A stretch of DNA of 64,000 nt from Streptomyces sp. NBC_01260 (GTDB lineage Bacteria > Actinomycetota > Actinomycetes > Streptomycetales > Streptomycetaceae), in assembly GCF_036226405.1 (NCBI RefSeq), contig NZ_CP108464.1, positions 5,580,001 to 5,644,000 on the forward strand, given 5' to 3'. Each line of letters opens with the position of its first letter. The first letter of the stretch is position 1. Positions 1 through 64,000 of this stretch are shown piece after piece. The notes under the pieces are model-generated. The model worked only from the letters and a program-made list of their open reading frames with translations. It did not search any database and was not told the origin of the DNA. The position numbers and the translations under genes are program-made.

Positions 1-1
1 C

Positions 2-220
2 TGGCCGAACGACCGTGTCCTGCTCTCTGCCGACGGCGGACTCCCCCACTCCGGTCCCCACGGAGAGAAGTGGTGGCATATCTTCCACTCCACATACTCG
101 GAACTTCGAGCCTTCGGCTTCTCTCCCTCCGGGGAAACCATCGCCGTCGCGACGAGCAGTGATGTATCTCTGTGGACCCGCCGCCCTGAGCACCGCAACG
201 GCAGCGACGCTCAGCGCTGA
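2..220 (+). CDS. C-terminal part of a WD40-repeat protein (5' end outside window)
   Basis: The reading frame is open from the window edge to a TGA at 218-220 (72 residues). It ends with a blade-like stretch (FGFSPSGETIAVATSSDVSLW) typical of the D strand of a WD40 beta-propeller repeat. Only the tail is visible, so nothing can be said about the N-terminus or any fused kinase or NTPase domain. No other part of the protein is in the window, so it may be an intact gene or itself a remnant; the next feature downstream is a broken gene. Confidence 0.5.
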   Translation, partial: WPNDRVLLSADGGLPHSGPHGEKWWHIFHSTYSELRAFGFSPSGETIAVATSSDVSLWTRRPEHRNGSDAQR

Positions 221-261
221 CCAGCCCGCGACGCGGGCCCGCAACCACACGGAGCAAAAGG

Positions 262-690
262 GTGTGTGAACGCGGCTTGGAGGGTCAGGAGACCGTCCTG
301 GCGGTCGAGATCACCCGCGAGGGCTTCGACTGGGCGCTCTCGAACGCCGAACTCTCGCACTACGAACGGGGTGTGCACTCCGATCTCGCCACCTGGCAGC
401 GCACCCTGCGCCGCGCCCCGGCGCGCGTCCAGTGGGACCCCGAGCGTGATCTGCACCTGAACCGGCTGCCGTACCGCTCCCTCCAGCTCGGCCTCGCGGG
501 TGAGGCGGCGCGGCGTTACGCGGACGAGTGGACGGTGTCCGTCCGCGACGTCACCCCGCTGGCCCGGGAGATCCACGAGCTGGTCCGGGCGGGCCGCAAC
601 GACACGGCGGCCCGGCTCCTGCCGGAGGAGTCGCCGTACGCCGCACCCGTCGCACCGACCGTCCTCGGGTCGACACGAGCGGGCTGCTGA
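262..690 (+). pseudogene. 5'-truncated DUF4291 family gene
   Basis: The frame translates to the C-terminal two thirds of a DUF4291 protein: a VLAVEITREGFDWAL block, then RVQWDPERDLHLNRLPYRS and LAGEAARRYADEWTVSVRDVT, all characteristic of the family. Family members are about 190-210 residues and begin with a conserved 'VYQAY...PPFS..RMTWIKPSFLWM' region. That region is missing here: homology starts abruptly at residue 9, right after a GTG that has no convincing ribosome binding site. I therefore call it a deletion remnant rather than a gene. The biochemical function of the family is unknown to me. Confidence 0.65.
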
Positions 691-859
691 CCGGACCGTG
701 AATCCCTCGAGGGGGTCCGAGGGCGGCTTCTCCATGCCGAGGTCATGGGATGGAGACCCTGCGAAAACGCCTTGACCGCTCGTTCCGGCCCCCTGGTAGG
801 AAGATCACTGCCGGTGCGTTGCACCGGCTCACAGCGGCACATGAGCACGGAGGAACCAG

Positions 860-1276
860 ATGAACAAGCGCATCCTCGTTCGCATGGGCGCCACGGTGGT
901 GACGGCTCTGGGGCTCACCCTCACCGCGGGTGCCGGCACGTCCAGCGCCGCGGCCAAGCCCAATACGGTCGACTACTTCTACGCGGGCGGCAAGAAGGTG
1001 GCCGGGGTCGTGTTCGAGCCGCGCGACTCGGCGAAGGACGCCGAGCGGGTGGACGTCGACGACCTGCGCGCGGACAACCACTACATCTGGACCGAGGTCT
1101 ACGACGTCACCGCGGAGAAGAAGAAGGGCACCTGCCAGACGAGCACGTTCAAGTCCTGCGCGTTCAGCATCCCCGAGGGCCACAAGGTCCGGATCAACGT
1201 GTACCGGATGAACTCGAAGGACGTCGAGTTCCTCGACGAGGTGCACACCAAGAGCGGCAAGCTGCCCACGGCGTAG
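860..1276 (+). CDS. small secreted protein of unknown function
   Basis: 138 residues. A ribosome binding site (GGAGGA) lies 7 bases before the ATG. The N-terminus is a Sec signal peptide: basic MNKRILVR, hydrophobic TVVTALGLTLTAG, and probable cleavage after SSAAA near residue 32. The mature part of about 105 residues is soluble, rich in Lys, Asp and Val, with two cysteines (TCQTSTFKSCAF) positioned to form a disulfide. I do not recognise the family. The gene stands alone, with about 210 bases of spacer before the next gene. Confidence 0.75.
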   Translation: MNKRILVRMGATVVTALGLTLTAGAGTSSAAAKPNTVDYFYAGGKKVAGVVFEPRDSAKDAERVDVDDLRADNHYIWTEVYDVTAEKKKGTCQTSTFKSCAFSIPEGHKVRINVYRMNSKDVEFLDEVHTKSGKLPTA

Positions 1277-1487
1277 CCCGCGCGGAGAACGGATACCGCG
1301 ACGGCGCGACGCGATGACCCGGACGTTGGGGACGTGCCGGACGTCCGCGCCGGTGCGGTGGGCCGGGCCGTGCGGCGGGCATACCGCAGGCGGAGTACGC
1401 CCGCGGAGCGCCGTACGCCCTGAGGAGGCCGGGTACCTCCCCCTGGCGGCTGCGTGGACGGGGTGTTGGCCCGCTTAGGCTCAACAC

Positions 1488-4148
1488 ATGGAGACCCCTC
1501 ACGCGCGTACGTCCCGGTGGCGGCGCCTGCTGCCCCGCAGCCGCGGCCGGTGGGCCGCCGGCATCGCCGCACTCGTCGTGCTGGCCGGGGCGGGCACCTG
1601 GACCGCCGCGGCCGACGACAGCGCACCGGCCGTGCACCGTCAGGACCGGATGATGCGCATCGACGGGGTGTCCATCGACACCTCGTACTTCACCACCGGC
1701 GGCTCGCAGCGCCGGCCCGCGGTGCTGATCGGGCACGGTTTCGGCGGCAGCAAGGCCGACAACCGGGCGCAGGCCCAGCAGTTGGCGGCGGACGGGTACG
1801 CGGTGCTGACCTGGTCCGCCCGCGGCTTCGGCCGGTCCGGCGGGAAGACCTCGCTCAACGCACCCGGCGCCGAGGTGAAGGACGTCTCCCGGCTGATCGA
1901 CTGGCTGGCGGACCGGCCCGAGGTACAGCTCGACGCCGCGGGCGATCCGAGGGTCGGGGTCACGGGCGCCTCCTACGGCGGAGCGGTCTCGCTCCTGGCC
2001 GCCGGGTACGACCGGCGCGTCGATGCCATCGCCCCGGAGATGACGTACTGGAACCTCGCCGACGCGCTGTTCCCCGACGGGGTGTTCAAGAAGCTCTGGT
2101 CCGGGCTCTTCGTCACCACCGGCGGCGGCTGCGAGAACTTCGAGAAGCAGCTCTGCGCGATGTACGAGAGGGTCGCCGTCAACGGGAAACCGGACGCCGC
2201 CGCCCGTGCGCTGCTCACCGAGCGGTCGCCGAGCGCCGTGGCCGACCGCATCAAGGTGCCCGCGCTGATCATGCAGGGGCAGACCGACTCCCTCTTCCCG
2301 CTCGATCAGGCCGACGCCATGGCCAAGGCCGTCAAGGCGAACGGTGCGCCCGTCGCCGTCGACTGGGTCGCCGGCGGCCACGACGGCGGCGACAAGGAGT
2401 CCCACCGGGTGCGGCAGCGGGTCACCCACTGGTTCGACCGCTACCTGAAGGGCGACAAGGGCGCCGACACCGGCCCCGCCTTCCGCGTCACCCGGACCGG
2501 AGGCATCGACTCCACCGACGGGGCCGCCCTCACCCGCGGCGCGAGCGGCGACACCTACCCCGGGCTGAACAGCGGGGGAGTACCGGTCCGGCTGCGAGGC
2601 GGGACGCAGACGTTCAACAACCCCGCCGGGGCCGGCCCGCCCGCCATCTCCGCCGTTCCCGGCACCGGCGGCGGTCTCGCCCAGCTGTCCACCCTCGGCG
2701 TCGGGCTCTCCGTCGACTTCCCCGGGCAGAACGCCCGCTTCGAATCCGCCCCGCTGAAGACCGCGCGGCGCATCACCGGCTCGCCGACCGTGCGCGTGAA
2801 CGTGAAGGCGGGGAAGGGCGACGCGGTGCTGTTCGGCAAGGTGTACGACGTGTCGCCGGACGGCAAGCAGCAGGTGCTGCCCTCCCAGCTCGTCGCCCCC
2901 TACCGGATCACCCCCGAGCAGCAGGGCAGGCCCCTGGAGCTGACACTGCCCGCGGTCGACCACGAACTCGACTCCGGACACCGGCTCCGGCTCGTGCTGG
3001 CCGCCACCGACCTCGGCTACGCGTCCCCGGCCGCGCCGACCACGTACACCGTCTCCCTCGACGGCCCGCTCACCATCCCCACCGCACCCGGCCTCACGAC
3101 CGCCTCGGCCGCCCTGCCCTGGTGGACCTGGGGGCTCCCGGCCGCCGCCGTCGTGATCGCCGCCGCCCTGCTGCTCACCATGCGGCGCCGGACCGCCACC
3201 CCCGCCCCGGACCCCGCACTCACCGACGTACCGCTCCAGATCACCGGCCTGTCGAAGAAGTACGCGAAGTCCGCCGACCGGTACGCGGTCCGGGAGCTGT
3301 CCTTCCGGGTCGAGAAGGGCCAGGTGCTCGGGCTGCTGGGCCCCAACGGCGCGGGGAAGACCACCACGCTGCGCATGCTGATGGGGCTCATCACACCCGA
3401 CGACGGAGAGATCCGGGTCTTCGGGAGGGCCATCCGGCCCGGGGCGCCCGTGCTGTCACGCGTCGGGTCCTTCGTCGAGGGCGCCGGATTCCTGCCGCAC
3501 CTGTCCGGCCGCGCCAACCTGGAACTGTACTGGCAGGCCACCGGGCGGCCCGCCGCGGACTCGTACATCGAGGAGGCCCTGAAGATCGCCGGGCTCGGCG
3601 ACGCACTGGCCCGAGCGGTCCGCACCTACTCGCAGGGCATGCGGCAGCGGCTCGCCATCGCCCAGGCCATGCTGGGAATGCCGGACCTCCTCATCCTCGA
3701 CGAACCGACCAACGGCCTCGACCCGCCGCAGATCCGCGAGATGCGCGACGTGATGATCCGGTACGCGGCCGGCGGCCGGACCGTCATCGTCTCCAGCCAC
3801 CTCCTGTCCGAGGTCGAACAGTCCTGCACCCACCTGGTGGTCATGGACCGGGGCAGGCTCGTCCAGGCGGGCCCGGTCGCCGAGATCACCGGCTCGGGCG
3901 ACATGCTGCTCGTCACCACGGCGGAGGAGCTCACCGAACCCCTCGTGGAGAAGACCGCCGCGCTCCCGGGCATCGGCTCCGCCGTCCGCACGGACGACGG
4001 GCACGGGCTCCTGGTCCGGCTCGACGGGGCGACGTCCGCACAGCTGATCGCCGAACTGGTCCGGCTGGACGTGCCGGTGACCGGTGCCGGGCCGCACCGC
4101 CGCCTGGAGGACGCGTTCCTCACCCTGATCTCCGGAGGCTCCGCATGA
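1488..4148 (+). CDS. membrane-spanning CocE/NonD-type hydrolase fused to ABC transporter ATPase
   Basis: 886 residues joining two domains across a membrane helix. Residues about 20-42 form an N-terminal signal/anchor. Residues about 55-530 are an alpha/beta hydrolase of the S15/CocE group: oxyanion region GHGFGGSKAD, nucleophile elbow GASYGG (Ser about 162), acid in QGQTDSLFP, His in AGGHDGGD, then a jelly-roll-like domain (LRLVLAATDLGYAS). A helix at about 545-566 (WGLPAAAVVIAAALLLTMRRR) leads to a complete ABC ATPase: Walker A GPNGAGKT near 620, signature YSQGMRQR near 714, Walker B LLILDEPTNG near 735. The topology puts the hydrolase outside and the ATPase inside. The stop overlaps the permease start (ATGA), so they form one transporter. 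The substrate is unknown. Confidence 0.85.
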   Translation: METPHARTSRWRRLLPRSRGRWAAGIAALVVLAGAGTWTAAADDSAPAVHRQDRMMRIDGVSIDTSYFTTGGSQRRPAVLIGHGFGGSKADNRAQAQQLAADGYAVLTWSARGFGRSGGKTSLNAPGAEVKDVSRLIDWLADRPEVQLDAAGDPRVGVTGASYGGAVSLLAAGYDRRVDAIAPEMTYWNLADALFPDGVFKKLWSGLFVTTGGGCENFEKQLCAMYERVAVNGKPDAAARALLTERSPSAVADRIKVPALIMQGQTDSLFPLDQADAMAKAVKANGAPVAVDWVAGGHDGGDKESHRVRQRVTHWFDRYLKGDKGADTGPAFRVTRTGGIDSTDGAALTRGASGDTYPGLNSGGVPVRLRGGTQTFNNPAGAGPPAISAVPGTGGGLAQLSTLGVGLSVDFPGQNARFESAPLKTARRITGSPTVRVNVKAGKGDAVLFGKVYDVSPDGKQQVLPSQLVAPYRITPEQQGRPLELTLPAVDHELDSGHRLRLVLAATDLGYASPAAPTTYTVSLDGPLTIPTAPGLTTASAALPWWTWGLPAAAVVIAAALLLTMRRRTATPAPDPALTDVPLQITGLSKKYAKSADRYAVRELSFRVEKGQVLGLLGPNGAGKTTTLRMLMGLITPDDGEIRVFGRAIRPGAPVLSRVGSFVEGAGFLPHLSGRANLELYWQATGRPAADSYIEEALKIAGLGDALARAVRTYSQGMRQRLAIAQAMLGMPDLLILDEPTNGLDPPQIREMRDVMIRYAAGGRTVIVSSHLLSEVEQSCTHLVVMDRGRLVQAGPVAEITGSGDMLLVTTAEELTEPLVEKTAALPGIGSAVRTDDGHGLLVRLDGATSAQLIAELVRLDVPVTGAGPHRRLEDAFLTLISGGSA

Positions 4149-5023
4149 GTACCGCAGCCGAAGTCACCGAGGCCCCGGAAGCCCCCGGATACCGCGCCCG
4201 GCGCACCCTCCCCCTGCGCGTGGAGGCCGCACGGCAGCTGCGCAGGCGGCGCACCCTGCTCATGGGCGGGGTGCTGGGCGCGCTGCCGTTCATCCTGATC
4301 ATCGCGTTCGCGATCGGCGGCACCCCGGACGGCGGGCCCGGCGGCGGTGGCCGGCTCACCCTGATGGACACCGCGACCGCGTCCGCCGCGAACTTCGCCG
4401 CGACCTGTCTGTTCGTCTCGGCCGGATTCCTGCTCGTGGTCCCGGTGGCGCTGTTCTGCGGCGACACCGTGGCCTCCGAGGCCAGTTGGTCCTCGCTGCG
4501 CTATCTGCTGGCGGCGCCCGTGCCCCGGGCGCGGCTGCTGTGGAGCAAGCTCGTCGTGGCGCTCGGTTTCAGCCTGGCCGCGATGGTGCTGCTGCCGCTC
4601 GTCGCGCTGGCCGCGGGAGCCGCCGCGTACGGCTGGGGGCCGCTCGAACTGCCCACCGGCGGCGCGCTCGCGACCGAGGACACCGTGCCGCGGCTCGCGC
4701 TCGTCGTCGCGTTCATCTTCGTCTCCCAACTCGTCACCGCCGGGCTCGCGTTCTGGCTGTCGACCAGGACGGACGCCCCGCTGGGCGCGGTCGGCGGCGC
4801 GGTCGGGCTGACCATCGTCGGCAATGTGCTGGACGCCGTCACCGCGCTCGGCTCCTGGCGCGACTTCCTGCCCGCCCACTGGCAGTTCGCCTGGGCGGAC
4901 GCGCTCCAGCCCGACCTGGAGTGGGGCGGCATGGTGAAGGGCGCGGCGGTCTCGGTGACGTATGCCCTGATCCTGTTCGCCTTCGCCTTCCGAGGGTTCA
5001 GCCGTAAGGACATCGTGTCCTGA
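4145..5023 (+). CDS. ABC transporter permease (ABC-2 type)
   Basis: 292 residues. The start overlaps the stop of the hydrolase-ATPase gene by four bases. After a basic cytoplasmic N-terminus there are six predicted membrane helices (MGGVLGALPFILIIAFAIG, FLLVVPVALFCGD, ALGFSLAAMVLLPLVALAAGAAA, LALVVAFIFVSQLVTAGLAFWL, GAVGLTIVGNVLDAV, AVSVTYALILFAFAF), with the loop 'GDTVASEASWSSLRYLLAAPVPRARLLWSK' that is common in ABC-2 permeases. It supplies the channel for the fused ATPase. Direction is probably export, inferred from the absence of a binding protein. Confidence 0.85.
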   Translation: MSTAAEVTEAPEAPGYRARRTLPLRVEAARQLRRRRTLLMGGVLGALPFILIIAFAIGGTPDGGPGGGGRLTLMDTATASAANFAATCLFVSAGFLLVVPVALFCGDTVASEASWSSLRYLLAAPVPRARLLWSKLVVALGFSLAAMVLLPLVALAAGAAAYGWGPLELPTGGALATEDTVPRLALVVAFIFVSQLVTAGLAFWLSTRTDAPLGAVGGAVGLTIVGNVLDAVTALGSWRDFLPAHWQFAWADALQPDLEWGGMVKGAAVSVTYALILFAFAFRGFSRKDIVS

Positions 5024-5155
5024 CCCTGATGTTCCGCTGAACTCCCGCCCACCGTTGCCGCATCGAGATCCATCCGCAACATCCTCGCGGGCTCCCCGGC
5101 CCCCGCTCGCACGTCACATGCACACGTGGGACACGACGACGCAGGGGGTACGGGG

Positions 5156-6769
5156 ATGGAACGCCGGACACGGACGCACGGCCGGGCACGGATGTGCCGA
5201 GGGGTGCTGGGGCTGCTCCTGGCGGGCGGGGTGCTGCTCACGGGCTGCTCGGGGGAGGGGACCGGCAGCAAGAGTTCCGCCTCGGACCGCCGGGGAGCGC
5301 CCGCCCCCGCCCCGGCCGCCACCGGCCCAGCCGCCGAGAGCGGTGCGAAGGACGGCGCGAAGGAGCCGGACGACGCGAAGAAGGGGGACGGGCTGAAGGA
5401 GTCCGCACCGCCCGACTACCTGTCCACCTTCGCCCTGGACGTGGACACCGCGTCCTACGGATACGCGCGCCGCACGCTCGCCGACGGCAGGCTGCCGGGG
5501 CCGCGGACCGTACGGCCGGAGGAGTTCGTCAACAGCTTCCGCCAGGGCTACCGGCGCCCGGCGGGCAACGGCTTCACCGTCTCCGTCGACGGGGCACGGG
5601 CCGGTGCCGGGGGCGGCGACTGGTCCTTGGTGCGGGTCGGCCTGGCGACCAGAGCCGCACCGAGCAGTGCCGAACGGCCGCCCGCCGCCCTCACCTTCGT
5701 CGTCGACATCTCCGGCTCGATGGCCGCCTCCGACCGGCTCGGCCTGGTGAAGACCTCACTCGGCATCCTCACCGACGAACTGCGCGACGACGACTCGGTC
5801 TCCCTGGTCACCTTCAGCGACGAGGCGAAGACCGTGCTGCCGATGACCCGGCTGCGGGACCACCGCGGAAGGATCCACGACGCCGTCGACTCCATGGAAC
5901 CCGCCGACTCCACCAATGTGGGGGCAGGCGTCCGGCGCGGCTACGAGGAGGCGGTGGACGGCCACCGCGAGGGCGCGAGCAACCGGGTCGTCCTGCTCTC
6001 CGACGCACTCGCCAACACCGGCGAGACCGACGCCGACGCGATCCTCGAACGGATCGGCTCCGCCCGCCGCGAGTACGGCATCACCCTGTTCGGCGTCGGG
6101 GTCGGCAGCGACTACGGCGACGCGCTGATGGAGCGGCTCACCGACAAGGGCGACGGCCACACCACGTACGTCGCCGACGAGGAGCAGGCCCGCAAGGTCT
6201 TCGTCGACCAGTTGCCCGCACACCTCGAACTGACGGCGCGCGACGCCAAGGCGCAGGTGGCCTTCGACCCGAAGACCGTCGAGAAGTTCAGGCTGATCGG
6301 TTACGAGGACCGCAAGGTCGCCGACGAGGACTTCCGCGACGACAGTGTGGACGGCGGCGAGGTCGGCCCCGGGCACACGGTGACGGCGCTCTACGCCGTG
6401 CGTCTGCGGGACGGCGCCTCGGGCCATGTGGCCACCGCGACGGTGCGCTGGCTGGACCCCACGTCCCGGGCCGCGCACGAGGAGACGGGTGCGGTGGAGA
6501 CCGGGGCGGTCGAGGGGAGGCTCTGGGGCGGCCGCAGCACCCGGCTCCAGGTGACGGCGGTGGCCGCCTACTTCGCCGACGCCCTGCGCGGCGGCGGCCT
6601 TCCGGGCGCGCCGGGACTCGGTGAACTGGCCTCCAGGGCCAAGACGCTGGCCGCGAGCACGGAGGACGAGTCGGTGGCGAAACTGGCCACCGCGATCGGT
6701 CGCGCGGACCGGCTCAGGGGCGGCCGGGGCGACACCGGAACGGGTACGGGAGAGGGCGAGATGGACTGA
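5156..6769 (+). CDS. lipoprotein with VWA and YfbK-type domains
   Basis: 537 residues from the ATG at 5156; an upstream in-frame GTG at 5126 is less likely because a purine-rich stretch sits just before the ATG. The signal peptide ends in the lipobox LLTGC, followed by a charged linker rich in Ala, Lys and Asp. A YfbK N-terminal domain (YLSTFALDVDTASYGYARRTL, RPEEFVNSFR) precedes a von Willebrand A domain with an intact MIDAS (DISGSM). A C-terminal DUF3520-like region follows. The protein should be anchored outside the membrane and bind a metal-dependent ligand. Its role in Streptomyces is unknown. It is monocistronic as far as spacing shows. Confidence 0.85.
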   Translation: MERRTRTHGRARMCRGVLGLLLAGGVLLTGCSGEGTGSKSSASDRRGAPAPAPAATGPAAESGAKDGAKEPDDAKKGDGLKESAPPDYLSTFALDVDTASYGYARRTLADGRLPGPRTVRPEEFVNSFRQGYRRPAGNGFTVSVDGARAGAGGGDWSLVRVGLATRAAPSSAERPPAALTFVVDISGSMAASDRLGLVKTSLGILTDELRDDDSVSLVTFSDEAKTVLPMTRLRDHRGRIHDAVDSMEPADSTNVGAGVRRGYEEAVDGHREGASNRVVLLSDALANTGETDADAILERIGSARREYGITLFGVGVGSDYGDALMERLTDKGDGHTTYVADEEQARKVFVDQLPAHLELTARDAKAQVAFDPKTVEKFRLIGYEDRKVADEDFRDDSVDGGEVGPGHTVTALYAVRLRDGASGHVATATVRWLDPTSRAAHEETGAVETGAVEGRLWGGRSTRLQVTAVAAYFADALRGGGLPGAPGLGELASRAKTLAASTEDESVAKLATAIGRADRLRGGRGDTGTGTGEGEMD

Positions 6770-6872
6770 CCCGGGCCGCCCGCACCGAGGACGGAGCCGG
6801 GCGAGGCCCATTCGATCGCACGAGCGTACGAATGAAGGCTGCGCGGCCGGGGCTGCTGCGCCATGATGAGCC

Positions 6873-7358
6873 ATGGCCTCCCTGTTCCTCACTCTCGCCG
6901 TGATCACGACCGGCCTCTACGCGGGCTTCCTGCTGACCTTCCTGATCGCGGTCATGCCCGGCCTCGCGGCCCTGCCGGACGACGGTTTCACGGCAGCGAT
7001 GCGCCGCTTCAACGAGAAGGTCCCCGGACCCGTGTTCCTCGTCGTCTTCCTCGGAGTGATCGCCTTCCCGGCCGTCGCGCTCGTCGCCGGGCGGGACGCA
7101 TGGGGGTGGCCGCCGGTGGCCGCCGCGCTGGTCTGCACCGTCGGCTCCCACCTGGTCACGATCGCGGGCAACATACCGCTCAACAAGGCGCTTGCGGCAT
7201 CGGAATCACCCGCAGAAGCGAGGACAGCCGGGACAGCGGGCGAGGGCGGCGACAGCGCGGCCCGTACGGCGTTCGAGGCCCGCTGGAACATCTTCCACCA
7301 GATCCGGACCGCGCTCTCGCTCACCGCCTTCGTCCTGCTGACCGTCGCCGCGAACTAG
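6873..7358 (+). CDS. DUF1772 / anthrone-oxygenase-like membrane protein
   Basis: 161 residues with four membrane helices (LFLTLAVITTGLYAGFLLTFLIAVMPGL, VFLVVFLGVIAFPAVALVAG, VAAALVCTVGSHLVTIAGNIPLN, ALSLTAFVLLTVAAN). The pattern 'GLYAGFLLTF...VMPGL', a conserved NxPLNxxL and the C-terminal WNxxHxxRT match the DUF1772 family, which includes anthrone oxygenase-like proteins. No polyketide gene is nearby, so an oxygenase role here is unsupported. The 3' end overlaps the convergent gene at 7355-8503 by four bases (CTAG), so both stops share it. Confidence 0.75.
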   Translation: MASLFLTLAVITTGLYAGFLLTFLIAVMPGLAALPDDGFTAAMRRFNEKVPGPVFLVVFLGVIAFPAVALVAGRDAWGWPPVAAALVCTVGSHLVTIAGNIPLNKALAASESPAEARTAGTAGEGGDSAARTAFEARWNIFHQIRTALSLTAFVLLTVAAN

Positions 7359-8503
7359 ACTCTGTCGCCGTCCCGGCGTCCGTGCCCCTCCCGCCCCCGG
7401 GAAGCCGCAGGGGGCTCCCAGCCCGGACCCGGGCGGTCGGCGAGCCGCCGGGTGAACCCGTACACCCCGCGGACGCCGGTACCGGCGGCGACCAGGGCCA
7501 GGCACCAGGACAACGCGTCGGGTCCCACGCCGCGTTCGGCGACGACCAGGGCGAGGAGCGTCACCGCGGCCATGGCCAGCGCGTACCTGTGCACATCCGG
7601 GCGGTAGAGGGACGCACGCGGGGCCCGGCGCACGCGCCGGGGTGCCGTGGGGTGGGAGTGCTCCGGCGCGTACGCCGCCTCGGCGACATGGCGGTCGGTG
7701 GACCCCCAGACCACGTAGCCGTCGTCGGTGACCAGCGCGGCGCCCATCTGCTCCACCGGATCGCCCCAGGAACCGCCGGCAGCCGCCCAGCACAGCCATC
7801 CCTCACGGCCCTCCAGGACAGCAGCCGACTCCAGGTCCAGCCACGGGAACTGGGCGCTCTCCTCGTCCGCGGTCCGCAGGGCGATCTGCCTGTCCTCGGC
7901 CGACACCATCAGCCGGCGCGACGCACTCCAGCGCCCGTCGCCCTCACCGGTCCACACGGCGCTCCCCACCCGTACCCGGCGGGCGGCGACAGCCCCGGCG
8001 GCGGCGTCCCTGCGCAACTCGGCCGGCCCGGAGTGGGCCGACCCGCCGATCAGACCGCTCAGCCAACCGCGCAGCAGGAACAGTGAGATCAGGGCGGCGA
8101 CGGCGAGGAACAGCGGCATCACGGGCTCCAGCGGACCGGCGTGGGCGCCGATCGTGCGCACCACGACGAGCGGGAGCACGGACATGAACAGCGAGGGCAG
8201 GAGGGTCGCCCGTGTCATCCGGCGACGGGGCAGCCGTTCGGGGACGGAGGCGGAGCCCGGACCGTCCGAGAGCGCCGGGGCGGTCAGCGGCGGGGCGAGC
8301 AGCGCGCCGGCCCACCACAGTGCGGTCAGCAGCGCCGTCAGGACCGCGTAGATGACCGAACTGTCGCCCAGGAGCCGGTTCTCCGGGGCCGGGAAGAGCA
8401 GATTCAGTGCGGTGACAGCACCTGTCACCAGCGCCGCGGTGCCGGTGACGCGGCACCACCCGGTCGCACGTCTCAGCCGTACCGCATCGTCCTTGTGTGC
8501 CAC
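7355..8503 (-). CDS. hypothetical membrane protein
   Basis: 382 residues from a GTG preceded by GAAGGGGG. Upstream in-frame sequence is open further but lacks a better start. Four N-terminal helices (TGTAALVTGAVTALNLLF, YAVLTALLTALWWAGALLA, LLPSLFMSVLPLVVV, PLFLAVAALISLFLL) are followed by a soluble domain of about 150 residues that looks like a PH-like or YcxB-type beta fold (RQIALRTADEESAQFPWLDLESAAVLEG). Two further helices lie near the C-terminus. I do not recognise a named family. A 227-base gap separates it from the rhamnose operon upstream. Confidence 0.65.
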   Translation of the reverse strand: MAHKDDAVRLRRATGWCRVTGTAALVTGAVTALNLLFPAPENRLLGDSSVIYAVLTALLTALWWAGALLAPPLTAPALSDGPGSASVPERLPRRRMTRATLLPSLFMSVLPLVVVRTIGAHAGPLEPVMPLFLAVAALISLFLLRGWLSGLIGGSAHSGPAELRRDAAAGAVAARRVRVGSAVWTGEGDGRWSASRRLMVSAEDRQIALRTADEESAQFPWLDLESAAVLEGREGWLCWAAAGGSWGDPVEQMGAALVTDDGYVVWGSTDRHVAEAAYAPEHSHPTAPRRVRRAPRASLYRPDVHRYALAMAAVTLLALVVAERGVGPDALSWCLALVAAGTGVRGVYGFTRRLADRPGPGWEPPAASRGREGHGRRDGDRV

Positions 8504-8730
8504 GGTTCCCCCTTCGGGCCGTGTGCGGGGCGGTGCGTGCGGAACCCGGACGGACCGGTCCCGAGCCGCACCCCTTGCCCCCCTCGGCCCGGTGACGCGC
8601 ACCGACCCCACCACGGCGTTTCCAGAATCGATTCGCCCGGATACTACGCCGGGGCCCGTAGGCGGCGAACGGCGTTTCGAAGGGTGACGGTACGCACGCC
8701 CGCGATCCGACCGGGCCTGCCCGCCGTGCC

Positions 8731-9045
8731 TCACGCCAGGTGGAACACCTCGATGAGCGGCACCATCGCGTCGTCCGCCGCCTCCGGCTGCTGGAAGAAG
8801 TCCGCCATGTCCCGCTGCCACCGCTCGTTCACCTCGGTGGCGGCCATCGCCTGACGTGCCGCGTCGAAGTCCTCCGTCTCCAGATAGCCGACGAGCAGCC
8901 CGTCCTCGCGCAGGAAGAGCGAGTAGTTGTGCCAGCCCGCCGCGGAGAGCGCGGCGAGCATGTCGGGCCAGACCGCGGCGTGACGCTCGCGGTACTCGCC
9001 GATCCGGTCCTCGCGTACGTTCAGCAGGAAGCAGACACGCTGCAT
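8731..9045 (-). CDS. rhaM: L-rhamnose mutarotase
   Basis: 104 residues, the usual length of the RhaM/RhaU (DUF718) family. The enzyme interconverts alpha and beta anomers of L-rhamnose. Family marks are all present: MQRVCFLLNVREDRIGEYRERHAAVWPDML at the start, the WHNYSLFL strand, VGYLETEDFDAA, and a WQRDMADFF helix. It is the last gene of the rhaTPQS-rhaM set, 50 bases after the binding-protein gene, consistent with rhamnose supplied by the adjacent importer. No rhamnose isomerase, kinase or aldolase gene is in the window. Confidence 0.93.
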   Translation of the reverse strand: MQRVCFLLNVREDRIGEYRERHAAVWPDMLAALSAAGWHNYSLFLREDGLLVGYLETEDFDAARQAMAATEVNERWQRDMADFFQQPEAADDAMVPLIEVFHLA

Positions 9046-9095
9046 GACGGGGTCTCCCGGTAGGTGGAGCGGTCGGCGATCAGGGCTGCGGCTGC

Positions 9096-10181
9096 TCAGA
9101 AGTCGAACGTGTCGATGTTCTTCTTGTCGAAGACGGTCGGCTTGCCGAGGATGACCTCGCCGTCCTTGCCGATCGTGTACTCGCCGAGCTTGCCCGCCTT
9201 GAACTTCTCACCCTGCGCGCCCGTGATCTGACCGGACGCCAGCGCCGCGGCGGCGTACGAACCGAGGTACCCCAGCTCCTCCGGGTTCCACAGCGAGAAC
9301 TGCTCGACGGTGTCGTCCTTGACGTACTTGCGCATCTGGTTCGGCGTGCCCAGGCCGTTCAGCACGACCTTGCCCTTGTACGAGGAGTCGCTCAGGTAGC
9401 GGGCGGCCGCCGCGATGCCGACGGTGGTGGGCGAGATGATGCCCTTCAGGTCGGGGTAGGCCTGCATCAGGCCCTGGGTCTGCTGGAACGACTTCTGGTC
9501 CGCGTCGTCCCCGTACGCCACCTTCACCAGCTTCATGTCCTTGTACTTGGGCAGCTTCAGCTCGTCCTTCATGAACTCGATCCAGGTGTTCTGGTTCGTC
9601 GCGTTCTGGGTGGCCGAGAGGATCGCGATCCTGCCCTGGTAGCCGATCTGCTCACCGAGGTGCTGGACCAGGCTGCGGCCGATCTCCTCGGAGCTCGCCT
9701 GGTTGATGAAGAGCTGGCGGCACTCCTTCGCGGTGTCCGAGTCGTACGCCACGACCTTGATGTTCTTCTTCATGGCCTGCTTCAGCGGACCGCACACCGC
9801 GTTCGGGTCGTTGGCGGCGACCAGGATCGCGTCCTGGCGCTGCTGGATCAGCGTGTTGATGTAGCTGACCTGCGAGGAGGCGCTGGCGTCGGACGGGCCG
9901 ACCTCCTTGCCCGTGCCGCCGTACTCCTTGGCCGCCTCGATCCCCGCGTCGTCGACGATCTTCTCGTACGGGTTGTTGATCTGCTTGGGCAGGAAGGCGA
10001 GCTTCAGCCCCTTCTTCAGCGCCGCACCCGGATCGGCCTTCGCCGTGGCCCCGGCCTTCGTGGACTCCTTGTCGGAACTGTCCTTCGTGGTGCCGGAACA
10101 GGCGCTGAGGGCGAGGGCGAGCGAGAGCGCGGTGGCGGCGGTGGCGACGGCGCGGCGCCCAGCGGCATTGCGGAGCATCAT
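9096..10181 (-). CDS. rhaS: rhamnose ABC transporter substrate-binding lipoprotein
   Basis: 361 residues. Signal peptide with lipobox LSACSG near residue 27, then a Lys/Thr-rich linker and a periplasmic-binding-protein-like fold of the ribose/rhamnose family (KLAFLPKQINNPYEKIVDDAGIEAAKE, QRQDAILVAANDPNAV, IKVVAYDSD). It should capture L-rhamnose outside the membrane and deliver it to the two permeases encoded upstream. Two consecutive ATG codons lie at the start; GAAAGG is 14 bases upstream, so the first is taken. The mutarotase gene directly downstream supports rhamnose as the substrate. Confidence 0.9.
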   Translation of the reverse strand: MMLRNAAGRRAVATAATALSLALALSACSGTTKDSSDKESTKAGATAKADPGAALKKGLKLAFLPKQINNPYEKIVDDAGIEAAKEYGGTGKEVGPSDASASSQVSYINTLIQQRQDAILVAANDPNAVCGPLKQAMKKNIKVVAYDSDTAKECRQLFINQASSEEIGRSLVQHLGEQIGYQGRIAILSATQNATNQNTWIEFMKDELKLPKYKDMKLVKVAYGDDADQKSFQQTQGLMQAYPDLKGIISPTTVGIAAAARYLSDSSYKGKVVLNGLGTPNQMRKYVKDDTVEQFSLWNPEELGYLGSYAAAALASGQITGAQGEKFKAGKLGEYTIGKDGEVILGKPTVFDKKNIDTFDF

Positions 10182-10231
10182 GGCGGCGGTGTGCCTTTCG
10201 AGGAGTGCGGACGAGGACGGAGCAGGGGGGA

Positions 10232-11284
10232 TCAGGGGCGGGCGTCGGCGGCGCGCCGGTGGCGTCGTTCGACCACGGCCGCGATGACGCGTGGGGTGAG
10301 GACGGATGCCACGAGCAGCAGACCGGTCACGATGACCTGCACCTCGTTGGCGATGTCGTTGAGGGTCAGCAGGTTCTTCAGGACACCGATGAGCAGCACC
10401 CCGGCGACCGCGCCGAAGAGCGTGCCCTTTCCGCCGTCGAAGTCGATGCCGCCGAGCAGTACGGAGGCGATGACGAGCATCTCGAAGCCGAGCCCGTTGT
10501 CGGCGCGGGCACTTCCGTAGCGGAGCGTGAAGACGATCCCCGCGAAGGCGGAGAACAGCCCGGTGGTGACGAACAGCAGCAGCTTGATCCGCTTGACCCG
10601 GATGCCCGCGAAGTACGCGGCCTCCTCCTGCGCCCCGATCGCGAACAGGGAACGCCCCAGGCCGGTCGCGTGCAGCACGATCGCGGTGATCACGGCGAGC
10701 ACGATGAACAGCAGGACGGGGTACGTGAGGAAGGTGCCGGGCACCGTGGTCGTGTCGACGGCCCAGTCGGTGTACGTCCGGGGGAAGTCGGTCACCGCGT
10801 CGCTGCCGAGCGCCACCGAGGCCAGGCCCCGGTAGAGCGCGAGGGTGCCGATGGTGACGGCCAGCGACGGCAGTCCGACCCGGGTGACCAGCCAGCCGTT
10901 GAGCAGCCCTCCGGCGACGCCCGCCAGCAGCACCACCGGCACGATCGTCTCGAACGCCCACCCCGCGTCCCACAGCGCACCGGTCAGCGCACTGCCCAGG
11001 CCCAGCATCGAGGCGACCGACAGGTCGACCTGTCCGGCGACCACCAGAAGCGTCATCGGCAGGGCGATGAGGGCGACTTCGGCGATGTCGTTGAAGGCGA
11101 ACGCGAGGTTCTCGCCCGAGCCGAAGCCGTCGGTGGTGCCGAGTCCGGCCACGACGACCGCCACCAGGAGCGCCCCGACCGCGGTGTCCCAGCGCAGTGC
11201 CAGGCCGCGCAGCGAACCCTTCGTCCTGGCGGACCCCTGCGGGGCGGTGGGCACCGCCTTCTCGGTCTCAGGCGCCATTGCCAT
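10232..11284 (-). CDS. rhaQ: rhamnose ABC transporter permease 2
   Basis: 350 residues, a BPD_transp_2 family permease with eight to ten membrane helices. The characteristic VVAGQVDLSVASMLGLGSALTGAL segment and the loop VTRVGLPSLAVTIGTLALYRGLA are present. It overlaps the end of the preceding permease gene by 17 bases, so translation is probably coupled. Gene order ATPase, permease, permease, binding protein matches rhaT-rhaP-rhaQ-rhaS of rhizobial and streptomycete rhamnose importers. Naming P versus Q follows that order and is not certain. Confidence 0.85.
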   Translation of the reverse strand: MAMAPETEKAVPTAPQGSARTKGSLRGLALRWDTAVGALLVAVVVAGLGTTDGFGSGENLAFAFNDIAEVALIALPMTLLVVAGQVDLSVASMLGLGSALTGALWDAGWAFETIVPVVLLAGVAGGLLNGWLVTRVGLPSLAVTIGTLALYRGLASVALGSDAVTDFPRTYTDWAVDTTTVPGTFLTYPVLLFIVLAVITAIVLHATGLGRSLFAIGAQEEAAYFAGIRVKRIKLLLFVTTGLFSAFAGIVFTLRYGSARADNGLGFEMLVIASVLLGGIDFDGGKGTLFGAVAGVLLIGVLKNLLTLNDIANEVQVIVTGLLLVASVLTPRVIAAVVERRHRRAADARP

Positions 11285-12323
11285 GCCGGGCGCTCCTCTT
11301 CCTCAGTGCGGCGGTCATCCGCAGGTTGACGATTCGGTCGATGCTGATGGCCAGGAGCAGCAGAGCGCCGGTGATGGCGCCCTGCCAGAACGAGTCGACC
11401 TTCAGGACCACCAGCACGCTGCCGATGGTGGTGAGCAGCAGGGCGCCCAGCGCGGCGCCCCAGACCGTTCCCGTGCCGCCGGTGATGGCGACACCGCCGA
11501 CGACGACGGCGCTGACGACCGTCAGCTCCCAGCCGTGCGCGTTGTCCGCGACGACCGTGCCGAACCGGGCGAGCCACAGGGTGCCGGCGAAACCGGCGAC
11601 GGCCCCCGAGAAGGCGTACGCGGCCAGGATCCGGCGCCGGATCGGCACCCCGGCGAGCACTGCGGCCTCCGGGCTCGACCCGATCGCGTACAGCTCGCGC
11701 CCCGAGCGGTAGCTGCGCAGGAAGTAGGCGGTCGCGGCGAGCAGCACCACGGTGATCAGCGGCAGATACGGCACGCCCAGGAGGCTCCCGCTGCCGAGGC
11801 CGAGGATCTGGTCGGGGACCTCGGCGGCGCCGATCTGGTCGCCCTGCGCCCACCAGTAGTCCACGCCCTGGATGATGTAGAGCATGCCGAGCGTCACGAC
11901 GAGCGCGGGCACCTTGCCGAAGCTGACGAGCGCGCCGGAGACCAGCCCGCAGACCACCCCGATGGCGATGCCCAGCAGCATGACGGTGAGCACGCCGTGA
12001 TCGGTTCCGGCCACGAACTTGCCGCAGGCGAAGGCGGAGAGGCCGACGACCGAGCCGACCGACAGATCGATGTTGCGGGTGATGACGACGGCCGACTGGC
12101 CGACCGCGAGCAGCACCAGGATCGAGGAGTTGAGCAGCAGGTCCTTGATGCCCTGGTCGGACAGGAAGCGCGGATTGGCCAGATAGGTGCCGAGGATCAG
12201 CAGGATCAGCGCCCCGGCGATGGATATCTCGCGGGCCCGGAAGACCGTGTCCACGAGCGAGGCCGCGCTGCGGGCCGGTGCCTTCGGGCCGCTGTCCGGC
12301 GGGCTTGCGACGGTGGTGGTCAT
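11268..12323 (-). CDS. rhaP: rhamnose ABC transporter permease 1
   Basis: 351 residues from an ATG with GAAAGGAC seven bases upstream; the longer upstream frame is read-through within the ATPase gene. The start overlaps the ATPase stop (ATGA). Same BPD_transp_2 fold as the next gene: an N-terminal helix ([17 protein letters not shown]), then [28 protein letters not shown] and the loop [26 protein letters not shown]. The two permeases would form a heterodimeric channel. Confidence 0.87.
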
Positions 12324-13861
12324 GCCGCTGTCCTTTCGCCGAGTCCGGTCGCCGCCGCCATGACCGTCTCCTCGGTGGCCCGCGCGCGCGGGAGTTCGGC
12401 GACGAGCCGGCCCTCGTGCATGACGAGCACCCGGTCGGCCATGCCGATCACCTCGGGCAGGTCGGAGGAGATCATCAGCACGGCGAGCCCTTCGGCGGCC
12501 AGGGCGGAGAGCAGCCGGTGGACCTCGGCCTTGGTGCCGACGTCGATGCCGCGGGTGGGCTCGTCGACGATGAGTACGCAGGGTCCGGTGGCCAGCCACT
12601 TGGCCAGCACGACCTTCTGCTGATTGCCGCCGGACAGGACACCGACGGTGTCGGCCAGCCGGTTGTACTTGAGCTGGAGGCGCAGGGCCCAGTCGGCGGC
12701 CCGGTCGTGCTCCAGGGCCCGGCTGACCAGTCCGCCGCGGCGGACCTCGCCGAGCCCGGTGAGGCCGATGTTGCGTTCGATCGACATCTCCATGACGAGC
12801 CCGCGCTGCCTGCGGTCCTCGGGCACGAGGGCGAGCCCGGCGGCCATCGCGGCGGTGGGCGAACCGGCGCGCAGCGCGGTGCCGTTCACCCGGACCTCAC
12901 CCGCGTCGGCGCGGTCGACGCCGAAGACGGCCTGGGCCACCTCGGTGCGGCCGGCCCCGACGAGCCCGGCCAGTGCGACGATCTCGCCCCGGCGCACCTC
13001 GAACGACACGTCGTGGAAGACGCCCTCCCGCGTCAGCCGCCTTACGGAAAGGGCGACTTCGCCGACGGCGGCGTCCTGCTTCGGGTAGAGGTCGTCGAGT
13101 TCGCGGCCGACCATGAGCCGCACGAGACCGTCCTGGGTGAGCCCGTCCAGCGGCTCGGAGGAGATCCACCTGCCGTCGCGGAGGGTGGTGACGCGCTGGC
13201 ACAGTTCGAAGATCTCGTCGAGCCGGTGCGAGATGAACAGCACGGCCGCACCCTCGGCGCGCAGCGCCCGTACGACGGAGAACAGCCTGGCCGTCTCGCT
13301 GCCGGTGAGTGCGGCCGTCGGCTCGTCCATGATCAGGACACGGGCCTCGAAGGAGAGCGCCTTGGCGATCTCGACGATCTGCTGGTCCGCTATGGAGAGC
13401 CCGCGGGCCGGCCGGTCGGGGGCCAGATCCACACCGAGCCGGCGCATCAGCCCCGCGGTCGTGTCGTGCACGGCTCTGCGGTCGATCCGGCCGAGGGAGC
13501 GCCGGGGCTGGCGGCCCATGAAGATGTTCTCGGCGATCGACAGATCGGGAAAGAGCGTCGGCTCCTGGTAGATGACGGCGATACCGGCATCGCGGGCGGC
13601 GGCCGGGCCGTTGAAGACGACGGGCTTCCCGTCGAGCAGTACGACACCGTTGTCAGGGCGGTGCACCCCGGCGAGCGCCTTGATGAGGGTGGACTTTCCC
13701 GCGCCGTTCTCCCCGGCGAGTGCGTGCGCCTCACCGGGGAAGAGTTCGAGGGACACGTCCTGCAGGGCCCGTACGGCACCGAAGGATTTGCTCACACCCT
13801 TCAGCGCCAGAACCGGGGCCGGCTCCGGGGCCGAGTCCGGGCCCTTGGCGGACTTGTTCAT
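12320..13861 (-). CDS. rhaT: rhamnose ABC transporter ATP-binding protein
   Basis: 513 residues with two fused ABC ATPase halves, as in all sugar importers of the ribose/rhamnose class. First half: Walker [10 protein letters not shown], signature '[15 protein letters not shown]', Walker [12 protein letters not shown]. Second half: degenerate Walker [10 protein letters not shown] and signature [15 protein letters not shown] with [10 protein letters not shown]. The start at 13861 has AGGAG eight bases upstream. It is the first gene of the operon, 57 bases downstream of a palindromic operator-like site at 13919-13930. Confidence 0.92.
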
Positions 13862-13918
13862 GAGGGGCTCCTGAGCGGTGGACCGAGCCGGCGGGAGGCC
13901 GCAGGGGCCCACCCGTCG

Positions 13919-13930
13919 TGAAAGGTTTCA
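13919..13930. promoter_or_regulatory. palindromic operator upstream of the rhamnose operon
   Basis: TGAAAGGTTTCA is a near-perfect 12-base palindrome (TGAAA-GG-TTTCA) 57 bases before the rhaT start. Its shape resembles LacI-family operators of sugar operons. The window has no LacI- or DeoR-family gene, so the cognate regulator is unknown. Confidence 0.5.
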
Positions 13931-14096
13931 ATCGGGCTCCTCGGAAGCTAGACGGGGTGCGTGGGCGTAGTCAATGGGTGCGCAGTGGGAATCTACTGAG
14001 GTTGGGGGGAGGGGTGCGGGGGAAATGAACAGCGTCGACTCGCGTGCGTGCGGGCCCCCGGTGGCGCCTTGGTGGGAGGATTGCCCAGCCTGGTGG

Positions 14097-14108
14097 TGAA
14101 TCGATTCA
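14097..14108. promoter_or_regulatory. perfect palindrome in the region divergent to rhaT
   Basis: TGAATCGATTCA is a perfect 12-base palindrome lying 167 bases beyond the first operator. A divergent regulator or catabolic gene would be expected to start here, but no credible coding frame follows. The site may be an orphan operator left by a deletion. Confidence 0.4.
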
Positions 14109-14245
14109 TGTTGAGTGACGTCCGCGCGGAGCGGCCGCGGCCCTGTGAAGCCCGTACGAGCGGCAGGACACGGTCCAGCCGGCGGCGGCCGGGGCGGGCC
14201 GGGACAAGCGCGACGCGCCAGGCCGGGGCCGCTCCCGCCGGACCC

Positions 14246-14507
14246 TCAGGCGCCGTGCAGCCGGCGCAGGTACTCGTGGGCGTTGGGCTTCGGCGAGCGC
14301 GGCCAGGAGCGCGCGCCGGTCGGTTCCGTCGACGTGCCGTACCTCGACATCCGTGCCGAGGGCCTCCACGGTCGCCGGGGACAGTTCCTCCGCGAGCAGT
14401 ACGACGGGACGGTCGACGGGTCTTGCCGGTAGCGGGTCGGCCGGCTCGGAGCCGGTGAACAGGGCAGGCGCGGCGGTGGTCGTGGACAGCCTTCTCTCGG
14501 GAGACAT
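14246..14507 (-). pseudogene. serA (3-phosphoglycerate dehydrogenase) N-terminal remnant
   Basis: From an ATG at 14507, a 37-residue non-homologous leader is followed by RPVVLLAEELSPATVEALGTDVEVRHVDGTDRRALLAALAEA. This is an unmistakable match to the first 40 residues of actinobacterial SerA (KPVVLIAEELSPATV...EIRHCNGADRAELLPAIADVDAIL). The frame then leaves SerA; a shifted frame runs to AHEYLRRLHGA and a stop at 14246-14248, so a second gene end may have been joined on. About 490 residues of SerA are missing. SerA makes 3-phosphohydroxypyruvate on the phosphoserine pathway, which is relevant to the sbnB relic nearby. Confidence 0.7.
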
Positions 14508-14548
14508 CGGTCGGGAAGGTGCGGCGGGTCGGGTGACCCCGGCAGGTG

Positions 14549-16510
14549 CTACTGCCGGGCGCCGGCCAGGTCCAGTGCGCGGGCGCGCAGTGCCAGCCTG
14601 GCCGGGAGAACGCTGGAGAGGAGCGCGAGGGCGAGCGCCGCGAGCGCGCTGCCCCCGATCGCCGTCCACGGCAGGCTCAGCGAGAGCGCCGAACCGGCGT
14701 CCAGGACGCGGCGGTTGATCAGCATCAGGCTCGCGGCCTGGGTGCCGGTGGTGACGAGCACGGCGAGCACGGTGGCGGTCGCGGCGGTGAGGACGGCCTC
14801 CACCGCGACCATGGACAGGACCTGTCGGTCGTTGCCCCCGGTCAGCCTGAGCGTGGCGAAGTCCCGCAGCCGGTCGCCCGTGGACATCATCATGGTGTTG
14901 ATGATGGCGATGAGCGCGTAGAGCAGGGCCGGACCCAGGATGGCGATCATGGTGATCCAGTCGCTGCGGGCCCGCGGGTCGTCGTCGCCGCTGCCCCACT
15001 GTCCGGTGGGAGTGATCCTCGCTCCGTCGGTGGCGCCCAGTGCCGGGGCGGCGGCGCCCGCGGCGGTGGAGACGAACGCCGCGGTGGGCTGCTTGCCGCC
15101 GGTCAGATGCGCCGCCACCGTGTCGTACGGGAGCAGCACCTCGGAGAGGTTGAGCGGTGTCCTGACCAGGGCGACCACCTTCACGGTGAGGGAGGCGCCG
15201 TCGGCCAGGGTGGCGTCGAGCCGGTCGCCGACCCGCCAGTCGTTGGACTCGGCGAGGCCGCTGGAGACGGCGACGGCCGATCCCTTCAGCGCGTCGAGCG
15301 AACCCGCCTTCGTCTTCAGCTTCCAGGTCCTGGCCGCGTCACCGTCGACGGCGGTGGCGGCGGTCGTACCGCCGGTCATCCCGCCGCCCAGGTCCGAGAC
15401 GAGGGTGGGGTGGATGGTGGTGGTCCGGCTGCCGGGCAGCTCCCGCAGGTGCCGCACCGCGGCGGCGGAGAGCCCGGACCCACCGTCCGGCTCGACCACG
15501 TACTGCGCGCTGAGCGCCGCACGTGACTGCTGGGCCCTGGCCTCACCGAAGGCGAGCGTGGAGCCCACCACCGTCGCGGTCAGGCCGATCACCAGGAAGA
15601 CCGGGGTCGCGGTGGAGACGGTACGGCGCACCGCGGCCAGCGCGTTCTGCCTCGCCAGCATCCCGACCGCGCCCGCCGCCAGCGGCACCGGCAGGGTCAG
15701 CAGCCGGACCAGCGGAGGGACGACCACCGGGGCGAACAGCGCGAGCGCCATGATCGCCATGACATCGATCAGCAGCGACCAGACCGGCAGGTTCTGCGGG
15801 TCACGCAGCTGCGGGTCCTGCTGCATGCCGGGGGGCATGGCGGTGAACAGGGCCACCACCGTGCCGAAGAGCGCGAGATAGGCGACGGCCCACACCCAGC
15901 GCCCGGGTGTCATCACCTTGCCGTCCACCGCCGCGGCGCTCAGCGCCTCGACGGGGCGTACCCGGCCGGCCCGGCGGGCCGCCGCGTAGGCACCGAGCAC
16001 CGCCACCCCCACCTCGATCGCCGAGGCGATCAGCAGGGGCCCCGCCGAGAACTCCACGGTGAAGCCCTCCGGGGCGGCACCGCGGTCGACCAGCCACCGG
16101 GCGAAGAGCGGCGCGAGTGCCGGGCCGAGCAGCGAGCCGGCGACCGAGGCGATCAGCGAGACCACCACCGACTCACCGATCACCAGCAGCCTGATCTGCC
16201 GCGGGGTGGCGCCGACGGCCCGCAGCAGGGCCGTTTCGCGGCGCCGCCCGGCGACGGCGAAAGCGAACGTCGACGCCACGACGAACAGCGATACGAAGCC
16301 GGACATCCCGGCCATGAAGGTGAGGAGCTTCTTCAGGGAAGGTGCCGACGGATCGTTGTTCTCCAGCCCCGCCGACGTCACGACGAGCAGGCCGGAGGCG
16401 GCGATGAGGGCCACGCCCAGGGTGAGGGCGACGAACGAGCCGATGAAGCCGAGCCACCGCTTGCGCAGGGTGGCCACCGCGACGGGGACCAGGAGGGAGA
16501 ACTTCCCCAT
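14549..16510 (-). CDS. FtsX-like ABC transporter permease (MacB type)
   Basis: 653 residues. Two repeats of the FtsX/MacB permease fold: an N-terminal helix (GFIGSFVALTLGVALIAASGLLV), then GMSGFVSLFVVASTFAFAVAGRRRETALLRAVGATPRQIRLLVIGE, a mid-protein Ala/Val-rich helical set, a large extracytoplasmic domain (about residues 340-510), and final helices (ALLYALIAIINTMMM, AVEAVLTAATATVLAVLVTTG, AIGGSALAALALALLSSVLPA). The start overlaps the ATPase stop by one base (TGATG). It is probably an efflux component for a peptide or antibiotic, inferred from the NRPS relics around it and from the family. Confidence 0.88.
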   Translation of the reverse strand: MGKFSLLVPVAVATLRKRWLGFIGSFVALTLGVALIAASGLLVVTSAGLENNDPSAPSLKKLLTFMAGMSGFVSLFVVASTFAFAVAGRRRETALLRAVGATPRQIRLLVIGESVVVSLIASVAGSLLGPALAPLFARWLVDRGAAPEGFTVEFSAGPLLIASAIEVGVAVLGAYAAARRAGRVRPVEALSAAAVDGKVMTPGRWVWAVAYLALFGTVVALFTAMPPGMQQDPQLRDPQNLPVWSLLIDVMAIMALALFAPVVVPPLVRLLTLPVPLAAGAVGMLARQNALAAVRRTVSTATPVFLVIGLTATVVGSTLAFGEARAQQSRAALSAQYVVEPDGGSGLSAAAVRHLRELPGSRTTTIHPTLVSDLGGGMTGGTTAATAVDGDAARTWKLKTKAGSLDALKGSAVAVSSGLAESNDWRVGDRLDATLADGASLTVKVVALVRTPLNLSEVLLPYDTVAAHLTGGKQPTAAFVSTAAGAAAPALGATDGARITPTGQWGSGDDDPRARSDWITMIAILGPALLYALIAIINTMMMSTGDRLRDFATLRLTGGNDRQVLSMVAVEAVLTAATATVLAVLVTTGTQAASLMLINRRVLDAGSALSLSLPWTAIGGSALAALALALLSSVLPARLALRARALDLAGARQ

Positions 16511-17277
16511 CACTCGCCACCGCCCACACGTGCGGGCGCCGTGTCCGCTTCCAGCAGGGCCATGTGCTCGGCGACGCCCTGCGCGGTCGGCTGCCGCATC
16601 TCGTCGGTGATGCGGCCGTCGACGAGGAAGACGACCCGGTCCGCGTACGAGGCGGCGACCGGGTCGTGAGTCACCATGATCGTGGTCTGTCCCTGCTCGT
16701 CCACCAGGGTCCGCAGCAGCTTCAGCACGGTCCGGCTGCTGCTGCTGTCCAGGGCGCCGGTGGGTTCGTCGGCGAAGAGGACCTTGGGCCTGGTGATCAG
16801 CGCGCGGGCGATCGCCACCCGCTGCTGCTGGCCGCCGGACATCTGGGAGGGCAGATGTCCGGCGCGCTCGCCGAGTCCGACCTGGGCGAGGGCGGCGCGG
16901 ACCTCGGCGGAGTCGGGCCGGCGCCCCGCGAGCCGCAGCGGAAGCCCCACGTTCTGTTCGGCACTCAGCGCGCCGAGGAGGTTGAACGCCTGGAAGATGA
17001 AGCCGATCCGGTCCCGGCGCAGTTCGGTGAGGGCCTTCTCGCTGAGCGGTCCGAGATCGATGTCGTCCACGACCACCCGGCCCGAGTCGGGCCGGTCGAG
17101 TCCGGCCGCGCACTGCAGAAGAGTGCTCTTCCCCGAGCCGGACGGGCCCATGATCGCGGTGAAGGTGGTGCGTTCGAAGACCACGGAGATCTCGTCGAGG
17201 GCGCGCACCGCCGCGGAGGTAGCGGCCGCGTAGCACCTGCTGACCTGTTCGAGCCGGACCGCCTGATTGTCTGCCAT
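16510..17277 (-). CDS. ABC transporter ATP-binding protein (LolD/MacB type)
   Basis: 255 residues, a complete ABC ATPase. Walker A GPSGSGKST near residue 44, Q-loop FIFQAFNLLG, signature MSGGQQQRVAIARAL, Walker B VLFADEPTGALD and switch MVTHD. The signature LxSGGQQQR and DEPTGALD are typical of exporters paired with FtsX-fold permeases. It is co-transcribed with the permease that follows. The gene ends at a junction with the NRPS relic 65 bases upstream of its start, so its original promoter may have been replaced or lost. Confidence 0.9.
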   Translation of the reverse strand: MADNQAVRLEQVSRCYAAATSAAVRALDEISVVFERTTFTAIMGPSGSGKSTLLQCAAGLDRPDSGRVVVDDIDLGPLSEKALTELRRDRIGFIFQAFNLLGALSAEQNVGLPLRLAGRRPDSAEVRAALAQVGLGERAGHLPSQMSGGQQQRVAIARALITRPKVLFADEPTGALDSSSSRTVLKLLRTLVDEQGQTTIMVTHDPVAASYADRVVFLVDGRITDEMRQPTAQGVAEHMALLEADTAPARVGGGE

Positions 17278-17341
17278 GCGTCAACGCCTATCAAGTGATG
17301 TCGTGCTGGTCGGATGAACTCGCCGCGCTCATTGAGTCAGA

Positions 17342-17707
17342 TCAGTAGCCGCCCCATTGGGCCAGCAGATCCTTTTCGGTCTCTGCTGGGGCCGGGTCCA
17401 GCTCCCCCACCGGGGTGTCCGGACTGTCGGCCACGGCTTCGAGGAGCCGGACCATCCGGTCCAGCACCCCTTGGGCCTCATCGGGTTGATAGACGTCCGG
17501 CAGATATCCCAGGTGCAGTTCGAGGGTGGTGGTATCGAGTCCGGGTACCGCCTGCATGCGCAGGGGATAGTGCGTGGCGTCCTCGCTGTCACCCCCGACG
17601 AGCCGCAGACCGTCCGTCTGTGCGAGCAGACGGCCCGCGTCGAGTGGCGTGTTCTTGACCACGGTCGTGGTGTCGAAGAGCGGCCCGGCGCCGACCAGCC
17701 GCTGGAT
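17342..17707 (-). pseudogene. NRPS condensation-domain C-terminal remnant
   Basis: The frame carries the closing section of a condensation domain: IQRLVGAGPLFDTTTVVKNTPLD, HYPLRMQAVPGLDTTTLELHLGYLPDVYQPDEAQGVLDRMVRLLEAVADSPDTPVGELD, then DLLAQWGGY and a stop just where the linker to an adenylation domain should continue (normally LLAQWNDT...). All catalytic parts, including the HHxxxDG motif, are missing. At the upstream end, homology stops six bases from the sbnB relic, which runs in the opposite direction, so this is a rearrangement scar. Confidence 0.7.
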
Positions 17708-17713
17708 GTCGGC

Positions 17714-18222
17714 CTGCCGGCCTACCGGGGCGGCGACTCACCGGTGGCCGGGATGAAGTGGATCGCCTCCTTCCCCGGCAACGTCGCGGCGGGCCTGGAG
17801 CGGGCGAGCGCGAGCATCACCCTCAACTCTCCGGTGACCGGGCAGCCTTCGGCCTTCATCGAGGGCTCCGTCATCTCCGCGAAGCGCACCGCGGCGAGCG
17901 CAGCGCTGGCCGCACGGGTCCACACCGAGCAGGACCCGCCGGCCGGAGTCGTCCTGATCGGCTGCGGGGTGATCAACCTGGAGATCCTGCGGTTCCTGGC
18001 CGCCGCGCTGCCCGGACTGCGCGAGGCGGTGCTGTACGACACCGATCCGGCGCGCGCCGAGGCCTTCGCCCGGACCTGCGCGCCGCACGTGGTGAGGGGC
18101 AGCACGTGGTGTACTCCCCGTTCGGTCTCGGCGTGCTCGACATCGCGCTCGCCGAGTTCGTGAGGCAAGAGGCGGGACGGCTGGGACTCGGTGTCCGGGT
18201 GGACGACTTCCTGGAGTCGTGA
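17714..18222 (+). pseudogene. sbnB-like (2,3-diaminopropionate biosynthesis) remnant with internal deletion
   Basis: The first segment reads LPAYRGGDSPVAGMKWIASFPGNVAAGLERASASITLNSP and continues into a Rossmann motif GVVLIGCGVINLEILRFL, diagnostic of SbnB, an ornithine-cyclodeaminase-like dehydrogenase. SbnB oxidises N-(1-amino-1-carboxyethyl)-glutamate to give L-2,3-diaminopropionate. The frame breaks near 18095. The true C-terminus (QHVVYSPFGLGVLDIALAEFV ... VRVDDFLES) resumes in another frame and ends with TGA at 18220. About 70 N-terminal and 80-100 internal residues are gone. It is clearly non-functional. Confidence 0.75.
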
Positions 18223-18239
18223 CCCCACCGGCTGTACGC

Positions 18240-18273
18240 GGGTGTGGCCCCCTCCTCGGAGGGGGCCACACCC
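18240..18273. terminator. bidirectional intrinsic terminator
   Basis: Perfect 16-base inverted repeat (GGGTGTGGCCCCCTCC and its complement) with a two-base centre. It lies between the sbnB relic and the convergent DUF4097 gene, whose stop is 11 bases away. Confidence 0.8.
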
Positions 18274-18283
18274 ATGCGACCGC

Positions 18284-18937
18284 TCAGTTGTTCGGCAGGA
18301 CGGAGATGCCGCCTCCGTCCGACCGGGCGCGAATCCTGTGGGCGGAGCCGGGGTCGGTCCGCACCTTCACCTGCTGGCTGCCGCCGTCCGTCGCGGCGTC
18401 CACCGTGTATCCGCTGTCCGGCACCCGGATGGTGACGTTGCCGCCGGAGCTGGTGACATCCACGGCCTCGGGCGCCTCGGCGAAGCCGGCCTTCACGCTG
18501 CCCCCGTCGGAGCGCGCGGTGAGCCGGCCGGCCACGCCCCGGTCCACCTCGATGTCCCCGCCGTCGCTCTCCAGGCTGGCGGCGAGCGCCTTGGGCACCT
18601 CCACCCGGAAGTTCACCTCGCAGGTCCCGCCGCCGAAGCCGCCCCCGCAGTCGGAGGGCGCGCTCAGCGTCAGCTCCCCGCCCCGGGTGGAGTGCTTGGT
18701 CGCCGGCTTCTCGTCGTCGTACCGGAGCTCCTCGGTCACCTTGACCGAGCGTCCCGAGCCGACCACCACCGCGATCCGGCCGCCCGAGGTCTTGACCCGG
18801 AGCGAGGTGACGTGGCCGTCGACGGTGTAGGAGGCGGACTCCTCGCTGGTTTTGCCCGTGCAGCCGGAAGCGAGGCCCCCGGACATCACGGCGGCGACGA
18901 CGTACACCGCGGTCTTCGTGCGGAAGGGGCGCTTCAT
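18284..18937 (-). CDS. DUF4097-family beta-helix lipoprotein
   Basis: 217 residues. Signal peptide with lipobox LASGC near residue 26. The rest is a set of short beta-strand repeats with the recurring pattern 'SDGGxI/V' (ESDGGDIEV, RSDGGSVKAG, SSGGNVTIRV, RSDGGGISV), which is the hallmark of DUF4097, a right-handed beta-helix-like domain. The function of this family is unknown; it is usually anchored on the outer face of the membrane. The gene is monocistronic, with the strong terminator just after its stop. Confidence 0.85.
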   Translation of the reverse strand: MKRPFRTKTAVYVVAAVMSGGLASGCTGKTSEESASYTVDGHVTSLRVKTSGGRIAVVVGSGRSVKVTEELRYDDEKPATKHSTRGGELTLSAPSDCGGGFGGGTCEVNFRVEVPKALAASLESDGGDIEVDRGVAGRLTARSDGGSVKAGFAEAPEAVDVTSSGGNVTIRVPDSGYTVDAATDGGSQQVKVRTDPGSAHRIRARSDGGGISVLPNN

Positions 18938-19086
18938 CGAATCTCCCTTGAGACGGTTACCCGGCCAGTACCGCCAGATTCACCCGCACATCTATGACGC
19001 CCCTACATTTCGCGTGACACTGGCCTCCTCCGGCGCTTACGTGCTCGCTACGCCGCTCTCGCTACCGTGCTGTGACCTGCGAAAAA

Positions 19087-19108
19087 AGGCCCTCCCGAAG
19101 GAGGGCCT
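19087..19108 (-). terminator. intrinsic terminator, probably the original tRNA-Arg terminator
   Basis: Stem AGGCCCTCC / GGAGGGCCT with CGAA loop, followed on the minus strand by a run of T (six A on the plus strand at 19082-19087). It lies 18 bases beyond the left att repeat, exactly where the terminator of a minus-strand tRNA gene ending in that repeat would be. Confidence 0.75.
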
Positions 19109-19125
19109 GATGAGGTACGGGCTGT

Positions 19126-19170
19126 GCGCCCCCGGCAGGACTCGAACCTGCGGCCAAGCGCTTAGAAGGC
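19126..19170. repeat. left attachment-site repeat (att core, 45 bp)
   Basis: Identical over 45 bases to 27574-27618. It contains the tRNA-Arg 3' half (anticodon loop, TpsiC arm, acceptor) but is followed by unrelated sequence from 19171, so it is not a tRNA gene. It marks the chromosome/element junction distal to the integrase. Confidence 0.9.
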
Positions 19171-19230
19171 AACGTTACTAGCCAAGACTCTAACCAGGGA
19201 TGATGCACTCTCGCCACCCCCTGACCCCCT

Positions 19231-19272
19231 GCTAGGCACCTTGCGTAGGAACCCTTAGTGCAGGCGCCTAGC
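19231..19272. repeat. inverted repeat with integrase arm-like motif
   Basis: GCTAGGC (19231-19237) and GCCTAGC (19266-19272) form an inverted repeat 60 bases inside the left att copy. GCTAGGCA also occurs twice beside the right att copy. Candidate integrase arm-binding sites; it could also terminate transcription of the DUF2637 gene ending at 19322. Confidence 0.4.
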
Positions 19273-19321
19273 TTCCCCAGGATCGATTCTAAGGACGGGA
19301 CCCGGCTACGGGGACCGGACG

Positions 19322-20035
19322 CTAGGCCGTGAGTGCCAGGGCTTCCCTGATCTCCTTGTAGATCTTCGAGACGTAGGGATGGGACTTGCCCACCTTCTTC
19401 GCCGCCTCCGTAACCGAGAGCCCTTGAAGGAACGCATCCTTGATTCCTTGCTTAGTACTGGAGAGCTCCCCTTTCGGTCCGCTCTCCGTAACCTCTTTCT
19501 CCTCCGTCGTAACCAATGGCCCCGTAACCGTAACCAGGGGAACCGTAACCTTCTGCGTAACCTTCTTGGGCGTAACCACCTTCGTAACCCGTTCCTCCGT
19601 AACCAGAGCCAGGAGTGACGTCTCCAAGTCCCGGAACCTACGCCGGTAGATAGGAGCAACCTCGGAGGCACAGATCAGGATTGCAGGGGCTATGGCGTGG
19701 ATGGCTACTCCTACCCCATCCCTCTCCGCCACAGAACTCCATGTGTTGAGGAACAGAGAAGCCAGACCCGTAACCCACCTGAAGGCAGTAGGCCACTTCC
19801 CTCCATCCAGGCCATGCCTAGAGAGAACTGCATCGGCGGAGATAGAGAGGATGAAAGCAGCATCGGTAAGGACTCCTAGAGCCCAGCCTGACCACTGCCA
19901 TTGAGAGTGGGCGGAGACGAGTGGAGTACTGGTCATCAGTGAGTAGAAGACAGCCCCGGTTACGATCAGCCAGAGCATCGAGTTAACAAGCTTACGGGTC
20001 TTGGTTACGGACTTCAGTTCCTCGGTTACGTTCAT
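19322..20035 (-). CDS. DUF2637-type membrane protein with C-terminal helix-turn-helix
   Basis: 237 residues. Four membrane helices in the first 130 residues (KLVNSMLWLIVTGAVFYSL, WALGVLTDAAFILSISAD, TGLASLFLNTWSSVAE, VAIHAIAPAILICASEVAPI) match DUF2637, a family frequent on Streptomyces plasmids and integrative elements. A charged linker (about 135-195) packed with Val-Thr pairs leads to a helix-turn-helix (LSVTEAAKKVGKSHPYVSKIYKEI). This suggests a membrane-tethered DNA-binding protein. All 14 Val-Thr pairs coincide with a GGTTACG DNA repeat: GTA-ACC in the first three, GTT-ACG in the remaining eleven. A role in spread, segregation or transfer is inference. Confidence 0.8.
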   Translation of the reverse strand: MNVTEELKSVTKTRKLVNSMLWLIVTGAVFYSLMTSTPLVSAHSQWQWSGWALGVLTDAAFILSISADAVLSRHGLDGGKWPTAFRWVTGLASLFLNTWSSVAERDGVGVAIHAIAPAILICASEVAPIYRRRFRDLETSLLALVTEERVTKVVTPKKVTQKVTVPLVTVTGPLVTTEEKEVTESGPKGELSSTKQGIKDAFLQGLSVTEAAKKVGKSHPYVSKIYKEIREALALTA

Positions 20036-20195
20036 ACTTGGTTACGGTCCCTTCGGTTACGCGTTCCTGGTTACGGTTACGCTCCCTGGTTACGCACATT
20101 GGTTACGGCTACTGGTTACGGATGGATGGTTACGGATGGATGGTTACGGAGAGGGCCCGCTTATGCGGGACCCTCCCCTGAGTGTGTTGGTTACG
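19409..20195. repeat. orientation-polarised GGTTACG array (24 copies)
   Basis: Eleven copies read CGTAACC on the plus strand (19409, 19487, 19508, 19523, 19529, 19544, 19556, 19571, 19583, 19598, 19769). Thirteen read GGTTACG (19958, 20003, 20024, 20040, 20055, 20069, 20075, 20088, 20101, 20114, 20128, 20142, 20189). Orientation switches once, between 19775 and 19958. The first 14 lie inside the DUF2637 gene, the last ten in its upstream region. Spacing is irregular (6 to about 180 bases), unlike a simple tandem repeat. Confidence 0.9.
20151..20175 (-). terminator. hairpin terminator after the 73-residue gene
   Basis: GAGGGCCCGC, TTAT loop, GCGGGACCCTC (one bulged A). It lies about 38 bases beyond the stop at 20213 on the minus strand. 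Same design as other hairpins in this element. Confidence 0.5.
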
Positions 20196-20212
20196 GGTTC
20201 ATCGCTCCTCGG

Positions 20213-20434
20213 CTAGTCGAGAGAGCTACGGATCATGCAGATAGCTGTGGTCCTTCTGTTCTCTGCCATGTAGAGCTGACTACGGAACCGGCGGAGGTGA
20301 GGAGCAAGAGAGACAAGCTCCTTGAGGATGGCTATCTTCTCCTCCGCCCTCTGCTTCATGCCCTCCCAACCTCTGTGCCTGTTCTGTCGGTCTGCTATGG
20401 CTAGGAGGTAGAGAAGGGTATTGATCTGATCCAT
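20213..20434 (-). CDS. small basic protein of unknown function
   Basis: 73 residues, start ATG at 20434 with AAGGAG five bases upstream, a strong ribosome binding site. The sequence is mostly helical and rich in Arg, Lys, Leu and Ala (LLYLLAIADRQNRHRGWEGMKQRAEEKIAILKELVSLAPHLRRF). It has no cysteine cluster or membrane helix. I do not recognise a family. It sits upstream of the GGTTACG array, in the same direction as the DUF2637 gene. Confidence 0.6.
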   Translation of the reverse strand: MDQINTLLYLLAIADRQNRHRGWEGMKQRAEEKIAILKELVSLAPHLRRFRSQLYMAENRRTTAICMIRSSLD

Positions 20435-20577
20435 GGCTACTCCTTGATGGTTGTCGCTCTCCAGGTTCCTGGAAGAGCTGGTCTTACGGGTCGGGGCATA
20501 GCCCTCCCCTTGGCGGAGATGAAGAGGATGTCTCCCAGAGCACGGACCGGTAGGGGAGTGCTCGTAGGTTCCCTTGG

Positions 20578-20703
20578 CTACTGGTTCTTGGGCTGCTGAG
20601 TCAGTCGGGCAAGGACAGCAGGGTTCAGGAGAATGGACTCAGGGATTGCCTTGAGCTGCTTCCGGGTGAGGATGATGGGCTTGGGCTTCTTGGAACTGAA
20701 CAT
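20578..20703 (-). CDS. 41-residue microprotein
   Basis: Reads MFSSKKPKPIILTRKQLKAI ... PAVLARLTQQPKNQ to a TAG at 20578-20580. AAGGGA stands about 11 bases before the ATG, the same leader wording (GGGACCA) that precedes other genes of this element. Basic, with a central amphipathic helix. No family recognised. It is supported by start context and element-like codon use only. Confidence 0.5.
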   Translation of the reverse strand: MFSSKKPKPIILTRKQLKAIPESILLNPAVLARLTQQPKNQ

Positions 20704-20773
20704 GGTTGGTGGTCCCTTCGATTCAGGATGCGTAGCCTTGGCGGAGCATCCGTAAGTGTCTGGTCATGAATAA

Positions 20774-20800
20774 GGGCCCCTCTCCTTACGGTCGGGGCCC
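20774..20800. terminator. GGGCCCC hairpin
   Basis: GGGCCCC (20774-20780) and GGGGCCC (20794-20800) with a 13-base loop, between the iteron block and the 41-residue gene. On the minus strand it is followed by TTATTC. Probably a terminator separating the two transcription units. Confidence 0.5.
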
Positions 20801-20979
20801 TGGGTGTTGCAGTGCTTCTCTTACCCTCCGCCAAGACCACGACGGGCTACCGGAGGAGTGGTCGTTAGATCTCTTCTGGTCTTACGGGGATCGCTCCCTA
20901 CCGGTCGGCTCACCCCTTGGTTGCCTGGCCTTCTTCTTCCTCCGCCAGACTCTCTAGGTCTCTGGATCTGTGGGGCTCT

Positions 20980-21125
20980 TACTCTGTGCATAAGTTGTAC
21001 CCGAGGACCGGTCTCTACTCTGTGCATAAGTCGTACCCCTGAGACTGGATGAGACGAGAGCTTCTACTCTGTGCATAAGTCGTACCCCAGGACTGCACCC
21101 CCTTACTCTGTGCATAAGTCGTACC
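20980..21125. repeat. four 22-bp iterons (candidate replication or partition site)
   Basis: Direct repeats at 20980, 21016, 21065 and 21104 sharing TACTCTGTGCATAAGTCGTA plus CC (the first has one T for C). On the minus strand each contains TTATGCACA, one base from the DnaA-box consensus TTATCCACA. Centre spacings are 36, 49 and 39 bases. The last copy touches the stop codon of the gene at 21125-21622. No coding frame covers the block. Confidence 0.8.
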
Positions 21126-21622
21126 TACCACTCCGTTGGGTCCAGCTCCTCTAGCTCCTGGTCGTCTGCCCCCAACTCGTCTTCCTCCTGGTAGAACCAC
21201 CCGGACCGAACCCCGACTTCAAGGGTGTAGGTGGTCTTGGCTCCCCTCTTCTGACCGACCACTGTCTTGGTTATCCAGCCGGACCTTTCCAGCACCTTGA
21301 CTCCACCTTGGACGTAGGCAATGTGCCTGCCTGCCTTGTCGATAGTCCCCACTGCATCGGCTAGAGACCGCTCAGGGATAGTCACCTCACAGCCTTCACC
21401 GGCAAGCCTGGCCAACTGTCGGGCTACGTCCCTTGCACTCCGTGGAACGTGGAGCCTGGCCTCCCAATACCAGTCAGCAGCCTGACCAATCGGGGGAGTG
21501 TGCTCGGCAGCCATGGCGAACTTCCTCTTCTTCAGCTTCCGCCGGTGCTCCTCTATCTCCGCCGAGTAGGCAGTGAGGATGTTGACGGTCTTCTTCTGCT
21601 GGGTGGTCTTGCGTCGGCTCAT
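21125..21622 (-). CDS. winged-helix-like protein adjoining the iterons
   Basis: 165 residues from an ATG at 21622 with AAGGAG seven bases upstream. Basic N-terminus (MSRRKTTQQKKTVN), then a region reading like two helix-turn-helix segments: ARDVARQLARLAGEGCEVTIPERSLADAVGTIDKAGRHIAYVQGGVKVLERSGWI, with the pattern of a winged-helix replication or partition protein. The tail is acidic (EEDELGADDQELEELDPTEW). Its 3' end abuts four iterons, the arrangement expected for an iteron-binding initiator or a centromere-binding protein. No named Rep family is recognised, so the role is inference. Confidence 0.6.
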   Translation of the reverse strand: MSRRKTTQQKKTVNILTAYSAEIEEHRRKLKKRKFAMAAEHTPPIGQAADWYWEARLHVPRSARDVARQLARLAGEGCEVTIPERSLADAVGTIDKAGRHIAYVQGGVKVLERSGWITKTVVGQKRGAKTTYTLEVGVRSGWFYQEEDELGADDQELEELDPTEW

Positions 21623-21863
21623 GTGCTGGTCTCCTTCTGGTTGGTGACATGCGAAAGGGGCCCTCACCGGATGGGTAAGAGCCCCTTGGGTTGGGGGTGT
21701 TGCTGCTCAGGGAGGCGGACCGTAAGGGAGCACTCCCGTTGTTCCTTCAATGCCCCTGTGTGCCTCTGCGCTGGCCTGTCAGATCCTCTTGGTACTCAGG
21801 GAGCCTGCATGTCCGCTGTCCCTGTACAGGGGCTCTCAGGGCCTTCTAAGTGGGCGTACGAAA

Positions 21864-21891
21864 GGGAGGGCCGGTTAACCCGGCCCCTCCC
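21864..21891 (-). terminator. intrinsic terminator after the Phd-like gene
   Basis: GGGAGGGCCGG, TTAA loop, CCGGCCCCTCCC, followed on the minus strand by TTTCGT. It begins 16 bases beyond the stop of the antitoxin-like gene and closes the GIY-YIG/Phd operon. Confidence 0.7.
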
Positions 21892-21906
21892 GTGGGGTCT
21901 TACTGG

Positions 21907-22065
21907 TTACTGCATCAAGTCCCGAGTCAGACGCTGGTATCTCTCCTGGCTAATGATGACTGCCTGAGTGCTCCCGTACCGAGTCAGCTCTACCGTCTGC
22001 CCCTGCTCTGCTACTCGGATCAGTTCGGGGAGTCGTGCCTTTGCCTCTGTCGTAGCCACCTTCAT
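21907..22065 (-). CDS. Phd/YefM-type antitoxin-like protein
   Basis: 52 residues: MKVATTEAKARLPELIRVAE, a GQTVELTRYGSTQAVIISQERY strand-helix block and a short tail. This is the N-terminal dimerisation and DNA-binding fold of Phd/YefM antitoxins (usual start M..VS.SEAR..L.EL...V..G). It is shorter than typical members (75-90 residues), lacking most of the toxin-neutralising tail. It starts in the stop codon of the GIY-YIG gene (TGATG), so translation is coupled. No RelE, Doc or PIN toxin gene follows; a terminator does. Confidence 0.75.
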   Translation of the reverse strand: MKVATTEAKARLPELIRVAEQGQTVELTRYGSTQAVIISQERYQRLTRDLMQ

Positions 22066-22748
22066 CAGATACCCCAATCGTCGTCGTCTGCTTCGGTCTC
22101 TTCGTCGGCCTGCTCTGTCTGCCGGGGATCGGTCTTGAACTCCCCAGTGAGGCGCCCCTCCTTGATGCCAAGCTTCTCTGCCCACTCGGCCGCATGGCTC
22201 TTGGTTCCCTTGGCGCCCATGTGCTTCTTCTCCTGCCACTGCTGGAACTTCTCTATGGCTTCTGCTGCCTCGGGGTGGATGCCCTGTTCCTCGGCCCACT
22301 TGAGTAGGGAAGGGTCTGCATGGAACTGCTCCATGCGTCCGGCCACTCGAAGGTGTAGCCACTGGCTATGGATCAGAAGCTCTGTGCTGGTCCCTCCCTT
22401 GAGAACAGCCAGCACCTGGACCGGAACACCCTTGTGCTTCTGGTAGCTGTTAGAGATGGTCTGGAGCCTGCTCAGGTCTTCCTTGCCGGTCTTGCCCAGC
22501 TTGATGTTCCCGTTGTCCATGCGGATGACATAGGTCCATCCCTTGGTGTGCTTCTCCTTGAAGAAGCCTTCCTCTTCCATCTCCGCCACTAGCTCTCTGG
22601 CCTTAGTGCTCTGGTGTGCAGCCAAGTTCCATGAGTCGTCGTCACAGAGGTTGATGGTGAAGGTGGCAGTACCCGTGTCATAGATCCTGGGCCTGCCTTC
22701 CCTGGTGCAGTCGTTGGCTGAACACGTGCTGGTCTGGTCCTCGGTCAT
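22065..22748 (-). CDS. GIY-YIG (T5orf172/MUG113-like) domain protein
   Basis: 227 residues from an ATG with AAGGGA eight bases upstream. An N-terminal cysteine motif (TCSANDCTREGRPRIY ... NLCDDD) may bind zinc. The central domain reads GWTYVIRMDNGNIKLGKT, RLQTISNSYQKHKGVPVQVLAVLKGGTSTELLIHSQW, matching the T5orf172/MUG113 branch of GIY-YIG: YVI strand, 'IKLGKT' for IKIGxT, catalytic-type Glu in STELLIH. The C-terminal part contains a predicted SAP/Lsr2-like helix pair (KSHAAEWAEKLGIKEGRLTGEF) and an acidic tail. Probable DNA-binding nuclease. It forms an operon with the antitoxin-like gene. Confidence 0.7.
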   Translation of the reverse strand: MTEDQTSTCSANDCTREGRPRIYDTGTATFTINLCDDDSWNLAAHQSTKARELVAEMEEEGFFKEKHTKGWTYVIRMDNGNIKLGKTGKEDLSRLQTISNSYQKHKGVPVQVLAVLKGGTSTELLIHSQWLHLRVAGRMEQFHADPSLLKWAEEQGIHPEAAEAIEKFQQWQEKKHMGAKGTKSHAAEWAEKLGIKEGRLTGEFKTDPRQTEQADEETEADDDDWGI

Positions 22749-22868
22749 GTCTGGTCCCTTCGATCAGGGGCGAGCGTAAGCAGAGCCCCGTGAGTGTGCC
22801 TGTGTGGCTGTGTGCTGGTTCCTGAGTGTGCGTCTGGGGAGTTGCTAGGGATAGCCCCTGACAGGCTC

Positions 22869-23018
22869 TTAGATGGGCCTACAGAGGGTTGCCCCCGTAC
22901 CTCTCTTGCCCTGGCGTGGCTGGCAGTGGCTACCGAATGCCCTCTTGCTAGGAAAGTCCTGCCGACAGATCGGGCACCTGAGTTGGGCAGAACGAGTCTT
23001 GACGTAGAAACGCTTCAT
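22869..23018 (-). CDS. zinc-finger microprotein (49 residues)
   Basis: Start ATG at 23018 with AAGGAGGA ten bases upstream. Reads MKRFYVKTRSAQLRCPICRQ, then DFPSKRAFGSHC: a CxxC knuckle followed 13-14 residues later by HC, the layout of a single C2HC/C2H2 finger. The remainder is basic and Gly-rich. Such proteins on mobile elements may act as excisionase-like or regulatory DNA-binding factors; this is inference. The strong ribosome binding site is the main evidence that it is expressed. Confidence 0.6.
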   Translation of the reverse strand: MKRFYVKTRSAQLRCPICRQDFPSKRAFGSHCQPRQGKRGTGATLCRPI

Positions 23019-23046
23019 GGTGTTGGTCCTCCTTGGATCAAAAAAA

Positions 23047-23071
23047 GGGCAGGCCGGTTATCCGGCTGCCC
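23047..23071 (-). terminator. intrinsic terminator with T-tract
   Basis: GGGCAGGCCGG, TTAT, CCGGCTGCCC with seven A immediately to its left (23040-23046), i.e. a minus-strand hairpin followed by seven T. Between it and 24140 there is no convincing minus-strand gene, so it should end a non-coding transcript or a long leader. Confidence 0.8.
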
Positions 23072-23114
23072 GTGGGGTGGGTCGTGCTGTGTTGGTCCAC
23101 CTCTGGTCAAAAGG

Positions 23115-23151
23115 AAGAGGCCCGATCCTCACTGGGAGAACCGAGCCTCTT
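23115..23151 (-). terminator. second hairpin in the non-coding stretch
   Basis: AAGAGGC (23115-23121) pairs with GCCTCTT (23145-23151); on the minus strand the stem is followed by CCTTTTG. It could be a terminator or part of a folded RNA. Confidence 0.4.
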
Positions 23152-23277
23152 ACCTTGTGCTCACGCATTGAGCTTGAAGGGACCAACCTTCTTCTGCCAC
23201 CTGCTGTCACTGCTGTCCGGTTGCCCGGAAGAGTCGAGGTGGAGTCTTGGGGTGTGGAGGGGAGCTGCTGTGTGCTC

Positions 23278-23632
23278 AGCTCTGCCGGGTAACCGGCGAG
23301 CGATGAACCCTCACTAGTGTATGTAGGCGGACGGTGGCCATGAGCGTCCGCTCGTTACCCAACTTTCTTGGCCTTCTACATCTCGGGGAGCGTCGCGGAG
23401 ACCTTCGAGAGGCTCAACACTTCGTTCCCTCACTACTAGATATAGGCGAATGTTGCCGTTCGCTACTCGCTACGTTACCAAACCTTTACCAGCTTCGCCA
23501 GGAAACCTGGCAAGCGATGAACTATGACTCTCTGCCCTGGTGCTGGGGGAGGTGGCGGAGAGGGAAGGGAGGGGCTGTAGCTGCCTGTTCCCTCACTAAT
23601 AGATGTAGGCGTTTCTGGCGGATCGAGAAACG
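23278..23632 (-). other. non-coding stretch with repeated cores and co-varying inverted repeats
   Basis: Three copies of a core (CCCTCACTA, three variable bases, then ATRTAGGCG on the plus strand) at 23308, 23427 and 23590. Each ends in its own inverted repeat: GCGGACG/CGTCCGC, GCGAA/TTCGC, CGTTTCT/AGAAACG. The stem sequences differ but pairing is kept. A second element, AGC..GCC-hairpin-GGC.AGCGATGAAC, occurs at 23278-23308 and 23491-23522 with stems GCCGG/CCGGC and GCCAGG/CCTGGC. A minus-strand terminator with T-tract lies at 23047. This could be a repeated structured RNA or a set of promoter-operator units. Confidence 0.55.
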
Positions 23633-23728
23633 TCCCCTGCCCAATCTCATCCTTGAGTATGACCAGCACTGCCCCTCGACTACTGCCCTCGTAGTACGTG
23701 AACTGTCACAGGTGTGGCTCACAACCTA

Positions 23729-23746
23729 GGCCCGCTAATGCGGGCC
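23729..23746. terminator. GGCCCGC-TAAT-GCGGGCC hairpin
   Basis: Perfect seven-base stem with a TAAT loop, of the same design as other hairpins in this element. The flanking stretch 23747-24113 holds no gene I can support. Confidence 0.5.
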
Positions 23747-24113
23747 CATTGCCTGGCCATTCATATGTAGTAGTCGAGCCACCTCTCTCTATCTATGAAT
23801 GCAGAGCCCTGCACCTCTCCTCTTTTCCCTCCGCCTGCCCCTGGCTGAATGCATCTGGACCAGAGAGCAAGACAACACAGCGTGACATCCTTTTCCCTCA
23901 TTCTCTACGTAGAGTGACCCGGGGATGCTTAATTCAGGCCCGTGGGTGTGTGTGTGAGACCCATTAGAAATGCAACATGGATCACAGGACACGGGTATGG
24001 GGGGTCGCCCTCTGGGGTGGGGTTTCTATAGTCCCTCTCAGAACGGGTCATAATCGTGAATATCCCATGGTCTTGCCGGCCGGAGACCACTATTTCCCTC
24101 CGCCAACGCCAAA

Positions 24114-24133
24114 GGGCCCGCCAATGCGGGCCC
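24114..24133 (-). terminator. GGGCCCGC-CAAT-GCGGGCCC hairpin
   Basis: Perfect eight-base stem. It starts seven bases after the stop of the minus-strand gene at 24141-24398 and is followed on that strand by TTTGG. Confidence 0.65.
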
Positions 24134-24140
24134 CTGGTTC

Positions 24141-24398
24141 TCAATATCTCTCCCATGGTGACCTCTGTGGTCGCAATGGCCTCCATCCTTCTGGTGCCAG
24201 TGCTTCTCCTGACCCCCACATCCGATAACACATGCTCAACCAGGCTTCTGCTCCTCCCCTGTGCCTCCACTCAAGAGGTAAGAGGTTGGGGCCTACTGGA
24301 TGAGAGGTATCGGGGAGGGTGCAGTAACCCCAGAGGTCTCTGTCGAGGATCACGTATCCGCTCTGGTCCGGCTTTGAGATCACCACGTACCGAGTCAT
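24141..24398 (-). CDS. small protein of unknown function
   Basis: 85 residues if the ATG at 24398 is used; a TTG 24 bases upstream would add eight. It starts MTRYVVISKPDQSGYVILDRDLWGYCTL, a plausible beta-rich domain with many aromatic residues (WGYC, LEWRHR, AWLSMCYRMW). No family recognised. The stop is followed at once by a perfect hairpin terminator, which supports it being a gene. It is divergent from the XRE regulator gene, with 119 bases between the starts. Confidence 0.5.
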   Translation of the reverse strand: MTRYVVISKPDQSGYVILDRDLWGYCTLPDTSHPVGPNLLPLEWRHRGGAEAWLSMCYRMWGSGEALAPEGWRPLRPQRSPWERY

Positions 24399-24517
24399 GG
24401 CCTGGAGACTGGCCAACCACAAGGGAAGTCCGCAGCGACAGAAGGGGCGTCATGTGGGTGTCTCCGAGGGCGTCAAACCGGTGTCATTGCGCAGGTGTTC
24501 GGACTACCGTGAGCCTC

Positions 24518-25285
24518 ATGACCACACCTACCAGGAGAGCTAACGCCACACTCCGGGCTGTCCGCATGGGGCTGCTGCTGAGCCAGGACGACCTAGCCCG
24601 GAAGCTCAGAGAAGCAGGAGACAAGGCAGGGGAACCGAACGGGGCATCCAAGAGGCTCGTACAGCGCTGGGAGTCCGGAGCCAGCATCAACCCCCGGGCT
24701 GTCTACGCCAGGGCTCTGGAGGCTGTCACAGGGCTTCCTATCCATGCTCTGGGCTTTGAGATGGCAGTGCCAGAAGGAGTCTCTGATGATGGCAGGGGAG
24801 GGCATGACCTTTCCTCTTCTTCCTCCGCCACATCTTCCAGTCAATCCCCGAGCCCGGTTAACGGGCTCGGCAGAGGGAACTACTCCGGCATCTGGCTGTC
24901 TCGCTATGAATACTTCTCCAGTGGCAGGGAGAACACTTACACCGGTCTGCATTACGTGGTTCTCCTTCAGCATGGAAACAGGATCACTGTTCGCTCTCTC
25001 CCCGGTTCCTCTGACTCTCCTCTGACTATGGATCTGGCAGTGGAGGGGAATGTCATTACGGGAACCTGGAAAGAGCAGACCGCTGGCACTGGCTACTATC
25101 AGGGGGCTGTCTACCACGGAGCAATACAGCTACTGGCAGAACCTACTGGGCGGAGGATGACAGGGAAGTGGGTTGGCTTCGGTAAGGAGTTCGACGTCAA
25201 TACCGGACCCTGGGAACTGGTCTTCAAGGATGCCTCTACCAACAAGGGTTCCTTGGAGAAGTTCAACACCCCACCTGTTCAGTGA
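24518..25285 (+). CDS. XRE-type helix-turn-helix regulator with C-terminal beta domain
   Basis: 255 residues from the ATG at 24518 (a GTG at 24509 is in frame). Residues about 8-65 form an XRE helix-turn-helix: MGLLLSQDDLARKLREAG, ASKRLVQRWESGASINPRAVYARALEAVTGLPIHALGF. A Ser-rich linker precedes a C-terminal domain with regular beta-strand spacing (GNYSGIWLSRYEYFSSG, HYVVLLQHGNRITVRSLPGS, GNVITGTWKEQT, MTGKWVGFGKEFDVNTGPWEL) that may sense a ligand. Probably the element's control gene. A hairpin terminator follows the stop. Confidence 0.75.
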   Translation: MTTPTRRANATLRAVRMGLLLSQDDLARKLREAGDKAGEPNGASKRLVQRWESGASINPRAVYARALEAVTGLPIHALGFEMAVPEGVSDDGRGGHDLSSSSSATSSSQSPSPVNGLGRGNYSGIWLSRYEYFSSGRENTYTGLHYVVLLQHGNRITVRSLPGSSDSPLTMDLAVEGNVITGTWKEQTAGTGYYQGAVYHGAIQLLAEPTGRRMTGKWVGFGKEFDVNTGPWELVFKDASTNKGSLEKFNTPPVQ

Positions 25286-25297
25286 CCGCATGACAAA

Positions 25298-25326
25298 GGA
25301 CGGGCCCGCTTATGCGGGGCCCGTCC
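25298..25326 (+). terminator. terminator after the XRE gene
   Basis: GGACGGGCCCGC, TTAT, GCGGGGCCCGTCC (one bulged base), 12 bases beyond the stop. Confidence 0.7.
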
Positions 25327-25428
25327 GTAGGTCTAGAAGCCTCTGTGTGCCTGTCTAAGGGCCTGGCAGCTAGGTCCTGTTTCTCGGATCTCCTGACCTG
25401 CGAGGGGTGTTGGGGCCAGGCTGGGTTC

Positions 25429-25842
25429 ATGGGCCGTGGGGATCTGACGAATGCGGAGTGGGATCGGCTGGAGTCGTTCCTACCTCCTGGTGGTACGCGT
25501 GGAGGTCGGTGGAGCGATCACCGCCGGGTGATCAACGGGGTTCTCTACCGGGTGCGGACCGGCGTGCAGTGGCGGGATCTGCCGGAGCGATTCGGGCCAT
25601 GGGAGACGGTCTATAAACGACATCGTCGCTGGTCAGCCGATGGAACCTGGCAGATGCTGCTGTCTCGCATCCAGGTAGCCGAGGACGCCGAGGGCGGCAT
25701 CGACTGGGACGTGTCGGTGGACTCGACAGCCGTGCGAGCCCACCAGCACGCCGCCGGTGCGAGGAAAGCGCCCCCGGCCGCCGTCCCTCAAAGGGGGCCA
25801 AGTGGGGGACGAACCAGGTCGATCCGGTACTGCGGAGACTGA
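25429..25842 (+). CDS. IS5-family transposase, N-terminal frame (orfA)
   Basis: 137 residues. Begins MGRGDLTNAEWDRLESFLPP, then GGRWSDHRRVINGVLYRVRTGVQWRDLPERFGPWETVYKRHRRW, the DUF4096 N-terminal domain of IS5 transposases, and the first catalytic Asp in WDVSVDSTAVRAHQHAAGA. The frame ends at 25842. The catalytic core continues in the other frame, so a full enzyme needs ribosomal frameshifting in the overlap 25757-25842. Confidence 0.88.
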   Translation: MGRGDLTNAEWDRLESFLPPGGTRGGRWSDHRRVINGVLYRVRTGVQWRDLPERFGPWETVYKRHRRWSADGTWQMLLSRIQVAEDAEGGIDWDVSVDSTAVRAHQHAAGARKAPPAAVPQRGPSGGRTRSIRYCGD

Positions 25843-26359
25843 CCATCCGCCTGGAGGAGGTGGTCAGGTCGGCGAATGTCTGGGACGTTCCCGCGGAGGA
25901 TTCACCACCAAGATCCACCTCGTTGCCGAGGGACGATGCCGGCCCCTCGCCTTCGTCCTGACACCCGGACACTACGGAGACGGACCCCAGCTCGAGCGGG
26001 TGCTGGAACAGGTTCTGGTGCCGCGAGCCGGAGTCGGCCGGCCACGCACCCGGCCCGACCATGTCTTGGCGGACAAGGCCTACACGTCCCGGAAGAACCG
26101 CCGCTACCTGCGACGACGCGGAATCCGGCACACCATCCCCGAACGTCTCGACCAGCAGAGACACCGCAAGAACCGAGGTTCACGCGGCGGTCGGCCTACC
26201 GGTTTCGACAGCGAGCTCTACAAGAAGCGCAACACCGTCGAACGCACCATCAACCGCCTCAAAGGCTTCCGCGCCGTCGCGACCCGCTACGAGAAACGCG
26301 CCTACATCTACCTCGGCACCGTCACACTCGCAGCACTCATGATCTGGCTCCGTACATGA
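25757..26359 (+). CDS. IS5-family transposase, C-terminal frame (orfB)
   Basis: The frame gives the DDE core: RSRGGFTTKIHLVAEGRCRPLAFVLTPGHYGD, second Asp in RPDHVLADKAYTSRKNRRYLRRRGI, and the Glu in the helix FDSELYKKRNTVERTINRLKGFRAVATRYEKRAYIY. It has no own start with a ribosome binding site and overlaps orfA in another frame, so it is expected to be made as an orfA-orfB fusion by frameshift. The C-terminus MIWLRT lies at the right inverted repeat. Confidence 0.88.
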   Translation: MRGKRPRPPSLKGGQVGDEPGRSGTAETDHPPGGGGQVGECLGRSRGGFTTKIHLVAEGRCRPLAFVLTPGHYGDGPQLERVLEQVLVPRAGVGRPRTRPDHVLADKAYTSRKNRRYLRRRGIRHTIPERLDQQRHRKNRGSRGGRPTGFDSELYKKRNTVERTINRLKGFRAVATRYEKRAYIYLGTVTLAALMIWLRT

Positions 26360-26374
26360 TCCGAGAAACAGGAC

Positions 26375-27400
26375 CTAGTACCTGTCTCCCTGGCTCTTGA
26401 CTGCCTTCACGGCCCGTGTGGTGGCCATGTCGGCTGCATACCTCTTGAGCATGGTCCTGTCTTTCCACCCCGCCACAGTCATGACGTCTTCACCAGAGAC
26501 CCCGGCGGAGAGAAGGTCATCAGTGAAGGTGTGCCGGAACTGGTGAGGAGAGACCGACCCATAGCCACAGTCCTTAGCTCTCCGCCCGAGCATCCTGTAG
26601 AGACCGGAGTAGGTGAGCCTGCCCCTGTTCCTTGAGCCGAGCCACAGCCATTCCCCCTCACTCAGCTTGTGATTCTCCCTGGCCCTGAGATACCGAGTCA
26701 GAGCAACCACTGTCTTGGGCTGAAGGGGGATGATCCTGCCTTCTCCTGCTGCCCTGGCATCCTTCAGGGGAACTACCTGCAAGAGCCCTTGTTCCAGGTG
26801 GAGGTAATCAAGGCGGAGGGTGAGGAGTTCTTCAGCCCTGAGTCCTTCAGTGAGAACACGGATGATGGCGTGGTCCCTGACCTTTTCGAAGTCCCTGACT
26901 CTCGGGTGCCCGTTACCGGTCACCTTGAGGAGTTCACCAATGAAGTCATGGCTGAGGGTCTTGGGCTTTGCTCCAGTGGGAGGGGCGTACCTCTGAAGCT
27001 TCTTGTCCCGATAGGGATTGGGGATGTCGTACTCAGCTTCCAGGTATGAGCAGAACGTCCGCAGGTTCCTCTGAAGGGTGTTCGTACCTCCCTGGTCATG
27101 CCCGTTGAAGTACCAGCGGAAGAACCGGTTGAGGAGAGCTGTGTCCAGAGAGAGGAAGTCTTCTTCCATGCCCTCTGCTGTCATCCACTGGTCCAGAGCC
27201 CTGACTGCCTTGCAGTAGGCCGTGACCGTCTTCTCCTGGTAGGGCCTGCCGTGCTTGTTGTTGCTGGCCCTGAGATGGGTGGCGTAGTCCTGCTGGAAGG
27301 CTGCTCTGACGGCTGACTGGTCAAGCTGGTCCGGGACTGCCCTGAGCGTGGTGGTGGGGCTGCTGCTGGCCCTGAGCGGAGATCGAAGCTGTGCCGACAT
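26375..27400 (-). CDS. int: tyrosine recombinase (integrase) of the element
   Basis: 341 residues from an ATG preceded by AGGGAG. An N-terminal core-binding SAM-like domain (YATHLRASNNKHGRPYQEKTVTAYCKAVRALDQWM) is followed by the catalytic domain with Arg in TEGLRAEELLTLRL, HxxR in SPHQFRHTF, Trp in VAGWKD (the His/Trp position) and the nucleophile Tyr in LKRYAAD. It should integrate the element at the tRNA-Arg 3' end next to it. The IS5-type insertion lies exactly at its TAG stop (26375-26377) but recreates it, so the protein is unchanged. No excisionase gene is recognised. Confidence 0.93.
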   Translation of the reverse strand: MSAQLRSPLRASSSPTTTLRAVPDQLDQSAVRAAFQQDYATHLRASNNKHGRPYQEKTVTAYCKAVRALDQWMTAEGMEEDFLSLDTALLNRFFRWYFNGHDQGGTNTLQRNLRTFCSYLEAEYDIPNPYRDKKLQRYAPPTGAKPKTLSHDFIGELLKVTGNGHPRVRDFEKVRDHAIIRVLTEGLRAEELLTLRLDYLHLEQGLLQVVPLKDARAAGEGRIIPLQPKTVVALTRYLRARENHKLSEGEWLWLGSRNRGRLTYSGLYRMLGRRAKDCGYGSVSPHQFRHTFTDDLLSAGVSGEDVMTVAGWKDRTMLKRYAADMATTRAVKAVKSQGDRY

Positions 27401-27422
27401 GGTCTGACTCCCTGGAACGGGA

Positions 27423-27492
27423 GCTAGGCAAGGGCCGGTCGTCTGGTCGCCTCCCTGAGCAAGCTCGGATCGGCTAGGCACCTCACCTAGCC
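27423..27492. promoter_or_regulatory. candidate integrase arm-binding sites
   Basis: GCTAGGCA at 27423-27430 and 27473-27480; the second is part of the inverted repeat GGCTAGG/CCTAGCC (27472-27492). The same octamer stands near the left att copy. Location between int and att fits arm-type sites. Confidence 0.4.
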
Positions 27493-27573
27493 CTTACGAG
27501 TAGGTGAGTAACGTCGGCTTCTCCGCTCCGCCTGACCCGTACTGGCTGGTCAGACGACATCGGCTGGGCTGAA

Positions 27574-27618
27574 GCGCCCCCGGCAGGACTCGAACCTGCG
27601 GCCAAGCGCTTAGAAGGC
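27574..27618. repeat. right attachment-site repeat (att core, 45 bp)
   Basis: Identical to 19126-19170 over 45 bases. Here it forms the 3' part of the intact tRNA-Arg gene. Confidence 0.9.
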
Positions 27619-27647
27619 GCCTGCTCTATCCACTGAGCTACGGGGGC
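27575..27647 (-). tRNA. tRNA-Arg(TCT)
   Basis: 73 bases on the minus strand folding as a cloverleaf: acceptor GCCCCCG/CGGGGGC, D-stem GCTC/GAGC, anticodon stem GGCGC/GCGCT around loop CTTCTAA (anticodon TCT, reading AGA), TpsiC stem GCAGG/CCTGC with TTCGAGT, discriminator G. No CCA is encoded. Its 3' part is also the integration site of the neighbouring element. Confidence 0.95.
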
Positions 27648-27957
27648 CGGGTGGTGGCCTCGGTGACCTGGAGCCCTGGGACCCGGGCGGTCCGTGACCT
27701 GCCGGGACAAGGATAGGGCTCCGATCGCCTGGACCCGGTTGCTTCACCTGCGTGGCACGATGTGGAGGTTCGGTGAAGCGAAACGATAATCGCAGGTAGG
27801 TGCGATTCACGCATCGCTTTTGGCGTCTCACGCCCCGGGTGTTGTGTACTCGTTATGCCTGCGCCCCAGTCGTCCCCTCTGTCCTGAGGAGGAACCGCCG
27901 CGCAGAGGGGTCTATACGCTTCAAAAAGGCTCCAAAATTGGGCATTCTTCGCATGTG
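27648..27957. promoter_or_regulatory. intergenic region: tRNA promoter and dynA leader
   Basis: About 310 bases without a gene between the divergent tRNA and the dynA-like gene. It holds GCTTCACC/GGTGAAGC as an inverted repeat near 27751-27780 and an eight-base stem CCCCTCTG (27874-27881) / CAGAGGGG (27903-27910) in the leader of the GTPase gene. Individual promoter elements cannot be assigned with confidence. Confidence 0.4.
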
Positions 27958-29616
27958 GTGACCTTGGACGTACGGCCTCAGCTCATCGACGCACTTTCCG
28001 CCCTGCGCGACCGTGTCGCTGCCGTGCGTCTTCCACTCCCGCTGCCGGGCGCTCCACGCGCCAGGCAGACCAGGATCGAGCTGCTCGCCCAGCTCGACGA
28101 CTATCTGCTGCCCCGGCTCAAGGACCCCGAGGCGCCCCTGCTCGCCGTCATCGGCGGGTCCACCGGCGCGGGCAAGTCGACGCTCGTCAACTCCCTGGTG
28201 GGGCGCCGGGTCAGTGAGGCCGGGGTGCTGCGGCCGACCACGCGTACCCCGGTGCTGGTCTGCCACCCGGATGATCATCACTGGTTCGCCGACATCCGGG
28301 TGCTCCCGCAGCTGACCCGGGTCTGGCTGCCGCCCGAGGAGTTCGCGAACCCCGGCCAGTGCGACGACCTCGACGGACTCGACGGGAGCGCGGCCGAGGA
28401 AGGCACCGCGCTGCGCGTCGAGACCGCAGTCGGGCTGCCGCGCGGGCTCGCCCTGCTGGACGCCCCCGACATCGACTCGCTCGTCGTGCGCAACCGGGTA
28501 CTGGCAGCCGAACTCGTCTGCGCGGCTGACGTCTGGGTGATGGTGACCACCGCCGCCCGGTACGCCGACGCCGTGCCGTGGCATCTGCTGCGTACCGCCA
28601 AGGAGTACGACGCCTCGCTCGTCACCGTCCTCGACCGGGTACCGCACCAGGTGATCGGCGAGGTGTCGCGGCAGTACGGCGCACTCCTCACCAAGGCCGG
28701 CCTCGGCGAGGTGCCCCGCTTCACCATCCCCGAGCTGCCCGAGTCGGCGGGCGGCGGCAGCGGACTGCTGCCCACCACGGCGGTCGCCCCGCTGCGCGCC
28801 TGGCTCACCCACCGTGCGCAGGATCCGGCGGCCCGTCAGCAGACGGTCGGACGTACGGCCGCCGGGGTGATCGACTCGCTCGATGTCCGGATGCCGGCGC
28901 TGGCCGGGGCCGTCGCGGCTCAGTACGCGGCCGCCGTGCGGCTGACCGGGGTGGTCGAGGACGCGTACCGGGCGGAGGGCACACGCGTCCGGCGGCGGCT
29001 GCACAACGGCGGTGCGCTCGCCGGGGACGCCCGGACCCGGTGGCGCGGGTACCCGCTGTACAGCACCTCGGAAGAAGTCCTCGAAGCCCTGGTGGAGAGC
29101 CTCGCCGCACTCCTGGAGTGCGCGGTGGCGGCCGCCGACGAACAGATCCGGACGACCTGGCAGCGGGAGCCCGCGGCCGCGGTGTTCGGCTTCGAGGCGG
29201 TGGGCCGGGAAGAGGGGGGATGGGGACCCGCGGAAGACATCCGGGGCCGGATCGCCATGGCCGTACGGCGGTGGCGCAGGGTCCTGGAGGAGCTGGCCGA
29301 GGAAGAGGTGCGACTCATGGAACGCAGTGCCGCGCCCGACGCGGAGACCGTCGCCACCCTGCTGGCCGCCGCCCTGCTCGGCGGTCGCCGGGCCCGTACC
29401 GCCGGGGAACAGCTCGCCGAACGCATCGGCGTCCAGGGCGCGCTGCGGCTGCGCGACAAGGGCGGGGCACTGCTCACCAGCTATCTCGACCAGGTGCTGG
29501 GCGGCGAACGCGACCGGCGCCTCGCCCCACTGGACGCACTCGACGTGACCCCCGAGCCGCAAGCCGAACTGATTGCCGCGCTGTCCGTACTGCAGAAGGA
29601 GAGGTGGCAGCGATGA
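27958..29616 (+). CDS. dynA: dynamin-like GTPase, DynA-type
   Basis: 552 residues from the GTG at 27958 (another GTG lies one codon upstream). G1 motif [10 protein letters not shown] near residue 62, switch region RRPTTRTP, G3 LDAPDID, and VLDR at the G4 position. A long helical region follows, with no membrane helix. The TGA overlaps the next ATG, so the two GTPases are translationally coupled. In S. venezuelae, DynA and DynB are paired dynamin-like proteins that stabilise FtsZ rings in sporulation septa. The assignment rests on the tandem pair, the soluble versus membrane split, and the neighbouring ssbB. Confidence 0.72.
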
Positions 29617-31520
29617 CTGCCGTCACTGACGAGGGTCCGGGCCGGGGGCAGGGAGAGGGACCGGAACCGGGGCGGAGCCCGGACGGGGGTTCCGCCCCCC
29701 GCGAGGGCCTGGAGAAGGACCGGGACAGGCCGGGCAGGGGCTGGGACGACGGGCTCATCGCCCGGCGCGCCGCCGGGACCGTGTCCCAGGAGGCGCCGGA
29801 AGCCGCCCCGGACGACGACGTACGCCCCCAGGTCGAGGCGTACGTCCCCTCCGGCAGCCCGCTCAGCCCCCGTCTGGACGCACTGCGCGAGCTCGTCGGA
29901 CTCTCCAGGGCCCGGCTCGACCGGACCGACCTCGCCGAGGTGGGCCGGGTGCTCGACGAGGCCGCCGCCCGGCAGCGGCTCTCCTCCCGGCACACCGTCG
30001 TCGCCATCGCCGGAGCGAGCGGCAGCGGCAAGTCGACGCTCTTCAACTCCCTCGCGGGCGCGCAGATCTCCGAAGCGGGGCTGCGCAGGCCGACCACCTC
30101 CGCGCCCATCGCCTGCTCGTGGACGGACGGCGCCGCCGGGCTGCTGGACCGGCTGGCGATCCCGGGACGGCTCAGGCGCAGGCCGCAGCAGAGCGGTACG
30201 CGGGCCGACGAGGCGCTCCAGGGGCTCGTGCTGGTCGATCTGCCCGATCACGACTCGGCGGCGGCCGGGCACCGCGAACAGGTGGACCGGGTACTGGCGC
30301 TGGTCGACGCGGTGGTCTGGGTGGTGGACCCGGAGAAGTACGCGGACGCCGCATTGCACGAGCGCTATCTGCGCCCGCTCGCCGGACACGCGGAGGTCAC
30401 CTTCGTCGTCCTCAACCAGATCGACCGGCTGCCCGGCGAGGCCGCCGACCAGGTCCTGGACGACCTGCGCCGGCTGCTCGACGAGGACGGCATGGCCCTC
30501 GGCGAACACGGCGAACCGGGCGCCACGGTCCTGTCGCTGTCCGCCCTCACCGGTGACGGGGTGGGGGAACTGCGCGAACTCCTCGGCCGGTTCGTCCAGG
30601 AGCGCACGGCCGCGACGCGCCGGCTCTCCGCCGATGTGGACGCCGCCGCGGCCAGGCTCCGCCCGGTGTACGTCGCCGAGGGGCGGCCCGGACTGGGGGA
30701 GCGGGCCCGGGAGGAGTTCACCGACCGGCTCGCGGCGGCCGTCGGCGCCGCCGCGGCCGGCGAGGCGGCGGAGCGCGAATGGCGCCGCAACGCCGGCCGG
30801 GCCTGCGGCACGCCGTGGCTGCGGCTGTGGCGCTGGTACGAGTCCACCCGGCAGCCGCGGAACCTGGACCGGACGGCACTCACCGCACCGCCCGAGGAGC
30901 AGCTCACCGCACGCCAGCGGGTCGAACAGGCGGTACGCACGGTCGCGGACGACGCCGTCGACGGGCTGCCGGGGCCGTGGGCGCAAGCGGTGCGCGAGGC
31001 CGCGGTGCACGGGGCACAGGGGCTGCCCGAGGCGCTCGACGAACTGGCCGAGCGGGCCGGCGCGGCACCGGGGCGGGGCGCGGACACCGCCGGCGACGAG
31101 CCTGCGGAACCCGGCGGGCGGACCGGGGCGCACCCGGGGCGAGGCGGCGGCAAGCCCCCGCGGCCGGCCTGGTGGCCCGCGGCCGTACTGGCGCAGGTGG
31201 CGATGACGTTGCTGCAGATCCTCGGCGGCCTGTGGCTGATCGGCCAGATCATCGGGGTGCTCGAACCGGGACTGCTGACGCCCGCTCTGGTGATGCTGGC
31301 GGGGATCATCGGCGGCCCGCTGGTGGAGTGGTCGTGCGCGGCGGCAGCCCGGGGGCCCGCACGACGGTACGGCCAGGAGGCCGAGCGCCGGCTGCGCGAG
31401 GCCGCGGCCGCCTGCGGGCGGGCCAGGGTGCTCGATCCGGTGGCGGCGGAACTGGTGCGCTATCGCGAGGTGCGGGAGCGCTATGTGGCGGTGACGGAGT
31501 TTTCCACAACGGGCCGTTAG
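29613..31520 (+). CDS. dynB: dynamin-like GTPase with membrane helices, DynB-type
   Basis: 635 residues, start in the stop of the upstream gene with GAAGGAGAGG before it. A disordered acidic/Gly-rich N-terminus of about 80 residues precedes a YfjP-like GTPase: GASGSGKST near residue 134, [17 protein letters not shown], and NQIDRL as the G4 motif. Two adjacent membrane helices near the C-terminus ([45 protein letters not shown]) form a hairpin anchor, as described for DynB. It probably recruits the soluble partner to the division septum membrane. Confidence 0.72.
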
Positions 31521-31623
31521 TCCACAGGACCCAGCGGGAATTCCGCCTCCCCTTCAGCATGGGATCAGTGACCGGACGCAAGGGTGCGGGTCACTGAATC
31601 CAGACCGAAGGGGAGGCGGAGTC

Positions 31624-32247
31624 ATGAACGAGACCTTGGTGACGCTGGTGGGCAATGCGGCCACCGGTGTGGAGTTCCGGGAGACCGCGAGCGGGGGAAT
31701 GGCGCGATTCCGGTTCGCGGTGACGCCTCGGCGGTGGGACCGGGAGAAACAGCTCTGGGCGGACGGGCACACCAGCTTTTACACCGTGTGGGCATGGCGG
31801 ACCCTGGCTTCGAATCTGACGGGTTCCGTTTCCGTCGGGGAACCCCTGGTGGTGCACGGCAGGCTGAAGGTGCGCGAGGAGGAACGGGAGGGGCAGCGAC
31901 GGACGTTCGTGGACATCGAGGCGACGGCCGTGGGCCACGATCTGACCCGGGGTACGTCGGCGTTCCGACGGGTGGTCAGGGCCGATCCGGGGCTGGTGTC
32001 GCGTACCGGCGGTCCCGGGGCGGCCGAGCCGGACCGGTGGGCGGTACGCGAGATGTCCGGGCAGGACACACCTGCGCGAGGAGAGACGCGGGAGGAGACA
32101 CGAGAGGAGACGCGGGGAACGGCGGAGCAGACCGATCAGCCGGATCAGCCGGATCAGCCGGAACGGGTGGAACGGGTGGAACGCCCAGCGGTCAGGCGTC
32201 GGGCGGTCCGCCGGAAAGGCGGCCCCGAGCTTGTGTCCGCACCCTGA
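31624..32247 (+). CDS. ssbB: single-stranded DNA-binding protein, SsbB-like paralogue
   Basis: 207 residues. The N-terminal OB fold is complete (NETLVTLVGNAATGVEFRE, GMARFRFAVTPRRWDREKQLW, YTVWAWRTLASNLTGSV, EPLVVHGRLKVREEER). The C-terminal tail is charged and built of short repeats (EETREETRGT, DQPDQPDQPERVERVERP) and ends in ELVSAP. The acidic DDDxPF tip that recruits repair proteins in the main SSB is absent. Streptomyces encode a second SSB (SsbB), involved in chromosome segregation during sporulation, beside the dynamin pair; context supports that identity. Start chosen by GGGGAGGCGG upstream. Confidence 0.85.
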   Translation: MNETLVTLVGNAATGVEFRETASGGMARFRFAVTPRRWDREKQLWADGHTSFYTVWAWRTLASNLTGSVSVGEPLVVHGRLKVREEEREGQRRTFVDIEATAVGHDLTRGTSAFRRVVRADPGLVSRTGGPGAAEPDRWAVREMSGQDTPARGETREETREETRGTAEQTDQPDQPDQPERVERVERPAVRRRAVRRKGGPELVSAP

Positions 32248-32448
32248 CCGGCCGCATCAACCGCCTCTGGCTCAAGCGTTACCGGGGATAACGATTCCGA
32301 GTCGGAATGGTTGTCCGACGGTATGACGGGGGACTGTGCTTCGCTTCGTCCTTAGGATTCCCCAGTACTCACAGGGCACTTGAGTCGGCAGGCGGGACAC
32401 TCCCCACACGCGCACCAGGCGCGAGGGTCTCGCCCGGAGGGGAATTCT

Positions 32449-33900
32449 GTGTTTTTTGCTTCTTCAGCGACCGCCTCGTCATCCAGGGCGACGGTCAACT
32501 CCCGACGGATCCGGGGCATATCCCGCCTGGCGGCATCGGTGGTGGCATCCGGTCTGGTCATGGCCGGCACCCTTGCCGGTGCGAGCGGCGCGGCTGCCGA
32601 CGAGGCGCCCCAGCACCAGGGCGGCGCGAGCGCGGTCCTGGACGGGTTGAAGACCTACGACGTCGCGGTGCTCCACGCGGACGGCAAGAAGCAGAGACTG
32701 CCCGCCGGGCTCTTCGAGATGACCGTCGACGGCGGCGGCAAGCTCAAGACGTACTGCATCGACATTCACAACCCCACCCAGGACCAGGCGAAGTACCTGG
32801 AGACCCCCTGGGCCCAGACCTCACTGGGCAGCAACAAGAACGCCGGCCGGATCCGCTGGATCCTCGAGCACTCCTACCCGCAGATCGACGACCTCTCGGC
32901 ACTCGCCGACGCGGCGGGCACCGGGCCGCTCACCGAGAAGACCGCGGCGGCGGGCACCCAGGTCGCCATCTGGCGCTTCTCGGACAACGCCGACGTCGAC
33001 GCGTCGGACGGCCAGGCCGAGAAGCTCGCCGACTGGCTGGAGAAGTCCGCCACCGATACGGCGGAGCCCAAGGCATCCCTCGCCCTGGACCCCGCTGCCG
33101 TGTCCGGCCGGTCCGGTGAGCGGCTGGGTCCCGTCACCGTCCGCACCAACGCCGGTCAGGTCTCGGTGAGCCCGCCCGCCGACTCCGCCAGCGGCATCAA
33201 GGTCACCGACAAGAAGGGCAAGGCCGTCACCACGGCGGCCAACGGCTCCGAGGTCTACTTCGACGTTCCGGCCGGTTCCGCCGACGGTTCGGCCTCGCTG
33301 ACCGTCCAGGCCACCACCTCGGTGCCCGTCGGCCGGGCCTTCGCCGGGGTGACCAGGAGCCAGACCCAGATCCTGGCGGGCTCCAGCGAGTCCACGGTCT
33401 CGGCGAGCGCCACCGCCACCTGGGCCAAGAAGGGCGCGATACCGGCGCTCTCCGCGAAGAAGAACTGCGCCAAGGGCGGCGTGGACGTCACCGCGAGCAA
33501 CAAGGGCGACGAGGCGTTCACCTTCGAACTGGCCGGGGCGGAGCACACCGTCGAGGCGGGCAAGTCCGAGACCGTGACCGTGCCGGTCGCCGAGGACCAG
33601 GCGTACGAATTCACGATCACCGGGCCCAACGGGTTCACGAAGACGTTCAAGGGCGTGCTGGACTGCAGGACCAGCGGCGCCGCCACCACCGGCGGCCTCG
33701 ACACCCAGACCGTCGACCAGCCCAACACGACCACCGCCACGGCGGGCGGCAGCACCACGGGCGCCGAGGGCGACCTCGCCGAGACCGGAAGCTCCAACGC
33801 CACCCCGGTCATCGCGGGGATCGCGATCGCCCTGGTCGTCATCGGCGGCGGCGCGGTCTTCTTCCTCCGCCGGCGCAAGGGCCAGTCCTCCGGCGAGTGA
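32449..33900 (+). CDS. LAETG-anchored surface protein with thioester (TQXA) domain
   Basis: 483 residues from a GTG with GGAGGGG seven bases upstream. Signal peptide (ISRLAASVVASGLVMAGTLAGASGAAA). Residues about 60-200 are a Cys-Gln thioester domain: Cys in KLKTYCIDIHNPT and Gln in AAGTQVAIWRFSD, expected to form an internal thioester for covalent attachment to host or surface amines. Two Ig-like repeats follow, including a Cys pair (KKNCAKGG, LDCRTSG). A Thr/Gly-rich stalk leads to the sortase signal LAETG, a membrane helix (ATPVIAGIAIALVVIGGGAVFFL) and RRRKG. LAxTG is the sorting signal preferred by class E sortases. A strong terminator follows. Confidence 0.9.
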   Translation: MFFASSATASSSRATVNSRRIRGISRLAASVVASGLVMAGTLAGASGAAADEAPQHQGGASAVLDGLKTYDVAVLHADGKKQRLPAGLFEMTVDGGGKLKTYCIDIHNPTQDQAKYLETPWAQTSLGSNKNAGRIRWILEHSYPQIDDLSALADAAGTGPLTEKTAAAGTQVAIWRFSDNADVDASDGQAEKLADWLEKSATDTAEPKASLALDPAAVSGRSGERLGPVTVRTNAGQVSVSPPADSASGIKVTDKKGKAVTTAANGSEVYFDVPAGSADGSASLTVQATTSVPVGRAFAGVTRSQTQILAGSSESTVSASATATWAKKGAIPALSAKKNCAKGGVDVTASNKGDEAFTFELAGAEHTVEAGKSETVTVPVAEDQAYEFTITGPNGFTKTFKGVLDCRTSGAATTGGLDTQTVDQPNTTTATAGGSTTGAEGDLAETGSSNATPVIAGIAIALVVIGGGAVFFLRRRKGQSSGE

Positions 33901-33933
33901 TGAGCCGTAGGCACACGGTCACGATGTGCTGGT

Positions 33934-33969
33934 GACAGCCCCGGTACGCACCCGCGTACCGGGGCTGTC
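33934..33969 (+). terminator. intrinsic terminator after the surface-protein gene
   Basis: Perfect 16-base stem (GACAGCCCCGGTACGC and complement) with an ACCC loop, 33 bases beyond the stop. Confidence 0.85.
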
Positions 33970-34106
33970 GCGTACCTCGGGGCCGGGGCGGCGCATCCCG
34001 GGGACCGGGAAGGTGTGTACCGCGGACCGGACCGGTTTCCATCCGGGTACGGACGTCAGGCAAGATGGGTGTATCTGCCCACTCATCGATTGCCGGACGG
34101 TTTCTC

Positions 34107-35771
<1,665 letters not shown>

Positions 35772-35776
35772 TCGTC

Positions 35777-36199
35777 TTGGCACGTCACATCTACAGCTGC
35801 CCGCTGCGCTGGTCGGACATGGATGCCTTCGGCCACGTCAACAACGTGGTCTTCCTCCGCTATCTGGAGGAGGCGCGCATCGACTTCATGTTCCGGCTGG
35901 CGCCGGGGGACGGCTCGCCGTCCTTCGCGGGCGGCTCCGTCGTGGCCCGGCACGAGATCGACTACGTCCGGCCGCTGGTCCACCGGCACTCGCCGGTGAC
36001 CGTCGAGTCCTGGGTCACGAAGATCGGTGCCGCGTCGCTGACGATCGCGTACGAGATCAAGGATCCCGAGCAGGTGTACGTACGGGCGTCGACCATCGTC
36101 GTGCCGTACGACCTGGCCGAGGAACGCCCGCGGCGGATCTCCGCCGAGGAGAAGCTCTTCCTCCAGGAGTACCTGGCCGAGGAGCCCGCGGCGGCATGA
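35777..36199 (+). CDS. hot-dog fold acyl-CoA thioesterase (YbgC/FcbC type)
   Basis: 140 residues from a TTG at 35777, five bases after ettA. The motif LRWSDMDAFGHVNNVVFLRYLEEARIDFM carries the catalytic Asp of 4-hydroxybenzoyl-CoA-thioesterase-like enzymes and the HVNN signature. It hydrolyses acyl-CoA esters; the natural acyl group is unknown. It is coupled to the next gene by a four-base overlap. Co-location with ettA appears in other actinobacteria as far as I recall, so an operon is likely. Confidence 0.88.
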   Translation: MARHIYSCPLRWSDMDAFGHVNNVVFLRYLEEARIDFMFRLAPGDGSPSFAGGSVVARHEIDYVRPLVHRHSPVTVESWVTKIGAASLTIAYEIKDPEQVYVRASTIVVPYDLAEERPRRISAEEKLFLQEYLAEEPAAA

Positions 36200-36888
36200 C
36201 CGTGCCTGTGCAGTCGCTGTTGTTCGCCGACGCGAGGGAGGCCGCGGATCTCGCGGGCTTCCTCGGTCGGCTGCTCCACTACGACCGGGCCGCCGCCGTA
36301 CGGCTTCAGGCGGGCGGCGGGGCGCTGGCCGTGTTCGGCCGGCCGCCGTCGTTCGAGGTCCTGGCGGTCCGGGCGGTGCGGCTCGCGGACACACATGACT
36401 TCGACGTCACGGTGTCGGCCGGTGAACTCCTCGAGTCGCTGGACGTCGAGGGACCGGATGCCGGTGCGGGGTCGCTGCCCTCGCCGGTGACCGGACCGCC
36501 GTGGACGGGCGTGCTGCCCCCGCGCGGTGGCTGGCAGGAGTGCCAGGGCCTGCCGGGTCCAGCCGCCCTGCACGCGGCGCTGACCGCCGCCGTCGCGGAG
36601 TTCCGGGCGCGCGACGAGGACCTGCCCGAGGGCCGGCGTACCCGGGCCGAACGGGACCTCATCGGGCGCGACATCTGGTCGCGGACCGTCGGTGGCACGG
36701 AGCTGCCGTTGCGCGCCGTGCACGCGGCGCAGGCCCTGGGCTTCCTCCGGTCCGCACCGGACTTCCCCGTCGCGCTGCTCGCGGCGGGGGCGTGGCTGCG
36801 GCTGCGCACCCCCTTCGGCGCGATCGCCTTGCGGCGGGCCGGTGCCGGGGGCGGGCTGGGCATGTTCGATGTCTCGGTGGGCGGTTAG
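36196..36888 (+). CDS. conserved hypothetical protein
   Basis: 230 residues, start ATG overlapping the thioesterase stop (ATGA). The sequence is Ala/Leu/Gly-rich and soluble, starting VPVQSLLFADAREAADLAGFLGRLLHYDRAAAVRLQAGGGALAVFGRPPSFEVLAVRAVRL. The middle part includes GGWQECQGLPGPAALHAALTAAVAEFRARDEDLPEGRRTRAERDLIGRDIWSR. I recognise the gene as a common neighbour of ettA-thioesterase in Streptomyces but know no function. Confidence 0.75.
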   Translation: MTVPVQSLLFADAREAADLAGFLGRLLHYDRAAAVRLQAGGGALAVFGRPPSFEVLAVRAVRLADTHDFDVTVSAGELLESLDVEGPDAGAGSLPSPVTGPPWTGVLPPRGGWQECQGLPGPAALHAALTAAVAEFRARDEDLPEGRRTRAERDLIGRDIWSRTVGGTELPLRAVHAAQALGFLRSAPDFPVALLAAGAWLRLRTPFGAIALRRAGAGGGLGMFDVSVGG

Positions 36889-36984
36889 GCGGTCAGGGCG
36901 GTCGCGGGACAGGTCTCGACTGTGGGACCGGTCGCGATTGCGGGGGAGCCGGGCAGCCGGGGCAGCTGGCGGCCGGCTCTGTCC

Positions 36985-37971
36985 TCAGTCGCCGGACGGG
37001 CTTGAATCCGGCTCCGTGCGCGGAGTGTCCGGCCAGACGCCTATGTGGTCCTGCTCCAGTTCCAGCATCACGCGGTGCTCCATGCCCAGCGACTCCGTGT
37101 AGTCCGCGGGCAGTTGCAGCCTGCCCGCGCGGTCGAGCATCGCGTACTCGCGTGCCACCTGGGACTCCTGGCCCGTCGCCGCGTCGACCTCGGTACGGCG
37201 CAGCACCTCGAACGAGGTACGGCCGTCGCGGATGGCGACCGTGCGGCGGACCTCGTTCGCGACCGCCTGGTCGTGCGTGACGATCACGATCGTCGTGCCG
37301 AGCTCCTCATTGGCGCGGCGGAAGGCGGCGAAGACCTGCTCGCCGGTGGCCGAGTCCAGCTCCCCGGTCGGCTCGTCCGCGAGCAGCACCGAGGGGGAGT
37401 TGGCGAGCGAGACCGCGATCGCCACCCGCTGCTGCTGGCCGCCCGACATCTGCTGCGGGCGCCGGTCGCGGCAGTCCGCCACCTCCAGCATCGCGAGCAA
37501 CGACTCAGCGCGCGCGGCCCGTTCGCGATTGCGCCCGCCGCCGCGCAGCTGCATCGGCAGCGTGACGTTCTGGATCGCGGTCAGATACGGCAGGAGATTG
37601 CGGGCGGTCTGCTGCCAGACGAACCCGACGACGTCCCGGCGGTAGCGGAGCCGCTCCTTCTGCCCCATGGACAGCAGATCGCAGCCCGCCACCTTCGCCG
37701 CACCCGCCGTGGGCACGTCGAGGCCCGCCAGGATGTTCATCAGCGTCGACTTGCCGCTCCCGGACGCGCCGACCAGCGCCAGCAACTCGCCCTCGGTGAC
37801 CAGCAGATCGAGACCCTGGAGGGCCTGCACCTCCACTCCGTCCGTGGTGAAGATGCGCACCAGGCGGTCGCAGGAGATCAGCGCGTCGTGCCCGTAGGAG
37901 GGCCGGTCGCGGTGTGCGGCGGCCCGCTGTTCGAGCTCCGCCAGCGTGGAATCGGTCGACTGCGTCGTCAT
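36985..37971 (-). CDS. ABC transporter ATP-binding protein
   Basis: 328 residues. Walker [11 protein letters not shown]-loop VGFVWQQTARNLLPYLT, signature MSGGQQQRVAIAVSL, Walker B VLLADEPTGELD, switch IVTHD: a LolD/MacB-type exporter ATPase. About 80 extra residues follow the core (VDAATGQESQVAREYAMLDRAGRLQLPADYTESLGMEHRVMLELEQDHIGVW), which include an AbrB-like 'RAGRLQLPADY' pattern seen in some actinobacterial homologues. The start overlaps the stop of the preceding permease gene (ATGA), so the three genes form one operon. Confidence 0.87.
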   Translation of the reverse strand: MTTQSTDSTLAELEQRAAAHRDRPSYGHDALISCDRLVRIFTTDGVEVQALQGLDLLVTEGELLALVGASGSGKSTLMNILAGLDVPTAGAAKVAGCDLLSMGQKERLRYRRDVVGFVWQQTARNLLPYLTAIQNVTLPMQLRGGGRNRERAARAESLLAMLEVADCRDRRPQQMSGGQQQRVAIAVSLANSPSVLLADEPTGELDSATGEQVFAAFRRANEELGTTIVIVTHDQAVANEVRRTVAIRDGRTSFEVLRRTEVDAATGQESQVAREYAMLDRAGRLQLPADYTESLGMEHRVMLELEQDHIGVWPDTPRTEPDSSPSGD

Positions 37972-40781
37972 CGGGAGTCTCCTGCCCTGAGTTCGGTGAT
38001 CGATCCGCGGCGGCCGGTCCACCAGGCCTGTACGCCGGCCACCGCGGCGGTGAGGACGATCACGCCCAGCGCCGGCAGGACCATCGACCACGGATCCGCC
38101 CGCAGCGGTGCGTTGTACAGCAGACCGGCGCCGGGGCCGGTCGAGAGCGCGAGGTGCACCAGATCGACGCCCGGTGCCAGCAGCGCGATGGTCGCCCGGC
38201 CGACGAGCAGCCCGCCCGCGGCGGCGAGCAGCGCCTGGGGCATGGCCTCGAAGCCGAGGAGGCGTCCGCCCTGCCGGGTGCCGATGCCCATGGTGCGCAG
38301 CCGCGCCAGCAAAGTGGTGCGCTCCGGAGCGGTCCGGAGCAGGGAGAGCAGGACGGCGAGCAGGGCGTAGCCCGCGCCGGCCGCGATCGCCGCCGTGTAG
38401 ATCCGCTCGGCACCCACCTGCATGGGGGTGTCCACGTAGGCCGCGCGCGCTTCGGAGCGCAGCTGCACGGTGAAGTCCTTGCCGGCGTGGTGGGCCGCCG
38501 CGCGCAGCGCCTTCGCGTCCAGCCGGTCGCCGGTGAGCAGCAGAGCGGTGGTCTGCCGGTGGGTGAGGGAGGCGGCGTCGACGATCATGAAAGAGGTATC
38601 GCTGACGGCGGGCGTGTGTGCCACCGTGCCCGTCACCCGGACCTTGAAGTCCCCGGCCATCGACTGGAGATCGCGCGGCCGGTCCCCGAGCCGCTCGGCG
38701 ACGGACGGCGAGGCGAGGACCGGCAGCACCCGGTCCTGCGACGGCATCGTGCCCTTCGGCGTCGGCGGGCCGCTGTACTTCAGCCGGTCGGCGGTGAAGG
38801 TGCCGATGCCGGTGGAGCGCGCCAGCCGGGCATAGGTCACCGGGTCGACGCCGATCAGGGTGGCGCCCCGGGCGTCCTCGAAGCCGTGCTCGGGCGACGG
38901 CAGCGAGACGCCGTACTCGATCTGGACGCGCGCCACCTCCTGTACGCCGTCCGTCCCGGACACCGTCCGGACCAGGCCGTCCGGCAGGGGTGCGGAGTCG
39001 GCCTGGCCGCTGATCCGGGCATCCGCGCCGGTCGCGAGCACCGCCGCGGTGTCCCGGGCGTCCGCGACTCCCGCGAGCACCGAGCCCCCGAACGCCGCCG
39101 TCGTCAGCGCGACCAGCAGCGCGAGCAGCGGCAGCGTGCCGGAGGCCGAGGAGCGTCCGGCACGGGCCAGCGCCAGGAATCCGACCGCGCCGCGCAGCCG
39201 CGCCACGGAGCGCAGCGCGAGCCGCAGCGGCAGCGGGTAGAGCCGCACGAGGACCAGGGACGCGATCAGCGCGACCAGCACGGGGGCCGCGCTGACCAGG
39301 AGGTCGGTGCCCCCTTCGCCGCCCGTACCGCGCCGGCGAAGGGCGACGACCGCGCCGACGGCCAGTACCAGCAGGGTGAGTTCGGCGACGGTGCGCCGCC
39401 GGGACGGCCGGACGCTCACCAGGTCCTCGCGGCCGCTCTGCAGCTGCGGTCTGCGGTGCAGCAGCACCGTACGGACCGGAAGCGCGGTACAGACCAGCGC
39501 GCCGACCGCCGCGGCGCCGACGGCGGAGGGCCCCAGCCGGGTCCCGCCGGTCACCAGCACCGCGAGCAGCAGGCCCAGCGCCGCGGCGGGCACGGCAGTC
39601 ACCGCGGTCTCGGCGAGCAGCCGGCCCCCGATGGACCGCAGGGACCCGCCGCGGGCCCGCAGCAGGGCGAGTTCGTTGTGACGCCGGCCGGCGATCAGCC
39701 CGCCCGTCATCAGCAGGACGATGACGGCGACGGCCCCGATGCCGACGGCGGCGACGGTGACGACCGGGCGGATCGCCTGCCGCATCCCGTCGTACGCGCT
39801 CACGATCTCGTCCAGGTCGGTCGTCACCGTCGCGGTCTCACCGACGGCCGCGCGTACGTTCAGCAGCCCGGGGCCGCCCTCCAGGGAGGCCACGGACGAG
39901 CGGAGCAGGGGCACGTCCGGCGCGGTCAGCCGCGCGACGTCCGGCATGATCCGCCAGTACACCTCGGGCTGGCCGGTGGTGGCGAGCAGCACCGGTGCGG
40001 CGTCCGGGGGCAGCAGCAGAGCGGCGGTCCAGTAGTAACGCGGCTCGGTCTTCGTCGGTTTGGCGACCAGGGAGGGGGTGCGCAGCAGCGGTTCGGCCGA
40101 CCAGTAGGCGGCCTCGGGGCGCAGCGGGGCGACGATGCCGGTGATCCGTACCGTGAACTGCCCGCCCCTGATGGCCGGGACGGAGACGGTCGCACCGGTC
40201 TTGATCCGCAGCGCCTTCGCGGTCTCCTCGGTGACCGCGGCCTCCACCTCCTCGGTGGCGGCGGTGACCTCGCCCCGGGCGGCCGGCCACCTGCCCTCGC
40301 GCAGGGTGGAGTGATCCGGCAGCGCCGACTGCGTCGTGTACGTCAGTTCGGGGTCGATGCCGTAGGGGCGGGGGAACCAGGGCTCCCCGGCAGGGATCGG
40401 GTTCGTCGTCCGGAGTCCGTACGCGGACTGGCCGGTGTCCGCCCGCAGCGGATCGGGCAGCCCGGCCAGCAGCTTCCGCTGCACGGAGGCCACCGACGGC
40501 TCCCGCACCGCTTTCTCGCGTGCTGCCTGCGGCACCTCCAGACCCGGCGCCGGGCTGCTGACCTCCAGCATGCTGCGCCGGGGGGCGGCGGCAGCGAGAT
40601 CGTGGCGCAGCCCCTCTTCCTCGTAACGGTCGACGGCCCGCGGGAAGGCGGCGGCCAGGAACGCCGTCAGCAGCACCAGCAGTCCGAGCGCGCAGGCCGC
40701 GCCCGGGGCGGTGCGCAGCCGGGTCCGCACCCATGGCGCGCAGGCGGCCTCCTTGCGGGAGAACATCGGACGCGGGCTCAT
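37968..40781 (-). CDS. large FtsX-like ABC transporter permease
   Basis: 937 residues. An N-terminal helix (AACALGLLVLLTAFLAAAFPRAVDRY) and a large extracytoplasmic domain (about residues 50-340) precede three-helix FtsX modules, including VVTVAAVGIGAVAVIVLLMTGGLIAGRRHNELALLRARGGSLRSIGGRLLAE and ERIYTAAIAAGAGYALLAVLLSLLRTAPERTTLLARLRTMGIGTRQG. The 'LALLRARGGS' loop is the coupling segment for the ATPase. It starts in the stop of the preceding giant permease (TGATG) and ends in the start of the ATPase gene, so the operon is tightly coupled. Substrate unknown. Confidence 0.87.
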   Translation of the reverse strand: MSPRPMFSRKEAACAPWVRTRLRTAPGAACALGLLVLLTAFLAAAFPRAVDRYEEEGLRHDLAAAAPRRSMLEVSSPAPGLEVPQAAREKAVREPSVASVQRKLLAGLPDPLRADTGQSAYGLRTTNPIPAGEPWFPRPYGIDPELTYTTQSALPDHSTLREGRWPAARGEVTAATEEVEAAVTEETAKALRIKTGATVSVPAIRGGQFTVRITGIVAPLRPEAAYWSAEPLLRTPSLVAKPTKTEPRYYWTAALLLPPDAAPVLLATTGQPEVYWRIMPDVARLTAPDVPLLRSSVASLEGGPGLLNVRAAVGETATVTTDLDEIVSAYDGMRQAIRPVVTVAAVGIGAVAVIVLLMTGGLIAGRRHNELALLRARGGSLRSIGGRLLAETAVTAVPAAALGLLLAVLVTGGTRLGPSAVGAAAVGALVCTALPVRTVLLHRRPQLQSGREDLVSVRPSRRRTVAELTLLVLAVGAVVALRRRGTGGEGGTDLLVSAAPVLVALIASLVLVRLYPLPLRLALRSVARLRGAVGFLALARAGRSSASGTLPLLALLVALTTAAFGGSVLAGVADARDTAAVLATGADARISGQADSAPLPDGLVRTVSGTDGVQEVARVQIEYGVSLPSPEHGFEDARGATLIGVDPVTYARLARSTGIGTFTADRLKYSGPPTPKGTMPSQDRVLPVLASPSVAERLGDRPRDLQSMAGDFKVRVTGTVAHTPAVSDTSFMIVDAASLTHRQTTALLLTGDRLDAKALRAAAHHAGKDFTVQLRSEARAAYVDTPMQVGAERIYTAAIAAGAGYALLAVLLSLLRTAPERTTLLARLRTMGIGTRQGGRLLGFEAMPQALLAAAGGLLVGRATIALLAPGVDLVHLALSTGPGAGLLYNAPLRADPWSMVLPALGVIVLTAAVAGVQAWWTGRRGSITELRAGDSR

Positions 40782-43700
40782 CAGTTGTCCCCCTGGTGGC
40801 GCAGCGAGATCGCGGGGTCGGTGCGACGCAGCGCGAGAACCGCGACGATCAGCAGCGGCAGTGCGGCGAACGAGGCCAGCAGCACCGCGACCTGTCCGGC
40901 GGGCAGTTGCACCAGCACGGCCGGCACGGGCCGGGAGGCCTGCCCGGTCAGCACGATGAGCGGCACCACCGCCCGGGTCAGTACGGCCCCGAGGACTGAT
41001 CCCACCAGCAGCCCGATGGCGATCAGTACCCCCTGCTCGGCGGCGATCATGCGGGCCAGCCGTCGGCGCGGCGCCCCCAGCGCCCGCAGCACCGCGAATT
41101 CCGCGGACCGTTCACGCCGCGAGCCGACCGCCGTCACGGCGAAGCCGACCCCGGCCAGCGCCGCCGCCACGACCGCCACGGCGAGCAGCGCGGACTGCGG
41201 GCCCGCACCCAGCGGATCGCTCACCAGCTCGTCGGCGACCTCGTCCCGGACCTGCACCTGCGCCGGATCGGTGTCGGGCCGGGCACGGAGCGCTGCCGCG
41301 ACCTCGGCGGTCCGGCCGGGAGCGGTGCTCAGCCACCACTCGGTCGCGGTGAGCACGGCGCTCGGGCGTTGCGCGAAGATCTGGCCGACGGCTCTGAAGT
41401 CGAGCAACAGGGCCCCGCCGTCCCGGTCCGCCCGCGCCTGGCCGGAGGACAGGGAAGCGGTGGAGCCCGGCCTGGTCGTCGGGAGTCCGTGGACGGACCG
41501 CACGATCTTCACCCGGACCGTCTCACCGGCCAGCGTCACGTCCACGCTCTGGCCGGTCCGCGCACCGGACGCCTTGAGATAGGCGTCCGTGGCCACGCCG
41601 TTCAGGCCGGCCGCCGTGGTCCGCGCCGCGGTGACCCGCACATTGAGGGCCGGCACCGCGTACGCCGCGTTCTCGGCCGTGATGTATCCGGTCTCGTAGC
41701 CGAGGGTGAGCGGCTGCGCGGCCGAGCCGGCCGGGTGCAGGTCGGGGCCCGGCTGGATCTGCCCCAACTCGTCGGTGGTCAGGGCTGCTTGCCAGCGGAA
41801 TCCGCTGGGCACCGGGACCGGCCGTTCGGCGCCGCCGGCGGTCAGGGTCCGCAGTCCGCTCACGGTGAGCCGGTGCGACTCGCCCCGACCGACCGGCTGG
41901 CTGCTGTCCAGCTCGAACCCGGTCAGCGACAGCTCACCGGCCGCGGCCACCTTCAGCGAGAGCGGATGCGCCCTCCCGTCCACCGGCACGGAACCGGCGA
42001 CCACCCGGTACGCGATGCCGTAGCGGTCTTCCATCAGCACGGTGACCAGCTGACTCATGTGGGAGCGCGAGGGGCTCCGGGACCTCTGCCCGGACGATAT
42101 GCGCAGATCGAGGCGGAGTTGTGTGCTGTCACGCGGCAGCAGCAGTCCCGGCCGTTGGGAGTGAGCCGGTGCGAGGGAGTCGAACAGCCCGCCCTGCGCC
42201 CCGTCGGCGAGGTCGCCGCGCATCAGCATCCGCTCGTCGGCGTGCGCGGTGTCCAGGGCCAGTACCTCGGCCGTGCGGCCACCGGAGAGGTCCAGCGTCG
42301 TACGGAACGCGGGCGCCACCTCCCGTACCCCCGGCAGTCGCGCATACGCGCCCGACCGCGCCGGATCCGCGTTGATGCCGCCCAGCATCCGGACCGGCGC
42401 GCCGGACCTGAAGTCCGCCTGGTCCTTCTGTGAACGGTCCCACGACGCGCTCTGCCCGATGGCCAGCATCCCCATCGCGACCGACAGCACCAGCAGCAGC
42501 ACCGGACCCGCGCCGCGCAGCGGCCGGCGGCTGAACTGCCAGCCGGCCAGCGCGGTGGTCAGCCCCCGGCCGCCGGCCGCCCGGCGCTCCGCGAGCCTGG
42601 CCGCGGGCGGCAGCAGCCGCAGCGTCAGTACGGTGCCCGCGAGCAGGGCCAGGGCGGGCGCGACGACGAGCAGCGGATCGATGCCGAGGCCGCCCGCGCG
42701 GTCGTCGCTGAGCGCACCGCTGCCCGCGCCCCCGGTCTGCCGGTCGAGCTGCCAGTACGCCACCCCGGCGACCGCCAGTAGCCCGATGTCCGCCCCCGCG
42801 CGCACCGGCGCGGGCAGCGTGGCGGCGCGGGTGGAGCGGCGGCCGCCGGCGCTCGCGGCGAGCGCGGGCGCGACCACGGCGAGGGCGCAGGCCAGTGCGG
42901 TGACGGCGGCCACCAGCCACACCGTGCCGGTGGCGGTCCCGCCGAGCCGCAGCCCGATCCGGGACAGCTCACTGCGGTCCGCCAGGAGCCGGGTCAGCGG
43001 TCCGGCGAGCAGCGGGGCGAGGACGGCGGCGGGCAGCGCGAGCAGCAGCGCCTCGATCGCGGCGAACGAGGTGATCCGGCCGCGCGATCCGCCGCGCGCA
43101 CGCAGCAGTTCGGTCTCCCCGCCTCGCTCACTGCTCAGCAGCCGGGCCACCAGGAGCAGGGTGTACCCGGCCAGCAGAACCAGTTGCACGGCCACGATCA
43201 TCATCGTCGAGCGGGAGACGAGCAGCCCCCGGTCGATCTGGTCGAGAACGGTGGGCAGCTCGGTCCGCGCACTCGCCCCGTTCTTGAACTCGGGGGCGGC
43301 GAGCAGCTGTTTCGGGCCCTCGGTCGCCGCGTGGCGCAGCGCGGCCATCCGGTCCGTGGTGAGGCCGCGGAAGTCGGCCGACGCCAGATAGGAGAGCTCG
43401 CCGGAACTGGTCCGGCCGGAGCCGAGCACCGCGGGGTCGGTGAGCAGCGGCCCGTACGTCGTGAAGACGACCCTGCGGACACCGCGCCCGCCGGCCGCGT
43501 CCAGCTGCCAGTACGGATCGGCCTGGTCCGCGGCCTCGTAGAGACCGGTGACCTGGATGTTCAGGCGCTTGCCGCTGAGCCGGTCGGTAAGCGTCAGCCG
43601 GCCGCCGGGCTTCAGCCCGAGGACGTCGGCGGCGGTGCCCGGCAGCGCGACCTGGACCGGGTCGCCGGTCTTCCCCGCCCCGGCCGCGGGCATCCGGCCC

Positions 43701-44101
43701 GCGGTGAGCCGGATGCGGCTGAGGTCGAGCGAGGCGAAGTGGGTGAGGTCGGGGTCGCCGCGGCGGGCGGCCGGGGTCTGCAGACTGCGCGGCAGCGCGT
43801 ACGGCCCCGACGCCTCCAGCTTCCGTACGGTCACCGGAAGTCCGTCGAACGTGGTGTGGGCGGCCCTGCGCGCCGAGGCGTCGGCCGCGTCCCGCTGTTC
43901 GGACGCGACCTGCGCCGATATGAGGAGGGACGCGGCGGCGGCGGACCGGTGGGTGAGGGTGTGGCGCAGTGCGGCGTCGCCGATGGAGCCCGAGAAGGCC
44001 GTGAGCGCGGCCAGGACCGAGGTGGTGAGCAGCACGGCCAGTACGGCCGCCGCGAGGAGGAGCCGATGCGCCCTCACCCGCAGGAAAACGAACCCCGTCA
44101 C
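40781..44101 (-). CDS. very large FtsX-like ABC transporter permease
   Basis: 1106 residues from a GTG preceded by GGGGGCAGG. Same architecture as the 937-residue partner: N-terminal helix (LLLAAAVLAVLLTTSVLAALTAF), long extracytoplasmic domains, FtsX helices with SSERGGETELLRARGGSRGRITSFAAIEALLLALPAAVLAPLLAG, and a C-terminal module ALLAVAVVAAALAGVGFAVTAVGSRRERSAEFAVLRALGAPRRRLARMIAAEQGVLIAIGLLVGSVLG. The two permeases are probably a heterodimer energised by the downstream ATPase. First gene of the operon. Confidence 0.87.
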   Translation of the reverse strand: MTGFVFLRVRAHRLLLAAAVLAVLLTTSVLAALTAFSGSIGDAALRHTLTHRSAAAASLLISAQVASEQRDAADASARRAAHTTFDGLPVTVRKLEASGPYALPRSLQTPAARRGDPDLTHFASLDLSRIRLTAGRMPAAGAGKTGDPVQVALPGTAADVLGLKPGGRLTLTDRLSGKRLNIQVTGLYEAADQADPYWQLDAAGGRGVRRVVFTTYGPLLTDPAVLGSGRTSSGELSYLASADFRGLTTDRMAALRHAATEGPKQLLAAPEFKNGASARTELPTVLDQIDRGLLVSRSTMMIVAVQLVLLAGYTLLLVARLLSSERGGETELLRARGGSRGRITSFAAIEALLLALPAAVLAPLLAGPLTRLLADRSELSRIGLRLGGTATGTVWLVAAVTALACALAVVAPALAASAGGRRSTRAATLPAPVRAGADIGLLAVAGVAYWQLDRQTGGAGSGALSDDRAGGLGIDPLLVVAPALALLAGTVLTLRLLPPAARLAERRAAGGRGLTTALAGWQFSRRPLRGAGPVLLLVLSVAMGMLAIGQSASWDRSQKDQADFRSGAPVRMLGGINADPARSGAYARLPGVREVAPAFRTTLDLSGGRTAEVLALDTAHADERMLMRGDLADGAQGGLFDSLAPAHSQRPGLLLPRDSTQLRLDLRISSGQRSRSPSRSHMSQLVTVLMEDRYGIAYRVVAGSVPVDGRAHPLSLKVAAAGELSLTGFELDSSQPVGRGESHRLTVSGLRTLTAGGAERPVPVPSGFRWQAALTTDELGQIQPGPDLHPAGSAAQPLTLGYETGYITAENAAYAVPALNVRVTAARTTAAGLNGVATDAYLKASGARTGQSVDVTLAGETVRVKIVRSVHGLPTTRPGSTASLSSGQARADRDGGALLLDFRAVGQIFAQRPSAVLTATEWWLSTAPGRTAEVAAALRARPDTDPAQVQVRDEVADELVSDPLGAGPQSALLAVAVVAAALAGVGFAVTAVGSRRERSAEFAVLRALGAPRRRLARMIAAEQGVLIAIGLLVGSVLGAVLTRAVVPLIVLTGQASRPVPAVLVQLPAGQVAVLLASFAALPLLIVAVLALRRTDPAISLRHQGDN

Positions 44102-44260
44102 CCTGCCCCCACCCTCAACTCACGAACACGCCCCCCGGCGCTGTATGGATGCTTTCAGAGCGCACCTGCCGTGGGATACCACCTATGGCCATACCTTGAT
44201 GGGATCGTGACCGTTATCCGGCGGCGGAGTTCCGGATTCCGCACATGTCCGGGCCGGAAC

Positions 44261-44665
44261 TCAGCCCTCGGTGTTCACCATTGAGGCGGCCGCGTAGGTG
44301 AGGTAGTCCCACAGTTGGCGCTCGTGCTCCGGGGCCAGGGCGAGCTCGTCGAGCGCCACCCGCATATGGCTCAGCCAGGCATCGTGCGCGGCCCGGTCCA
44401 CCTGGAACGGTGCGTGCCGCATCCGCAGCCGGGGGTGTCCGCGCTGTTCGCCGTAGGTGCGCGGGCCACCCCAGTACTGGATCAGGAACAGCGCGAACCG
44501 CTCCTCGGCCGGGCCCAGATCCTCCTCCGGGTACATCGGCCGCAGCAGCGGGTCCCCGGCCACACCCTCGTAGAAGCGGTGGACCAGGCGCCGGAAGGTC
44601 TCCTCGCCGCCGACCAGCTCGTAGAAGGTCAGCTCCTGCACCGTGTCGCGCGGGTTCTCAGTCAC
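44261..44665 (-). CDS. truncated haemoglobin, group II (GlbO-like)
   Basis: 134 residues from a GTG at 44665. Group II marks are present: LTFYELVGGEETFRRLVHRFYEGVAGDPLLRPMYPEEDLGPAEERFALFLIQYWGGPRTYGEQRGHPRLRMRHAPF, with the proximal His in LRMRHAPF, Tyr at B10 in HRFYEGV and Trp in the G helix (DAWLSHM). Such proteins bind O2 and NO and help in oxidative or nitrosative stress. The upstream region holds two TTCG-N5-CGAA sites that match a palindrome in front of the adjacent marR gene. Confidence 0.92.
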   Translation of the reverse strand: MTENPRDTVQELTFYELVGGEETFRRLVHRFYEGVAGDPLLRPMYPEEDLGPAEERFALFLIQYWGGPRTYGEQRGHPRLRMRHAPFQVDRAAHDAWLSHMRVALDELALAPEHERQLWDYLTYAAASMVNTEG

Positions 44666-44779
44666 CCGTCCATCGTCGCAGACGCCCCGGCGGGGGACCG
44701 GGGGCCGGGTGTGCCGATCACACCACTCGGGCCCGGAATCCGCCGGGGGCAGGTGTTCACCGGGCCTGGACATTCACAG

Positions 44780-44814
44780 TTCGTGATGCGAATCAGTATG
44801 GTTCGTGCTGCGAA
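44780..44814. promoter_or_regulatory. two operator-like sites upstream of the globin gene
   Basis: TTCGTGATGCGAA (44780-44792) and TTCGTGCTGCGAA (44802-44814), 22 bases apart, i.e. two helical turns. They resemble TTCGTACTACGAA in front of marR (45392-45404). Probable binding sites of the MarR protein between its own stop and the globin start. Confidence 0.6.
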
Positions 44815-44823
44815 TGAGTTGTG

Positions 44824-45339
44824 TCATGCCGCTGGGAGTGGGGAATCACGAACCGTACGGTTGTGGTTATGGGCAGGGGGCGCTTGGTCCGGTTCCATGA
44901 AGACCACCGGCACCTTGTTCTCCAGCACCAGCCGGCCGAGCAGCCGGGCGAGCAGTTCGCGGTCGGCTGCGTCGAGGCCGTCCGACAGCCTTTCCATACG
45001 CCGGCAGGTCTCGGCGTAGAACGCCTTGGACAGCTCGTCGCCCATCGCGGTCAGCGCGACGCGGACCGCACGCCCGTCCTCGGGGTCGGCCTCGCGTCTT
45101 ACCAGACCGCGCTGGACACTCCGGTCCACCAGGCCGGTGAGGCTGGACTTCGCCAGTCCCAGCATCGGTCCGAGTTCACGCATGCCGTACGGCTGCACCA
45201 TCAGTACACAGAGCAGCCGGCCCTGCTGTGCGGTGATTCCGTGCACGCGACCGGACTCGGCGTATACGGCGTCCACCAGAAATGAGGATCGCACCAGTGC
45301 GGTGACGAATCCCATCTGCTCACCCTCGGCCTTTCGCAT
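44824..45339 (-). CDS. MarR-family transcriptional regulator
   Basis: 171 residues from an ATG at 45339. A winged helix spans about residues 35-100: RVHGITAQQGRLLCVLMVQPYGMRELGPMLGLAKSSLTGLVDRSVQRGLVRREADPEDGRAVRVALTAMG, with the DxRxxxxxLT wing of MarR proteins. The ligand is unknown. A perfect palindrome lies 53 bases upstream of its start and two similar sites lie just after its stop, before the globin gene, so it probably represses both genes. Confidence 0.9.
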   Translation of the reverse strand: MRKAEGEQMGFVTALVRSSFLVDAVYAESGRVHGITAQQGRLLCVLMVQPYGMRELGPMLGLAKSSLTGLVDRSVQRGLVRREADPEDGRAVRVALTAMGDELSKAFYAETCRRMERLSDGLDAADRELLARLLGRLVLENKVPVVFMEPDQAPPAHNHNRTVRDSPLPAA

Positions 45340-45391
45340 TCGGCCAGAGTACGGCAGGCGGCGAAAGCCCGGACCGGTGCGAGGGAGCCTA

Positions 45392-45404
45392 TTCGTACTA
45401 CGAA
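45392..45404. promoter_or_regulatory. palindromic operator upstream of marR
   Basis: TTCGTACTACGAA, a perfect inverted repeat around one base. Position and similarity to the two sites at 44780-44814 indicate autoregulation. Confidence 0.6.
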
Positions 45405-45456
45405 CTACCGGATTCCGGCAGCCGGCGGACCGGGGGGTGGCAGCCCGGAACAGCAA

Positions 45457-45494
45457 TGCGCGGCCGGTGAGGGGTGTCCCTCACCGGCCGCGCA
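45457..45494 (-). terminator. intrinsic terminator of the FHA gene
   Basis: Perfect 17-base stem (TGCGCGGCCGGTGAGGG and complement) with a GTGT loop, starting 14 bases beyond the FHA gene stop. Confidence 0.85.
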
Positions 45495-45507
45495 CGGTTC
45501 GAAGCGG

Positions 45508-46821
45508 TCAGCCCCGGCGGATCGTGATCGTCGTCCACGCCCCGACGTGCACCTGGTCGCCGTCCTGGAGGGGAACGGGGACGTAGGGCTGGATCGGGTC
45601 CTCGGCGCCGTTGAGCGTGGTGCCGTTGGTGGAGTTCTGGTCGACCACGGCCCAGCTGCTGTCCGGCTGTTGCACCAGCACCGCGTGCTGGTGCGAGACG
45701 CCCGGATCCTCCGGGGGCACGGACAGGTCGATGTCGGGGGACTCGCCCGTGCTGTGCCGGCGGCGGCCGATGGTGATCTGGTTGCCGGTCAGCGCAAGGT
45801 GCTGCTCCGGGGAGTACGCGGGCAGGTTGAGCCCGGTGGCCTCGGGGCCGCTGCGCTGCATCATCGCCAGGAAGTAATCACGGTCCGGAGCGACGACCGC
45901 CGTCCAGCTCGTGGACGCCGGGCCCTGACCGTGGCCCTGGTCCTGCCCCGTGCCGGGACCCTGGTTCTGGCCGGGGTAGGGCTGCTGCTGCATCGGGGAC
46001 TGCGGGCCCTGGGCCTGCGACGGCGGCGACAGCAGCCAGTCGTCGTTGCCGGGCTGCGCAGCCTGCGGCTGCGGCGGGGCCGGCGGGCCGGGCTGCTCGA
46101 AGACCGGGGGAGCCGTCTGCTGGAACGCGGGCGCGGCACTCTGCTGCTGGAACGACGGCGGCGGGGGCGAGCCCTGCGACGAACCCTGGTGCTGGGCGTG
46201 CTGCTGCCCCTGCGGGAAGCCCTGCGGGCCCTGGCCCTGACCCTGCTGGAACGGCGGCGGAGGCGGCGGGCCCTGCTGTCCTTGCTGGAACGGCGGCTGT
46301 CCCTGACCGGGAGGGCCGGGACGGCCGGGACCCGGGGAGAGCGGCTCGGCCGGCCGGTTCACCTGCGAGGGGCGCGAACTCTGGTACTCGAACGGATCGC
46401 GCGGCTGCGGCGCTCCCGGCGGCTGCTGCGCCTGGAAGCCCGGCGGCAGATTGAGCCCGGGAACGGGGCCGGGGCCTCCGGGACCGCCACCCGGTCCGCC
46501 GGGACCGGCCGGTCCACCCGGGCCGCCGTGCTGCGGGGCGAGTGGTGTGTACGAGGTCGCGGTGTTCGTGAGGAAGTTCCAGCGGCACTCCTCGCAGAAC
46601 GGCGCCATCGCCTCCCGCGGGGTGCGGCACTGCGGGCAGATCTCGGCGTGGGCGGTCGCGTCCGGGCCGGGGCCCTGCGGGTATCCGTAGCCGGGCGCGG
46701 GCGGCGGGGGAGGCGGCGGGGGAACAGCGCCCGCAGGCGCGCCCGCCCCGGCCATGCGATGGCCGCAGACCTCGCACCAGTCCTCGGAACCCGACTGGTG
46801 TCCGTTCGGGCAGGTCGGCAT
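45508..46821 (-). CDS. FHA-domain protein with N-terminal zinc ribbons
   Basis: 437 residues. Two zinc-ribbon motifs at the N-terminus (CPNGHQSGSEDWCEVCG near 4-20; CPQCRTPREAMAPFCEEC near 62-79), then about 220 disordered residues rich in Pro, Gln and Gly. The C-terminal FHA domain (ITIGRRRHSTGESPDIDLSVPPEDPGVSHQHAVL ... DQNSTNGTTLNG) has the phosphothreonine-binding GRR, SxxH and NSTNG residues. It is the last gene of the kinase/phosphatase block and a natural reader of phosphothreonine made by the PknG-like kinase. It is unlike compact GarA/OdhI, which lack the ribbons and linker. Confidence 0.88.
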   Translation of the reverse strand: MPTCPNGHQSGSEDWCEVCGHRMAGAGAPAGAVPPPPPPPPAPGYGYPQGPGPDATAHAEICPQCRTPREAMAPFCEECRWNFLTNTATSYTPLAPQHGGPGGPAGPGGPGGGPGGPGPVPGLNLPPGFQAQQPPGAPQPRDPFEYQSSRPSQVNRPAEPLSPGPGRPGPPGQGQPPFQQGQQGPPPPPPFQQGQGQGPQGFPQGQQHAQHQGSSQGSPPPPSFQQQSAAPAFQQTAPPVFEQPGPPAPPQPQAAQPGNDDWLLSPPSQAQGPQSPMQQQPYPGQNQGPGTGQDQGHGQGPASTSWTAVVAPDRDYFLAMMQRSGPEATGLNLPAYSPEQHLALTGNQITIGRRRHSTGESPDIDLSVPPEDPGVSHQHAVLVQQPDSSWAVVDQNSTNGTTLNGAEDPIQPYVPVPLQDGDQVHVGAWTTITIRRG

Positions 46822-46929
46822 GTCGGCGCTTCCCCCTCTCCTCGTCCGGCCCCGGGGGCCGTCTATTTTTCTTGCTTCGCCGCCCGGCGAACCTGTCCGG
46901 CCGGGCGGCTCATCAGTGCGGATATGTGA

Positions 46930-48288
46930 TTACTTCTTCACGCGGACGGTCTTCGTGGAGCGCGTTTCGAGTGTCATCTCGTCCGCTTCCGCGACCTTCG
47001 CCTTCAGTCGCACAGTACCTGTCGCCGCGTCGACGACGTCTACCACCTTCGAAAGCAGTTTCGCAGTGTCCTCGTTCCCGGACGCCGATGCCAACTGCAC
47101 CGCACGGCCGAGTTTGGCCGTCGCGCCGTCGAAGTCTCCCGACTTGCGGGCATCGAGCCCCTGTTGGATGACTTGTGCCAGTTCCGCCTGACCCGTGTAG
47201 TGCGCGACCTGCGGATTGATCGAGGTCGACGCCACCATGTCGTCCGTCCACACCGCCCGTACCAGGCCCTGCGAAAGGATCTGGGGCGCCCCGCCCGACG
47301 GGTCGGGGAGGATCAGCGAGACGCGGGCCGCGAGCATCTCCTGCCCGATGCCGGCCTGCGGCACCTGCACGCACACGTGGTAGTCGCGGGACTCGTCGCC
47401 CCAGGAACCGGTGGGGTAGTCCCCGGCGCGCGGGCCCGCCTCGGTGCGGCGGTCGGTCAGCTCGGCGACCGTCGGCGCGACCTGCTTCACGAACTTGATC
47501 TCCACGCCGACCGGTGTCCACAGCCGCAGCGCGACGTCCGCGACCTCCTTGCCCATCGCGTTCTCCATCATCTGCGTGAAGTCCGCGGCCAGCCCCGTGG
47601 GATCGGCGACGATGTCGGCGGTGCCGAGCAGCGCGGAGGCGATCGCTGTGACCTCTTTCACTTCCCAGTCGGTGCCGACACCGCGGGCGTCACAGGTGAA
47701 CCGGCCCGCACAGGCGTCGAGCGCGGCCCGCAGATCCTCCGGTGCCTCGTGCTCGTTGCGCCCGTCGGTCAGCAGGATGCCGTGCCGGATGCTCACCTCG
47801 GCGGCGCCCAGCAGCCGGTCGGCCAGCCGCAGCCAGGTCCCGATCGCCGTACCGCCGCCCGCGCTGAGCCGCCGCAGGGCCTCCTTCGCCTGGGCCCTGG
47901 TCTGCGGATCGGCCGTGGCGAGCCGCCCGTTGCCCGGGTAGACCTCCTTGGCGACGTGCGTACCGCCGATCACGGCGAAGGAGGTGCCGTCGCGCAGGGT
48001 GTCGATGGCCGCCGCCGTCGCATCGCGGGCGTTGCGCATCTTCGTGGGCGGATAGTCCATCGAGCCCGAGCAGTCCACCATGATCACCACGGCGGCGCTC
48101 GGTGCCCGTCCCGGTCCGTGCGAGGCCGGATGAGCGGCACTCGTCAGCGGAACCCCACCGGTGGTGCCGCCGCCGGTCGAGGTGACGGTGATGATGCCGT
48201 TGACCTCACGGCCGCCCTCGGGCAGATATTCGTTCTGGTACACCTCGACGGAGAACTGCGGCACGTTCGACTTGGAGAAGTTGGCCAT
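46930..48288 (-). CDS. VWA-domain cytoplasmic protein
   Basis: 452 residues from an ATG with GGAG upstream, no signal peptide. N-terminal region FSVEVYQNEYLPEGGREVNGIITVTSTGGG, then a von Willebrand A domain with MIDAS MVDCSGSMDYP and a later LTDGRN. The C-terminal part resembles the helical DUF following VWA in TerY/kinase-linked proteins (AELAQVIQQGLDARKSGDFDGATAKLGRAVQLA). It lies between the PP2C phosphatase and the FHA protein, so it probably acts as an adaptor in the same phosphosignalling unit. Confidence 0.87.
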   Translation of the reverse strand: MANFSKSNVPQFSVEVYQNEYLPEGGREVNGIITVTSTGGGTTGGVPLTSAAHPASHGPGRAPSAAVVIMVDCSGSMDYPPTKMRNARDATAAAIDTLRDGTSFAVIGGTHVAKEVYPGNGRLATADPQTRAQAKEALRRLSAGGGTAIGTWLRLADRLLGAAEVSIRHGILLTDGRNEHEAPEDLRAALDACAGRFTCDARGVGTDWEVKEVTAIASALLGTADIVADPTGLAADFTQMMENAMGKEVADVALRLWTPVGVEIKFVKQVAPTVAELTDRRTEAGPRAGDYPTGSWGDESRDYHVCVQVPQAGIGQEMLAARVSLILPDPSGGAPQILSQGLVRAVWTDDMVASTSINPQVAHYTGQAELAQVIQQGLDARKSGDFDGATAKLGRAVQLASASGNEDTAKLLSKVVDVVDAATGTVRLKAKVAEADEMTLETRSTKTVRVKK

Positions 48289-48377
48289 CTGATCGGCTCC
48301 TTGAGGCTCCACGTGTCAGATGAAGACAGATTTGCGGACAAAGGCATCGGAGGTGCAAAGGGCGGACGGAACGGGAC

Positions 48378-49607
48378 TCAACCGCCGTCGCAGGCGGATC
48401 CTGCCCCCTGCACCGGTACGGCGAACGGCAGCAGAGCCACTGTTACGTTGTCGTGGCCCCCGCCGTCGAGGGCGTGGCCGACCAGCACCTGGGCTCCCTG
48501 CAACGGCCGTTCGTACGCGTCCACGGGCACCGCGGCGGACATCTCGGCCGCGGACTCCGCGTAGTTCCACAAGCCGTCCGTGCAGACCACCACGACGCCG
48601 GGCCGGTCCGGTTTGAACGAGGCGGTGTGCGGCTCCAGTTCGTAGGCGTCGGCGCCCAGCCAGCCCGTGATGGCGTGGGCCCGCTCGTCCGCGTACGCCT
48701 CCGCCTCGTTCATCAGGCCCGCCGCGACCATCTGCGCGGCCCAGGAGTCGTCCTCGGTGAGCCGGGCCGGCGGACTGCTGCGGTCCTCGGGCACCCAGTA
48801 CACCCGGCTGTCGCCGACCCAGCCCACGACCAGCAGGCCATTGGCCATGATCGCGCCGACCAGGGTGCACGCCGGGGCGTTCTGATGGCGGTGCGGATCG
48901 TGCTCCGCGGCCTGACCGGGCTCCTGGGCCAGCCGGTTGACCGACTCGGCGGCCGCCACGATCGCCTCGTGCATCGCCTGCTGCGGATGCGTACCGCGCG
49001 GCAGCGACTCCAGCAGCGACTCGTTGGCGGCGGTCGTGGCGGCGGCCGACGCCTCGTCGGGACGGCTGGCCGACGACACCCCGTCGCAGACGATCGCCAG
49101 GACGGCCGGGGTGCCGTCGGGCATCGCGGTCGTCGAGATCGCGAACGAGTCCTCGTTGCGGTGGTGGCGCAGTCCGCGGTCGGTGACCGCGGCGACCGAG
49201 CCGAGCTCCTGCTCCATGTGATCGCGCTCGCGGGGCTGGGCATGGCCGCAGTTCTCGCAGTAGCCGTCGTTGTCGACATGGCCGGCCCGGCAGGCCACGC
49301 ACACCTTGGTGCCGGCCGGTGGCGCCGGGACGGAGCCGGTGGAGGCACGGGGATCGGGCGCCGCACCGGCGGCGGCCGGAACCGGCGCCGCCAGCTCGAA
49401 GTCGCCGGAGGCACCCGGCTCTTGGGGGCCGGCCTGCGCCGGTTCGCCCGCTCCGGTGGCGATGGCGATCGTCGGGTGGTCCCGCGGCGGCTCGGGTACG
49501 GCCGACAGGTCGTACCCGCACGCACCGCAGAACAGATCCCCCGGCTCCAGCGGCTCCTCGCAGCCGGGACACCTCGACAAGGCAGTCTCCTGGTCGTTCT
49601 GCGACAT
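48378..49607 (-). CDS. PP2C-type serine/threonine phosphatase with zinc ribbons
   Basis: 409 residues from the ATG at 49607 (GTGTGAAG upstream); a GTG four codons earlier is possible. Two zinc ribbons (CPGCEEPLEPGDLFCGACG; CVACRAGHVDNDGYCENCG) precede a complete PP2C domain: motif RHHRNEDSF, metal-binding IVCDGVSS, WVGDSRVY, CTDGLWNY and GGHDNVTV. It should reverse phosphorylation by the adjacent PknG-like kinase. The gene begins two bases after the kinase stop. Zinc ribbons in the kinase, phosphatase and FHA protein suggest shared partners. Confidence 0.92.
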   Translation of the reverse strand: MSQNDQETALSRCPGCEEPLEPGDLFCGACGYDLSAVPEPPRDHPTIAIATGAGEPAQAGPQEPGASGDFELAAPVPAAAGAAPDPRASTGSVPAPPAGTKVCVACRAGHVDNDGYCENCGHAQPRERDHMEQELGSVAAVTDRGLRHHRNEDSFAISTTAMPDGTPAVLAIVCDGVSSASRPDEASAAATTAANESLLESLPRGTHPQQAMHEAIVAAAESVNRLAQEPGQAAEHDPHRHQNAPACTLVGAIMANGLLVVGWVGDSRVYWVPEDRSSPPARLTEDDSWAAQMVAAGLMNEAEAYADERAHAITGWLGADAYELEPHTASFKPDRPGVVVVCTDGLWNYAESAAEMSAAVPVDAYERPLQGAQVLVGHALDGGGHDNVTVALLPFAVPVQGAGSACDGG

Positions 49608-49609
49608 CT

Positions 49610-52387
49610 TCACACCCACGTTCGGGGGCGGAAACGGTTGGCCCGCTCCACCAGTTCGATCCTCTCGTCGCCGGGCTCCGCAAGCCGGGCGAGCATCCGG
49701 TACGCACGCTCGAGCCCGAAACGCAGGCCGCGCTCGTCCAACTCACTGCCGAGCAGCGTCCTCGGCCCCTGCGCCCCGCCGTGCACGGGCGACTGCGGGG
49801 CCGGGGGACGAGCCTCGGGACTCCCGGAGAGTACCCAGTCGAGGGCCGTCCCCAGCACCTCGGTCGACAACTGCTCCCGGCGCACCGCGTCCAGGCCGAG
49901 ACCGGCCAGCCCCGAGACCTGGGCCGAGGCCGCCATCAGATCGACGATCAGCGGGTCGTCCGTGGCCCGTCCGCGCAGCCGTGCCCGTACCGCGGCGACC
50001 CGGGCCGCCGTGTAGTGGATCGACGCCTCCGGCACGGACTCCAGCGAGCGGACGGCCCCGCCCCGGTCCCCGGCCGCGATCTGCACCCGGGCCAGACCGA
50101 ACGCGGCGCTCACGAAGCTCGGGTCGGTCGCCCACACCAGCCGGTAGTACTCGGCGGCGTTGTCCAGCTGGCCCAGGACCTCCGCGCAGATGCCCAGCGC
50201 CAGCTTGGGCGCGGGCTCCCCGGGAAACGCGTCGTAGACCGCGTCGAAGGACAGCGCCGCGTTCTCGTTGTCACCGGTCACCAGGGAGGTGATGCCCCGG
50301 TACCAGACCACCCGCCAGTCGTCCGGATGCTTCAGCTCAAGGGTGGTCAGGGTCTCCTGCGCGGCACCGAGGTCGTTCATCTCCAGGAAGGCGCGCAGCT
50401 CGCGCAGCCTGGTCTCCAGCGAGGCGGCCGGTACGGTCTGCAACGCGGCGATCAGTTCGGCGGGTGCCGACGCCATCACCCCGGCGAGGAACCCCGCGTT
50501 GGGGTCGCTCGCGTCGACCCGGGGGACCGGCAGCGCGAGCGACGTCCCCCGTACGTCGAGCCCGGCCAGCCGGGGCCCGCCCGTGCTGGGGGGAGAGGAC
50601 GCGGCGACGGGGTCCGCTGCCGGCGACCGGGGGGCCGGAACGGCCGCCTGCGGCTGCGGGTACGCGGGCGCGGCGCGGTTCCCGGCGGCGCCGTTCGCAC
50701 CGCCGCTGACATGCGTGGTGGACGAGGGCAGCGGACCGGCGCCCGCGGCGTACCCGGGAGGCGGTCCGGCGGGCAGCGCGCCCGGGACACCGCCCGGCGG
50801 GGCCACCGCGGCGGGGGGCGGCGGGGAAGGCGCCACCACGACCGCTCCGGCGCCCTTGCGCCGGCCGAGGAACCCGGACCCGCGGGGCGCCGGGTTCCGT
50901 GCCCCGAGGCGGGACACCTCGCCGGTCAGGATGGTGAACAGCTCCGTGTCGGTGACCCGCACCTCCGCGCCGAACAGCGTCGACAGCGCGGGACGCGGGC
51001 GCCCCGTCTGGAGCGACACCACCTCCCGCAACACACCCATCAGCTGCTCCGCCATCTCCGACGCGGAGGCGAACCGCCGGGCCGGATCGGGGTCGGTGGC
51101 CCGCACCAGCAGCCGGTAGAACGACTCGTACGCCCGGAACACCTCGATGTTGTCCGGGTCCGGCAGCGAGTCCACGAAGACGTTCGTGTAGCCCTGGAAG
51201 TCGAAGGTGAGCACCGCGAGCGTCCGCGCGACCGTGTACAGGTCGGAGGCGACCGACGGGCCGACCTCCGAGACTTCCGGTGCCTGGTACCCCACCGTGC
51301 CGTAGATGGCCGACTCGTCGTCGTCCATCCTGCGGACCGCGCCCATGTCGATCAGCTTCAGCTGGTCCTCGGTCTGGATCGCGTTGTCCACCTTGAAGTC
51401 GCAGTAGAGCAGGTTGCGGCTGTGCAGATGGCCCAGCGCCTCCAGCGCCTCGATGCCGAACGCGCACGCCTGCTCGACCGGCAGCGGGTCCCGCTTCCCG
51501 GCCGCGGTACGACGCTCGTTGGCGATCTCCTTGAGCGCCTTGCCGCCGACGTACTCCATGACTATGTAACCGTCGAGCGAACCGGTCCGCTGATCGAGGT
51601 GCTCGACGAAGTTGTAGATGCGGACGATGTTGGAGTGCTCGATCTCGGCGAGGAAGCGGCGCTCGGAGATGGCGGCCGCCATGGCGTCCTGGTCACCGGT
51701 GTCGAGCAGGCCCTTGAGCACCACCCAGCGGTCGGAGACCGCGCGGTCCACCGCGAGATAGACCCAGCCGAGCCCGCCGTGCGCCAGACAGCCCGCGACC
51801 TCGTACTGGCCGTGCACGACGTCGCCTTCCTGGAGCTTGGGCGTGAAGGAGTACGGGTGGCCGCACTTGGTGCAGAACCCCTCCGTGCGCCCCGGCCGCG
51901 CCCCCCTGGCCCGGCCCACCGGCGCCCCGCAGTCCGAACGTGAACAGAACCGCTTCCGCTCGGGCACCTCCGGGTTCTCCATCACCGCGGTGCGCGGATC
52001 GGGACGCGGGACGTCCGGCACGAGCACCAGCCCGGCACCCAGCCGGTTCCGGCCCGAGACACCGGTGGACGTCCCCGAGGAGCGCACCGAGACCGAACGC
52101 GACGCCCCGCCGGACAGCGCGCGCGAGAGCCGCCCCGACACCGACCGCCGCGAGGTCGACGAGCGCGACGAGGACCGCGAGGACGCCCTCGACGACGCCC
52201 GCGAACTGCTGCGCGCCGAGGAGCTGTTGCTGCCCCTGCCGCCGCCCGCGATACCGGTGGGCGGCGAGCTCACCATTCCGTTCGGTGAGACGACCGGAGC
52301 CAGACCGCAGGTGTCGCAGTACAGCTCGCCGCCGCCCATGTCCTCGTAACTGCCCTCGCACGCGGGGCGCTGGCACTGCGTACTCAT
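49610..52387 (-). CDS. pknG: PknG-like serine/threonine protein kinase with TPR domain
   Basis: 925 residues. N-terminal zinc motif CQRPACEGSYEDMGGGELYCDTCG, a long Ser/Arg-rich disordered stretch (about 50-110), then a rubredoxin-like CxxxxCG/CTKCG pair (FCSRSDCG, FCTKCGHPYSF) next to the kinase, as in mycobacterial PknG. Kinase motifs: LAHGGLGWVYLAVD, Lys in VVLKGL, catalytic loop LLYCDFKVDN (RD replaced by CD), DFG replaced by DMG. A Pro/Ala-rich spacer and a tetratricopeptide domain (TRLRELRAFLEMNDLGAAQETLTTLELKHPDDWRVVWYRGI) complete the protein. Soluble. It shares its operon with GlnH- and GlnX-like genes. Confidence 0.9.
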   Translation of the reverse strand: MSTQCQRPACEGSYEDMGGGELYCDTCGLAPVVSPNGMVSSPPTGIAGGGRGSNSSSARSSSRASSRASSRSSSRSSTSRRSVSGRLSRALSGGASRSVSVRSSGTSTGVSGRNRLGAGLVLVPDVPRPDPRTAVMENPEVPERKRFCSRSDCGAPVGRARGARPGRTEGFCTKCGHPYSFTPKLQEGDVVHGQYEVAGCLAHGGLGWVYLAVDRAVSDRWVVLKGLLDTGDQDAMAAAISERRFLAEIEHSNIVRIYNFVEHLDQRTGSLDGYIVMEYVGGKALKEIANERRTAAGKRDPLPVEQACAFGIEALEALGHLHSRNLLYCDFKVDNAIQTEDQLKLIDMGAVRRMDDDESAIYGTVGYQAPEVSEVGPSVASDLYTVARTLAVLTFDFQGYTNVFVDSLPDPDNIEVFRAYESFYRLLVRATDPDPARRFASASEMAEQLMGVLREVVSLQTGRPRPALSTLFGAEVRVTDTELFTILTGEVSRLGARNPAPRGSGFLGRRKGAGAVVVAPSPPPPAAVAPPGGVPGALPAGPPPGYAAGAGPLPSSTTHVSGGANGAAGNRAAPAYPQPQAAVPAPRSPAADPVAASSPPSTGGPRLAGLDVRGTSLALPVPRVDASDPNAGFLAGVMASAPAELIAALQTVPAASLETRLRELRAFLEMNDLGAAQETLTTLELKHPDDWRVVWYRGITSLVTGDNENAALSFDAVYDAFPGEPAPKLALGICAEVLGQLDNAAEYYRLVWATDPSFVSAAFGLARVQIAAGDRGGAVRSLESVPEASIHYTAARVAAVRARLRGRATDDPLIVDLMAASAQVSGLAGLGLDAVRREQLSTEVLGTALDWVLSGSPEARPPAPQSPVHGGAQGPRTLLGSELDERGLRFGLERAYRMLARLAEPGDERIELVERANRFRPRTWV

Positions 52388-52481
52388 GGTCATTCCCCCT
52401 GTTCGCCCCGCCGCCGCGGCGGCCACGTCTCTCCGTCACTACCTGTCCCGCCCGGCGGGTGCCCCGGTGGCACCGGGCGCC

Positions 52482-53816
52482 TCACGGCCGCCCCCGCCGG
52501 TCTTCAGGACCCGACGCCCGCTGCTGCCCCAGCAGTTCCAGCGCCGCGCCCTGATAGCGCTGCACCGCCTGCGCGGCGACCCTCAGATCGCAGGGCGCGC
52601 TCCACAGCATCCGGCGCGCCGCGTCGTAACGCTCGATGAGGACCGGGTCCTCCGCCAGGCCGTGCCGGGCCACCTTCGCCCTGTACGCGTCCAGCCGGCC
52701 GCGCAGCTCCGCCCGCACGGCCAGCGGGGCGGTGACCGCCGTCAGCTGCTCCCTGGCCCGCAGCAACTCCTCCTCGGCCTGCCGCTCCAGGGTCTCCAGG
52801 AGCGGTGAGAGCCGGTGCCACTGCGCGTGCCTGCGGTACTCCGAGGCCATGGCGAGACGCTCCTGGAGCGCGGTGGGCGGACCGTTGACCGCGGGCACCT
52901 CGGAGGCTGCGATCTTCGCCAGCACCTCGCCGCGCGCCGACCGGGCCTCGGCCAGAGTGCGGTCCGCCCGGGACAGCACGTCGCGCAGCTGGACCAGCCG
53001 CTGCTCGGCATCCTGCCGGACCGCGAGCACCGCCTCGATCTCCCGCCGCACCTCGTCCAGCGCGCGGGCCGCCCGGTCGTAGCGGGTGGTGTCCGGGCGC
53101 CCGCCGCCGGGCGCCGAACTACCCGGTCCCGGCAGCCAGAACGCCAGCGGATCGGAGATCACCTGCACCCGCAGCGTGGTCAGTTCCCGGGTGATCGACT
53201 CCAGGTCGTCCCCCGACGGGTGCTCGCCGGGCCGCACTCCGACCGAGTGCGCGAGCGAACTGGTGCGGCGCAGCTCGGCGGCGAGCAGATCTATCCGCGC
53301 GGGCATCGCCGACCACACGGAGTCGGAGGCCACGACCATGTCCAGCGAGCGGGCGTACAGCTCGTTCATCCGGTTGACCAGCTCCACCAGCGTGAACCGC
53401 TCGGAGAGTTTGGCCGGGCCGGTGATCGACGGATCGGGCCGGGCGGCGGCATGCGCCACCGTGACGCCGTCGCCGCGCAGCAGTTCGGTCAGGGCCGCCA
53501 GGTCCTCCCGGTTCGGGTGGCGCCGCCGGGCCCGCACCTCACGGGCCTCGTTCAGCACCCCGGCGTACGCGTCGAAGTAGCCCCAGAGCAGCGTGATCGA
53601 CTGCTCGGTGGCGCTCCAGCGCTCCTTCGTGACACCGGTGAGCTCGGCGCCCTCGAGGAGCCGGCGCCCGGCGTGGTCCTGGAGGGCGAGGAGCGAGGTC
53701 TCGATCGCCTCGTGCTCCGCACCGAGCCGGGCCAGCGCACGGTCCGCCTCGTCCCGGTCCATGACCGGGCCGGGGGGCCGGGCCGCGTAGCTGGGGAAGG
53801 GGCCCGCGACGCCCAT
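52482..53816 (-). CDS. coiled-coil protein of unknown function
   Basis: 444 residues, soluble, helical throughout with heptad-like stretches (DEADRALARLGAEHEAIETSLLALQDHAGRRLLEGAEL; LDEVRREIEAVLAVRQDAEQRLVQLRDVLSRADRTLAEARSARGEVLAKI; LETLERQAEEELLRAREQLTAV). No catalytic motif. I do not recognise a named family. Its place between glnH- and pknG-like genes, in the same direction, suggests a scaffold or adaptor in that signalling system. Mycobacterial glnX-glnH-pknG lacks a gene at this position. Confidence 0.78.
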   Translation of the reverse strand: MGVAGPFPSYAARPPGPVMDRDEADRALARLGAEHEAIETSLLALQDHAGRRLLEGAELTGVTKERWSATEQSITLLWGYFDAYAGVLNEAREVRARRRHPNREDLAALTELLRGDGVTVAHAAARPDPSITGPAKLSERFTLVELVNRMNELYARSLDMVVASDSVWSAMPARIDLLAAELRRTSSLAHSVGVRPGEHPSGDDLESITRELTTLRVQVISDPLAFWLPGPGSSAPGGGRPDTTRYDRAARALDEVRREIEAVLAVRQDAEQRLVQLRDVLSRADRTLAEARSARGEVLAKIAASEVPAVNGPPTALQERLAMASEYRRHAQWHRLSPLLETLERQAEEELLRAREQLTAVTAPLAVRAELRGRLDAYRAKVARHGLAEDPVLIERYDAARRMLWSAPCDLRVAAQAVQRYQGAALELLGQQRASGPEDRRGRP

Positions 53817-53836
53817 CGATCACCTCTCCGCTCTCC

Positions 53837-53857
53837 CTGCCGGACGGGGCCCGGCAG
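53837..53857 (-). terminator. possible weak hairpin between glnH- and coiled-coil genes
   Basis: CTGCCGG/CCGGCAG with a seven-base loop in the 67-base gap after the glnH-like stop. No T-tract, so at most an attenuator. Confidence 0.3.
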
Positions 53858-53883
53858 GATCCGCCTGATCCGAAGGACAGGCC

Positions 53884-54936
53884 CTAGTTGCTGCGGTACT
53901 TGGGCACCGGCGGCGCCGTGATTCCGGGCAGGCCGTCCTGCAGCCAGCTGCGGTACGACTTCATCCAGGGGCTGTCCTTGCCCCCCGCGCGGTAGTCGAC
54001 CAGCACCTGGTTGACCCGCGCCACCAGGTCGTCGGCACCCTTCTTCGTGGCCACGCCGTAGTACTCGGTGGTGAAGGGCTTGTCGCCCTTGAGCTCCACG
54101 GCCGGGTCCTGGGCGGCCTGGCCGGCCGCGAGGGCGTTGTCCGTGACGATCGCGTCGACCTCGCCCATCTGGAGCCGCACCAGGCAGTCCAGCTGGTTGG
54201 GGACGGTGAGCAGGTCCTCGTCGGCGTCGGTGCCGTCGTGCTTGTCCTTGAACACCGAGCCGAACGACTGCTTCTCCAGCGCCTCGTACGCCGTGGACCC
54301 CTCCGCCGTGCAGACCCGCTTGCCGGCCAGCGAGGAGTTGTATCCGGTGATCGTGGAGTCCTTCGGCGCGAGGACCTGCTGCCCGGCCTGGAAGTAGGCC
54401 GTGGAGAAGGAGACCTGGTCGAGCCGGGCGCAGTTGATCGTCATCGTCCGGACGACGACGTCGACCTTGTCGTTCTCCAGGGCGGCGATGCGCTGGTTGG
54501 TGGGGATCGCCCGGAAGATCACATCGTCCCGGTCGCCCAGGATGTCCTGGGCGATGGCCCGCACCAGATCGATGTCGAAGCCTTCGAGATCCCGGGACTC
54601 CGGATTGCGGTACCCCCACTGGAAGCTGTTCTGGTCGACGCCCGCGATCAGCTTTCCGCGCGCCTTGATGCGGTCGATGGTCTTGCCGCCCGCGACGGAG
54701 GGCTCCAGGCTGGCGTCCGGATCGGTGCAGCCGTCGGCCCGCGTCTGTACGCCCCGCGCCGCGCCCGGCCCCGCGACCTCGTCGCTGAAGGCGTCCCGGC
54801 CGCTGTGGGAGAGCGGCAGCAGGGTCAGTGATGCCGTCACCGCGCAGGCCGCGGCCATGGCGGTCACACCGCCCCAGCCGCGCAGCCTGCGCAGCGGGCC
54901 CGCGGGCCCCGTCCTGGGCTCGTCCTTCCCTGTCAT
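53884..54936 (-). CDS. glnH: GlnH-like glutamate/aspartate-binding protein
   Basis: 350 residues from the ATG at 54936 (GGGGGAG upstream); a GTG at 54951 overlapping the previous stop is possible. After a basic N-terminus a hydrophobic segment (GGVTAMAAACAVTASLTLLPL) acts as signal or anchor; the Cys within it is not a good lipobox. The rest is a type 3 solute-binding protein for polar amino acids: GKLIAGVDQNSFQWGYRNPESRDLEGFDIDLVRAIAQDILG, VDVVVRTMTINCARLDQVSFSTAYF, MGEVDAIVTDNALAAG. No permease or ATPase gene accompanies it, so it should sense rather than import, as mycobacterial GlnH does for PknG. Confidence 0.85.
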   Translation of the reverse strand: MTGKDEPRTGPAGPLRRLRGWGGVTAMAAACAVTASLTLLPLSHSGRDAFSDEVAGPGAARGVQTRADGCTDPDASLEPSVAGGKTIDRIKARGKLIAGVDQNSFQWGYRNPESRDLEGFDIDLVRAIAQDILGDRDDVIFRAIPTNQRIAALENDKVDVVVRTMTINCARLDQVSFSTAYFQAGQQVLAPKDSTITGYNSSLAGKRVCTAEGSTAYEALEKQSFGSVFKDKHDGTDADEDLLTVPNQLDCLVRLQMGEVDAIVTDNALAAGQAAQDPAVELKGDKPFTTEYYGVATKKGADDLVARVNQVLVDYRAGGKDSPWMKSYRSWLQDGLPGITAPPVPKYRSN

Positions 54937-54947
54937 CGCTCCCCCTG

Positions 54948-56357
54948 TCACCGGAACTCCGAGAGCCTGCGGTTGACCCCGACGATCGCGGCTACCGCGC
55001 CCAGTACGGCGAGGGCCGCCGCGCCGATCGGCAGACCGCCCAGCGCGCCGCGCCCGTCCTCGGCGGCCCGGGTGAATTCGTCCTGCTCATGGGCGAGCGC
55101 CTGCCGCAGCGCCTTGTCCACCCGGTTGAACGACTCACCGGTCGAGTCCTTGGTCGAGTCCCCGGACCCGATGATCTGCTTCAGCGCGGTGTCGTAGTCG
55201 CCGCTGTCGTCGGTCTTGCGGGCGGTCCGGTGGCGGCTCTGCCACTCGGTGACCCCGTCGATGGCCTTCGCCACCGGTTCGCTTCCCGCGGTGTCGTCGG
55301 TGTCCTCGGCGAGCTTCGCGGCCTTGCCCAGCTCTTCGACGAGTGCCTTCATGCCCGTGCTGTAGTCGGTCTCGTACTTGTCGTTCTTGCCGTCCGCGGT
55401 GAGCACGGCACCCCGGGCGACGACCGTGAGGTTCTCGTTGGCGCGCGCCTTCAGCGAATCGATGCGCGCCCGGTTGAGCACATCCAGGGACTGCTGCCCG
55501 CGGGTATTGGCGTCGGCCAGATCGGAGCGGGCCACCGAATGGCCCACCGCCAGCCACAGCAGGACCACGACCGACGCGGCGGTCGCGACCAGCAGGCCGT
55601 GGTTGAGCACCCGGTTCGTGCGGCGGAAGTTGCGCCGCTGGGCCCAGAACAGCACGGCCAGCGCGATCACACCGATGCCGAGCGAGAAGAACGGCCAGGT
55701 GCGTGCGGAGTCGTAGTCCTGGCCGAGCCGGCCGGTCTCCGCCGTGTACAGCCGCTCGGCGGCCGGGAGCATGTCGTTCGCCATCTTCTGGTTCGCGTAC
55801 CGGAGATAGGCGCCGCCCAGCGGCAGCCCCTGCCGGTTGCTCGCGCGGGCGCGCTCGATCAGCCCGGTGTAGCGCGGGAGTTCCTCGTTGAGCGTGGTGA
55901 TCTCGTGGCCGGACTTCGTCGAGGCGTCCGTGTTGGCCGCGGCCTTCACCAGCAGCCGGGAGGCCTCCTCGATGTCCGCCACGTACTGGTCGTGGACCGC
56001 GCGCGGTTCCTGCGGACCGGCCAGGAAGCCGCTCGCCGCCGCGGCGTCGGCGTCGGCCAGGGAGCGGTAGATGTCCGCCGCGTCCGCGCTGAGCGGCTGG
56101 CTGCGCCTGACGACGTCGTCGGCGGAGGCCGCCCGGTCGGAGATCTCGAACGCTGTCACGGCCCCGAACGCGACGACGAGCAGGGCCAGTACGGCCCCGA
56201 TGATCTGGAGCCGGCCCGGTTCGGTGGTCGCCGCGGCACGAAGCCGGTCGGTCACCACCGCACGGCCACTGCGCTGCGACGGCACGGGTACGGGCGCGGG
56301 CCGTTGCTCCGGCGCACGTTGCGGCGGCGCCGGGCGCACATTCGGCGGGTATGTCAC
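54948..56357 (-). CDS. glnX: GlnX-like transmembrane signalling protein
   Basis: 469 residues from a GTG with GAGG upstream. Four membrane helices: LQIIGAVLALLVVAFGAVTAFEI, WPFFSLGIGVIALAVLFWA, LLVATAASVVVLLWLAVG and IGAAALAVLGAVAAIVGV, enclosing two extracytoplasmic helical domains resembling four-helix sensor bundles (about 85-230 and 290-440). No kinase or HAMP domain. In mycobacteria GlnX couples GlnH outside to PknG inside; the same gene order (glnX, glnH, then pknG) supports the identity. First gene of the block; its upstream region has repeated TTGATCG. Confidence 0.8.
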   Translation of the reverse strand: MTYPPNVRPAPPQRAPEQRPAPVPVPSQRSGRAVVTDRLRAAATTEPGRLQIIGAVLALLVVAFGAVTAFEISDRAASADDVVRRSQPLSADAADIYRSLADADAAAASGFLAGPQEPRAVHDQYVADIEEASRLLVKAAANTDASTKSGHEITTLNEELPRYTGLIERARASNRQGLPLGGAYLRYANQKMANDMLPAAERLYTAETGRLGQDYDSARTWPFFSLGIGVIALAVLFWAQRRNFRRTNRVLNHGLLVATAASVVVLLWLAVGHSVARSDLADANTRGQQSLDVLNRARIDSLKARANENLTVVARGAVLTADGKNDKYETDYSTGMKALVEELGKAAKLAEDTDDTAGSEPVAKAIDGVTEWQSRHRTARKTDDSGDYDTALKQIIGSGDSTKDSTGESFNRVDKALRQALAHEQDEFTRAAEDGRGALGGLPIGAAALAVLGAVAAIVGVNRRLSEFR

Positions 56358-56688
56358 TTGACCTCCCCCTCGGTCACTGACGGTGGCCCGCCCCCCGGCC
56401 GATCGGGGGACTGGTACCCGGCCAGAAGTATGGCCGCAGGGACCGACATCCACACAACGAACGCCTGGATCCCGCACCGGTCCGTGAACGCGATCAACCG
56501 CAGTCAACAGCATTCGATCAAGGTCGACGCCATCGATCAAGGCGATCGACGGCGCAGTCCCCCGAAGTTGAACCGATCTCCCCCACCAGGAACACGTCCG
56601 GGGCGGCTGATCGGTTCCCTTACGGAAGGGGCGTCCCGCAGCACGAAGGCTACGGCACGCCCCTGATACCCGCTGATGTCACAGAATG
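56358..56688. promoter_or_regulatory. intergenic region upstream of the glnX-like gene with TTGATCG repeats
   Basis: 331 bases without a gene. On the minus strand TTGATCG occurs at 56491-56497, 56515-56521 and 56534-56540 (24 and 19 bases apart), with a TTGACT hexamer near 56503 that could serve as a -35 element. No clear terminator for the convergent side is seen. Confidence 0.35.
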
Positions 56689-57663
56689 TCAGGCGTACTG
56701 CGCCCGCAGCCTGCCGTGCACCTCGGGCGCGGCACCCGTGTGGTCCAGGCCCAGCAGCCCGGCGCCCAGCACCGGGGACTCCTTCACCACCCGGACCACC
56801 GCCTTCGGGGCCCGTACCGCGAGGAGTTCGGCGATCCGGTCGTCCAGCTGCGGGTGCCGCGCCGCCAGGACGCTGCCGCCCAGCACCACCGGAGCCTGCT
56901 CGCCGAGCAGACCGAGGCGGGACAGGGCGACCGCGGCCATGGCCACGACCTCCTCCGCCAGCCGGTCCACGAGGCCGCGCGCCACAGGGTCGCCGGCCGC
57001 GCCGGTCGCGAAGAGCACCGGCGTCAGCTCGTGCCGCCGCTCCGCCTCGATCCGGCCCAGATGCAGCGCCTCTATCAGCGCGTACATCGAGTCGAGCCCG
57101 AAGTGCCCGGGCAGCGTACGGGCCAGCTCGGTCGGCTCACCGCGGCCGTCCTCCGCCCGCGAGGCGAACCACATCGCCTCCTCGGCCAGCCCCGAACCAC
57201 CGCCCCAGTCACCGGATATCCGGCCTATGGCCGGGAAGCGCGCGGTGCGCCCGTCCGGCACCATGCCGACGCAGTTGATCCCCGCGCCGCACACGACGGC
57301 CACGCCGCGCGGCTCGTCGACCCCGGCCCGCAGGATCGCGAAGGTGTCGTTGCGCACCTCCACCGTGCGGCCCCAGCCGCGGGCACCCAGGGCCTCGGTC
57401 AGCTGTTCCTCCTCGACGGGCAGATCGGCGTTGGCGAGACAGGCCGACACATGGGCGACGCTCTCCGCCCCCACGCCGGCCGTGCTCAGTGCCCGCTGCA
57501 CCGTGGCGCCGAGCGCGTCCACGGCGGTGCCGATGCCGACCACGGGCGGCTGGAAGCCGCCGCCGCGGGCCGTGGACAGCACGGTGCCGTCCGCGCCGAT
57601 CAGTGCCACATCGGTCTTGCTGTTCCCCGCATCGATCGCGAGGACCGAACTGTTCACGCCCAC
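56689..57663 (-). CDS. BadF/BadG-type sugar kinase (N-acetylglucosamine kinase-like)
   Basis: 324 residues; GTG at 57663 has GGGAG eight bases upstream, and a GTG two codons later overlaps the previous stop. ASKHA fold with phosphate-1 motif VLAIDAGNSKTDVALIG, an adenosine-side GGSVLAARHPQLDD, VCGAGINCVG and the SGDWGGGSGLAEEAM signature of BadF/BadG/BcrA/BcrD ATPases that act as glucosamine or GlcNAc kinases. It is the last gene of the sugar operon, so it probably phosphorylates the sugar released by the glycosidase gene just upstream. Confidence 0.85.
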   Translation of the reverse strand: MGVNSSVLAIDAGNSKTDVALIGADGTVLSTARGGGFQPPVVGIGTAVDALGATVQRALSTAGVGAESVAHVSACLANADLPVEEEQLTEALGARGWGRTVEVRNDTFAILRAGVDEPRGVAVVCGAGINCVGMVPDGRTARFPAIGRISGDWGGGSGLAEEAMWFASRAEDGRGEPTELARTLPGHFGLDSMYALIEALHLGRIEAERRHELTPVLFATGAAGDPVARGLVDRLAEEVVAMAAVALSRLGLLGEQAPVVLGGSVLAARHPQLDDRIAELLAVRAPKAVVRVVKESPVLGAGLLGLDHTGAAPEVHGRLRAQYA

Positions 57664-58919
57664 GGGAGGTGCTCCCGGTTGTGCGCGATCAGCTTGTCGG
57701 TGAGCGCCTCGGCGTACTCGAACTGGCCGATCAGGGGGTGCGCGAGCAGGGCCTTGAACACCCGGTCGCGGCCACCGCGCAGCGCGGCCTCCAGCGCGAG
57801 GTCCTCGTACGCCGTCACATTGCCGATCAGTCCGGCGTAGAGCGGGTCGAGCTCCGGCACGGCGAGCGGCGTCGCACCCGTCCCGTCGACCCTCGCCTGC
57901 ACCTCGATCACCGCGTCGTCCGGCAGGAACGGCAGCGTCCCGTTGTTGTACGTGTTGACCACCTGGTGCGTGGAGCCGCCGCCGCCCAGCAGGGAGGCCG
58001 CCAGGTCCACGGCCGCCTCCGAGTAGAAGGCCCCGCCGCGCTTGGCGAGCAGCGCGGGCTTCTCGTCCAGCGCCGGGTCGCCGTACATGGCGAGCAGTTC
58101 CTTCTCCATCGCGGCGACCTCGGCCGCCCGCGAGGGCTTGGTGCCGAGCTCCCGCACGACCTCGTCGTGCGCGTAGAAGTAGCGCAGGTAGTACGAGGGG
58201 ACGACGCCGAGGCGGTCCACGACCGCCCGCGGCATGTGCAGGTCGTCCGCGATCGCGTCGCCGTGCTCGGCGATCAGCCGCGGCAGCACGTTCTCGCCCT
58301 CGGGGCCGCCGAGGCGCACCCCGAGCTCCCAGGTCAGGTGGTTCAGCCCGACATGGTCGAGATGCACCTCACCGGGGGTCACATCGAGCAGCCGGGCGAA
58401 CTTGCGCTGGAAGCCGATCGCCACGTTGCACAGGCCGACGGCCTTGTGACCGGCCTGGAGCAGCGCCCGGGTCACGATGCCGACGGGGTTGGTGAAGTCG
58501 ATGATCCACGCGTTCGGGTTGGTGCGCCGGACCCGCTCCGCGATGTCCAGGACGACCGGGACGGTGCGCAGCGCCTTGGCGAGGCCGCCGGCGCCGGTGG
58601 TCTCCTGGCCGATGCAGCCGCACTCCAGCGGCCAGGTCTCGTCCTTGCCGCGGGCGGCCTGGCCGCCGACGCGGAGCTGGAGGAGCACCGCGTCGGCGTC
58701 GGCCACGCCCGCGTCGATGTCCGAGGTGGTGACGATCCGCCCCGGGTGGCCCTGCTTGGCGAAGATCCGCCGCGCGAGACCCCCGACGAGTTCGAGCCGG
58801 TCGGCCGCCGGGTCGACGAGCACCAGCTCCTCGACCGGCAGGGTGTCCCGCAGCCGTGCGAAACCGTCGATCAGTTCAGGTGTGTAGGTGGACCCGCCAC
58901 CCACTACTGCGAGCTTCAT
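57654..58919 (-). CDS. 6-phospho-beta-glucosidase (glycoside hydrolase family 4)
   Basis: 421 residues. NAD-binding start MKLAVVGGGSTYTPELIDGF, LQLRVGGQAARGKDE, the metal-binding Cys in GLCNVAIGFQ and His in HVGLNHLTWELGV, all as in GH4 enzymes that cleave 6-phospho-beta-glucosides by NAD+- and Mn2+-dependent redox chemistry. The transporter here is ABC-type and does not phosphorylate, so the true substrate may be an unphosphorylated or kinase-made glycoside. It follows the second permease by three bases. Confidence 0.9.
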   Translation of the reverse strand: MKLAVVGGGSTYTPELIDGFARLRDTLPVEELVLVDPAADRLELVGGLARRIFAKQGHPGRIVTTSDIDAGVADADAVLLQLRVGGQAARGKDETWPLECGCIGQETTGAGGLAKALRTVPVVLDIAERVRRTNPNAWIIDFTNPVGIVTRALLQAGHKAVGLCNVAIGFQRKFARLLDVTPGEVHLDHVGLNHLTWELGVRLGGPEGENVLPRLIAEHGDAIADDLHMPRAVVDRLGVVPSYYLRYFYAHDEVVRELGTKPSRAAEVAAMEKELLAMYGDPALDEKPALLAKRGGAFYSEAAVDLAASLLGGGGSTHQVVNTYNNGTLPFLPDDAVIEVQARVDGTGATPLAVPELDPLYAGLIGNVTAYEDLALEAALRGGRDRVFKALLAHPLIGQFEYAEALTDKLIAHNREHLPWA

Positions 58920-58922
58920 GAA

Positions 58923-59825
58923 TCAGCCCTTTACTCCGGTCAGTGTGACGCCTTCGACAAAAGCCTTCTGTGCGAAGAAGAAGACGACGATCACAGGGGC
59001 CATGACCAGAACGGTCGCGGCCATGGTCAGATTCCAGTCGGTGTGGTGTGCGCCCTTGAAGGACTCCAGTCCATAACTCAGCGTCCAGGCAGCCGGGTTC
59101 TCGGAGGCGTAGATCTGCGGTCCGAAGTAGTCGTTCCAGGCGTAGAAGAACTGGAAGAGGGCAACGGCGGCGATGCCCGGCTTGGCCATCGGGATCACGA
59201 CGCGGAGCAGGGTGCGGAACTCACCGCAGCCATCGACCTTCGCCGCGTCGAGGTACTCGTTCGGAATGGTCAGCAGGAACTGCCGCAGCAGGAAGATGGA
59301 GAACGCGTCGCCGAACGCCATCGGGATGATCAGCGGCCAGAGCGTGCCGGACATGTCCAGCTGCTTGGCCCAGAACAGGTACATCGGGATGACGACGACC
59401 TGCGGCGGCAGCATCATCATCGAGATGACGAGCATCAGCGACAGGTGCCGGCCGCGGAAGCGGAACTTGGCGAGCGCGTACGCCACGGGCAGCGAGGACA
59501 CCACCGTGAGGACGGTGCCCAGGCCCGCGTACAGCAGGGTGTTCTTCCACCAGGTCAGAAAGCCCGGGGTGTTGAACACCTCCTTGTAGTTGCTCCACTC
59601 GAAGGGGTGCGGCCACAGGTCACGGGTCAGTGCCTGCTGGTCGCTCATCAGCGAGGTGAGGAAGAGGAAGACGAACGGCAGCACGAAGAAGAGTGCGGCC
59701 GCGACGCCGAGCGAGTGCACACCGATCCAGTGCAGCAGCGCCTTGCGGCGCGCGACGCGCTCGGCCGGGGTGACGGGGTCACTCACCGGGCCGCCGGCCT
59801 TCCGGGTGTCGAGAACCTGCGCCAT
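58923..59825 (-). CDS. sugar ABC transporter permease (MalG type)
   Basis: 300 residues from the ATG at 59825, one base after the preceding stop; a GTG three codons upstream is possible. Six helices (HSLGVAAALFFVLPFVFLFLTSL at the N-terminus) and the EAA loop EYLDAAKVDGCGEFRTLLRVVIPMAKPGIAAVALFQF that contacts the shared ATPase. No ATPase gene is in the operon; Streptomyces sugar importers of this class commonly use the shared ATPase MsiK encoded elsewhere. Confidence 0.9.
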   Translation of the reverse strand: MAQVLDTRKAGGPVSDPVTPAERVARRKALLHWIGVHSLGVAAALFFVLPFVFLFLTSLMSDQQALTRDLWPHPFEWSNYKEVFNTPGFLTWWKNTLLYAGLGTVLTVVSSLPVAYALAKFRFRGRHLSLMLVISMMMLPPQVVVIPMYLFWAKQLDMSGTLWPLIIPMAFGDAFSIFLLRQFLLTIPNEYLDAAKVDGCGEFRTLLRVVIPMAKPGIAAVALFQFFYAWNDYFGPQIYASENPAAWTLSYGLESFKGAHHTDWNLTMAATVLVMAPVIVVFFFAQKAFVEGVTLTGVKG

Positions 59826-59826
59826 G

Positions 59827-60768
59827 TCACTCACCTGCCTGGATCAGTCCGCTGCGGCGCCGCATCAGCAGTGCGGTGAACGCCATGGCGAGGACGAAGA
59901 GAACGAGCGCGACCACGCAGGCGGAGCCGTAGTCGAAGCGCTGGAAACCGAGGTTGTAGACGAGCTGCGGAAGCGTCAGTGTCGACTTGTCGGGATAGCC
60001 CGGTTCGAACTGCTGCCCGGAGCCGCCCATGACGCCCGAGGCGACCTTCCCCGCCACCAGTGGCTGGGTGTAGTACTGCATCGTCTGGATGATGCCGGTG
60101 ACCACGGCGAACATGATGATCGGCGAGATGTTCGGCAGCGTGACGAAGCGGAACCGCTGGTACGAGGACGCCCCGTCCAGCTCCGCCGCCTCGTACTGCT
60201 CCTTGGGGACGTCCAGGAGCGCGGCCATGAAGATCACCATCAGGTCGCCCACCCCCCAGACCGCGAGCGCGGTCAGCGCGGGCTTGGACCAGGCGGCGTC
60301 GGTGAACCAGCCCGGGGTCGGCAGCCCGAGCTCGCCGAGGATCGAGTTGACCGGTCCGGTACCCGGGTTGAGCAGGAAGACGAAGCCCAGCGTGGCGGCG
60401 ACCGGCGGCGCGAGGTACGGCAGGTAGAAGAGCGTCCGGAAGACTCCGGTGCCCGTCTTGATCTTGGTGATCAGCATGCCGATACCGAGTCCGAACACCA
60501 CCCGGCAGGTCACCATGACCAGGACCAGCCACAGCGTGTTGCGCAGGGCGGGCCAGAACAGCGGGTACTCGTTGAAGACGAACGACCAGTTCTTCAGCCC
60601 GCTGAACTCCGGTGCCGAGAAACCGTCGTAGCTGGTGAAGGAGAAATAGAGCGTGGAGATCAGCGGGTAGGCGAAGAAGACGCAGAACCCGATCAGCCAC
60701 GGCGACATGAAGGCCGCCGTCCGAAGCGCCGAACGGCGGCGCTTCGAACGGAGTGTGTAGGTGCTCAT
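59827..60768 (-). CDS. sugar ABC transporter permease (MalF type)
   Basis: 313 residues, six membrane helices (AAFMSPWLIGFCVFFAYPLISTLYFSF at the start) and EAA loop EQYEAAELDGASSYQRFRFVTLPNISPIIMF. It forms the channel with the next permease and follows the binding-protein gene by seven bases. The helical and EAA patterns match the carbohydrate uptake transporter-1 family. Confidence 0.9.
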   Translation of the reverse strand: MSTYTLRSKRRRSALRTAAFMSPWLIGFCVFFAYPLISTLYFSFTSYDGFSAPEFSGLKNWSFVFNEYPLFWPALRNTLWLVLVMVTCRVVFGLGIGMLITKIKTGTGVFRTLFYLPYLAPPVAATLGFVFLLNPGTGPVNSILGELGLPTPGWFTDAAWSKPALTALAVWGVGDLMVIFMAALLDVPKEQYEAAELDGASSYQRFRFVTLPNISPIIMFAVVTGIIQTMQYYTQPLVAGKVASGVMGGSGQQFEPGYPDKSTLTLPQLVYNLGFQRFDYGSACVVALVLFVLAMAFTALLMRRRSGLIQAGE

Positions 60769-60775
60769 CGTGGTG

Positions 60776-62113
60776 CTACTTCGCCTGTGCGATCGCGGCG
60801 TCGATTTCCTCGGCGGTCTTTTCCAGACCCGCCTTGATGTCCTTCTGGTTGCCCTTCTCGATGTCGAAACCGAGGTTCTGCAGGGACACCAGGTACGCGC
60901 CGCCGTTCACCGAGGGCGGGGTGGTGGTGCTCTTCGGGTCGGCGGCGATGTCCAGGAAGGTCTTGAAGCGCGGGTCGTACTTCAGCTTCGGCGACTTCAG
61001 CGCGGCCAGCGTGGACGGCACGTTGTGAATGGCGTTGGCGAAGTTCACCACCGCGTCGGTGTCGGTGGTCATGAACTTCACCAGCTCCCAGGCGGCGTTC
61101 TGCTTGGACGAGGTGGCGGCGATACCGGCGATGGTCCCGGTCAGATAGCCCTTGCCGTAGGTGTCGGCCTGGTCGTCCGCGACGGGCATCGGGGCGACGC
61201 CGATCTCGAAGTCCGGCTTGGTCTCCTCAGCCATGCCGAGCCGCCATTCGCCGTCCAGCTGCATGGCCACCTGGCCGGTGTGGAACGGGTGCTTGGCGCC
61301 CCACTCGTCACCGAAGCCGGTACGGAACTTCTCCAGCTTCTGATAGCCGCCCAGCGAGTCGACCAGCTTCTTCTGGTTGGTGAGCATGGCGGCGAAGGCC
61401 GGGTCCTTGGCGATGTTCGACTTGCCGTCCGCGTCGAAGTACGACGGGTCCCAGCCACCGAGGTAGTGCTCGGTGGTCGTCTCGTAGCCGTGGTAGTTCG
61501 GCATGAAGCCGAGCTGCTCGTACGAGTCGCCCTTGGGCTTCGTCAGCCTCTTCGCGTCGGCGGCCAGCTCGGACCAGGTCTCGGGCGGGCTGGTGATGCC
61601 GGCCTCCTTGAACGCGTCCTTGTTGTAGTAGAGGCCGTACGCGTCACCGAGCAGCGGCACCGTGCAGCGCACGCCCTCGAACTGGGTGTACTCGTTCATC
61701 GCCTTCGGGAAGGTCGCGTCCGCGTCGATCCCGTCCTTCTTCAGGAACGGGTTGAGGTCGACGAAGGCCTTCGACTTGCAGAACTTGCCCACGTTGTTCG
61801 TGGTGAACGACGAGACGACGTCCGGAGCCTTGGAACCGCCCGCGCGGAGCGCCTGGTTGATCTTGTCGTCGGTCATGTTGCCGACGACCTTCACATGGAT
61901 GTTGGGGTGCGCCTTCTCGAAGGCGTCGACCGTGTCCTGAATTCCCTTGACCTCGTTCGGGGCACTCCAGCCGTGCCAGAAGTTGATGGTCGTCTCCTTG
62001 GACGCATCATCCTTGGCACCGGCGCTGCTCTGCCCGGTACAGGCGGAGGCGAACAGGGCTATCGCGGCGGTCGCGGCGAGTGCGACGGCCGGCTTCCGGC
62101 GGTTTCCGGACAT
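60776..62113 (-). CDS. sugar ABC transporter substrate-binding lipoprotein
   Basis: 445 residues. Signal peptide ending in lipobox FASACTG near residue 25. Family 1 extracellular solute-binding protein (INFWHGWSAPNEVKGIQDTVDAFEKAHPNIHVKVV, YGLYYNKDAFKEAGITSPPETWSELAADAKRLT, WRLGMAEETKPDFEIGVAPMP). Gene order behind a ROK regulator resembles the SCO6005-6008 locus of S. coelicolor as I recall it. The sugar cannot be read from sequence; the downstream GH4 and BadF-type genes suggest a beta-glycoside or amino-sugar disaccharide. Confidence 0.9.
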   Translation of the reverse strand: MSGNRRKPAVALAATAAIALFASACTGQSSAGAKDDASKETTINFWHGWSAPNEVKGIQDTVDAFEKAHPNIHVKVVGNMTDDKINQALRAGGSKAPDVVSSFTTNNVGKFCKSKAFVDLNPFLKKDGIDADATFPKAMNEYTQFEGVRCTVPLLGDAYGLYYNKDAFKEAGITSPPETWSELAADAKRLTKPKGDSYEQLGFMPNYHGYETTTEHYLGGWDPSYFDADGKSNIAKDPAFAAMLTNQKKLVDSLGGYQKLEKFRTGFGDEWGAKHPFHTGQVAMQLDGEWRLGMAEETKPDFEIGVAPMPVADDQADTYGKGYLTGTIAGIAATSSKQNAAWELVKFMTTDTDAVVNFANAIHNVPSTLAALKSPKLKYDPRFKTFLDIAADPKSTTTPPSVNGGAYLVSLQNLGFDIEKGNQKDIKAGLEKTAEEIDAAIAQAK

Positions 62114-62184
62114 GGTGGTGTCTCCCGATGAAGGGTTGGGACAGGGAAGGGAAGGCGGTGTACGTCAGGGGATGGCGCAGGGGT

Positions 62185-63408
62185 TCAGCGCGAGGTGTCG
62201 AACACTTCGTCGCGGGTGGTGGCGAGCGCGCTCTCCAGCGCGCCGCGCAGTACGGGCCGGTGGGTCACCTCACCGGCGATCAGCCGGGGCCGGGACGCCG
62301 CGAGCTCGGCGAGCTCGGCCGCCACCCGGCTGCGCAGCGGTTCCCCGCCGCGCGAGATCAGTTCTCCCGACAGCACGACGACCTCGGGGTCGAGAACGGC
62401 GAGCATGGAGGCGAGGCCGGTCGCCAGACCGGTGGCGAACAGATCGAGCAGCCGGCCGTACGGCCCGCCCTCGCCCCGCTCCACGGACTCGGCCGCCCGG
62501 CCCACCAGACCGGCGGCGATCTCGTGGTGGGTGCCCGGACCGCGGACCGCCTCGTCGTCGATGCCCAGCTCACGGGCCAGCCTGGCGAGCACCTGCGCGC
62601 CGGCCAGTTCCTGGAAGCCGCCCGAGTTGGCCTTGGTGACCTGCCGGACCAGTGGCGCGCCCGGCACCGGCAGGAACCCGACCTCACCGGCGCCGCCGGT
62701 GAAGCCCCGGTGCAGCCGGCCGTTGATGACGAGGGCGGCGCCGAGCCCCTCCTCGTTCCACAGCAGTACGAAGTCCTCGTGCCCCCGGGCCGCGCCGAGC
62801 CGTTGTTCGGCCACCGCGACGAGGTTCACGTCGTTCTCGTACTCGACCGGCATCGGCAGGAAGGCGGCCAGCTCGTCCAGCAGGGTCGGGGAGTGCCAGC
62901 CGGGCAGGTGCGAGGCGTACCGCAGCCTGCCCGTGCCCGGGTCGAAGGCGCCCGGCGTGCCGATCACGAGCCGGTGCACGTCGGAGCGGGTCAGCCCGGC
63001 GTCCTTGACCGCCCCGTCCAGCGCGTCCGCCACCTGCCGCACCACACTGTCGGCGCGCCGGCCCGGGGTCGGCAGCTCGAACTCCCCGACCGTCTCACCC
63101 GTCACATCGGCGACGGCGGCGACGATCCGCTGGGCGTTCACGTCGAGCCCCGCCACGTGGGCGGCCGAGGCGTTGACGGCGTACAGCTGTGCGTTGGGCC
63201 CCGGCCGCCCGGCCGCGGTCCCGGTGGCGACGACCAGACCGGCCGCCTCCAGCCGGGCCAGCAGCTGGGAGGCGGTGGGCTTCGAGAGGCCCGTCAGCTT
63301 CCCGATCCTGGTCCGCGAGAGGGGTCCGTGCTCCAGCAGCAGGTCGAGGGCGGCCCGGTCGTTCATGGCCCGCAGAACGCGGGGGGTACCCGGCGTGGTT
63401 CCGGCCAT
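62185..63408 (-). CDS. ROK-family transcriptional regulator (Rok7B7-like)
   Basis: 407 residues from the ATG at 63408 (AGGTG upstream; a GTG two codons earlier is in frame). N-terminal winged helix LDLLLEHGPLSRTRIGKLTGLSKPTASQLLARLEAAGLV, then a ROK sugar-kinase-like domain (VAGLDVNAQRIVAAVADVTGE, FVLLWNEEGLGAALVINGRLHRGFTGGAGEVG). The zinc motif of typical ROK proteins (GEIGHxxx...CxCGxxGCxE) is degenerate: GEVGFLPVPG with no cysteines. A perfect palindrome overlaps its promoter, indicating autoregulation. It resembles S. coelicolor Rok7B7, a pleiotropic regulator of sugar use, in sequence feel and context. Confidence 0.85.
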   Translation of the reverse strand: MAGTTPGTPRVLRAMNDRAALDLLLEHGPLSRTRIGKLTGLSKPTASQLLARLEAAGLVVATGTAAGRPGPNAQLYAVNASAAHVAGLDVNAQRIVAAVADVTGETVGEFELPTPGRRADSVVRQVADALDGAVKDAGLTRSDVHRLVIGTPGAFDPGTGRLRYASHLPGWHSPTLLDELAAFLPMPVEYENDVNLVAVAEQRLGAARGHEDFVLLWNEEGLGAALVINGRLHRGFTGGAGEVGFLPVPGAPLVRQVTKANSGGFQELAGAQVLARLARELGIDDEAVRGPGTHHEIAAGLVGRAAESVERGEGGPYGRLLDLFATGLATGLASMLAVLDPEVVVLSGELISRGGEPLRSRVAAELAELAASRPRLIAGEVTHRPVLRGALESALATTRDEVFDTSR

Positions 63409-63430
63409 GATCACTGCACCTGCCCTCTGT

Positions 63431-63445
63431 TAGGAAAGTTTCCTA
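63431..63445. promoter_or_regulatory. palindromic operator upstream of the ROK gene
   Basis: TAGGAAAGTTTCCTA, a perfect 15-base palindrome about a central base, 22 bases upstream of the ROK start. No second copy is seen before the binding-protein gene, so the operon may be read from this promoter. Confidence 0.6.
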
Positions 63446-63675
63446 TTCGGTGAGAGGACCGTAGGGCGCGCGTCACCTGGGCGTCAATGGTCTGCACCGC
63501 TGTGGCAACCAAAGCGTTACCTGGGCGGGGGCCGGTGGTGTGGGTGACAGCCCTGCGTCCCGCGGTTGCCCTGCGGGGGTGCATTCCCAACAGGGCCGCC
63601 GCCGAACCGAGTTGGCTCGGATTCATCGCAGGACGGCAGGACGGCCGGGAACCGGTGAGGGCCGCAGGCCGGGTG

Positions 63676-64000
63676 CTACTTGGAGATGTTCGGGGGCTGC
63701 ACGATCGGGGTCGCCGCCAGGGACTGGGGCGAGGTGGCCGAGGCGTACGCCGAGGGGGCGGCCATCGAGGCCGTCGGGTCGGCGGCCGAGGGCTCGTCGG
63801 GCTGGGCCGGGATGCCGCCGACCATGCGGATGCCCGCCTGGTCGAAGGCGCGCTTGATCCGCCAGCGCAGCTCGCGCTCCACGCCCAGGGCCTGGCCCGG
63901 CATCGTCTTGGCGGTCACCCGGACCGTCATCGAGTCCAGTAGCACCGTGTCCAGGCCCAGGATCTCCACCGGACCCCACAGGCGCTCGGTCCACGGGTCC
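63676..64000 (-). CDS. MscS-type mechanosensitive channel, C-terminal part (5' end outside window)
   Basis: The frame is open from the window edge: DPWTERLWGPVEILGLDTVLLDSMTVRVTAKTMPGQALGVERELRWRIKRAFDQAGIRM, the C-terminal beta and alpha/beta domains of small-conductance mechanosensitive channels. A Pro/Ala/Ser-rich tail of about 50 residues follows. The pore-forming helices lie beyond the window. The gap 63446-63675 shows no gene. Confidence 0.8.
   Translation of the reverse strand, partial: DPWTERLWGPVEILGLDTVLLDSMTVRVTAKTMPGQALGVERELRWRIKRAFDQAGIRMVGGIPAQPDEPSAADPTASMAAPSAYASATSPQSLAATPIVQPPNISK

Follow-up and report, generated by a model that had tools for sequence, protein, structure and literature searches.

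A polar, element-specific DNA word overlaps the coding sequence of its putative membrane-bound reader

Results

The array lies in a small integrated element

Within the window (the whole 64-kb stretch of Streptomyces DNA analyzed here), an integrated element lies between two 45-bp copies of the 3' end of a tRNA-Arg gene, at 19126-19170 and 27574-27618. It measures 8,448 bp from copy to copy and has a G+C content below that of its surroundings. Some 240 bp from the first of these copies begins an array of 24 copies of a 7-bp, nonpalindromic word, GGTTACG, inside and beside the gene of a 237-aa protein. The features are as follows, with the strand in parentheses:

19126..19170 (no strand): att duplicate, 45 bp, at the element end nearest the array; copy of the tRNA-Arg 3' end
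19322..20035 (-): gene of the 237-aa DUF2637-type protein, with four long helices, a disordered linker and a C-terminal HTH, all predicted
19328..19471 (-): predicted C-terminal three-helix HTH, residues 189-236; supported by the structure model and by weak, sub-threshold hits to HTH_3 and HTH_23
19472..19573 (-): linker predicted to be disordered, residues 155-188; mostly pLDDT below 50, with the low-confidence stretch of the model at 157-189
19574..20029 (-): predicted membrane domain, residues 3-154; helices 3-43, 47-73, 80-103 and 107-154 in the model
19409..19775 (-): in-gene arm of the array, 11 GGTTACG on the coding strand
19958..20195 (+): opposite arm of the array, 13 GGTTACG
20975..21132 (no strand): four iteron-like direct repeats around TACTCTGTGCATAAGTCGTACC, a family separate from the array
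21125..21667 (-): 180-aa protein; relatives in L070, L044 and L071, that is, 3 of 8 sister loci (described below) at E<=1e-8
22065..22748 (-): endonuclease-like protein of 227 aa; matches a PHROG endonuclease family (E 9.8e-7) and has relatives in all 8 sister loci compared
26375..27481 (-): tyrosine integrase, from library scans
27574..27647 (-): tRNA-Arg(tct), the integration site; the second att copy spans 27574-27618

The element also encodes a Phd-like antitoxin (below Pfam's cut-off) and a regulator. Its longest open reading frame, within 19126-27618, is 409 aa long, and no TraB or phage structural gene was found among the element ORFs scanned. No Rep was identified in the element either, and the repeats at 20975-21132 match the description of iterons better than the array does. 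These repeats adjoin the 3' end of the 180-aa gene and are possibly binding sites for its product or a replication origin. The 180-aa protein itself has no library match and, judged by eye, is possibly a winged-helix protein. Transposase-like frames, also recognized by eye, occupy about 25312-26359; together with two 21-bp inverted repeats (25370-25390 and 26358-26378), they look like an insertion within the element.

The structure model of the 237-aa protein (mean pLDDT 77.6, pTM 0.50, from a 14-row alignment) predicts a membrane domain joined by a flexible linker to an HTH. The initial annotation had named its gene DUF2637. A Pfam scan of the protein gives no DUF2637 match, but the name survives through homology, as the membrane domain is related to that of proteins annotated DUF2637 (tblastn, 27 plasmid records, many of them so annotated, best E 3e-21). 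A fold search of the model against the PDB gave no match at E<=0.001. Sequence searches of the PDB gave a best E of 0.011 with the alignment, to an uncharacterised protein, and of 0.035 with the HTH alone, to AM32.

The word is polar, sharp and written into codons

On the plus strand, 13 copies of GGTTACG (19958-20195) and 11 of CGTAACC (19409-19775) are separated by a single switch of orientation, just as the initial annotation had described. The probability of such a two-run arrangement of 11 and 13 copies is 8e-7. The same annotation had the motif pointing outward from about 19.87 kb; the switch is there, but "outward" depends on the strand chosen for writing the motif. Ten copies of the opposite arm lie upstream of the gene, at -160 to -11 from its start, and three lie within its first 80 bases, so that the gene (19322-20035, minus strand) holds 14 copies.

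The word is confined to this one place in the element. The initial annotation had named equal frequency without polarity elsewhere in the element as a refuting outcome, which was not seen: there are no further GGTTACG copies in the element outside the array, and the rest of the 64-kb window has one, at 6299. The 24 copies, which were gathered by exact match, are invariant at all seven positions. Their flanks are mixed and one-mismatch variants in 19351-20260 number one per strand, indicating that the word is sharp. Across its own whole genome, the pattern GGTTACG N{2,30} GGTTACG has 23 matches, 18 of them within the array. Triples of GGTTACG occur in 62 of 392 same-genus genomes, 17 times in the window's genome and at most 5 times in each of the others; among the matches listed, tandem or Gly-Tyr-Gly type repeats predominate by eye. 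In viral contigs, word triples give at least 120 stretches each and are not diagnostic.

Inside the gene, the word is read as Val-Thr. Nine of the 11 copies of the in-gene arm encode this pair between residues 145 and 183; one lies at residue 88, in the membrane domain, and one at residue 208, in the HTH. Of the 11, six fall in the linker, encoding residues 159-183, and another three fall at the end of the fourth helix. As had been claimed, the in-gene copies account for every Val-Thr pair of the protein: all 14 use motif codons (GTT-ACG after G in 11, GTA-ACC after C in 3), and the orientation of these codons is that of their arm. If Val and Thr codons were drawn as in three other genes of the element, a Val-Thr pair would be written in motif codons with probability 0.057. 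When the Val and Thr codons were shuffled within the gene 200,000 times, motif pairs averaged 5.2 and never exceeded 12, against the 14 observed, and synonymous permutation of the whole gene gave a mean of 2.25 and a maximum of 7 GGTTACG (3,000 shuffles) against 11. In the codon shuffling that had been proposed at the outset, observed motif use thus exceeds every shuffle. A chance origin of the array is ruled out by the copy counts, the two-run probability and these shuffles.

Sister elements carry their own words

We compared the locus with a set of sister loci: L044-L049, L011/L070, L012/L071, L075 and L076, where L076 equals L045, L048 equals L010 and L049 equals L013, each counted once. 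Six of them (L044-L048 and L070) are bounded by tRNA-end duplicates that delimit elements of 8.48-8.96 kb in tRNA-Ser, tRNA-Cys or tRNA-Arg genes. Relatives of the integrase, endonuclease-like and Phd-like proteins occur in 8 of 8 loci compared.

Arrays are found in six sisters, with words of two classes: VTAACG in L044, L046 and L048, and RGTTCAS in L011, L045 and L075. The genes of L012, L047 and L049 have no excess of RGTTCAS, and no other comparable array was found in them. In the window and the six sisters, in-gene forward copies of the class word number 8-14, compared with permutation means of 1.8-2.9. In each of the 7 unique array-bearing genes, synonymous permutation gave p=0.0003, the lowest value that 3,000 shuffles allow; the class words were picked from the same loci, and the p-values are thus not independent of that choice. 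When exact 7-mers were tested by permutation, the degenerate words of L010 and L011 went undetected and L044 reached p 0.06.

The sister words are not tied to one peptide. VTAACG is used in two frames, as Leu-Thr or Val-Thr in one and as Ser-Asn-Ala, Thr-Asn-Ala, Ala-Asn-Gly or Gly-Asn-Gly in the other, and RGTTCAS is used in three; the amino-acid guises of the sister words include Leu-Thr, Ser-Asn-Ala, Val-Gln and Gly-Ser. Because one DNA word recurs in two or three frames, it is the DNA that is selected and not the peptide. A homologous Val-Thr near the N terminus makes the same point on a small scale: it is GTA-ACC in the window and GTT-ACC or GTT-ACT in L044, L046 and L048, matching the local word each time. 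The proposal that the DNA word and its polarity, rather than the dipeptide, are under selection therefore holds, and the opposite outcome, homologues that keep Val-Thr in random synonymous codons, was not seen in the sister genes.

Polarity extends upstream of several of these genes. In the 400 bp upstream, forward and reverse copies number 0/10 in the window, 0/4 in L044, 0/5 in L046, 2/9 in L048 and 0/12 in L011. Polarity is imperfect at two loci: L048 has three forward copies, at -365, -171 and +13, as well as a reverse copy at +669, and L046 has a reverse copy at +615. These upstream sets, including the ten window copies close to the start codon and the 4-12 reverse copies of L044, L046, L048 and L011, are what one would expect if the array were an operator only, with the HTH or another regulator repressing its own gene and the in-gene copies extending the repression complex. 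That account fits poorly with L045 and L075, which have 13-14 copies in the gene and 0/0 in the 400 bp upstream. It is also rare for an operator to require 7-18 copies in the later stretch of a gene. We therefore regard an operator-only role as doubtful, and the plasmids described below weigh further against it.

The sister loci also bear on whether the array consists of sites for another protein of the element, whether integrase arm sites, replication iterons or sites of the 180-aa protein. The array starts close to an att copy, and the element encodes further likely DNA-binding proteins. However, L048, which has another word, and L049, which has no array, both encode integrases 76% identical to that of the window, and the 180-aa protein has its own repeat family nearby and a match in only 3 of the 8 sister loci. 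Integrase arm sites are rejected on the integrase comparison, and we consider a different reader within the element, taken as a whole, quite improbable.

Several smaller features of the sister loci were recorded. L045 has one GGTTACG in Trp-Val-Thr codons that match the window's +260 copy, possibly a relic of a window-type word. Words of the TCTCCCCGCT type are repeated upstream of the gene in L012, L047 and L011 and are perhaps sites of another protein; a word of this type is the most repeated in L047 and among the most repeated in 3 kb of L012, both of which are without an HTH array. A G+C-rich 23-nt hairpin of the AGGGCCCGCTTATGCGGGACCCT type occurs four times in the window's element (20152-20174, 23727-23749, 24113-24135 and 25301-25323); it is terminator-like without a clear T run, and similar hairpins were seen by eye near the gene in L011 and L012. 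L048 encodes an AAA_25 ATPase (L048:5844-6920), of a kind known from plasmid replication proteins; none was seen in the window's element.

The pattern extends to plasmids and chromosomes

The pattern is broader than first described, and the window's array is one instance of a widespread one. In the related genes, too, the arrays sit in the stretch that joins membrane domain and HTH. From 88 loci on chromosomes, viral contigs, phages, two plasmids and the window, we assembled 77 unique genes (identical genes were merged, L052 and L053 are truncated, and genes under 450 bases were skipped in the permutation table). At least four forward copies of CGTGAAC occur in 39 of the 77. These genes hold 296 forward and 3 reverse copies, a forward count that is inflated by the selection for at least four and does not represent independent events, the genes being related. 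In the same 39 genes, the 600 bp upstream hold 3 forward and 49 reverse copies and the downstream flanks 2 and 2. As in the sister elements, upstream copies, where present, are mostly opposite to in-gene copies.

At the one chromosomal locus examined for its neighbors, L072, the surroundings resemble an integrative conjugative element: the gene is followed by one of FtsK/TraB type and then by genes of a primase/polymerase and an integrase. The best-word test was not significant for the chromosomal CGTGAAC-type genes L018, L024, L025, L026, L030, L034 and L101 (p 0.05-0.58). Chromosomal L014-L017 and L077 have no comparable array, nor do the phiC31-type phage homologues, whose best words reach 3-5 copies. 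Two different addresses coexist in the genome of the window, where another gene of this kind contains CGTGAAC 7 times and GGTTACG not at all.

For plasmids, we analyzed 20 of 29 distinct records from three tblastn searches, leaving out two further S. californicus, two S4.7 and five more distant records. Arrays are present in 17 of the 20 genes, with the word CGTGAAC in 8, CGTGAGC in 7 and CGCGAAC in 2; L113, L119 and L043 lack these words and have no comparable array. Together the 17 genes hold 191 forward and 27 reverse copies of their words, and each has 0-2 forward copies of the other two. The best 7-mer of the gene exceeds permutation at p<=0.005 in 16 of 20, although for L042, L104, L109 and L114 the word tested was a shifted or related one (CGCTCAC, CCGCGAA, TGAACGC and CGCTCAC, respectively) and not the class word. 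Where the word is CGTGAAC, reverse copies precede the forward array or fall early in it; where it is CGTGAGC, most of them are found toward the end of that array. Polarity is weak in the zaomyceticus gene, with 7 forward and 5 reverse CGTGAGC; pJV1 has 9 and 3. In both, the best word is CGCTCAC, found in both orientations (5 and 6). In L103 (pSN22), motif copies run on 3' of the annotated DUF2637 gene, which stops early and has a divergent C terminus, suggesting a frameshift either in the record or in the gene.

The 600 bp upstream of the 17 array-bearing plasmid genes contain no copies at all, which again argues against an operator. The plasmids also allow us to weigh the objection that a repetitive linker peptide written in biased codons produces the array as an artefact. 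In the 39 CGTGAAC genes, 293 of 296 copies share one frame, reading Arg-Glu in an Arg/Glu-rich linker, as this objection predicts. In the plasmids, however, the words occupy two frames in 15 of 17 genes; in pWTY27, for instance, CGCGAAC contributes to Arg-Glu in one frame and to Ala-Asn in the other. Together with the noncoding upstream copies elsewhere, the synonymous permutations and the few near-miss copies, the use of two or three frames per word contradicts a peptide or codon artefact for the window and most plasmids examined, and we regard it as highly improbable. It is near certain that a polar, element-specific word is selected at the DNA level in the window, the array-bearing sisters and most plasmids examined.

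The word follows the HTH

If each word has its own reader, the C-terminal HTH encoded by the same gene is the proposed candidate. L045 is a case in point. Its membrane domain is 82% identical to the window's, while its HTH is 43% identical to the window's, 59% to that of L011 and 86% to that of L075. The word of L045 is that of L011 and L075, and so follows the HTH. The linker and HTH may pass on as one block, in which case L045 supports recognition without proving it.

HTH type and word also agree among the plasmids. Those with QR[QS] followed by GWVA have CGTGAGC in 6 of 6 (pSN22 is not comparable), those with GWS[VIL]GWVS have CGTGAAC in 8 of 8, and those with GWSVAWVSD have CGCGAAC in 2 of 2. 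A nearest-neighbor test on 16 of the 17 plasmid genes, without pSN22, assigned the right word in 16 of 16 by membrane domain and in 15 of 16 by HTH, and is uninformative on which domain predicts the word. The array is probably bound by the protein's own C-terminal HTH, in line with the suggestion in the initial annotation that the locally encoded HTH is the cognate protein.

Discussion

Several known systems resemble parts of this arrangement. The closest precedent is SpdA2 of pIJ101, which binds a palindrome, sps, inside its own gene; synonymous removal of sps or deletion of the gene lowers segregational stability and leaves transfer unaffected (PMC4170104). The two cases share a Streptomyces plasmid DNA-binding protein with its site in its own coding region (PMC4170104). 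They differ in the site, since sps is a 12-bp palindrome, CGTCACGTGACG, present in one to three copies and common to different plasmids (PMC4170104), whereas the array word is asymmetric, polar, element-specific and present in 7-24 copies. They also differ in the protein: SpdA proteins, as described there, have 117-163 aa and are of another kind, and the product of the array gene has a predicted membrane domain. The exact sps, CGTCACGTGACG, was not found in the 20 plasmid loci, several of which hold part of a plasmid.

A second parallel is SpdB2 of pSVH1, an integral membrane protein that oligomerises, binds DNA non-specifically and interacts with TraB (PMC4170104). The likeness lies in a membrane-bound, oligomeric, DNA-binding protein, and the difference in binding that is reported as non-specific (PMC4170104). 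No pSVH1 record was among the hits of the three tblastn plasmid searches. pWTY27 has an ORF like SpdB2 of pSG2 (PMC3583192), which the accessible text of that report does not equate with the DUF2637 gene. A third is gp25 of phage phiC31 and its relatives, with a membrane domain about 50% identical and an HTH-like C-terminal end; unlike the array-bearing elements described here, the phage genes examined have no comparable array.

Short repeated words are also read for DNA movement, as in KOPS, the polarised motif that FtsK reads across the host chromosome, and the initial annotation had looked to a TraB or FtsK translocase as the reader. Under this explanation, the array would be a recognition site (clt/TRS-like) through which the FtsK-like TraB of a helper element moves this one. 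The repeats are indeed short and polar, a helper would be required since none of the element's ORFs is as long as a TraB, L072 adjoins an FtsK/TraB-type gene, and several plasmid relatives lie near traB. But where clt is known, it has other words in other places. The clt of pWTY27 consists of TGACACC and CCCGCCC repeats, footprinted and bound by the TraB-type protein (PMC3583192); we located these words at 9805-9889, beside the tra gene and away from the DUF2637 gene with its CGCGAAC array. Likewise, the clt word of pJV1 is CCGCACA[CG][CG] (PMC3583192), and five such words lie at 33-81 of the pJV1 record, away from the DUF2637 gene, whose array word is CGTGAGC. These differences, together with a longest element ORF of only 409 aa, speak against a translocase as the reader. 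We consider the array unlikely to be a TraB (clt) site and give that explanation little credence.

What, then, would a membrane protein do with copies of a word in its own gene? Intramycelial spreading is a long-known trait of Streptomyces plasmids. We propose that each HTH binds one 7-bp copy and that the protein, clustered in the membrane, would gather the copies of its own gene and, in the window's element, the opposed upstream set. Element DNA could thereby be held at the membrane, or loaded there, in a defined direction. The likeliest use in Streptomyces would be the spreading of the element through mycelial septa or its retention at division, and the upstream arm might incidentally control the gene of the protein. 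As a function, loading or tethering at the membrane, in the service of spreading or retention, is the best we can propose and is unproven; on balance, we lean toward it over gene regulation alone. Streptomyces sp. NBC_01383 holds two plasmids (L106 and L111) with the same word, which counts against a strict role in partition incompatibility.

Taken as a whole, the array seems reasonably likely to be a polar, element-specific DNA address that overlaps the coding sequence of its putative reader. The pattern suggests self-recognition, in which the protein, by reading its own gene, would identify the DNA that carries it. More speculatively, there may be a protein class whose gene doubles as a cis-acting address, in which the protein's own HTH reads a polar, multi-frame array so that a membrane pore picks and orients its own DNA among orthogonal elements; this broader proposal is possible but tentative.

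The arrays are relevant to how spread proteins choose their own DNA, as SpdB2 is described only as a non-specific binder in the available part of the report (PMC4170104). They supply an exact, element-specific word for each protein and hence a direct test. They are also a case of heavy, multi-frame overlap of a DNA site with coding sequence, and the pairs of HTH and word offer material for a recognition code and for orthogonal tethers. In a search by title and start of abstract, which left most subscription literature uncovered, we found no description of arrays in DUF2637 or spdB genes.

Finally, the seven elements delimited here, including the window's, all measure 8.45-8.96 kb despite their different tRNA genes and partly shared gene content. 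A size limit on packaging or transfer is a conceivable reason for these near-equal lengths.
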